Shown here in pieces: positions 1 to 26,405 of a DNA stretch of 26,405 nt. The DNA is taken from the IMG/VR virus record IMGVR_UViG_3300017768_000070, positions 1-26,405 of that record; one strand, written 5' to 3'. Both the position numbers and the translations under genes were made by a program. This DNA comes from a virus. Position 1 is the stretch's first letter, and each line of letters begins with the position of its first letter. The notes under the pieces were generated by a model that worked only from the letters and a program-made list of their open reading frames with translations, had not been told where the DNA came from and made no database searches.

Positions 1-2550
1 AAACTTCGCCGTTCCACTACTAAATTTTTTCTGTGTATTACTAAATCTACCTTGAGGAACAAGTATTGTTGCAGGGTATGTAATATAAGTCTTTGCAATA
101 GTAGTTATATCTCCATATTGCAAGTCTGTACCATCAGCTGCAGTATTTGTACCCATTGCCTTTAATTCTGCTACTCTAGCCCAATTCATTGAAGAAGCAG
201 CCATAGATTGTTGAAAGTATTTATTGAAACTTCTTAATCGTGGTCCTGCATATACAGACCCAAAGTTTGTATTGACCGTTCTAAAGTTATAAAACGGTTT
301 AAACTGAAACGAGAAAGCAATCTTTGTTCTATGTAAAGTTAAATCTCTTGTATCTGTTGCAAAAGGCGATTTTGCACTTTGTACAACATCAGCTGCGATA
401 CCTAGTTGTAATGCGTTAGAACCACTTGCTCTTAATGTAGTACCATCATCTACGGTACCTAATCTTCTTCCAAAGATTGTACCAAACAATGTATTCAATA
501 CAGAAATAAATGGACTTGCCACAATACCAGTAACCCGTCCAACAACAGGCATTCTATTTTTTGCATTAAGTCTACTTTCAATGTTTACTTGTGCAGTAAA
601 GTAGAAACCAGCAGGGTGCATTGTCTTTTTAAATGCGTCTCTCCATAAGTCAATTGTACGACCTACTTTAATTACATACGAGAAGTCCTGATAGTATAAA
701 CTATCTTGTACTTTCATTGTTGTTTCTGATAAGTGACCATCTTCTGAAATATATTTACCTTCACTTGTAGAAGTACCTACAACTTCAACCGTTGCAGTTG
801 CTAAATCTGTTTTTGCCATTAGACCGGTAACACCTGAAATACTACCTGTCATTACTTCGTGTCCAACAAATGCACCTGTAATATCTTTTAATCTTAATAG
901 ACCTCTACTACTATCCCAAGATAAAACTACACCAGTATTACTTGATGTGCCACCAGTAATCGTTTCTCCTGCAACATAATTACCTGTATGACCTAATATA
1001 AGAATTGCTTGTGGTAATTTAACCGTTGGTGGAGATGGACTTAAATCGTGTTTAAGACCAGATTCAATTGTAGTAATACCTAAAAGTTTTCCAATTTCAG
1101 TTCCATATGCGTATATCTCAGCAGATAAACCATTATCACTTGTAACCGTAACCGTAGGTAAACTTGTATAACCTGAACCACTTTTAATTAATCTAATATC
1201 TGTAATATCACCAAGACCACTTTCTAAAACTATTTTATCACCAGGGTTGATGTCATTCTTACTTGTTGCGTCTTCAAATACGATATGGTCATAACCACTA
1301 CCACTCTCACCTGCTATCGCACCGTTAACTACAGCAACTTCTGCTACAGCACCAGCACCGTTTGTGTTTGCGTTATTGAAAACAAGTTGGTCTCCAATTT
1401 GATATTGTGAACCGTTTGCATTAATATAAAATTCTGAAATACCACCTGCACCTATTTCACCAACTTGGCAGTTTGCACCACCACCGCCACCTACTAAATC
1501 AACTTGTTCGTTATTTGTGAAAAGTGAACCATCATTAGTAATTGTAAATTTACCAGGTATACCGGTAACATCTGATTTAATATATAAGTCATCTGTATCA
1601 CTTGCAGTACCTCTAATAGTTTCACCAACTTGGAATGTGCCTGTAATACTTTCTTGGTTTAATAAAAATTCTGATACGACTTCACTTGATATTTGGAAAC
1701 GAGATATGTTTTCTACAATTGCAGTTGCACCAGAAGTTATACCTGTAATTTGTCTACCAAGTAATTTACCTGTATCACCGATTGAGTTAATACATCTTAA
1801 TATTGTGTTTGATGTAAACTCACCATCTGATACTCTAAGCATTTGTTCTTTAGGATAAAATGTTTCAGAAGCAATACCAAATAGTAATCTAAAAAATAAT
1901 TCGTGTCCTTTTGCAGTACCTTTAGTACGATATAAAGATTTTACTCTTTTAATTAATTCTCTTTTGTTTAGACCATCTGTTAAATTTTCTGGTATAGTAG
2001 ATAATACTTCATTTCTAAATTGTGATAAGAAGTGTGAGATAACTTTATCAGGATCTCTAAACGATAATAAGTCTTGTATTGTTTTTACTGGATTAGGTCT
2101 ATACTTTCCTGATACACCAGACGCACCAGAAGAAACTCCAGTGACCGTTTCACCTTCTATAAATTTATCTTCTGCTGTAATGAATAATCTTCCGTTTATT
2201 AAATCTTCTGTAAGTATTACTGCTGTCGCATTAGAAGTTTCACCTTTAATAGTTTCACCAGTTGTGAATTTACCAAATGATGATTGTTCTTGTAAGATTT
2301 TAGAACCTGCGTCTATTTGAGTTGCTTCTGAACCAAGTCTACTTGCGTCTAATAATAAAGTATTAGATTGACCTGTTTCTGTTTCAAGTAATATACCATC
2401 TGTTGATTGAGAAGATGAAATAGAAAGCTCAGCGGCTTCCATTAATTGAAAATAAGTTTTTACAAACTCTAAAAATTTAGGATGCTCTTCAATTACAAAA
2501 TCAGGTACTTGACCTTGTAAAAGGTTTGTAATTTTTTTATTAAACTTCAT
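1..2550 (-). CDS. Large T4-like virion structural protein downstream of gp6 (C-terminus off the window)
   Basis: The frame is open from the ATG at 2550 to the left edge, giving 850 codons with no stop, so the C-terminus is missing. The N-terminus (FVIEEHPKFLEFVKTYFQLM) and a middle motif (YYQDFSYVIKVGRTIDLWRD, then a KKTMHPAGF segment) are typical of the large structural protein that follows gp6 in T4-like cyanophages and pelagiphages. Between them lie many short Gly/Thr/Val beta-type repeats such as SGSGYTSLPTVTV. Its place directly after gp6 (4 nt gap) suggests a baseplate-wedge or fibre-attachment part, in the slot where T4 has gp7/gp8. I cannot equate it with one T4 gene. Family membership is fairly sure; the exact role is inferred. 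Confidence 0.75.
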   Translation of the reverse strand, partial: MKFNKKITNLLQGQVPDFVIEEHPKFLEFVKTYFQLMEAAELSISSSQSTDGILLETETGQSNTLLLDASRLGSEATQIDAGSKILQEQSSFGKFTTGETIKGETSNATAVILTEDLINGRLFITAEDKFIEGETVTGVSSGASGVSGKYRPNPVKTIQDLLSFRDPDKVISHFLSQFRNEVLSTIPENLTDGLNKRELIKRVKSLYRTKGTAKGHELFFRLLFGIASETFYPKEQMLRVSDGEFTSNTILRCINSIGDTGKLLGRQITGITSGATAIVENISRFQISSEVVSEFLLNQESITGTFQVGETIRGTASDTDDLYIKSDVTGIPGKFTITNDGSLFTNNEQVDLVGGGGGANCQVGEIGAGGISEFYINANGSQYQIGDQLVFNNANTNGAGAVAEVAVVNGAIAGESGSGYDHIVFEDATSKNDINPGDKIVLESGLGDITDIRLIKSGSGYTSLPTVTVTSDNGLSAEIYAYGTEIGKLLGITTIESGLKHDLSPSPPTVKLPQAILILGHTGNYVAGETITGGTSSNTGVVLSWDSSRGLLRLKDITGAFVGHEVMTGSISGVTGLMAKTDLATATVEVVGTSTSEGKYISEDGHLSETTMKVQDSLYYQDFSYVIKVGRTIDLWRDAFKKTMHPAGFYFTAQVNIESRLNAKNRMPVVGRVTGIVASPFISVLNTLFGTIFGRRLGTVDDGTTLRASGSNALQLGIAADVVQSAKSPFATDTRDLTLHRTKIAFSFQFKPFYNFRTVNTNFGSVYAGPRLRSFNKYFQQSMAASSMNWARVAELKAMGTNTAADGTDLQYGDITTIAKTYITYPATILVPQGRFSNTQKKFSSGTAKF

Positions 2551-2554
2551 TTAA

Positions 2555-4411
2555 TTAATATGCTGAAGTAGTAGTATAACCAACACCGGCATCCGAGCTT
2601 CCGCCAACAAAGGAATCCTTCTCAACCAAAATTGTTGAATTAGGAATATCTAACTCTAAAATTTGGTCTCTAACAGGAACAATGTCATTTGAAGCAGGTT
2701 GCACGGTCAGTTCTATTACCGTTGAAGCACTCCCTCTTATATTTGAAATTTCTGTAATCTGTAGTGAATTAATTGTAATTTCACCATTCGTGTAATTAAT
2801 CGTACCTTGCGTTGAGTTAGTATAAACTCTAGTTGCACCTGATAGATAATATCTTCTTATGTTACCATTACCGTCATCATCTAAAAATTGTTCGTTAGTG
2901 ATAGAACCTTGTACTTTAAAACCAGATGATGTAACCACACCACCAGCAGTTGAGTTATGACCAGTATGTGGATTGTAAACAGCGTTTCTAAAGAATACAC
3001 TATACTTCAAAGATGAATTTAAAGTAGGTATGAATGATTTTCTTATTTTTAATGTTGTTATGTTAGATAGTATACTATTGTCTGTATCGTCAATTAATTT
3101 AACGACTTTAGAATGTCTAAACATACTATCAAATTTTTGTAGTGTAGATACATTGTAAGTACCTAATGTATTAATAATATCTGCTTTAATTGTATTGGCG
3201 TCTTTTGTTGTTGCTCTTTCATCATACTTTGCAGTTGAATTTATAACTATACTTGTAATTTCAGGATCCACAATAACAGGTGAAACTGAAGCTACATTAT
3301 ATTCTTTTAATTGTTTTACAATATCTGCTTTAGTTTGTGTTGTTAATGAAGAACCGCTCATAGGTTTGATTGCAATTTTTACAATACCATAAACAGGTGT
3401 CTCATCATCTTCACCACCCCAAGCACTAACTGATTGTGTATTAGGATAAATTGACATTACTTTTGTTTCGTAATCAGAAGTAGTAACCGCTCTGTCTTGT
3501 GCTGTATATTGTAAAGGTGCATTGAAACGAATACTCTCTTTTGTTTCAGGTAGTGAACCACCTTGTGCTTCTGATACGGTCGTAACCGTTATGTTAGAGA
3601 AACCACCAATGTTACCTGCAGGATTAAATAAGTTTGCACCATTTGCTTCTAATTTATTGGTTACAATATAATCCATAATAATAATATTACCGTGTTCTAA
3701 TTTCTTACCAATAATACCGTCACCAAATTTAACTTCAAACTTACCTGTATCTGTTTCTGATAAGAAGTATATTTGACTTTCGTTATTTAAATTTAATAAT
3801 CCAGAAACGCTTGTGTATGTTTCAGAAGTTGTATCTGTTAAACTTTTTTGTACTTTGATTTGTAATGTAGTAGTATCAGCGTCAATACTAGGTATTAAAT
3901 ATTTTTGGTCTGGGTCTAGTGTGTCAACCGTATATCTAAAGGTTACAGGTGTACCTTCTGAAATTGGTACACTAGAAAATTTGTAAATACCATCAACAGG
4001 TGAAGTTGTTGTATCTGTATTAGTAATAAAGTTATAAGTTGTTCCGTCTACAGAAGAAGTAAATACAGAACCTTTGTTCATAGTTAGTGTTGTACCTTTT
4101 GCGTCATTAACTACAATGTCAATTGAAGCAGTTGGTGCTTTTGCACTAGAAGGTGTGTAACCTAACATCTTTGCTAATGAAACAATGTTTGCTCTAACAT
4201 CAGCAGAATCCAAATACATTTCGTTTGCTAACATATTAGCATTGAAACCTAGATAGTGTGTATTGTAAGCAAGTAAATCTAATAATACAGCAAAACCACT
4301 ACCTTCAAAGTTGTAGTCTGAAAATTCAGGTTGTGATTGTAAGAATACTTTTAAATTTGTTTTTATCTGGTCAAAATCCAGTTCCGTAATATCTAGTTTG
4401 GTACTTGCCAT
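2555..4411 (-). CDS. 6: Baseplate wedge protein gp6 (baseplate J-like)
   Basis: The 618-aa product matches T4 gp6, the wedge protein whose dimers form the inner ring of the baseplate and drive its change of shape at contraction. The N-terminus (ELDFDQIKTNLKVFLQSQPE, then YNFEGSGFAVLLDLLAYNTHY) is the diagnostic gp6 signature. The middle carries the J-like core, with PLQYTAQDRAVTTSDYETKV around residues 300-320. The length is close to T4 gp6 (660 aa). It is the third gene of the gp25 - 78-aa - gp6 run, 10 nt after the 78-aa gene, with a GGAAAT-type ribosome site. It is probably expressed from the late promoter before gp25. Confidence 0.95.
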   Translation of the reverse strand: MASTKLDITELDFDQIKTNLKVFLQSQPEFSDYNFEGSGFAVLLDLLAYNTHYLGFNANMLANEMYLDSADVRANIVSLAKMLGYTPSSAKAPTASIDIVVNDAKGTTLTMNKGSVFTSSVDGTTYNFITNTDTTTSPVDGIYKFSSVPISEGTPVTFRYTVDTLDPDQKYLIPSIDADTTTLQIKVQKSLTDTTSETYTSVSGLLNLNNESQIYFLSETDTGKFEVKFGDGIIGKKLEHGNIIIMDYIVTNKLEANGANLFNPAGNIGGFSNITVTTVSEAQGGSLPETKESIRFNAPLQYTAQDRAVTTSDYETKVMSIYPNTQSVSAWGGEDDETPVYGIVKIAIKPMSGSSLTTQTKADIVKQLKEYNVASVSPVIVDPEITSIVINSTAKYDERATTKDANTIKADIINTLGTYNVSTLQKFDSMFRHSKVVKLIDDTDNSILSNITTLKIRKSFIPTLNSSLKYSVFFRNAVYNPHTGHNSTAGGVVTSSGFKVQGSITNEQFLDDDGNGNIRRYYLSGATRVYTNSTQGTINYTNGEITINSLQITEISNIRGSASTVIELTVQPASNDIVPVRDQILELDIPNSTILVEKDSFVGGSSDAGVGYTTTSAY

Positions 4412-4421
4412 TTTTTATTTC

Positions 4422-4658
4422 CTATTGTGCGTCATAGTAAGTTTTTGATAACTCACCACGCTCTATTGTTTCGCCTGCTTTTCTACATCTGATATAAACT
4501 TGTACGGTATCACTCGTACCTGGTTTAGTATATGTTCTAATTCCATTTGCGATTACTGAATTAGCACCGTCTGCTGAATTAGGATATGTGTTTGCAGCCG
4601 TAGCAGTATTTTCATATTGCCATATTGAATTACTTCCTGGTACCGTTACCCAAGCCAT
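4422..4658 (-). CDS. Conserved small phage protein between gp25 and gp6
   Basis: This is a 78-aa protein starting MAWVTVPGSNSIWQYENT and ending in a basic region (RCRKAGETIERGELSKTYYD). Similar small proteins sit at this place in other T4-like marine phages, from memory of that gene order. It has no signal peptide or membrane segment. Its predicted beta-rich composition and position inside the baseplate operon suggest a minor virion component, but no function is known to me. Its ATG overlaps the gp25 stop in a TAATG junction, so translation is probably coupled to gp25. Confidence 0.8.
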   Translation of the reverse strand: MAWVTVPGSNSIWQYENTATAANTYPNSADGANSVIANGIRTYTKPGTSDTVQVYIRCRKAGETIERGELSKTYYDAQ

Positions 4659-5083
4659 TATCTTAACCTCTGTAAAAATGTTTCTACAATAATTGGTGAT
4701 TGAATACCAACAACATAAAAACTGATTTGTAAATGGTATCTATTTGCGTCAATATCTGGAGCCGCAACGATACTTTCTATACTTGCTCTTGGTTCAAAAT
4801 TAACTAGAACCTCAGCAACTTTTCTTTCTAAATTAAGAGCAGTCAAAGGTGTCATATTTTCAAACAACAATGCTCTTACATCACTACCTATTTCAGGATG
4901 AAAAGGTCTCTCATAATGATTTGTCTGTATTAAATTCTTTACACTTCTTTTAACAGCGTCTACATCAACAAGTTTAACCACATCTCCTGTAACCGGATTT
5001 CTTGTGAAATCAAGGTCTAAATCAGAATAAATCCTGTTTACTCTTTTCTTACTTGTACTTGCTTTTGAATCGTAGAATGCCAT
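4658..5083 (-). CDS. 25: Baseplate wedge protein gp25
   Basis: The 141-aa product belongs to the GPW/gp25 family, the conserved wedge component that contacts gp6 and helps start sheath polymerisation. Visible family features are the N-terminal YSDLDLDFTRNPVTGDVVKL, the NLIQTNHYERPFHPEIGSDV core and the LFENMTPLTALNLERKV segment. The length compares with 132 aa in T4. A late promoter lies about 20 nt upstream, and AAAGGAAAG gives a good ribosome site, so this is the first gene of a late unit running through the 78-aa gene and gp6. The family call is firm. Confidence 0.95.
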   Translation of the reverse strand: MAFYDSKASTSKKRVNRIYSDLDLDFTRNPVTGDVVKLVDVDAVKRSVKNLIQTNHYERPFHPEIGSDVRALLFENMTPLTALNLERKVAEVLVNFEPRASIESIVAAPDIDANRYHLQISFYVVGIQSPIIVETFLQRLR

Positions 5084-5102
5084 AGTCTTTCCTTTGTACT
5101 AA

Positions 5103-5110
5103 TATTTATA
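5103..5110 (-). promoter_or_regulatory. T4-type late promoter before gp25
   Basis: The minus strand reads TATAAATA, the exact T4 late -10 consensus, inside GTGTATAAATATTAGTAC. It lies between the PAAR gene and gp25, with the ATG of gp25 about 20 nt downstream and the AAAGGAAAG ribosome site between them. T4 late promoters have no -35 and depend on gp55/gp33 and the sliding clamp. The same box recurs before other morphogenesis genes in this window. Confidence 0.85.
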
Positions 5111-5112
5111 CA

Positions 5113-5400
5113 CTAACCGGCAAAGACATTTGGACTTCCTGCTGCTACACTCGTACAACCTGAAATACCGTCACCGACACGACCACAACCTTTACCATTT
5201 ATAAAGACCGTACTTGAACCAGTTGCAATAGGGGCAGCGTGTGCTGGGCAAGGTACACCTGGTAGTAAGTGAGTTGTATTAACATCTCCTTGTCTACTTA
5301 CTGGTATCCCGTTTGCATTAACATTTGGACTACCAACTGCTCTTGTCATTCCTGAACAATGAGCAACATCAGCGTCTCCTATCCTCGTAACCGCAGGCAT
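5113..5400 (-). CDS. PAAR-domain tail spike tip protein (gp5.4-like)
   Basis: The 95-aa protein is almost entirely one PAAR repeat domain. It opens MPAVTRIGDADVAHCSG, has internal GSPNVNANGIPVSRQGDVNT and VFINGKGCGRVGDG repeats, and ends TSVAAGSPNVFAG. PAAR proteins cap the central spike (gp5 C-terminal helix) as a sharp cone that usually binds a metal through His/Cys. His14, Cys15 and several later Cys/His could do this here. T4 gp5.4 (97 aa) is the equivalent. It overlaps the upstream 69-aa gene by 22 nt and precedes gp25. Confidence 0.92.
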   Translation of the reverse strand: MPAVTRIGDADVAHCSGMTRAVGSPNVNANGIPVSRQGDVNTTHLLPGVPCPAHAAPIATGSSTVFINGKGCGRVGDGISGCTSVAAGSPNVFAG

Positions 5401-5588
5401 TCTCTCTCCATTAATAGTTTTAATTTGTCGTTAAAGGTTTCTATGTAATTATGTTGTTCTTCTGTATGTGGTGGACTAGGATAATTAGGCTCAAAAGATA
5501 TAACCGCACCTATCTCATTAGGAATTTCATCATATTGAGTATAGATGTGAAGTTTATTGTTAATTTTTACAACAAATTTACCTTCCAC
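5379..5588 (-). CDS. Small conserved hypothetical protein (GTG start)
   Basis: This is a 69-aa acidic/aromatic protein that opens MEGKFVVKINNKLHIYTQYD and ends in a charged helix with NYIETFNDKLKLLMERE. The start is GTG: the codon overlaps the TAG stop of the upstream 49-aa gene (TAGTG), which points to re-initiation. It overlaps the PAAR gene by 22 nt at its 3' end. Similar small proteins precede PAAR genes in related marine phages, by recollection. I know no function. The compact layout suggests a baseplate or spike-related assembly role. Confidence 0.7.
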   Translation of the reverse strand: MEGKFVVKINNKLHIYTQYDEIPNEIGAVISFEPNYPSPPHTEEQHNYIETFNDKLKLLMERECLRLRG

Positions 5589-5737
5589 TATTTTCCTTGA
5601 CCTTTATATGCTTTCCAACTTCTTTTTCTACTTTTATTCATTGATGATTTCTTAATCATCTTTTTTCTAACCCCTTGGGAAGACTTTTTTCCCTTAGGTT
5701 TATTGTAACCACTCGCACCCTGCTTCTGTAATGCCAT
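5588..5737 (-). CDS. Small very basic protein, 49 aa
   Basis: The ORF runs from ATG at 5737 to TAG at 5588. The product starts MALQKQGASGYNKPKGKKSS and continues with VRKKMIKKSSMNKSRKRSW. About a third of its residues are Lys or Arg, with almost no acidic residues, so it could bind nucleic acid or coat DNA. An AAAAGGAT ribosome site lies just upstream, and the stop overlaps the GTG start of the next gene by one base. This coupling supports that it is real even though it is short. Function unknown. Confidence 0.65.
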   Translation of the reverse strand: MALQKQGASGYNKPKGKKSSQGVRKKMIKKSSMNKSRKRSWKAYKGQGK

Positions 5738-5770
5738 AAAATCCTTTTGTTAACTATATTTAGTTGGTTT

Positions 5771-5971
5771 TTAAAAAGGACACTCAATATTGCCCGCTCT
5801 TACTTCAATATTTTGGTTATTTCGCACTCCGTTTTCAATTGATTCGCCAATTTTTTCGTAATCGGGTTGAAATTTACATTTTTCTAATTGAATTGAGCAA
5901 TTTGTAAGAACAAAAAGCGAACAAATTAAAAAAAAGTAAGAAAAATGTGGTTTTTTTGCAATTTTGCTCAT
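5771..5971 (-). CDS. Putative small lipoprotein
   Basis: I choose the ATG at 5971 (66 aa), because a start at 6025 would place the first 18 codons across a divergent promoter. The N-terminus is basic, then hydrophobic (FSYFFLICSLFVLTNC), and ends in the lipobox LTNC with Cys25 as the lipidation site. The mature part is about 40 residues with two further Cys. It would sit in the host inner or outer membrane. Candidate roles are superinfection exclusion or an Rz1-like lysis part; neither can be shown. The ribosome site is weak. Confidence 0.55.
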   Translation of the reverse strand: MSKIAKKPHFSYFFLICSLFVLTNCSIQLEKCKFQPDYEKIGESIENGVRNNQNIEVRAGNIECPF

Positions 5972-5978
5972 TTTTTGC

Positions 5979-6007
5979 TTGACATTGATTAATGATTGAT
6001 GTATTAT
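5979..6007 (+). promoter_or_regulatory. Sigma70-type promoter for the plus-strand gene run
   Basis: A consensus TTGACA (5979-5984), a 17-nt spacer and TATTAT (6002-6007) lie before the 58-aa gene at 6046. The -35 is preceded by GC, giving GCTTGACA as in three other promoters of the window. This fits host-polymerase early or middle transcription of the rightward genes to 6999. Confidence 0.85.
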
Positions 6008-6045
6008 GTATGTATAAGTTAACAAAAACGAGAGGAAAAAACACT

Positions 6046-6222
6046 ATGAGTACTTTTTTTGCAATGATAACGATACTTTCTGCTGTAATGGCAGTTGGTT
6101 CAATTGAAGATTGTGGAGGACATTGTCTAGGACAAGAAAACTGGAAAATGTTTTTTATTTGCTTGACAACAATGATAATATCTGGTATAATAACTCTATT
6201 AACACAAAAAGAAGGACAATAA
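6046..6222 (+). CDS. Small membrane protein, 58 aa
   Basis: The start is the ATG at 6046, preceded by AGAGGA at about 10 nt. The upstream in-frame ATG lies inside the promoter. The protein begins MSTFFAMITILSAVMAVGSI and has two hydrophobic segments (about 3-19 and 34-52) separated by a loop with two Cys (EDCGGHCLGQEN). It is the first gene after the sigma70-type promoter, so it is likely made early. It may alter the host envelope; no family is recognised. Confidence 0.65.
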   Translation: MSTFFAMITILSAVMAVGSIEDCGGHCLGQENWKMFFICLTTMIISGIITLLTQKEGQ

Positions 6223-6223
6223 T

Positions 6224-6586
6224 ATGACTATGATTACTAAAACTGCCGAAACACTACAAGACGGTATTACAAATATGATGGCTGCTGCCAAAGAAGACTA
6301 CTTTAGTTGGTCATCTACTGGTAAAGAAAGTATCTCTTCTTATTCTCAACAACAACTTGAAGAGTGGGATTCTAAAATTAAAGTTAAAGAAGGACAAAAG
6401 TACATTAAGATTGTACGAGATAATTCTGTCTTTGCTTTTATCTGTAAAACAGATTTTAAACATTTTAAAAAAGGTGATGTATTGAAACCTGCTGGTTACA
6501 ATGCACCTGCTTTAAATCAACCTAGAGGTAATGTTCTTTCTGGAAACTTTCCAATTAGATGGACAGGACCTTTATATTTAAAATAA
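6224..6586 (+). CDS. Hypothetical protein, 120 aa
   Basis: This is a soluble-looking 120-aa protein with a helical N-terminal third rich in Gln/Ser/Glu. The C-terminal half (KVKEGQKYIKIVRDNSVFAF, FKKGDVLKPAGYNAPALNQ) looks like a small beta barrel. AAGGA stands 7 nt before the ATG, at the end of the preceding gene, whose stop is 1 nt away, so the two are probably co-translated. I recognise no catalytic motif and no family. It lies second in the sigma70-driven plus-strand run. Confidence 0.7.
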   Translation: MTMITKTAETLQDGITNMMAAAKEDYFSWSSTGKESISSYSQQQLEEWDSKIKVKEGQKYIKIVRDNSVFAFICKTDFKHFKKGDVLKPAGYNAPALNQPRGNVLSGNFPIRWTGPLYLK

Positions 6587-6604
6587 CCAATAGGAGACTA
6601 TATT

Positions 6605-6883
6605 ATGACAGCATTGAAATTTAACGATATGAATAAGGTACTTGAATGGATACGAGAACCTTCTCATAAAGAACATCTATACATCTTGGAGGCTGCGATT
6701 GCAAAAGCAAATCAGGTATCTTTAGACCAATTTAGTATAGGTACAAAAGTTGTGTTTGGTCGTCCACGAGGTGCAAAGCACTTTGGTGTGATTGTTAAAT
6801 GCAATCCGAAGAAAGCAGTTGTTATGGAAGAAGGTCGTGGTAAATGGACCGTGCCTTATTCTCTAATGAAACTTGCTTCTTAA
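6605..6883 (+). CDS. Conserved phage hypothetical protein with SH3-like C-terminus, 92 aa
   Basis: The first 40 residues form a predicted helix (NKVLEWIREPSHKEHLYILE). The second half (FSIGTKVVFGRPRGAKHFGV, IVKCNPKKAVVMEEGRGKW, VPYSLMK) has the alternating pattern of a small SH3/KOW-type barrel. From memory, T4-like marine phages carry relatives with the GRPxGxKxxGVIVKCNPKKAVV pattern. The basic barrel suggests RNA or nucleic-acid binding, which is inference. A TAGGAGA ribosome site lies upstream. It is third in the plus-strand run. Confidence 0.75.
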   Translation: MTALKFNDMNKVLEWIREPSHKEHLYILEAAIAKANQVSLDQFSIGTKVVFGRPRGAKHFGVIVKCNPKKAVVMEEGRGKWTVPYSLMKLAS

Positions 6884-6909
6884 TATTAACCTTAATTGAA
6901 AGAGATAGG

Positions 6910-6999
6910 ATGTTTACTTTTCTTATCGTGTACACAGCAGTTGCCTTATTTGGCTGTGCTGTGTCAGAAGACTTGACCTGTATACCAGGTATTTTCTAA
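6910..6999 (+). CDS. Possible 29-aa membrane microprotein
   Basis: ATG at 6910 to TAA at 6997-6999 encodes a hydrophobic peptide (MFTFLIVYTAVALFGCAVSE) with a short Cys-containing tail. An AGAGATAGG ribosome site lies immediately upstream. The stop directly abuts the last base of the convergent Nfu-type gene (7000), so the ORF fills the space exactly. Its length allows only one membrane helix. Moderate to low confidence, because such short ORFs can arise by chance. Confidence 0.45.
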   Translation: MFTFLIVYTAVALFGCAVSEDLTCIPGIF

Positions 7000-7296
7000 T
7001 TATGCAAATGGTGTGTAACCTTGTTCGGCAGCTGTAGTATCATCTTCTGATATTATAGTTTTAACTTCTGGACAATAATGTTTCATCATACTTTCAACTC
7101 CTTGTTTTAAAGTAAGTTGAGACATTGCACACCCAGCACAACTTCCTGCCATTAATAACTTTAATGTGCCATCTTCATCAAACGAAATAAACTCAATCTT
7201 ACCATTGTGAGCTGCAACACTAGGTGCTACTTTATCATCTAAATGAAATTTAATTTTTCTAATTGTTTCTTCGTGTGTTTCAGTTGTAGTTGTCAT
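7000..7296 (-). CDS. Nfu/NifU C-terminal-type Fe-S cluster protein
   Basis: The 98-aa protein is a stand-alone NifU C-terminal (Nfu) domain. It has the C-x-x-C motif in GSCAGCAMSQLTLKQGVE (Cys53 and Cys56) followed by the usual helix and a CPEV motif. Nfu proteins bind a 4Fe-4S cluster at a dimer interface and pass it to target proteins. The length is that of a single domain, without the A-type N-terminal half of bacterial NfuA. It overlaps the upstream 62-aa membrane-protein gene by 4 nt (ATGA), in one transcription unit with a 2OG-Fe(II) oxygenase. An auxiliary metabolic role is inferred. Confidence 0.9.
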   Translation of the reverse strand: MTTTTETHEETIRKIKFHLDDKVAPSVAAHNGKIEFISFDEDGTLKLLMAGSCAGCAMSQLTLKQGVESMMKHYCPEVKTIISEDDTTAAEQGYTPFA

Positions 7297-7481
7297 AAAA
7301 ATTTTCCTATAAATCTTAAAAAATACATTATTGGTATAACCATAAGTGCTGGTCCTATACCTTGGTCAAAAAACATTAAGACAACAGCACCTGCTGTAAA
7401 TAGATAAAATGCAATAGTCTTCCAATGAAATATTATTGCAAGTAAACCAAGACCTATAATTTTTAGATATTCTTTTATCAT
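7293..7481 (-). CDS. Small membrane protein, 62 aa
   Basis: The protein is strongly hydrophobic, with two or three membrane segments (about 7-20, 22-38, 42-56) and basic ends. It overlaps both neighbours by 4 nt (ATGA junctions), linking its translation to the oxygenase upstream and the Nfu protein downstream. I recognise no family. It could anchor or partner its operon neighbours, but nothing in the sequence shows this. Confidence 0.7.
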   Translation of the reverse strand: MIKEYLKIIGLGLLAIIFHWKTIAFYLFTAGAVVLMFFDQGIGPALMVIPIMYFLRFIGKFL

Positions 7482-8275
7482 TGAGTTGGGTCTTTCATCA
7501 TCATATCTGGTATCTTATCATCTTGTAAATCTAATTTAACAGGATTGATATTTGCTTGTGGTTGATTATGTTCTAGTACATAGTTACCACTTATACTAAT
7601 TCTTTCGTATTGTTTCCAATAAGGTGCTACTTGATGTTCTAATGCAGCTGGGAAAACAAACATCAAACCTTTATATGGTTTAACAGCAAAACTATTCATT
7701 TGTAATTGAGTTATCTTTTCACCATAATGAAATACTAGTTGACCTGCTGAATTGGCGTTAGTTGTAGGTACGCCTTCTGTAAATATCTTATCATCTATAT
7801 CACCAAACACAACAAAACTAAAAAGACCACCGTGGTCGTGTAAAGGATTAAAATCACCTGCTTGTTGAAAGTTAATCCATAGTTGTTGTAATCGTAATGC
7901 ACCCATACCACCAGATTGTCCCATCATCATTTTTGATATGTTAGGCCAACCTTCACCATAGTTAGATTGTAGTATTTCAAAAAATTCAAATACTTTTTGT
8001 ACGATTGCTTGGTCTGCTTGATTTCTAATTTTGTTATTACCGTTATTAAACGGATAAAGAACGCTAGTTCCTTGCTTCATATTGCCAGCAAGTTGATGTC
8101 TATGGTCTAATTTTTTATCGTCTCTTGTACGCTGACCTTCTTCAATCAACATATCAACAATCTTTTCGTCTAGTTCACAACGATAGACTGGTGGACCAAA
8201 TGGATATAATACTTCGCCATTAATAGACGAGTGAACCATTTGTGGTAATACGGTTTTATCTCTATACTTTGTCAT
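7478..8275 (-). CDS. Putative 2OG-Fe(II) oxygenase
   Basis: I start at the ATG at 8275 (265 aa) because AAGGA lies just upstream; a GTG six codons earlier would include that site. The product looks like the phage 2OG-Fe(II) oxygenases (2OG-FeII_Oxy_5 type) common in T4-like marine phages. Candidate metal ligands are in FNPLHDHGGLFSF (His146/Asp147/His148) and the distal FPAALEHQVAPY (His214), with Arg225 as candidate 2-oxoglutarate ligand. The exact HxD triad is not textbook, so ligand assignment is tentative. Substrate unknown. It is first in a unit with the 62-aa membrane protein and the Nfu protein, behind a near-perfect sigma70-type promoter. Confidence 0.8.
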   Translation of the reverse strand: MTKYRDKTVLPQMVHSSINGEVLYPFGPPVYRCELDEKIVDMLIEEGQRTRDDKKLDHRHQLAGNMKQGTSVLYPFNNGNNKIRNQADQAIVQKVFEFFEILQSNYGEGWPNISKMMMGQSGGMGALRLQQLWINFQQAGDFNPLHDHGGLFSFVVFGDIDDKIFTEGVPTTNANSAGQLVFHYGEKITQLQMNSFAVKPYKGLMFVFPAALEHQVAPYWKQYERISISGNYVLEHNQPQANINPVKLDLQDDKIPDMMMKDPTQ

Positions 8276-8295
8276 TCTGTTTTCCTTACACACTT

Positions 8296-8324
8296 ATTAT
8301 ACAATAAGTTTAATCTAGTGTCAA
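8296..8324 (-). promoter_or_regulatory. Consensus sigma70-type promoter before the oxygenase gene
   Basis: On the minus strand TTGACA (8324-8319), a 17-nt spacer and TATAAT (8301-8296) match the consensus at all 12 positions. The -35 lies in the last codons of the upstream coiled-coil gene. The predicted start near 8289 leaves a short leader with AAGGA before the ATG at 8275. Confidence 0.9.
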
Positions 8325-8552
8325 TATGCTGTGTTCTTTTAATGTGTGTAAAAGAAACTCATTTTTTAATTGTAATAATTTATTTTGTTTTTCTAATATT
8401 GCAATCTTCTTATCTAAATCACTTGTTCCTCTTTCATCATCTAATATCATTTGTAATTGTTTCTTTAACAACTCCATTTGATACTGATAATCTTTACTTT
8501 CAGGAACACGATTATAGAGGTCTGTTTCTTGTTCTACTCTATCATAATTCAT
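8310..8552 (-). CDS. Coiled-coil hypothetical protein, 80 aa
   Basis: I choose the ATG at 8552 because GGAG lies 7 nt upstream and the stop of the A-type carrier gene ends just before it. The protein is mostly one amphipathic coiled coil: residues about 20-40 (YQYQMELLKKQLQMILDDE) and 45-72 (KKIAILEKQNKLLQLKNE). No enzymatic motif is visible. It follows the A-type Fe-S carrier by one base, so the two are translationally linked. Function unknown. Confidence 0.7.
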   Translation of the reverse strand: MNYDRVEQETDLYNRVPESKDYQYQMELLKKQLQMILDDERGTSDLDKKIAILEKQNKLLQLKNEFLLHTLKEHSILTLD

Positions 8553-8553
8553 T

Positions 8554-8880
8554 TTATACTCCAAAACTTTCTCCACAACCACAACTACTTGTTGCGTTGG
8601 GATTTTTTAATTCTAAAAATGACCCAAATATCTCCTTACGATATTCTATAGTCATACCTGCTAACATTAATATGCTAGACTTATCAACTAATAATGTAAA
8701 GTTATCGTGTAAGATAACCTCATCATTGTTGTCTGCTTCATCTTCAAACTTCCAGTCGTACTTAAAACCAGCACAACCACCACCTTTAACTTCTAAACGA
8801 ACATATTTTTTGCTATGTTCTTTTGCTAAAGATTGTAAATGTGTTATTGCGTTATCTGTTAAGTTTATTAAATTACTCAT
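8554..8880 (-). CDS. A-type iron-sulfur carrier (IscA/ErpA/HesB family)
   Basis: The 108-aa protein shows all three conserved cysteines of A-type carriers: Cys36 in VKGGGCAGFKYDW, and Cys100 and Cys102 in SSCGCGESF. These proteins accept 2Fe-2S or 4Fe-4S clusters from the IscU or SufB scaffold and deliver them to apo-enzymes. The length is typical (about 107-115 aa). The full-length, motif-complete sequence suggests function. It sits between a riboswitch-led gene and a coiled-coil gene. Whether it is closest to IscA, ErpA or SufA cannot be decided by eye. With the Nfu-type protein and IscU it gives the phage three Fe-S assembly proteins. Confidence 0.93.
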   Translation of the reverse strand: MSNLINLTDNAITHLQSLAKEHSKKYVRLEVKGGGCAGFKYDWKFEDEADNNDEVILHDNFTLLVDKSSILMLAGMTIEYRKEIFGSFLELKNPNATSSCGCGESFGV

Positions 8881-8891
8881 ATTATTATTTA

Positions 8892-8909
8892 GGGGAGATT
8901 AAACTCCCC
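8892..8909 (-). other. GC-rich hairpin between the 64-aa gene and the A-type carrier
   Basis: GGGGAG-ATTAAA-CTCCCC forms a 6-bp stem. No U-run follows on either strand, so it is not a standard intrinsic terminator. It may be a processing or mRNA-stability element, or a partial terminator before the carrier gene. Confidence 0.4.
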
Positions 8910-8917
8910 CATATCTC

Positions 8918-9112
8918 TTACCAATTATCGGTAGATTTTATTACTTTATGTCCAAGTACTTTGCCTTTGTTAACACCATTGTTGATAGTGTAACCAGAAG
9001 TACCTTTACCATTTATATCCACTTCTATACGAGAAGACGCAAGAGCCTTTTCTTTTCGCTCTATGTCTTTCTTCTTTCTATAAGTGGAGAGTAAATAAGT
9101 ATGTCTATTCAT
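8918..9112 (-). CDS. Short protein under glutamine-riboswitch control, 64 aa
   Basis: This is a 64-aa basic protein (MNRHTYLLSTYRKKKDIERK, later VDINGKGTSGYTINNGVNKG). A very strong ribosome site, AAGGAGGG, lies 5 nt before the ATG. It is the first gene after the glutamine riboswitch at 9136-9186 and a late promoter. This matches the known 'downstream-peptide' arrangement, in which this riboswitch class precedes short ORFs in cyanobacteria and marine phages. I know no biochemical role for such peptides. A part in nitrogen/glutamine control of the infected host is inferred from the riboswitch only. Confidence 0.75.
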   Translation of the reverse strand: MNRHTYLLSTYRKKKDIERKEKALASSRIEVDINGKGTSGYTINNGVNKGKVLGHKVIKSTDNW

Positions 9113-9135
9113 AACACCCTCCTTGATTAAAGTTA

Positions 9136-9186
9136 GGTGCGTTCCTTCAGGCGATTGCCTTACTTCCGACCATTGTTGGTTGAACG
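9136..9186 (-). ncRNA. Glutamine riboswitch (glnA / Downstream-peptide type)
   Basis: The minus strand carries the conserved core of the glutamine-binding aptamer: CGTTCA, then CGGAAGTAAGG, then GAAGGAACGCACC. It folds as the expected three-stem junction. P1 is CGTTC (9186-9182) with GAACG (9144-9140). P2 is ACC-AACAAT-GGT (9180-9169). P3 is AGGC-AATC-GCCT (9160-9149). The 3' CACC lies 10-15 nt before the AAGGAGGGTG ribosome site and could pair with its GGTG, suggesting translational control. The aptamer begins only about 9 nt after the late promoter, so it forms the very 5' end of the transcript. Known in cyanobacteria and cyanophages; recognised here by motif and fold, not by search. Confidence 0.9.
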
Positions 9187-9194
9187 AATACTAA

Positions 9195-9202
9195 TATTTA
9201 TA
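9195..9202 (-). promoter_or_regulatory. T4-type late promoter before the riboswitch
   Basis: An exact TATAAATA on the minus strand within TATAAATATTAG. The predicted start (about 6 nt downstream) falls just before the first base of the aptamer at 9186. The riboswitch-64-aa unit is therefore late-expressed. Confidence 0.85.
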
Positions 9203-9234
9203 CAAGAGACACAGATAAAACTAAACAAAGAGAT

Positions 9235-9252
9235 AACATAGAGATTCGCCCC
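9235..9252 (+). repeat. Inverted-repeat copy, left of the gp5 module
   Basis: The reverse complement reads GGGGCGAATCTCTATGTT. It matches AGGGCGATTCTCTATGTT at 11344-11361 at 16 of 18 positions. The two copies are in opposite orientation about 2.1 kb apart and enclose the 63-aa gene, gp5 and the 83-aa gene. Confidence 0.5.
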
Positions 9253-9400
9253 TATAACTCCGATACAAAGAGTCGCCCTCTCCCTGGTAAGATTAGTCTA
9301 TGAGTGTTCTCTAAATGTTCTCTATGTTTTTAAATGTGTCGCCACGCTGACTCTATAGCATTCTCTGGAGTTTTCACACACTTATGTATAAGATTGTCAA

Positions 9401-9410
9401 ACGCTAGCGT
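9401..9410. promoter_or_regulatory. 10-bp palindrome upstream of a sigma70-type promoter
   Basis: ACGCTAGCGT is a perfect palindrome ending 13 nt before the -35 of the 9424 promoter. The position fits an operator or activator site; no regulator is known. Confidence 0.3.
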
Positions 9411-9423
9411 AAAAAGAAAGTGC

Positions 9424-9452
9424 TTGACAAGTATCCGACAATGTAGTACAAT
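9424..9452 (+). promoter_or_regulatory. Sigma70-type promoter for the 63-aa gene
   Basis: TTGACA (9424-9429), a 17-nt spacer and TACAAT (9447-9452), with the same GCTTGACA extension as at 5979, 23404 and 24564. The start near 9459 leaves a 30-nt leader with GAAAGGAAA. Confidence 0.85.
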
Positions 9453-9488
9453 AGACTTATAATAACCAATGAAAGGAAATACAACACT

Positions 9489-9680
9489 ATGGCGTATTAT
9501 AATAATGATGATGTAATGCAGAAGTTAGATGAAATCGCTAACGACATAATGAACCTATCTATAAGAGTGAATAAGATAGACGACTCTATCCCGAAAAAAA
9601 ACTCCGAAAAAAATTCACAAAGTCAAAGCCTAGATAAATCACTAGGATCCACAGAAGACCCTTTGCTAGTTGAAATGTAA
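9489..9680 (+). CDS. Hypothetical protein, 63 aa
   Basis: This is a small hydrophilic protein. Its N-terminal 35 residues form a predicted helix/coiled coil (VMQKLDEIANDIMNLSIRV), and its C-terminal half is disordered and rich in Ser/Lys/Gln. GAAAGGAAA lies about 10 nt before the ATG, behind a clear sigma70-type promoter with a palindrome upstream. It is a lone plus-strand gene among late minus-strand genes, so it is probably an early product. It might bind a host protein; no family recognised. Confidence 0.7.
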   Translation: MAYYNNDDVMQKLDEIANDIMNLSIRVNKIDDSIPKKNSEKNSQSQSLDKSLGSTEDPLLVEM

Positions 9681-9867
9681 AGAACAACCACCATACAGAC
9701 TTAATAAGTTCTTTGTATGAGCGTCCTCCTGAAGTCGGCCGTTTCTTATATAGGTTAAATATCATAAAATATATTTAGTATAGTCTATTGCATTTATAGA
9801 TTAAGAGCCAAGACCTGGATATAATAGGCCCTTTTAGCTACAGGTTTTTGAGAAGTCGGTAGGCCTT
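9681..9867. other. Convergent spacer between the 63-aa gene and gp5
   Basis: No ORF is supported. The word TAGG(C)CCTTTTAG occurs twice (about 9825-9837 and 9860-9870). The self-complementary AGGCCT and AGGGCCT on the minus strand could pair after gp5, but no U-run follows. Related GAAGTCGG words occur at 9731 and 9852. It probably acts as a 3' region for two converging transcripts. Confidence 0.4.
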
Positions 9868-10926
9868 TTAGTTTAGATTGATTGTCTTGCCGGTCTTTGT
9901 GTTATCGCCTGTTACCGTTTCTGTACGAGTACCTGCGATTGTTTCACTATGCGAACCATCTACACTTAGCGTATAGTTACCACCTACTTTGAGGTTGTAA
10001 TCACCACCTGCATTGACATTGACTTTACCTACTCTGGTCACTACATTGACATCGCCAGTATCTACTTGTATATTAAGGCTTGCATTAGCACCTACTTGTA
10101 TATCATAGTGGTTGTTTAATGTAGCAGACTTGTTAATGTATATCTTATGGCGTCCGTCTATTGTTATATCACTATTGCCTTCTATGTAAGTCTTATCTGA
10201 ACCAACGGCCATTCTATATGAGTGGCCTTTTATTATATTAATCTGATTACCGTCTGCTGTCCACTCTAGTGATGTACCTACCTTATGGCGAAAGTGTATT
10301 CGCTCAGCGGCCGGCGTATCGTCAAACTCTTGTATATGTCCACTTTCCGTTTCAGTTACCTTATTATATGGATACTGAGCAGCGTATGCAAGAGTCGGTT
10401 GTGACCAAGTATCTCCGTCAGACGCCGCCATTACACTATTGTCCGCATTGGTTCTGCTGTTAAAGTCAGCAGTCGCCACATCTTTTATTTCTGTATCTGT
10501 ACGAATTAAGTTGACAAGAGACGGATTATCTGTTATACTAGACGCTAGCCTATTTGTATCTGTTTCATTAATATACTTAGGATAGATACCCGAGCCATCA
10601 TAGCCTGCCTTTGAGTAATACCTTGAAGAATACTCGGTAGGCCTTCCTGGGAGTACGCCAAGAACAACTGGTTGTTGCGCCTGCTCTCCATCTCTAAAGA
10701 ATCCGTGTACCCAAGTTCCTTTTACCAAAAAGGTTGGCGACTGACCCAGGCCTGATATGCCTCCGGCAGTCGTAGGTAAAGCGCATTGTGCCCACGGCAA
10801 GTCTGCTGTAGGTAATGTGTAAATGTTATCACTATGGTAACCTAAACACCGTACTCGCACACGGCCAACCTTGTGTGGGTCTTGCCTGTCTTCAACTATT
10901 CCTGTAAAATGTATATACTTGCTCAT
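9868..10926 (-). CDS. 5: Baseplate central spike protein gp5 without lysozyme domain
   Basis: The 352-aa product has the gp5/VgrG N-terminal OB fold (YIHFTGIVEDRQDPHKVGRV, then WAQCALPTTAGGISGLGQSP and KGTWVHGFFRDGEQAQQPVV). It ends in a beta-helix of short repeats (KVNVNAGGDYNLKVGGNYTL). The helix forms the trimeric spike needle whose tip takes the PAAR protein. T4 gp5 is 575 aa with an internal lysozyme; there is no room or motif for it here, as in several marine T4-like phages. Codon use differs from its neighbours (AGG, CGG, GGC, CTG, TCG), suggesting a different origin. GGAAG precedes the ATG; the 83-aa gene lies 34 nt upstream. Confidence 0.9.
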   Translation of the reverse strand: MSKYIHFTGIVEDRQDPHKVGRVRVRCLGYHSDNIYTLPTADLPWAQCALPTTAGGISGLGQSPTFLVKGTWVHGFFRDGEQAQQPVVLGVLPGRPTEYSSRYYSKAGYDGSGIYPKYINETDTNRLASSITDNPSLVNLIRTDTEIKDVATADFNSRTNADNSVMAASDGDTWSQPTLAYAAQYPYNKVTETESGHIQEFDDTPAAERIHFRHKVGTSLEWTADGNQINIIKGHSYRMAVGSDKTYIEGNSDITIDGRHKIYINKSATLNNHYDIQVGANASLNIQVDTGDVNVVTRVGKVNVNAGGDYNLKVGGNYTLSVDGSHSETIAGTRTETVTGDNTKTGKTINLN

Positions 10927-10960
10927 AATTTCTTCCGATACTTGTACCTTTTAGATAACA

Positions 10961-11212
10961 CTAGATTATATTATTCTTTCTATTTATTCTAAACCTACGC
11001 AAATGACACGCTAGTGGCATATCTTTGATTAGTTTTGTATATATTGCTATGCGTATGGTCATTCTTTCTAGTACGCCGACTTTATGATTGAGTTCGTCAA
11101 ATGCGTATGTACCTTTGAAAAACCTTTGTAAATGACTTCTATACAGAGCATCCTCGTAGGTGTTGCGTATGGTTTCTAATGTGTTGCGTAAAGGGTTGTT
11201 TAATTGTTTCAT
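10961..11212 (-). CDS. Hypothetical protein upstream of gp5, 83 aa
   Basis: This is a basic, all-helical 83-aa protein (NNPLRNTLETIRNTYEDALY, LERMTIRIAIYTKLIKDMP) with a basic tail. It shares the higher-G+C codon style of gp5 (CGC, ACC, GTC, GGC), which suggests the two moved together. AAAGAGATATG gives a weak ribosome site. It may be a gp5 chaperone or a hub-assembly factor by position only. No family recognised. Confidence 0.65.
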   Translation of the reverse strand: MKQLNNPLRNTLETIRNTYEDALYRSHLQRFFKGTYAFDELNHKVGVLERMTIRIAIYTKLIKDMPLACHLRRFRINRKNNII

Positions 11213-11389
11213 ATCTCTTTTTCTATGTGTTTTGTTCTCATTCTGTTCTCATTTGTTCTGGTCTGATTGTCAGCGTATAGAGTGGAGAGTGCTTTGAGAA
11301 CCCCTAATGTATGCCCTTTAGACCTCTTGGAGGGGCGTTTCGGAGGGCGATTCTCTATGTTTCTCTCTAGTAGTTGTCAAATGAATAAA
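11213..11389. other. Leader/spacer between gp27-like gene and the gp5 unit
   Basis: No gene is seen in these 177 nt. GTTCTCATT is repeated (11234-11255 region, TTGTTCTCATTCTGTTCTCA). A GC-richer block (GGAGGGGCGTTTCGGAGGGC) contains the right repeat copy. If transcribed leftward it would be a long 5' leader of the 83-aa gene and gp5. Confidence 0.4.
11344..11361 (-). repeat. Inverted-repeat copy, right of the gp5 module
   Basis: AGGGCGATTCTCTATGTT on the plus strand pairs with the copy at 9235-9252 (16/18). Its TTCTCTATGTTT part is also a direct repeat of 9318-9329. Confidence 0.5.
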
Positions 11390-12841
11390 CTACGATAATA
11401 TCCCAAAGATACCTTCATCTAATTTCTCTTGTTCAAATACTTTGCCTTTTTCAGTCTTACCTTCTTCTACTTTAATTGTTTCATTATAGTATGGCGTCTT
11501 CACGCTATCTTTCATACATTCAACCGTCATTGAGTGGTAACTTCTACCAGGCATTACTTTATGAATAATACTACTTACTAGGTATCTGCCACTTAATGCT
11601 TGGTCTTGGTCTTTATCACCAACACTTATACTTTCATATCTAGGTATCTCTAGTCCTATCATTTCTCCTACTGATAATCCTGTGTAACCAGGTACTTCTA
11701 TTCTTACCTTAAATGATTCTAATGCTACTTCTTGTGCTATTCTATTTTGCATTGCGTTTTCTGGCGATACGGATTCATATCCATCATACTGCATACTTGT
11801 TTCAGAAGAGTTAAAAAATGTTCCGTCTGCAAATGCTGTTAATGGTTTGTTATCTCTAAATGGATAATCAGGTAATATCTTCTTATCGCCTTGTCTCTGG
11901 CCATTACCATCGTGTTCAGTATGGTGAGATTTACTATAATTTTCTTCGTAATCAAAGTCGGAAGTTGAAAATGTTTTATTAAACAAGTCTGTCTTTAATA
12001 CTCTACTTGCGACACCACCCATACCTAATAGTTGCATAAGATTAAATTGTTCTATGACTTCATAATGAGAAATAGTCTGCATTTCGTGGGTAACATCACG
12101 GTCACCTTTGTTTCTTGTTGTACCTGCCATTGTAGGTTTAAAGTAACCATTGTTTGGTCTTGTACTATCTATTCCAACTGCCATCATATTTTCATAACTA
12201 CGACAATGAAATCCATCTGCTGTCTCGTACCATTTAAATCCTGTGTTATTAAATGTAGCAGATTCTGCTTGAGCACATAAAAATTCTATTGCCTTAAATG
12301 GTCTAAATCTTGGCACAATTAACTTACGACTACTCTTTGTTCCTTCTATTATAATGTCTTTACTTGTTCCTAATTCAGACAATGCAATAGAGGATATCAT
12401 ATCAGATATTGCACCAGCAAATGGTCTCTCTACCTTACAGGTTTGATTTGTAATTTGTTCTTTACTACAGAAATATAGTACATAGAATTGTGACCTAGGA
12501 TTATGTGGTTGTTTACTACCTATCTTATAGATAACCATAGGATGTTTTTCAAAGTCGTAATAACGAGTTGAACCTGGTGTACCTAGTTTAAATGATAAGA
12601 GTTCATTGCCAGTTAATGGCATATGATTAGGAAGACCTGTACTATCAGATATAACTAACTGACCAGATAAGTTCTTCTCGTTTATATCTTCGTAAATATT
12701 AATTTCTGCGACAAGACTTGTGATGTCCGTCTTCTTTGCTTTACTTGAACCATCAAAAGACTTTCTACTATGCACTACTATTTCAGATAGTGTATAGTCA
12801 CCGGCCTTTTTCAAGTCATCGGTTTTTAATTTGCTGTACAT
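11390..12841 (-). CDS. 27: Baseplate hub protein, gp27-like
   Basis: The 483-aa protein has the pattern of gp27/gpD hub proteins. The early beta region (LVAEINIYEDINEKNLSGQL) is followed by an RPFKAIEFLCAQAESATFNN stretch with KWYETADGF. The C-terminal part (GYTGLSVGEMIGLEIP, then SGRYLVSSIIHKVMPGRSYH and MTVECMKDS) is a typical hub ending. gp27 trimers connect the gp5 spike to the tail tube. T4 gp27 is 391 aa, so this form is longer. Its ATG overlaps the gp53 stop (TAATG), and gp5 lies downstream, as expected for its partner. Family level is likely; the exact equivalence is less sure. Confidence 0.75.
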   Translation of the reverse strand: MYSKLKTDDLKKAGDYTLSEIVVHSRKSFDGSSKAKKTDITSLVAEINIYEDINEKNLSGQLVISDSTGLPNHMPLTGNELLSFKLGTPGSTRYYDFEKHPMVIYKIGSKQPHNPRSQFYVLYFCSKEQITNQTCKVERPFAGAISDMISSIALSELGTSKDIIIEGTKSSRKLIVPRFRPFKAIEFLCAQAESATFNNTGFKWYETADGFHCRSYENMMAVGIDSTRPNNGYFKPTMAGTTRNKGDRDVTHEMQTISHYEVIEQFNLMQLLGMGGVASRVLKTDLFNKTFSTSDFDYEENYSKSHHTEHDGNGQRQGDKKILPDYPFRDNKPLTAFADGTFFNSSETSMQYDGYESVSPENAMQNRIAQEVALESFKVRIEVPGYTGLSVGEMIGLEIPRYESISVGDKDQDQALSGRYLVSSIIHKVMPGRSYHSMTVECMKDSVKTPYYNETIKVEEGKTEKGKVFEQEKLDEGIFGILS

Positions 12842-13350
12842 TATTCACCTATCAGTTTATCAAACTCATCTAAAAATGTTGATAGATATCCTTGGTCTAA
12901 CAACTTAATTTCGCTTATATCGTTTTGTATTCTTTGTTCGTACTCTCTATTTGATACAGATACAGCACCTACATCTGTACTCATACATTCTATATGGACA
13001 TCTGTAGGTCCACTTGTTTGTTTCTTTTCGTAATGATGTATTGCTTCTGAATTTGTATACTTGTCTTTGATAAAGGTTTCAAATTCATTATAGTTCATAG
13101 GCCAACCATAGTATGCGTCTGATATACCATTTGTCAACAATATAATCCAGTGATATTCTGATTTACCAAAGTGGTTAAATGCTACATCTTCTGGTCTCTC
13201 ACCTGGTTGTACAAAGTATTTTTGATACAGCATAGCTGCGTCTAATACTTTCTCTCTTACCTTTACTCTTTTGATTATGTTAGTTGCCAGTTTTGATTTC
13301 TGGTCACCTTTCATATCATATAGTATAAGTGGAAAACTTGAAAAATACAT
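12841..13350 (-). CDS. 53: Baseplate wedge protein gp53
   Basis: The 169-aa protein opens MYFSSFPLILYDMKG and contains EDVAFNHFGKSEYHWIILLT and ISDAYYGWPMNYNEFETFI. This 'YHWIILLTN...DxxYxWPM' signature is characteristic of gp53, which clamps the wedge onto the hub. T4 gp53 is 196 aa. It follows gp48 by 3 nt and overlaps the gp27-like gene by one base, so all three are co-expressed. An AAAGGA site lies near the end of gp48. Confidence 0.92.
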   Translation of the reverse strand: MYFSSFPLILYDMKGDQKSKLATNIIKRVKVREKVLDAAMLYQKYFVQPGERPEDVAFNHFGKSEYHWIILLTNGISDAYYGWPMNYNEFETFIKDKYTNSEAIHHYEKKQTSGPTDVHIECMSTDVGAVSVSNREYEQRIQNDISEIKLLDQGYLSTFLDEFDKLIGE

Positions 13351-13353
13351 CTA

Positions 13354-14538
13354 TTAATATCCTTTAGCGATTGTTTCTTTAGTCATAATTTCTGTTTCTG
13401 CAAATGTACAAGTCATTGTTGTTGTAATAGGTGCAGCTCCTCTATCATCTTCTCTAAATGTATGGAATGTTCCTTCTGTTGCATAGTCTACATCCATACC
13501 TGTCATTACACAACGAGAAATCTGTGGTATATAATCGTTTGACTTACCACGATAGTAATAAGTTATTTGAAATTCAGATGGCGATAAAAATGCTGATTTA
13601 GTTTTATTACTAAATTCAGGTAACATATGAAATTTAAATAACTTGATAATCTTTTCTACATTTAACATTTCTTTTTGGTTCTTTGGTGCAAATGTAAATG
13701 GAAAACTAAACTCTCTAAATGGTACACTTCTAAACACTTGTTCGTTAAATGGATTTAATGCTCTACCCATTGACTTGTCTATTGCACCTCTTACATCACC
13801 AACACCAGGCAATGCACTTGCAATCTCGGTTACTGCACCTCCTAATACTCTTTCTATCATAGCACCACCACCGTCAATCATTGCTTCTTTGAAAGACATA
13901 TCTTTACCTGCTTCCATACTAGACGCCATAAGACCGGCAAGACCAGTTGCTAAGTTTTCATAGTTTGCTTTGTATGAGAATTTTGCAGCTTCGGCAGGTG
14001 TATATAAACACACCGTATCACTAATTCTTGTATGTGTATGTGAACCACCTTGACCAATACCAGAAGACATTTCTCTTGCCTTTCTAGTTGTCGTTGTCTT
14101 TGGAGCAGGTGCTGAATCTGCTGTTGCAAAAGCATTACGATTTGCTTCTGCGTCATCATCTGCTGGTACTTCTATTATTCTCTTCATATTACTACCATAA
14201 GATGTTTTTCTGTTTTCAATAATATCAAATATAACATAATGACCTTCATCTAACATACCTGTTTCTTCTGGATAATATATCTGCCCCCAACTAATTCTGG
14301 AACGGACTCTACCTTGCATTGCGTCACCTGAACCTATCTCTAGTGGTGATTGGTTTAAAATCTGTCGTGCTTTTGCTTTTGTCGCTTCTGTATTTTCTGC
14401 ACCAGTAAACTGATTGCTGAAGTTGTCTATTTGTGATGTTATATCGCCTGCAAGACCATCAACAAAACCTTTTACAGCATTTGTTCCTGAATTAATACGA
14501 CCTTTGATAACAGAGCTTATTTTGTTTGTATATCCCAT
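13354..14538 (-). CDS. 48: Baseplate tail-tube cap protein gp48
   Basis: The 394-aa protein ends with the region shared by gp48 and gp54: RSVPFREFSFPFTFAPKNQK, then FKFHMLPEFSNK, SPSEFQITYYYRG and FAETEIMTKETI. I call it gp48 because the long Ala/Gly-rich middle (LATGLAGLMASSMEAGKDMS) and the MTKE ending fit gp48, and a separate gp54 is present at 19118-20077. gp48 sits on gp54 and starts tail-tube growth. T4 gp48 is 364 aa. A late promoter at 14567-14574 and an AAGGA site precede it. Likely a unit with gp53, gp27 and perhaps gp5. Confidence 0.85.
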   Translation of the reverse strand: MGYTNKISSVIKGRINSGTNAVKGFVDGLAGDITSQIDNFSNQFTGAENTEATKAKARQILNQSPLEIGSGDAMQGRVRSRISWGQIYYPEETGMLDEGHYVIFDIIENRKTSYGSNMKRIIEVPADDDAEANRNAFATADSAPAPKTTTTRKAREMSSGIGQGGSHTHTRISDTVCLYTPAEAAKFSYKANYENLATGLAGLMASSMEAGKDMSFKEAMIDGGGAMIERVLGGAVTEIASALPGVGDVRGAIDKSMGRALNPFNEQVFRSVPFREFSFPFTFAPKNQKEMLNVEKIIKLFKFHMLPEFSNKTKSAFLSPSEFQITYYYRGKSNDYIPQISRCVMTGMDVDYATEGTFHTFREDDRGAAPITTTMTCTFAETEIMTKETIAKGY

Positions 14539-14539
14539 A

Positions 14540-14547
14540 TATAAATA
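14540..14547 (+). promoter_or_regulatory. T4-type late promoter for gp4
   Basis: An exact TATAAATA on the plus strand, 39 nt before the gp4 ATG at 14587. The predicted start near 14554 leaves a leader with AGGAAA. It faces the gp48 promoter at 14567 across 19 nt. Confidence 0.75.
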
Positions 14548-14566
14548 TCCTTATGAATTATACTAA

Positions 14567-14574
14567 TATTTATA
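14567..14574 (-). promoter_or_regulatory. T4-type late promoter for gp48
   Basis: An exact TATAAATA on the minus strand within TGTATAAATATTAGTA, like the gp25 and riboswitch promoters. The start near 14560 leads to the gp48 ATG at 14538 with AAGGA between. Confidence 0.85.
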
Positions 14575-14586
14575 CAGGAAATAGTA

Positions 14587-15018
14587 ATGGCAACAGCAAG
14601 TTATAAAGGTAGATACAAACCTCAAAACAAAGACAAATATCTAGGTAATCCTGATAAAGTCGTCTATCGTTCTAATTGGGAGAGAAGATTTATGGTTTAC
14701 TGCGACCGTAATGAAGGTATCACACATTGGGGTAGTGAAGAGATTGCTATTCGTTATCGTAATCCTGTGACCAAGAAATTACATAATTACTTTCCTGATT
14801 TCTTCATAGTTACCAACAAAGGTAAGTATATAATTGAAATCAAACCTAAGGCCTTCACAAAGAAACCTAAACCTAGAGCTCGTAAGACTAGAGCATATAT
14901 CAATGAGAGTTTAGCATATATTAAAAATAGAGCTAAATGGGGTGCCGCTGTTCGTTATTGCGAAATGCAAGGTTGGGAGTTTAAAATATTTACAGAAGAC
15001 GATTTAGGTAAATTTTAA
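14587..15018 (+). CDS. 4: Head completion protein gp4
   Basis: The 143-aa product matches the T4 gp4 (gp50) head-completion family, needed before tail joining. The pattern YRSNWERRFMVYCDRNEGIT, HWGSEEIAIRYRN, YFPDFFIV and YIIEIKPKAF is conserved. It resembles a TnsA/PD-(D/E)XK nuclease core with Glu32, Asp71, Glu84 and Lys86, so a DNA-end trimming role is possible. It is the only plus-strand structural gene in this part and has its own late promoter. Its stop overlaps the convergent tape-measure stop by 4 nt. An AGGAAA site precedes the ATG. Confidence 0.88.
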   Translation: MATASYKGRYKPQNKDKYLGNPDKVVYRSNWERRFMVYCDRNEGITHWGSEEIAIRYRNPVTKKLHNYFPDFFIVTNKGKYIIEIKPKAFTKKPKPRARKTRAYINESLAYIKNRAKWGAAVRYCEMQGWEFKIFTEDDLGKF

Positions 15019-16571
15019 GTTGTTGCTGTTAGTCTTTCCCATTTAGACGCTGGGTCTGGATTTCTATTACCACTACCTACAAATTGTGATTCTGCATTGT
15101 TTGTGGTTATAATTTGTTTGTTGTCTTGTGTTATACCAACATTGTTAGATGAGTTTGCTGTATTTGTATCACCTGCTTCTTTTAGTGCTTTTGCATTACC
15201 TGTTTGGTCTGCCTTATCTGTGCCACTAAAGTATTTCTTTTTCTCTTCAGGTATTTCTGCTTTTTGTGCTTCACCTTCTATACTTTTAGGTTCTGTCATT
15301 GTTGCCTTATCACTTGACAATGCAACTTTTTCCATACCTATATACTTACCAAACTTATCTACGAAACCATTATAGATTCTTTTAAATATGTCTGATATAT
15401 AATCACCGATACTACCAAATGCACTTTTAATACTATCCCATATTCTACTTCCTAGAGTACTTACATAATCAACCATATCAGATATACCTTGTGTAAAGTT
15501 ATCCCACTTCTCCATTAATGAATCTTTTAGTCCACCTATATAACCTACAAACGCATTCCATTTCTCCATTAAGTATTCACCAAACTTTCTAAAGACATCT
15601 CCTAGATAGTTATATGCGTCTATGATAGCGTCTTTGATTGCGTGAAATTTAAATATTGCAATTGCAATTACAGCAATCAATGCTAATATACCAAGTGCCC
15701 ATAACAACATAGGTACAACTGAAATCATAAGACTTGCACCAAATAGTTTTAATGATTTGATTGGTGTCTTCATTGCTTTACCGAAGTTCATAAATGAAGT
15801 ACCCATTCTTTTTGCCATATCGCCAAGTTCTACAAATGGTCCTGTAATACTATCTTTGATACCCATAAAGGTATCAGATATACCAGCAAACATACCTCGT
15901 GGGTCTATCATATCACCACCTTGACCACCAAAGTTATCAGAAGTATCGCCACCAAGTGCTTCTCTTTTTGCGTCTAAATCTTCTCGTTCTTTTGTTAGTA
16001 GTACTGACTTCTCTTTGATAAGCGTTTCTTCTTTTTGTCTACTAGTTTCATCTAGTTTGTGTAAATTCTTTGTTTTCTTTAATAGTTCTTGTTCGTTTGA
16101 TACTATTCTCTTTTCAGATTGTACAAGTTTTTCTTGTTCCATCTGCAATTGTTTTGTTGATAGTACAACTGCCTTTGCACCATCTTCGGTCATCTTTACT
16201 TGTACTGCTACACCTTGTTTTCTTAATTCACTTGCTTCTTTTTCTGCAACAACAATCATCTGTTCTCTATTACGCAATGCGTCTTGTAGAGATTTCATAT
16301 CTTCTGATATGTCTGCCTTTTCCATACCTCTTGTCAAGTCTTCAACAGAATAGTTTAATTCACCCATTCTATTAACAAGTTTATTCATCACATCATTTAC
16401 ACTTCTAGGTGTATCTCTAAATGCGTCAATAGTTTCTGCAACAAGTTTGTTTAATTTAGGCTGAGTTGACTTAACTAGTCCATCAACTGATTGGATAGAC
16501 TTCTTTGATATTACTTTGAATATGGAAAGTAGTTCGTCTTGTGTAGCGTTTGAAAGTGTAGTGGCAGCCAT
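15015..16571 (-). CDS. 29: Tail tape-measure / baseplate hub protein, gp29-like
   Basis: The 518-aa protein has a helical N-terminus, a long charged coiled coil (about residues 85-205) and a Gly/Asp linker (GGDTSDNFGGQGGD). A strongly hydrophobic stretch follows (about 275-307, LMISVVPMLLWALGILALIA), then amphipathic helices with repeated YLMEKWNAFVGYI / SLMEKWDNFTQGI, and a polar tail. This is the layout of tape-measure proteins, which set tail length and are released into the host membrane. T4 gp29 has 590 aa, so the tail tube may be slightly shorter. The call rests on architecture and position among hub genes, not on a sharp motif. Confidence 0.75.
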   Translation of the reverse strand: MAATTLSNATQDELLSIFKVISKKSIQSVDGLVKSTQPKLNKLVAETIDAFRDTPRSVNDVMNKLVNRMGELNYSVEDLTRGMEKADISEDMKSLQDALRNREQMIVVAEKEASELRKQGVAVQVKMTEDGAKAVVLSTKQLQMEQEKLVQSEKRIVSNEQELLKKTKNLHKLDETSRQKEETLIKEKSVLLTKEREDLDAKREALGGDTSDNFGGQGGDMIDPRGMFAGISDTFMGIKDSITGPFVELGDMAKRMGTSFMNFGKAMKTPIKSLKLFGASLMISVVPMLLWALGILALIAVIAIAIFKFHAIKDAIIDAYNYLGDVFRKFGEYLMEKWNAFVGYIGGLKDSLMEKWDNFTQGISDMVDYVSTLGSRIWDSIKSAFGSIGDYISDIFKRIYNGFVDKFGKYIGMEKVALSSDKATMTEPKSIEGEAQKAEIPEEKKKYFSGTDKADQTGNAKALKEAGDTNTANSSNNVGITQDNKQIITTNNAESQFVGSGNRNPDPASKWERLTATT

Positions 16572-16581
16572 TTCTTATTTC

Positions 16582-16905
16582 CTATTTCTTATTTTTACTT
16601 GAACCAGTATATAGACCAAACCAAGCTGCACCAGCACCAACAACGATACTGATTAACCCACTTTGTTCCATAGTAGGTGCCTGTAAGTCCATATACCAAA
16701 TTACACATTTGTATAATAAAACAATATAAACGGTCAAAAACAATCTTGGAAATATTCTCCAAGCGTCAACTGCTCTTGCCATATGAATTATCTTTGCATA
16801 TGGATTAATACCTAGGTCTTTGATTGAAGTATCTACTTCTAAATCAACTTGTATTTTCTGTTTAGGTTCTGCAACCTTAACTTCTTTTTTTATCTCTTCA
16901 GCCAT
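16582..16905 (-). CDS. Two-helix membrane protein, holin candidate
   Basis: The 107-aa protein has a charged cytoplasmic N-terminus (about 50 residues), two membrane helices (about 53-72 and 83-100) and a short Lys-rich tail (SSKNKK). Related T4-like marine phages have a similar protein with a RAVDAWRIFPRLF-type segment before helix one. The size and topology suit a class II holin, but a virion or tail-associated role next to the tape measure is also possible. A GGAGT site precedes the ATG. It lies 10 nt before the tape-measure gene and ends the four-gene envelope cluster. Confidence 0.65.
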   Translation of the reverse strand: MAEEIKKEVKVAEPKQKIQVDLEVDTSIKDLGINPYAKIIHMARAVDAWRIFPRLFLTVYIVLLYKCVIWYMDLQAPTMEQSGLISIVVGAGAAWFGLYTGSSKNKK

Positions 16906-16920
16906 TTTTAACTCCTACGA

Positions 16921-17376
16921 TTATTCGTAAACTTTTTTTCTAATATATGCTTGTTCGTGTCTGCCTGTAATCTCTAATATCTTCCAAGAGCCGTCTGTTT
17001 GTACTTCTACTTTTGCGTTAACTTTATCGCAAGTCATATTAAATACACCACCTGATTTGTCTTTTTTCTCTCTATAATCTTTTTCTGCTTGTCTTTTATT
17101 CTTCAAGCAGTCCATTAAATTATCACTTGCTCTGTGGTCAATTAGTTTTCTTTCACCTGTAGCTTCATCTATTTCAAAAATACATACTGCGAATACGACA
17201 CCTTCTTCAGGAGTTGATGATGAAGTTTTATGTTCTTCTGTCATCACCGTAATATGTGTATGTTTCTTTTCAATAGGACAAACTTGGTGTCCGTCATCAC
17301 CACAACCTGTGCAATCAGCATATGCTGGGGCGTACATCATCAAAAATAAAAATGCTATTGTTAATAGTTTGTTCAT
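16921..17376 (-). CDS. Secreted Cys-rich hypothetical protein, 151 aa
   Basis: A signal peptide (MNKLLTIAFLFLMMYAPAYA, cleavage predicted after Ala20) leads into a Cys-rich start (DCTGCGDDGHQVC). The C-terminal part has NLMDCLKNKRQAEKDY (Cys90), then GVFNMTCDKVNAKVE (Cys116). This CLKxKRxA...FxC pattern is shared with the adjacent 101-aa protein, so the two look like paralogues. It probably folds in the periplasm with a disulfide. Function unknown. It follows the 101-aa gene by 7 nt. Confidence 0.7.
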   Translation of the reverse strand: MNKLLTIAFLFLMMYAPAYADCTGCGDDGHQVCPIEKKHTHITVMTEEHKTSSSTPEEGVVFAVCIFEIDEATGERKLIDHRASDNLMDCLKNKRQAEKDYREKKDKSGGVFNMTCDKVNAKVEVQTDGSWKILEITGRHEQAYIRKKVYE

Positions 17377-17383
17377 AAATCCT

Positions 17384-17689
17384 TTAGTCTAAAATTTTAA
17401 GTAATCTTATTCCGTATTTTGCTTGTTTATCTTCTTGTAATAATGCTTTTACTAGTCTACATTCAAATATAACTCTTTCGCCACCTACTTCTCTAGCCGC
17501 TACTCTTTTAGATTTTAAGCATTGACCTATATTTTCTTTGTAAACCCATTCTATTAACTTACCGTTTAGAGTAAGTGTTAACGCAACAACTTTATCTTGT
17601 TCGTATTTCTCACCGCCAGTATATAACTTGGCTGCATACACACTAGGTACAAGTAAGACAACAAATATTATTGCTAAAATGTTTTTCAT
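17384..17689 (-). CDS. Secreted hypothetical protein, 101 aa
   Basis: The signal peptide is MKNILAIIFVVLLVPSVYA, with cleavage predicted after residue 19. The mature part holds IGQCLKSKRVAAREVGG (Cys57) and RVIFECRLVKALL (Cys77), the same CLKxKRxA and FxC pattern as the next gene. Its ATG overlaps the stop of the 153-aa gene in TAATG, preceded by AAGAAGGA. It is probably a periplasmic partner of its neighbours. No known enzyme motif. Confidence 0.7.
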   Translation of the reverse strand: MKNILAIIFVVLLVPSVYAAKLYTGGEKYEQDKVVALTLTLNGKLIEWVYKENIGQCLKSKRVAAREVGGERVIFECRLVKALLQEDKQAKYGIRLLKILD

Positions 17690-18150
17690 TATTCCTTCTT
17701 ACCGTTTCCATTTTGATAGATAATACTTCTATTACTATCTTTTAATTTTTCTACATCTTCTCTAAGGATTTTTACATCCTCTTGTAGTCTTGTTATATTA
17801 ACACCATTGTTCAACATTTTATTCATTCTCTCATCTAGTTCATCTAATTGTCCAGCAATGTGTTCAATAAGCATATATTGTTCGGAATCAGCAGGTGGTG
17901 AACCTAATTCACCTCTTGGCCACTTAATTCTAAACTCACTATTCTTATTTAATTCTGTCTCTATTCGTAATGTACTTCCTTCAAGGTCTTTTCTTAATAA
18001 CTCTTCGTTAGTTTCTATACGATTTAATCTTTCTAATACTCCAAAGTATGCCCAAACACCAACTGAAACTGCTGCTATTATAGCTAACAAGTTCCTCATA
18101 GGCATACTGATAGCAGTATTATCTGATACTCTTAATTCATCTTTGCTCAT
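17689..18150 (-). CDS. Membrane-anchored coiled-coil protein, 153 aa
   Basis: One membrane segment (about residues 17-38, PMRNLLAIIAAVSVGVWAYF) is followed by a periplasmic coiled coil (LERLNRIETNEELLRKDLEG and LQEDVKILREDVEKLKD). A linker with KWPRGELGSPPADSEQYM lies between them. The topology (N-in, long coiled coil outside) resembles an inner-membrane spanin or another envelope-bridging protein. It is translationally linked to the two secreted proteins downstream. A similar pair lies at 21805-22119 and 21234-21803. The role is inferred from topology only. Confidence 0.7.
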   Translation of the reverse strand: MSKDELRVSDNTAISMPMRNLLAIIAAVSVGVWAYFGVLERLNRIETNEELLRKDLEGSTLRIETELNKNSEFRIKWPRGELGSPPADSEQYMLIEHIAGQLDELDERMNKMLNNGVNITRLQEDVKILREDVEKLKDSNRSIIYQNGNGKKE

Positions 18151-18178
18151 AAATCCTTTTGTTATAACTCACCTGCTA

Positions 18179-18388
18179 TTATTTAGTACCAGGTTTGCCC
18201 ATATTATCTCTTCTTGCTTTTTCTTTTTCTTCTTTAATGTGTTTAACCAGTAAAGAAACATAAACCTCTTTTTCCCAAGGAAATAGAGAATCCAATTCTG
18301 TTAGACTATACTTATGATGTTGCATTAATGCAAAGTTAGTCTCAAAGTACGCCTCTAGGTTGTTGTGGGAGAGGCAGATACGAAAAAA
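18179..18388 (-). CDS. 51: gp51-like frame, probably reached by -1 frameshift from gp26
   Basis: A second frame overlaps the end of gp26 and continues to TAA at 18179. It reads LEAYFETNFALMQHHKYSLT, then ELDSLFPWEKEVYVSLLVKH and a charged helix. This matches the small gp51-type hub-assembly protein next to gp26 in marine T4-like phages. The conserved part begins before the only ATG (18325). Between that ATG and the in-frame TGA just before the slippery site there is no ATG, GTG or TTG, and the ATG lacks a ribosome site. Expression as a 303-aa gp26-gp51 fusion is therefore likely. If read from 18325 it would be only 48 aa. Confidence 0.7.
   Translation of the reverse strand, partial: FFRICLSHNNLEAYFETNFALMQHHKYSLTELDSLFPWEKEVYVSLLVKHIKEEKEKARRDNMGKPGTK
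18351..18388 (-). promoter_or_regulatory. Programmed -1 frameshift signal in gp26
   Basis: The heptamer T TTT TTC (18388-18382) is in the X XXY YYZ register of the gp26 frame. A 6-nt spacer follows, then a stem GCCTCT (18375-18370) with AGAGGC (18356-18351) and a 13-nt loop. The gp26 TAG stop (18357-18355) runs into the 3' arm of the stem. The -1 frame opens at a TGA immediately before the heptamer and encodes the gp51-like protein. This is the standard bacterial frameshift layout. Confidence 0.75.
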
Positions 18389-19089
18389 TCAGATAGTCCT
18401 TGGAGTGTAACCACACTCTCTTTCTTTGTTTTAGGATTTATAACCTTGACTTCGTGCCTTAACTTCGGCATTGTGTCAAAGAATTTTCTGATTAGTTTAA
18501 ATTGATTGGTATTTAAATTATTGAAAAAATCAATTAGTTCAGCCTTTGTACTATCTTTCGCTTTATGCACTTGTTCCCCCTCATAGATGTAGTCAATACA
18601 TTCAACAATTGTTTTAAAAATTGCTTCTGTATTCATATCTTCATCTACGCCCAATGGAATAGTGTCAATGTTAGGATAGTTCATACTAATACCAAGATTT
18701 CTTTCTTCGTCTAATACTATCTTATTTGTGTGTTCGTCATCAACCTGTACCTCAACCTTTGTTAAGTCTACATCAACAGGTATAAGTGTAACCTTATCTT
18801 CTGGACAGAAAACTTTAAAAGACGCAATCTCACCTACTGACTTTGCACGAATATTTAAAAACAAATATTCTATGTCAAATAGTGGTAGTTTGGTTACTTC
18901 TAATTTTCCGAAAGTACAAGAGTTAATTAAATCTCTAACGGCGGCTTTCATTTGAGCGTCATTCTTCTCTTCCATCGCTAGCATTAATATCTTCTCTTCT
19001 TTGACCAGAAATGGTCTAAACTCTACTACCGTGTCTTCACTTGGTAGAGTTAACTTATATGTTGGGACTTCAATTTTTGGTAAAGCCAT
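18355..19089 (-). CDS. 26: Baseplate hub assembly protein gp26
   Basis: The 244-aa product belongs to the T4 baseplate gp26 family (T4_baseplate). Its N-terminus is KIEVPTYKLTLPSEDTVVEF with RPFLVKEEKILMLAMEEKND, and the centre is LPLFDIEYLFLNIRAKSVGE. T4 gp26 is 208 aa and acts in hub assembly. By position near gp51 and the tape measure it may serve as a tail-assembly chaperone. AAGGAG lies 10 nt before the ATG. Near its end is a slippery heptamer with a stem-loop, so a fraction of ribosomes may make a gp26-gp51 fusion. It follows gp54 by 28 nt. Confidence 0.88.
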   Translation of the reverse strand: MALPKIEVPTYKLTLPSEDTVVEFRPFLVKEEKILMLAMEEKNDAQMKAAVRDLINSCTFGKLEVTKLPLFDIEYLFLNIRAKSVGEIASFKVFCPEDKVTLIPVDVDLTKVEVQVDDEHTNKIVLDEERNLGISMNYPNIDTIPLGVDEDMNTEAIFKTIVECIDYIYEGEQVHKAKDSTKAELIDFFNNLNTNQFKLIRKFFDTMPKLRHEVKVINPKTKKESVVTLQGLSDFFVSASPTTT

Positions 19090-19117
19090 ATTGTTATCAT
19101 CTCCTTATTATTTACTA

Positions 19118-20077
19118 TTATATATTTAGGGGTCCGAATTTAAACGGAGGCATAACTCTTCCACCAGTAATCTTACCGATTGGAAACGACCTCTTCAAGT
19201 TATTCAGTACACCTTCACCTGCTCTTCTCAATTCAGGTGGTAATTTACTTAAAAATCCACTATCGCCTTCTTTAACGATAGGATTATTAAATTGCGATTG
19301 ACCAATCTGAAATTTGTTTTGTTGGTCTATTGCAAAGTTTAACCAGTATCTATATTTAAATTGTACCGTAAATGTCTGTACTTCATTTGAACCGGCAGCA
19401 TACGATACATCACCTACTGAAACTGGATATGCTTCCCACAATCTAACACCATATGTTGCACCGTCTCGTTCTTGTGCTCCTGGGTCAGAACCTAATTGTA
19501 ATATATTAATTGGTGCTACATACTCATCATAGTACGCATAGTTGTGAGTTATATTTGAAAAGGCAGTCTTTTGCCACAATTCAAAAAATATTCTTTCTCT
19601 CATATATTTGTCTGTGTAAAATGTCATTGATACATCAGCCATTTCATAATCATAAACAATGTGTCTTGGTGGACCATTGTGTTTTACTGATTTAGTCTTC
19701 ATTGTTCTAGCAGGCATATTCACTTCTGATACAAACGCTTGTACTCTTCTTTGTAAGTTTGCTTCATTAGCGTATCTTCTTATTTCACTACCGTGTACCA
19801 TACCATCACCACCAGGTACTGCACCACCAAAATCAAAACCACCTGCCATCTTACCACCTGTTGGTAGTTCAAAGACAACATAGTATCTAGCCTTACGAGC
19901 AAAACCTTCTGATTCATTTACATAGGATTGAAATCTACCCATTGTAGTTTCAGGATTTGCACCTGCTTTTGCTCTGAACCTTGGGTCTCGGTTGATATTA
20001 TCCATAGAACGGTCTCTAGGAATACCAATTCTGATATCCATACCACCTATTCTTTTACCGCCTCGTAATATTGCCAT
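19118..20077 (-). CDS. 54: Baseplate tail-tube initiator gp54
   Basis: The 319-aa protein has the gp19-like tube fold pattern: RYYVVFELPTGGKMAG, LQRRVQAFVSEVNMPARTMK, DYEMADVSMTFYTDKYMRER, GVRLWEAYPVSVGDVSYA and VQTFTVQFKYRYW. gp54 forms the platform on which gp48 and then the gp19 tube polymerise. The length equals T4 gp54 (320 aa). Its ATG overlaps the stop of IscU by one base (TAATG), with its AAGGA site inside the iscU 3' end. Translation of this tail gene is therefore tied to the Fe-S scaffold gene. Confidence 0.9.
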   Translation of the reverse strand: MAILRGGKRIGGMDIRIGIPRDRSMDNINRDPRFRAKAGANPETTMGRFQSYVNESEGFARKARYYVVFELPTGGKMAGGFDFGGAVPGGDGMVHGSEIRRYANEANLQRRVQAFVSEVNMPARTMKTKSVKHNGPPRHIVYDYEMADVSMTFYTDKYMRERIFFELWQKTAFSNITHNYAYYDEYVAPINILQLGSDPGAQERDGATYGVRLWEAYPVSVGDVSYAAGSNEVQTFTVQFKYRYWLNFAIDQQNKFQIGQSQFNNPIVKEGDSGFLSKLPPELRRAGEGVLNNLKRSFPIGKITGGRVMPPFKFGPLNI

Positions 20078-20454
20078 TAGTTATCCTTACTTTTATAATT
20101 TTCTATCGCTGCCTTTATTGCGTCTTCAGCCAACACACTACAATGTATCTTAACTGGTGGTAACGCAAGTTCTTCAGCAATGTCTGTATTCTTAATCTCT
20201 ACTGCACTATCTAAAGTTCTACCTTTTACCCATTCTGTTAACAATGATGATGAGGCAATTGCACTACCACAACCAAATGTTTTAAAACAAGCGTCTGTAA
20301 TAGTATTATCTTTAACTTCAATCTGCAACTTCATAACATCACCACAAGCAGGTGCCCCTACTAGACCTGTACCAACATTAGGACTATCTTTGTCCATCGT
20401 GCCTACATTACGAGGGTTTTCGTAATGGTCAATTACTTTATCTGAATAAGCCAT
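20077..20454 (-). CDS. iscU: Fe-S cluster scaffold IscU (NifU N-terminal type)
   Basis: The 125-aa protein has every hallmark of IscU: Cys37 and Asp39 in GAPACGDVMKLQI, Cys62 in FGCGSAIASSS, and Cys105 in LPPVKIHCSVLAEDAI. LPPVK (98-102) is the HscA chaperone binding motif, so it could enter the host Isc pathway. The length is normal (about 128 aa). It assembles 2Fe-2S clusters from IscS sulfur and passes them to carriers such as the A-type protein at 8554. It sits inside the tail gene cluster, 14 nt after the 50-aa ORF and overlapping gp54 by one base. A CAGGAG site precedes the ATG. Confidence 0.95.
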   Translation of the reverse strand: MAYSDKVIDHYENPRNVGTMDKDSPNVGTGLVGAPACGDVMKLQIEVKDNTITDACFKTFGCGSAIASSSLLTEWVKGRTLDSAVEIKNTDIAEELALPPVKIHCSVLAEDAIKAAIENYKSKDN

Positions 20455-20468
20455 AATCTACTCCTGAT

Positions 20469-20621
20469 TTAATGTTTATCTTTCCAATGTCTACTTCTTC
20501 TCATTCCTAAATAGTGTTCACCTGGTTCATAATTCCATTTGTGTCCGTGATGTCCTCTTATATCACAATACCACATTCTTAATTTGACGATTGCAACTCG
20601 CCATAAACTTCTTCTTGCCAT
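20469..20621 (-). CDS. Small His/Arg-rich protein, 50 aa
   Basis: ATG at 20621 to TAA at 20469. The product starts MARRSLWRVAIVKLRMWYCD, continues IRGHHGHKWNYEPGEHYLG and ends RRSRHWKDKH. It is rich in His, Trp and Arg, with one Cys, so metal or nucleic-acid binding is possible. AAGG lies 4 nt before the ATG. It exactly fills the gap before iscU (stop to ATG 14 nt), which supports it as real. Any link to iron delivery is speculative. Confidence 0.65.
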   Translation of the reverse strand: MARRSLWRVAIVKLRMWYCDIRGHHGHKWNYEPGEHYLGMRRSRHWKDKH

Positions 20622-20658
20622 TTACCTTATTACTCTTACTCATCATAAAAGTCCTCTG

Positions 20659-21210
20659 TTATCTTGTGCTTCTACGCCAAACGGTAGTCGCTGGTTGTTT
20701 TCTAAATTGTTGTACTGGCAAGTATACTGCAACCGCAGCTTCAGACGCATTGATACGCAAAAACTGACTTCTCACATTACTATAAAGATATTTATGAAGA
20801 GTTGGTTTAACCATAGGTATATTCTTCACACTATCATAAGATACTTGGTATTTCGTATTAGGTCTTATCATATCGCCAGACAGAAATTTATCCATTCTTG
20901 CTAGTAAGGTAAATCTCATTGCAGGTGGTAAGTAATGGAAATTCATTCCAATAAATCCTCCTGGGATTGGTTCTAATGGTAATACTAAAGGGAATGTGTC
21001 GTAATAAGGTAGTGTTTTCTTAAATTTCGGGTCATAAAAAAATAGATTTAATCGTCCTTGAGAAGGTCTACTGATTAAGTTACCTGCTCTCATTAATGCT
21101 CTTGCCTGTGTTTTGTCAGCTATACTGCCGACAGCCTTACGATACCACGCACCGGATTTTCGGGTGTTGCCTTGTTTTTGTACTAATGGGTCTAATATAG
21201 ATATTGCCAT
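20659..21210 (-). CDS. Conserved T4-like phage structural protein, 183 aa
   Basis: The 183-aa protein carries a strongly conserved segment of marine T4-like phages: GRLNLFFYDPKFKKTLPYYD, then TFPLVLPLEPIPGGFIGMNF and HYLPPAMRFTLLARM. The C-terminal part (YLYSNVRSQFLRINASEAAV, YLPVQQFRK) also recurs in those relatives, by recollection. They are usually called virion or structural proteins without a role. The N-terminus MAISILDPLVQKQGN is typical, so the start at 21210 is right although it lies only 8 nt after a late promoter box and has no ribosome site. Confidence 0.8.
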   Translation of the reverse strand: MAISILDPLVQKQGNTRKSGAWYRKAVGSIADKTQARALMRAGNLISRPSQGRLNLFFYDPKFKKTLPYYDTFPLVLPLEPIPGGFIGMNFHYLPPAMRFTLLARMDKFLSGDMIRPNTKYQVSYDSVKNIPMVKPTLHKYLYSNVRSQFLRINASEAAVAVYLPVQQFRKQPATTVWRRSTR

Positions 21211-21218
21211 AACATCTA

Positions 21219-21226
21219 TATTTATA
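21219..21226 (-). promoter_or_regulatory. T4-type late promoter placed almost on the start codon
   Basis: An exact TATAAATA on the minus strand, ending 8 nt before the ATG at 21210. With the usual late start about 6 nt downstream, the transcript would have only 2-3 nt before the ATG. Confidence 0.7.
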
Positions 21227-21233
21227 CGATTTG

Positions 21234-21803
21234 TTAATCGCTTTTTGGTTTAGGTATCGGTAATATAAAATCTTCTGGTGGCATTTTAAGTGTAGATTTT
21301 TTGCCATTGTAGATGTTAGCGTCTGGATTATCTTCAAGGTAATCTTTCTTCATTTCATCCCACATAGTTTTATCTGATTTTGTTCTTTCAGGTCGTGCTC
21401 TTAAACCTTTACAATGTTTTTCTACCGTTGCAAATTGTGGTGGTAGAGGTCTGTCTGCATATCTTTGACAAACTTTAAGCATTTCTAGTTCTTGTCTTAA
21501 ATTTTCATTCTCTAATAATATTTTGTTTTGTTCATCACACATCTTTTTAGATACACCGAGATACTTACGAAAGGTTAATGATAATCTATTATTTTCTTGT
21601 TCATAATCACTATCGCCATAAATGTAATCAGTATCACCTCTATCTGTTTCTATACGAACATCCACATCGCCGTATCTACAACTATTAGAATAAGAGTTTA
21701 GGTATTCATTTCTTGCTTGTGCTGGTTTCATAAACACAGCCATAAGCGTTAATAGGGCAAGAAGTAAAAAAGTGAACCGTAAGTCCATCCTCAGCACTTC
21801 CAT
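21234..21803 (-). CDS. Secreted coiled-coil protein, 189 aa
   Basis: The N-terminus has a signal peptide (MDLRFTFLLLALLTLMAVFM, then KPAQA) with cleavage predicted after Ala30. The mature part contains a coiled coil (CDEQNKILLENENLRQELEM) and a Cys/basic region (VCQRYADRPLPPQF, EKHCKGLRARPERTK), and ends in Pro-rich LPIPKPKSD. The start could be Met1 or Met6; neither has a strong ribosome site. It directly follows the 104-aa membrane/coiled-coil gene (1 nt), so the two probably work together in the envelope, perhaps as spanin-like partners. No known family. Confidence 0.65.
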   Translation of the reverse strand: MEVLRMDLRFTFLLLALLTLMAVFMKPAQARNEYLNSYSNSCRYGDVDVRIETDRGDTDYIYGDSDYEQENNRLSLTFRKYLGVSKKMCDEQNKILLENENLRQELEMLKVCQRYADRPLPPQFATVEKHCKGLRARPERTKSDKTMWDEMKKDYLEDNPDANIYNGKKSTLKMPPEDFILPIPKPKSD

Positions 21804-21804
21804 A

Positions 21805-22119
21805 TTAGTTACCGTTCACATCACGGTTAAGGTCTTTGATGTCCCACGCCTGGTCTCTAACTTTTTCTGCTAGTTCTCTATATAGATTTTCTGCCATCTC
21901 CCAAGTACCTTCTGCTCTGGATAGACGCTGTTTTAAATCTGTATTTGAGTCCTTAACAACTTTTAAGTCTCTTTGTAAGTTAGTTAATGCTGATGAATTT
22001 GCGTTTATAGTATCTGTAAGATTAATTACATATTTGATACCTGTAAATGACCCAACTAATATTGAGGCAACGACTGGTATCATTACTATGTTCTTTTTGA
22101 GTAAATCTGTTAATTGCAT
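21805..22119 (-). CDS. Membrane-anchored coiled-coil protein, 104 aa
   Basis: One membrane segment (about 11-32, IVMIPVVASILVGSFTGIKY) is followed by a periplasmic coiled coil (LTNLQRDLKVVKDSNTDLKQ, LYRELAEKVRDQAWDIKDL). This is the same topology as the 153-aa protein at 17689-18150. It has AAAAGGAA before the ATG and lies behind a late promoter at 22180. Its role is unknown; an envelope or lysis function is inferred from topology. Confidence 0.7.
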   Translation of the reverse strand: MQLTDLLKKNIVMIPVVASILVGSFTGIKYVINLTDTINANSSALTNLQRDLKVVKDSNTDLKQRLSRAEGTWEMAENLYRELAEKVRDQAWDIKDLNRDVNGN

Positions 22120-22179
22120 AAGTTCCTTTTAATGCAATTCAATATGTGATGTAGAATAATGTAGTGGTTTGTTTAGAAG

Positions 22180-22187
22180 TATTTATA
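22180..22187 (-). promoter_or_regulatory. T4-type late promoter for the 22119-21234 unit
   Basis: An exact TATAAATA on the minus strand (TTATAAATACTTC), 61 nt before the ATG at 22119 and just after the gp32 terminator. The layout separates gp32 transcription from the late unit. Confidence 0.8.
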
Positions 22188-22195
22188 AGAACAAA

Positions 22196-22214
22196 GGGGT
22201 CCAGAAAGGACCCC
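22196..22214 (-). terminator. Intrinsic terminator after gp32
   Basis: On the minus strand GGGGTCC-TTTCT-GGACCCC forms a perfect 7-bp stem, followed by TTTGTTCTT. It lies 33 nt after the gp32 stop and directly before a late promoter. Confidence 0.85.
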
Positions 22215-22246
22215 AATGCCATTAAAGTAATGTGGAAAGAGAGAGA

Positions 22247-23149
22247 TTATTCGTCTTCAGCGAGTTTTGAAAAGTAAGATAATGTATCATCATCTTCAAC
22301 GCTAGACGCCTCATTACTTTGAACCGAAGCAGCTGCTGTTGCAGGTGCTCTACTAGTAGTAGGTGGGAGGTCTATCTCACTAGCAGTCTCGGTATTCTTT
22401 GAACCAGCAACCACACGATTAAACTTCTCTTTAAGTTCATCATAAGATTTAAAATTTGCTGCTTCTAGGAATGGTTTAAGAGGATATTGTTTATTCCAGA
22501 TACCTTTGATGACTTCATCATCTGTAGTAATTGGACTAACAGCCTCAAATTCAGATTTATCGTAATTCCAGAAACCATCAACTTTTCTGATTTTCAGTTT
22601 AAAGTTTGCACCTGTCCAGAAATCAAATGGGTTAATTGGTTTTTCATCTTCAAACGCTGGCTGCATTGCTTCTGTAATCTTATCAAAAATCTTTTTACCG
22701 AATTTAAATAAGAAAACTTTGCCTTCGTTTTCAGGATGCTTAGGATCACTCACAACATAGATGTTTGAGTAGTATGATAATTTTCTTTTTCTCTTACGAG
22801 CAATTTCTTTATCACTATCTACACCTGTGTTCCATAATATAGTATTCTCTTCTGACACAGGGTCTTTCTGACCTAATGTAGTTAGAGAGTTTTCAATATA
22901 CCATCCGCCAGGTCCTTGAAAAGCGTGAGACCATACTCTTGCCCACGGCATTTCTTCTTTTTGAGGTGCTGGTAAAAATCTTAACACAGCATAACCATTA
23001 CCAGTTTTATCTAGTTCAGGTTTCCACAATCTGTCGTCTTGGTATTTGTTTTTAGTTTTAGCATTGTCCTCAGGATTGAGGTTTGCTTCTATTTGTTTCG
23101 TCAATTTGTCAAAATTACTTTGACTATTTTTTAGATTTTCAAAATCCAT
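22247..23149 (-). CDS. 32: Single-stranded DNA-binding protein gp32
   Basis: The 300-aa protein is T4 gp32-like. The core has YAVLRFLPAPQKEEMPWARV, GGWYIENSLTTLGQKDPVSE, ARKRKRKLSYYSNIYVVSDP and GKVFLFKFGKKIFDKI. The C-terminus is acidic (SSVEDDDTLSYFSKLAEDE), the region that recruits gp59, polymerase and other partners. The T4 Zn-binding Cys residues are absent; the whole protein has no Cys, a state also known in marine relatives. It has an AAGGAG site. Together with gp59 and gp33 upstream it repeats the T4 32-59-33 order. It ends in an intrinsic terminator. Confidence 0.95.
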   Translation of the reverse strand: MDFENLKNSQSNFDKLTKQIEANLNPEDNAKTKNKYQDDRLWKPELDKTGNGYAVLRFLPAPQKEEMPWARVWSHAFQGPGGWYIENSLTTLGQKDPVSEENTILWNTGVDSDKEIARKRKRKLSYYSNIYVVSDPKHPENEGKVFLFKFGKKIFDKITEAMQPAFEDEKPINPFDFWTGANFKLKIRKVDGFWNYDKSEFEAVSPITTDDEVIKGIWNKQYPLKPFLEAANFKSYDELKEKFNRVVAGSKNTETASEIDLPPTTSRAPATAAASVQSNEASSVEDDDTLSYFSKLAEDE

Positions 23150-23218
23150 AGTTTATTCTCCTTGTATGTATTTCGTATTTGTATTGTTGTATATTTGTAT
23201 GTATAATAATATATGTTA

Positions 23219-23377
23219 TTATTTATGCTTCTTTTTCCACTCATTATAACCTTTTGCCCAATTTTCTCTACATTGTTTAGGAAGTCTTCTTTCCCTATAA
23301 CAAGTTCGTAAAGTTTCAGCAGTTTTTACAATAGTATCTAAAATACCATAAACAATTTTATCAAACATAAGTCTCAT
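23219..23377 (-). CDS. Small basic protein before gp32, 52 aa
   Basis: ATG at 23377 to TAA at 23219. The product starts MRLMFDKIVYGILDTIVKTA, ends KGYNEWKKKHK and has two Cys in the middle. The first ATG lies in the -10 box of a consensus promoter; a second in-frame ATG (23368, Met4) falls about where transcription should start. Read-through transcripts from gp59 could use the first ATG with AAAGGA 14 nt upstream. Transcripts from the promoter would be leaderless and start at Met4. Function unknown. Confidence 0.6.
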   Translation of the reverse strand: MRLMFDKIVYGILDTIVKTAETLRTCYRERRLPKQCRENWAKGYNEWKKKHK

Positions 23378-23404
23378 TATACACTTTCTTTATCCTTTTG
23401 TCAA
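23376..23404 (-). promoter_or_regulatory. Consensus sigma70-type promoter before gp32 unit
   Basis: TTGACA (23404-23399), a 17-nt spacer and TATAAT (23381-23376): all 12 positions match. The TGA stop of the upstream membrane-protein gene is inside TTGACA. The predicted start is at or next to A23368, the second ATG of the 52-aa ORF. Confidence 0.9.
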
Positions 23405-23718
23405 GCACCTGTATAGGAATTTATCATACCCATAGCAAATATCACAGCCGCAACTGCATTTAACATAATTAATGCTCTATCGTGCCATAGCATACCTACT
23501 ATGAACCAACCTACAACACCTAAAAAGTGAAATACGAGGTTCAAAGGGTGTATATTAGTTGCCGTTAGAACCATTCCAGTGAGAATAATAACACTAGAAA
23601 TCCATTTAATGTACCACGATAAATCACCTTTTGGTGTTATCTTTTTAAATACTCTGGTACTATTTAATTCTTTAATCTTATCATCAAGTTTCTTCTTGTA
23701 TACTTCTGTCATACTCAA
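23401..23718 (-). CDS. Three-helix membrane protein, 105 aa
   Basis: The protein has a charged N-terminal 35 residues and three membrane helices (about 37-54, 58-77, 82-99): WISSVIILTGMVLTATNI, LVFHFLGVVGWFIVGMLWHD and LIMLNAVAAVIFAMGMI. Similar proteins are common in marine T4-like phages near gp32, from memory. No function known. It overlaps gp59 by 4 nt (ATGA). Its last codons and stop (GGT GCT TGA) form part of the gp32-unit promoter. Confidence 0.75.
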   Translation of the reverse strand: MSMTEVYKKKLDDKIKELNSTRVFKKITPKGDLSWYIKWISSVIILTGMVLTATNIHPLNLVFHFLGVVGWFIVGMLWHDRALIMLNAVAAVIFAMGMINSYTGA

Positions 23719-24320
23719 TTAAATATCTCTTTCATAATCAGTTTTGTTTCTGTTCTATTGTACCGTAAGAACGGTGCAAATTTCTTTAGTCGTTTAGCAT
23801 AGATAGGCCAAACTACTTTTTCCTCAATTTCTTTATTCCATTTTCTAGTGAATCCCAATAACTCTTCAAAGACCACAAAAGTTTCATAACATATTTGTTT
23901 AGATAGTAGAAGTTTGAAAAAGATTGGATGTTGACCTCCATTAACCACAAAAAGGTCATCAAAAGACAAGCGCTTATTATCCATATTATTCCTAATACTA
24001 TTACACTCATTCCTAAACTGATAAGTAAAACTATCTTTACGCTTCTTGTAATCAAAGTATATATCGTGGCCATCAGACTTAGCAAGATTGCCAATCCAGG
24101 CTTTATCTTGGTGTAGAAAGTTTGACACAAAGAAGTCAACTGCTTCTTCTGCGTTATATTTTTTAGAAAGTTTGTGAAAGAAGTATTTGTCATTTCGTTT
24201 TGTAAATGTTTCTAATTTGCAATTGACTTTACCTCCATATGTGATATAGTCATATGTTTCGGTAGTAAAGTGAAGTTTAATACCCAACCAAATTTTAAAT
24301 ACATCAAATCCTCCATACAT
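23715..24320 (-). CDS. 59: Helicase loader gp59
   Basis: The 201-aa protein matches T4 gp59 (217 aa), which loads gp41 helicase onto gp32-coated forks. Key segments are MYGGFDVFKIWLGIKLHFTT, KRNDKYFFHKLSKKYNAEEA, DFFVSNFLHQDKAWIGNLAK and HPIFFKLLLSKQICYETFVV. Near-identical segment order is seen in T4. It lies between gp33 and the 105-aa membrane protein, overlapping gp33 by one base, in the T4 order around gp32. The family call is firm. Confidence 0.9.
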   Translation of the reverse strand: MYGGFDVFKIWLGIKLHFTTETYDYITYGGKVNCKLETFTKRNDKYFFHKLSKKYNAEEAVDFFVSNFLHQDKAWIGNLAKSDGHDIYFDYKKRKDSFTYQFRNECNSIRNNMDNKRLSFDDLFVVNGGQHPIFFKLLLSKQICYETFVVFEELLGFTRKWNKEIEEKVVWPIYAKRLKKFAPFLRYNRTETKLIMKEIFN

Positions 24321-24529
24321 TATACAGGTAGTTCGCTTGTTTTAGGTAACAGATTTAACTTCTGACACTCTAAAGCAACCTTCTCTTTTAATGCTTTGTT
24401 AATTAATGGACCGACCGTAGCTGTGTCAATCTCTCTTTCTTCGCAATAAAGAACGATAGCATCCATATAAGATGTTTTCTTCTCTTTTTTGAAGGCTTCT
24501 ATTTCTAAACTAAATTGTTTACTATTCAT
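24320..24529 (-). CDS. 33: Late transcription coactivator gp33
   Basis: The 69-aa protein has the marine T4-like gp33 pattern: MNSKQFSLEIEAFKKEKKTS, YMDAIVLYCEEREIDTATVG, then INKALKEKVALECQKLNLLP. gp33 bridges RNA polymerase and the sliding clamp at late promoters, which fits the TATAAATA boxes in the window. It is adjacent to gp59 as in T4. The ATG lies 6 nt after the -10 of a sigma70-type promoter and has no ribosome site, so the mRNA from that promoter would be leaderless. Sequence identity to T4 gp33 is low; context supports the call. Confidence 0.8.
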   Translation of the reverse strand: MNSKQFSLEIEAFKKEKKTSYMDAIVLYCEEREIDTATVGPLINKALKEKVALECQKLNLLPKTSELPV

Positions 24530-24535
24530 ATTCTC

Positions 24536-24564
24536 ACTATACTATAACTAAAGGGGTTTGTCAA
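24536..24564 (-). promoter_or_regulatory. Sigma70-type promoter for gp33, leaderless layout
   Basis: TTGACA (24564-24559), a 17-nt spacer and TATAGT (24541-24536). The upstream gene's stop TGA is embedded in TTGACA, and GGTGCTTGACAAA is identical to the 23404 promoter. The predicted start coincides with A24529 of the gp33 ATG. Confidence 0.85.
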
Positions 24565-24833
24565 GCACCAATACCAGGTTTAATTTCATATTCTTCCATA
24601 AAATCTTTTGCGTCTTCTTCAGGCATTTCAGCACAACCTATGTTGATTACCTGTGAAGTATCACCTTCTTCTCTTAATTTGTACATAAGACCACCATATA
24701 AACCATTATGATTTTGATTAACAAAACTCATACATTCTGGTAGACTATCAAACTTATAAGCAGCGTGATGTCTAGGAAAAGTTTCTCCTTCTGCGTTCAG
24801 CAGAATTGCTACAATTAAAAATACCGTTTTCAT
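24561..24833 (-). CDS. Secreted hypothetical protein, 90 aa
   Basis: A short hydrophobic N-terminus (MKTVFLIVAILLNAEGE) looks like a signal peptide. The mature part has two Cys (LPECMSFVNQNHNG and INIGCAEMPEEDAKDF), probably a disulfide, and an acidic end. AAAGGAGAG lies 5 nt before the ATG, right at the 3' end of the tmRNA coding piece. The TGA stop overlaps the gp33 promoter. Function unknown. Confidence 0.7.
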   Translation of the reverse strand: MKTVFLIVAILLNAEGETFPRHHAAYKFDSLPECMSFVNQNHNGLYGGLMYKLREEGDTSQVINIGCAEMPEEDAKDFMEEYEIKPGIGA

Positions 24834-24899
24834 TTATCTCTCCTTTGAAAACGAGAAGTTTCTGTTGCCAAGTACCTCTCAAACTCCGTTACCTATTAA

Positions 24900-24953
24900 C
24901 TAGGCAGCAAGGGCAAAATTTGCTTCGCCATTTAAAATTGCGTTTGAGTTCGC
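24900..24953 (-). other. tmRNA tag reading frame
   Basis: From the resume codon GCG the frame encodes ANSNAILNGEANFALAA and stops at TAG. With the charging alanine the tag would be Ala plus these 17 residues. The ALAA end is the classic ClpXP/ClpAP signal. AATAGTTG just before resembles the AATAGTC upstream of the E. coli resume codon. CCTA-GTTA-A-TAGG-TAAC at the stop could form a small pseudoknot. Confidence 0.85.
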
Positions 24954-25007
24954 CAACTATTAATCTCCAATGGGTCATCTGCGTCTGTCAATCCTAACAC
25001 ACCCCCC

Positions 25008-25086
25008 ATAAAAACACTAGCGATACTTACGCCACAGATATAACCAATACTTTAACATAGCAGTTCTCCTTCTACTAGTGTGTTTA
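25008..25086 (-). other. tmRNA intervening segment with stem and 13-codon ORF
   Basis: The ends of the segment pair: ATAAACACACTAG (25087-25075) with CTAGTGTTTTTAT (25020-25008), 12 of 13 positions. This stacks on the acceptor stem, as expected before processing into two pieces. Inside, AAGGAG is followed 7 nt later by ATG (25058) and the 13-codon frame MLKYWLYLWRKYR, ending at TAG (25019-25017) in the stem. Confidence 0.7.
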
Positions 25087-25146
25087 TGGTGGAGGTGTCG
25101 GGAGTTGCACCCGAGTCCAGTCCGGTTCTTACACCACCATCAACAA

Positions 25147-25341
25147 TTAATCCTTTTTAATCTTATCGCAAGTATTCTCGTCAGCATAAAGACCAGTCTC
25201 TTTGTCGTATAACCAAACATATGAGTATGCAATGCTATTGCCTTTCTCTATACATTTCTTACCGAAAGAAACTCTTGGTTCCTTTATACTACAAGCACTT
25301 ATTAAACTTGCAATAAAAATAATACTAATCAGTTTGTACAT
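25147..25341 (-). CDS. Putative small lipoprotein, 64 aa
   Basis: The N-terminus MYKLISIIFIASLISAC is a lipoprotein signal with lipobox ISAC; Cys17 is the lipidation site. The mature part is about 47 residues with two more Cys (GKKCIEKGNSIAYSYVW, ENTCDKIKKD). AAGGAAG precedes the ATG, and the gene overlaps the 109-aa secreted protein by 17 nt. It lies just before the tmRNA acceptor piece. It might act in superinfection exclusion or as a lysis lipoprotein; not shown. Confidence 0.7.
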   Translation of the reverse strand: MYKLISIIFIASLISACSIKEPRVSFGKKCIEKGNSIAYSYVWLYDKETGLYADENTCDKIKKD

Positions 25342-25654
25342 TTACTTCCTTATAATTAAATATTCCGTACACTATGCACTTTTCTCCTTGTGCTGGTGTC
25401 TCAATAATGGCCATTAACTGACCATCTTCGTTTATCCAATGAGATATAGCATAAACTATATCACCATCTTTAGTGCCACCATTTCTTCCAAACCCAACAC
25501 TATGTGGTTTCATTTTATTTGCGTCTAAAAACTCATTCATTTGAACGGCAGTAGTACACAACATAGGTGCTTGGCTGTTATAGAATATATTGTTATCGGC
25601 ACTTACATAATTACTTGTCATCAAAAACATAATAACGAGTAATAATTTTTTCAT
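25325..25654 (-). CDS. Secreted hypothetical protein, 109 aa
   Basis: I choose the ATG at 25654 because AAAGGAAAC lies directly upstream and it opens a good signal peptide (MKKLLLVIMFLMTSNYVSA, cleavage predicted after residue 19). The mature domain has two Cys (APMLCTTAVQMNEFLD and GEKCIVYGIFNYKEV) and a central GFGRNGGTKDGDIVYAISHW. It is probably periplasmic with one disulfide. Similar Cys-paired secreted proteins occur nearby (24561-24833). Function unknown. Confidence 0.7.
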   Translation of the reverse strand: MKKLLLVIMFLMTSNYVSADNNIFYNSQAPMLCTTAVQMNEFLDANKMKPHSVGFGRNGGTKDGDIVYAISHWINEDGQLMAIIETPAQGEKCIVYGIFNYKEVNVQTD

Positions 25655-25688
25655 TGTTTCCTTTTGTTTTAGAAACAATTAATGTAAT

Positions 25689-26378
25689 TTATTTCGCTGT
25701 CTCTAACTTTTTGTTCTCGTAATATTTATAAAAGTTTTCAATTGATTCTTTCAATTGTGGTTTGTAATCTTCTGGTTTCTTAATCCACTCTTGCATAGAA
25801 CCATCTTCTCCTGCGATTAATATGACGATTTGTTCTATCGGTGTACCGAATATCTCTTCATACATAATTGCATAGGCAGTTGTCTGTAAAAAGTAATTAT
25901 CAATCCACTCTTCAATCTTTTCTTTGTTGGCAGTTTTGAAATCAATTACTGAAAGTTTGTCTCTATATTGAGCGATACAATCAACTTGACCTGCAAGTGT
26001 TAACTCTTTAGAGTACATAATCTCTTCAATCAAGTGTACATCACCAATGTTCTCTAGGTAGGGTCTCATTAACCTGAATAGACCAAGAGGTAGTACACCT
26101 CTTTCACTAGGTGTTTCACCTTTGATATAGTTCTCTACTAGATTGTGAGTTGCTTTACCACGATTTGCGGCTCTTCGCATTTCAAAGTTGGCGACATCTT
26201 CACCGATACTTTCTCGCCACTTCTTTAGACCTTCTGTTTTTCTGATACCTAAAATAGAGGTTACAGAAGGATAATTCTGTCCGTCAACTTCGTAAAAACG
26301 AACACCGTTTTGTCTACGACCTTTTGTATTAGGTAGTAGGTCTTTATTCAAGTCAACAAATTTAAATTCTTTAGCCAT
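25689..26378 (-). CDS. PD-(D/E)XK exonuclease, RecB/Cas4/MGME1-like
   Basis: The 229-aa protein has the motifs of this exonuclease group in order: His78 in RGKATHNLVENYI, Glu119 in HLIEEIMYSKEL, Asp133 in AGQVDCIAQY, Asp146 and Lys148 in SVIDFKTANKEK, and Gln165 in FLQTTAYAIMYEE. Members of the group cleave single- or double-stranded DNA ends. No Fe-S Cys cluster is seen, so it is not a typical Cas4. Marine T4-like phages carry such a gene near the replication block. AAAGGAAG precedes the ATG. The bases upstream (26380 onward) could be the end of another gene finishing at a TAATG junction. Confidence 0.88.
   Translation of the reverse strand: MAKEFKFVDLNKDLLPNTKGRRQNGVRFYEVDGQNYPSVTSILGIRKTEGLKKWRESIGEDVANFEMRRAANRGKATHNLVENYIKGETPSERGVLPLGLFRLMRPYLENIGDVHLIEEIMYSKELTLAGQVDCIAQYRDKLSVIDFKTANKEKIEEWIDNYFLQTTAYAIMYEEIFGTPIEQIVILIAGEDGSMQEWIKKPEDYKPQLKESIENFYKYYENKKLETAK
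25723..25730 (-). promoter_or_regulatory. Possible late promoter for the 25654 unit
   Basis: An exact TATAAATA on the minus strand inside the last codons of the nuclease gene, 69 nt before the ATG at 25654. It could give late expression of the secreted protein, lipoprotein and tmRNA. Confidence 0.5.
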
Positions 26379-26405
26379 TATATTCTTCCTTTAGTCATTT
26401 TAATC

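Follow-up and report, generated by a model that had tools for sequence, protein, structure and literature searches.

A permuted two-piece tmRNA in an uncultured marine phage and small genes in the tmRNA spacers of related viruses

The window analyzed here, a viral stretch of 26,405 nucleotides (IMG/VR record IMGVR_UViG_3300017768_000070), carries on its minus strand (25151-24851) a permuted two-piece tmRNA that matches the alphaproteobacterial type in Rfam, and in a substantial set of related viral tmRNAs the spacer between the two pieces, the intervening sequence (IVS), appears to hold a small protein gene or a tRNA. We favor, at a probability of about 80%, a joint reading in which the window encodes a complete alpha-type tmRNA of a T4-like marine phage that is processed and tags proteins, the spacer of its relatives is a loop that tolerates cassettes, and the short open reading frame (ORF) in the window's own spacer is the stump of a gene. 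Among the components of this reading, comparison of sequences establishes the model match, the conserved stem and tag, the presence in relatives of spacer ORFs that are longer than chance and constrained, and the exchange of spacers. Because two-piece tmRNAs of phages are already described in PMC9004378, the gene as such is known in kind; what appears to be new is the presence of small protein genes in the spacers of its relatives. Although tmRNAs of phages have been described before, the stretch separating their halves is treated as waste; the comparison exposes small phage genes that have been overlooked and corrects the reading of this phage's tag.

Table 1. Features of the window's tmRNA locus and its neighbors.
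Feature	Position	Strand	Evidence
Acceptor piece (T-arm, 3' half of acceptor stem, ACCA)	25087..25151, 5' end approximate	-	RF04321 alignment
IVS, 80 nt, predicted to be excised; complementary ends ACACTAG/CTAGTGT	25007..25086	-	
Shine-Dalgarno-like AAGGAG within IVS	25066..25071	-	sequence
13-codon ORF MLKYWLYLWRKYR within IVS	25017..25058	-	F1-like start (L159); not significant alone, p = 0.40
Coding piece (5' half of acceptor stem, tag template, conserved 3' hairpin)	24851..25006, 3' end approximate	-	RF01849 alignment to 24851
Most likely tag template GEANFALAA, with GGC following UA-AAU as resume codon and a TAG stop at 24902-24900	24903..24929	-	50 unique relatives compared
gp33-like late-transcription coactivator, synteny marker	24320..24529	-	phrog_254, E 1.2e-19
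gp59-like helicase loader, synteny marker	23715..24320	-	phrog_269, E 2e-63

An earlier note on this DNA, made from the letters alone, had proposed a permuted two-piece phage tmRNA and named Rfam and ARAGORN as checks. Two Rfam models bear the proposal out on the minus strand, RF04321 at 25151-24900 (73.8 bits against a gathering score of 47, E 1.1e-12) and RF01849 (alpha_tmRNA) at 25194-24851 (70.2 bits against 50, E 1.7e-17), and ARAGORN called no gene anywhere in the window. The elements that the note had listed are all in the sequence: a 7-bp acceptor stem GGGGGTG/CACCTCC with G3-U70, an encoded CCA within the ACCA end, a T-arm, a tag ending in ALAA, and the permuted order, with the acceptor piece before the coding piece. 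The T-loop, TGCAACT, has GC at places 2 and 3 as in the consensus of the alpha model. Our analysis arrives at the same piece ends, 25087 and 25006, and the neighbors named in the note, gp33 and gp59, are confirmed by PHROG matches (Table 1), with one small ORF (24833-24561) between the tmRNA and gp33. Group I introns gave no Rfam match, either in the window, searched up to E 1, or in 23 tmRNA loci scored at the gathering threshold, 21 of them with a long IVS.

Conservation among relatives, which the note had set as a test, is extensive. G3-U70 is present in 51/51 unique tmRNAs found through the coding piece alone and in 188/188 overall, a set in which only G3 was free because most search patterns fixed U70, and the tmRNA_permuted model scores above its cut-off in 15/15 and 8/8 tmRNA loci tested. 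We conclude that the window feature is, by its sequence, a phage-borne permuted two-piece tmRNA with a degradation-type tag that is kept in related phages.

The tag is probably shorter than had been claimed. Our scoring pattern fixed AAA(T/C) and G(G/C)(C/A) and left the reading frame beyond them free; from AAA(T/C)|G onward, all of the 50 unique coding pieces scored read through 9 or 10 codons ending in AA, two unique sequences with the upstream motif but no pattern match (L223/L230 and L237) having been left out. Upstream of AAA(T/C)|G no frame is kept, because the distance to the start region proposed in the note varies, being 21, 22 or 23 nt (18, 31 and 1 of the 50 unique pieces by remainder modulo 3); even the close relative L140 has one base fewer than the window between that region and the kept frame. 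Differences among the 20 unique 9-codon templates, summed over pairs, number 388/107/618 at codon positions 1/2/3. By a published rule, the base four positions ahead of the resume codon is an A (PMC2481249); the rule fits UA-AAU-GGC, with GGC at 24929, and fails for GCG at 24953, which has a G there. The 17-residue tag of the earlier note is thus not supported, given the unkept upstream frame among the 50 unique relatives and the break of the A rule, and since conservation of the frame begins at AAA(T/C)|G and the rule fits GGC, the tag is most likely the nine residues GEANFALAA. Two relatives, L233 and L236, have odd tag ends, GNSFELPMAA and GNSYELPMAA, instead of the FALAA type; the 9-residue form in Mosig would be GEDNFALAA.

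The conserved template also argues against one alternative role of the RNA. In E. coli, the endogenous tmRNA is reportedly inhibited by a tag-less tmRNA of mycobacteriophage DS6A (PMC11915505, PMC4131195), making it conceivable that the window tmRNA is a passenger or, as has been suggested for the DS6A molecule, a decoy that attaches to SmpB or ribosomes and thereby keeps the host tmRNA from acting, instead of tagging. We consider this unlikely, as the window has a full tag template and the frame and final AA are conserved in 50/50 unique pieces scored, none of which a decoy would need. In the tagging model that we prefer, the transcript would be cut after CCA by a 3' nuclease and before G1 by RNase P, the 80-nt spacer would be discarded, and the acceptor and coding pieces would pair. 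The host alanyl-tRNA synthetase would charge the RNA with alanine via G3-U70 and, with host SmpB, the tmRNA would rescue stalled ribosomes and append GEANFALAA. We read the spacer of such phages as a loop with paired ends able to accommodate inserts, into and out of which small genes (for membrane or short soluble proteins, or a tRNA) have passed as cassettes; their ORFs would be translated from the precursor or from the freed spacer. Processing, charging, tagging, translation of spacer ORFs and the origin of the window ORF as a stump are what we infer from this arrangement.

The earlier note deemed the locus unusual for a T4-like marine phage, a view that the relatives do not uphold. With the window region as query, one annotated phage record matched, that of Pelagibacter phage Mosig, in which a gene annotated SsrA lies immediately before a late-transcription accessory gene; other queries matched four records of Methylophilales phage Melnitz, and in the one examined a single small ORF of opposite orientation separates SsrA from the late-transcription coactivator that follows it. 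Both phages carry a two-piece tmRNA at the same place. Of the 133 unique phage tmRNA structures described in PMC9004378, 53 are two-piece, and 50 of these are marine or aquatic; among 47 contigs that cluster with Melnitz, 17 have a permuted tmRNA. The Melnitz and Mosig ssrA genes resemble that of the window in their permuted alpha type, in belonging to marine phages (Kyanoviridae in the records) and in lying upstream of a late-transcription gene; they differ in that the window phage is uncultured and has a different IVS, and the word "intervening" is used 0 times in PMC9004378.

Similarly, the suggestion that the permuted order narrows the host holds for the type of the RNA, which is alphaproteobacterial, and does not extend to the host itself, because the alpha-type tmRNA of Melnitz sits, according to PMC9004378, in a host placed outside the Alphaproteobacteria. 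The phage T-arm pattern occurs in 59 stretches of the viral contigs and the coding-piece pattern in 83; in the genome collection the T-arm pattern occurs at 31 places, none titled Alphaproteobacteria and 4 titled only "bacterium". Match counts for the generic acceptor pattern and one further search pattern are to be read as "at least". With a looser script, permuted-tmRNA-like loci were also seen in seven further alphaproteobacterial phage records, of Rhodobacter, Roseobacter, Erythrobacter, Mesorhizobium and Ruegeria (L376, L377, L378, L379, L380, L381 and L382); their IVSs measure 88 to 111 nt and the records have no tmRNA annotation.

For the comparison of spacers, a parsing script demanded complete pairing of the acceptor stem, a T-stem with paired strands and the conserved beginning of the coding piece. 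It recognized 248 places across 374 loci, and 188 of these places are unique; the window and Mosig account for one place each and viral contigs for the other 246. The 248 include the re-fetched contigs L248-L251, L254 and L255, as well as 21 loci from a Shine-Dalgarno-anchored scan, which favors ORFs. In the comparison that identified the window-type spacers, L221, L225, L228 and L244 were left out because one half was unrecognized, and second sites in L138 and L152 were set aside as chance. Spacer length ranges from 5 to 267 nt. The spacer ends pair with each other: among 143 unique IVSs the mean is 7.21 of 8 positions, against 6.60 when ends were re-paired between IVSs with the offset rechosen (maximum of 200 rounds, 6.73), and among 44 distinct end pairs it is 6.95 against 5.09 (maximum of 500, 5.55), a control that favors the observed value because the offset was not chosen anew.

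Most long spacers are largely taken up by an ORF. Among 17 clusters of IVSs of at least 130 nt an ORF covers more than 60% of the length in 15, with p <= 0.05 in 12 and p <= 0.01 in 7; the 10 clusters of 100-129 nt include 3 and 1 at these levels, and in the 69 clusters below 100 nt ORF content is no more than chance (2 and 0). These p values are uncorrected for multiple tests and refer to ORFs closing within 15 nt of the IVS end. A Shine-Dalgarno-like GGAG, AGGA or GAGG often precedes the ORFs, F5 and L063 being exceptions, and the ORFs of families F1, F2, F3 and F6 stop 10 or 12 nt short of the IVS end, where the paired arm lies.

Altogether, 37 of the 188 unique permuted tmRNAs hold a member of one of eleven small-protein families (F1-F11) in the IVS, one (L219) holds a tRNA-Arg(TCT), and six further unique IVSs of at least 100 nt have neither. 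The set collected through the coding piece, and hence independent of the IVS, contains 12 F1 cases, 8 spacers of the window type and 1 tRNA among 81 parsed of 83. F1 is marked by the motif SKHRLHT..YEDLC, F2 proteins have 77-78 residues, F3 (L303) is DUF2061-like with a Pfam match just under the cut-off, and F9 (L262) is Pfam DUF6356 (43.3 bits against a cut-off of 24.4). A 19-residue stretch with mean hydropathy above 1.6 is present in 5 of the 11 representatives (F2, F3, F5, F7 and F8). The spacer ORFs of relatives are longer than chance and constrained at the codon level, most strongly in F2 and weakly in F1, F5 and F7: pN/pS ranges from 0.15 to 0.5 in the eight comparable families, with pooled values of 0.15 for F2, 0.22 for F3, 0.23 for F4, 0.20 for F6 and 0.25 for F8, and weaker values of 0.41 for F5 and 0.43 for F7, those of F3, F7 and F8 resting on one pair each. 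F1 gives 0.49 over nine members and 0.40 without L136 and L282 (differences at codon positions 89/72/189). F9, F10 and F11 have one IVS member each.

Members of two families also occur outside spacers. F1 is free-standing in L221, L225, L242, L016, L252, L253 and L256 and lies beside the tmRNA in L300 and L285, and F10 is free-standing in L331 and L335; inspected by eye, the contexts of free-standing F1 include a place before a capsid-like gene and one between holin- and lysozyme-like genes. A codon-level F1 pattern matched 14 viral stretches, comprising 12 parsed IVS cases plus L148 and L228. The matches in these two, and those in L266, L329 and L348, adjoin tmRNA halves and seem to be additional IVS cases that escaped the parser. 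The IVS proteins tried had no PHROG match with E <= 0.001, and tblastn in annotated phage records gave no F1 match below E 6 and no F2 match. No report of protein genes in a tmRNA spacer was found by title or abstract in the open-licence PMC literature.

Because all loci with F1-F11 are metagenomic or unnamed viral contigs and none is from an isolate, we considered whether they might be artefacts of assembly or binning, or host sequence. A search of PHROGs with the largest protein of six cargo loci left L283 without a match and L342 with a weak tail match, in keeping with such an origin, but L318, L305 and L219 have clear phage DNA-metabolism genes (matches in this group include DnaB helicase, phrog_19, E 7e-117, and exonuclease, phrog_298) and the largest protein of L282 falls in a functionally uncharacterized phage family (phrog_11903, E 8e-75). 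Moreover, contigs from separate samples can share an IVS, as L138 and L152 do, and the isolate Melnitz has a 142-nt IVS with an open frame as a candidate gene. An artefactual or host origin is therefore very improbable.

Melnitz is the nearest to an isolate counterpart of these loci. In its 142-nt IVS, where the record annotates only SsrA, TTGGAG stands ahead of a 54-codon frame that opens at ATG and continues for 42 nt within the coding piece. Begun at a TTG, the frame reaches its longest form of 177 nt, with p = 0.002 by shuffling if it may enter the coding piece that far; when closure within 15 nt of the IVS end is required, the longest ORF measures only 60 nt. The ORF matches none of the spacer-gene families, and a likeness to F6 noticed by eye was not supported on comparison. 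The Melnitz frame is therefore a candidate spacer gene, not a proven one. The Mosig IVS, of 44 nt, is without such a gene.

Spacers and tmRNA bodies have separate histories, as shown by full-length pairs, from which alone we quote these figures since 13 of the 188 unique sequences end at a contig end. L310 and L352 agree at 120 of 121 positions in the IVS, but their acceptor pieces agree at only 32 of 48 and their coding pieces at 87 of 181; conversely, L151 and L255 have identical bodies (198/198) around IVSs of 24 and 146 nt, and L219 and L226 have like bodies (48/48 and 145/151), L219 with the tRNA and L226 without it. From these comparisons we conclude that IVSs move independently of the body.

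If phages keep genes in the spacer, one transcript would give both a ribosome-rescue RNA and a small protein, and the permutation, usually deemed an oddity, would be useful as an insertion site that spares the RNA. It is tempting to speculate that the spacer is a slot for mobile genes, whose cassettes are bounded by paired ends, co-transcribed with the tmRNA and freed by its processing, with their output coupled to tmRNA maturation; we regard this as a tentative proposal that is rather doubtful as it stands. The stop codons of F7, F8 and three of the four F4 members lie 13 nt inside the mature coding piece, and the Melnitz frame also ends within it, so that cleavage by RNase P would leave a non-stop message; were the slot proposal true, these genes would yield protein only from precursor that is still uncut, or else their products would themselves be tagged. 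ArfA is reported to be coupled to trans-translation (PMC10107115) and, by analogy, a similar coupling of spacer-gene output to tmRNA maturation is possible.

The window's own spacer is of the short class. Its ORF of 13 codons is no longer than expected by chance (p = 0.40), yet MLKYWLYLWRKYR can be aligned to the N-terminus of the L159 F1 protein (MLKYFLYLWKK...), and a pattern search found no F1 motif elsewhere in the window. The same 80-nt IVS is present in nine loci, the window (L001) and eight viral contigs; seven of the nine are identical wherever compared and may represent one population, while in L140 and L154 the IVS is identical to the window type at 80/80 positions between flanks that are about 93% identical. 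Instead of decay, such identity despite about 7% divergence of the flanks could reflect recent exchange or an RNA under constraint. The identity could also be taken, along with the paired IVS ends and the chance-level ORF content of IVSs below 100 nt, to mean that spacer inserts are RNA elements tuning the processing or timing of the tmRNA, with their ORFs incidental. As a general account we think this improbable, if worth keeping in mind, because the F2 differences fall at codon positions 1/2/3 as 59/19/151 with a pN/pS of 0.15, the L262 IVS ORF matches a Pfam family well above its cut-off, and F1 and F10 also occur as free-standing ORFs. For the window itself, we suggest that the 13-codon ORF is most likely the stump of a truncated F1 gene, with a role of the RNA or a short peptide as less favored alternatives.

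Related arrangements are known in other systems. The bacterial alpha permuted tmRNA (RF01849, RF04321) shares with the window its piece order, acceptor stem, T-arm and the 3' hairpin of the coding piece, and its IVS is given as 75 to 125 bp (PMC2704228), whereas in the phage relatives the IVS can carry genes. A nominally archaeal permuted tmRNA with a tRNA-Ala in its IVS resembles L219 with its tRNA-Arg(TCT); that case is called unique in PMC11915505, and the spacer genes seen here, which lie in viral contigs, are for the most part protein ORFs and belong to several families. In Coxiella, the intervening sequence of the 23S rRNA contains an S23p ORF (PMC4990558), likewise an ORF in the intervening sequence of a structured-RNA precursor; that example concerns an rRNA and a bacterial selfish element and is compared by arrangement alone. 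A tmRNA group I intron with a homing endonuclease gene (PMC11915505) also has an ORF in the part that is removed, but the loci scanned here gave no match to such an intron and the two pieces are not spliced together.

Finally, the tmRNA of Melnitz is reported to be controlled by a glutamine riboswitch (PMC9004378). The window has a glutamine riboswitch aptamer (RF01739, 55.7 bits) at 9136-9188 on the minus strand, just upstream of a 64-codon ORF (9112-8918). Because this aptamer is about 16 kb from the tmRNA, and the glutamine riboswitch of Mosig about 19 kb from its own, such control is not general. In L270 (1019-1072), L305 (1303-1351) and L352 (511-559), all on the minus strand, the riboswitch is directly downstream of the tmRNA, which makes the gene that follows a likelier target than the tmRNA. 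We also note that in Mosig (L002) a thyX-type gene (6492-7112) lies two genes after the tmRNA, and the tmRNA of Pelagibacter ubique is reported to adjoin thyX as well (PMC2704228). Mosig further has a manA RNA (RF01745, 64 bits) at 9374-9581, downstream of its gp59-like gene.
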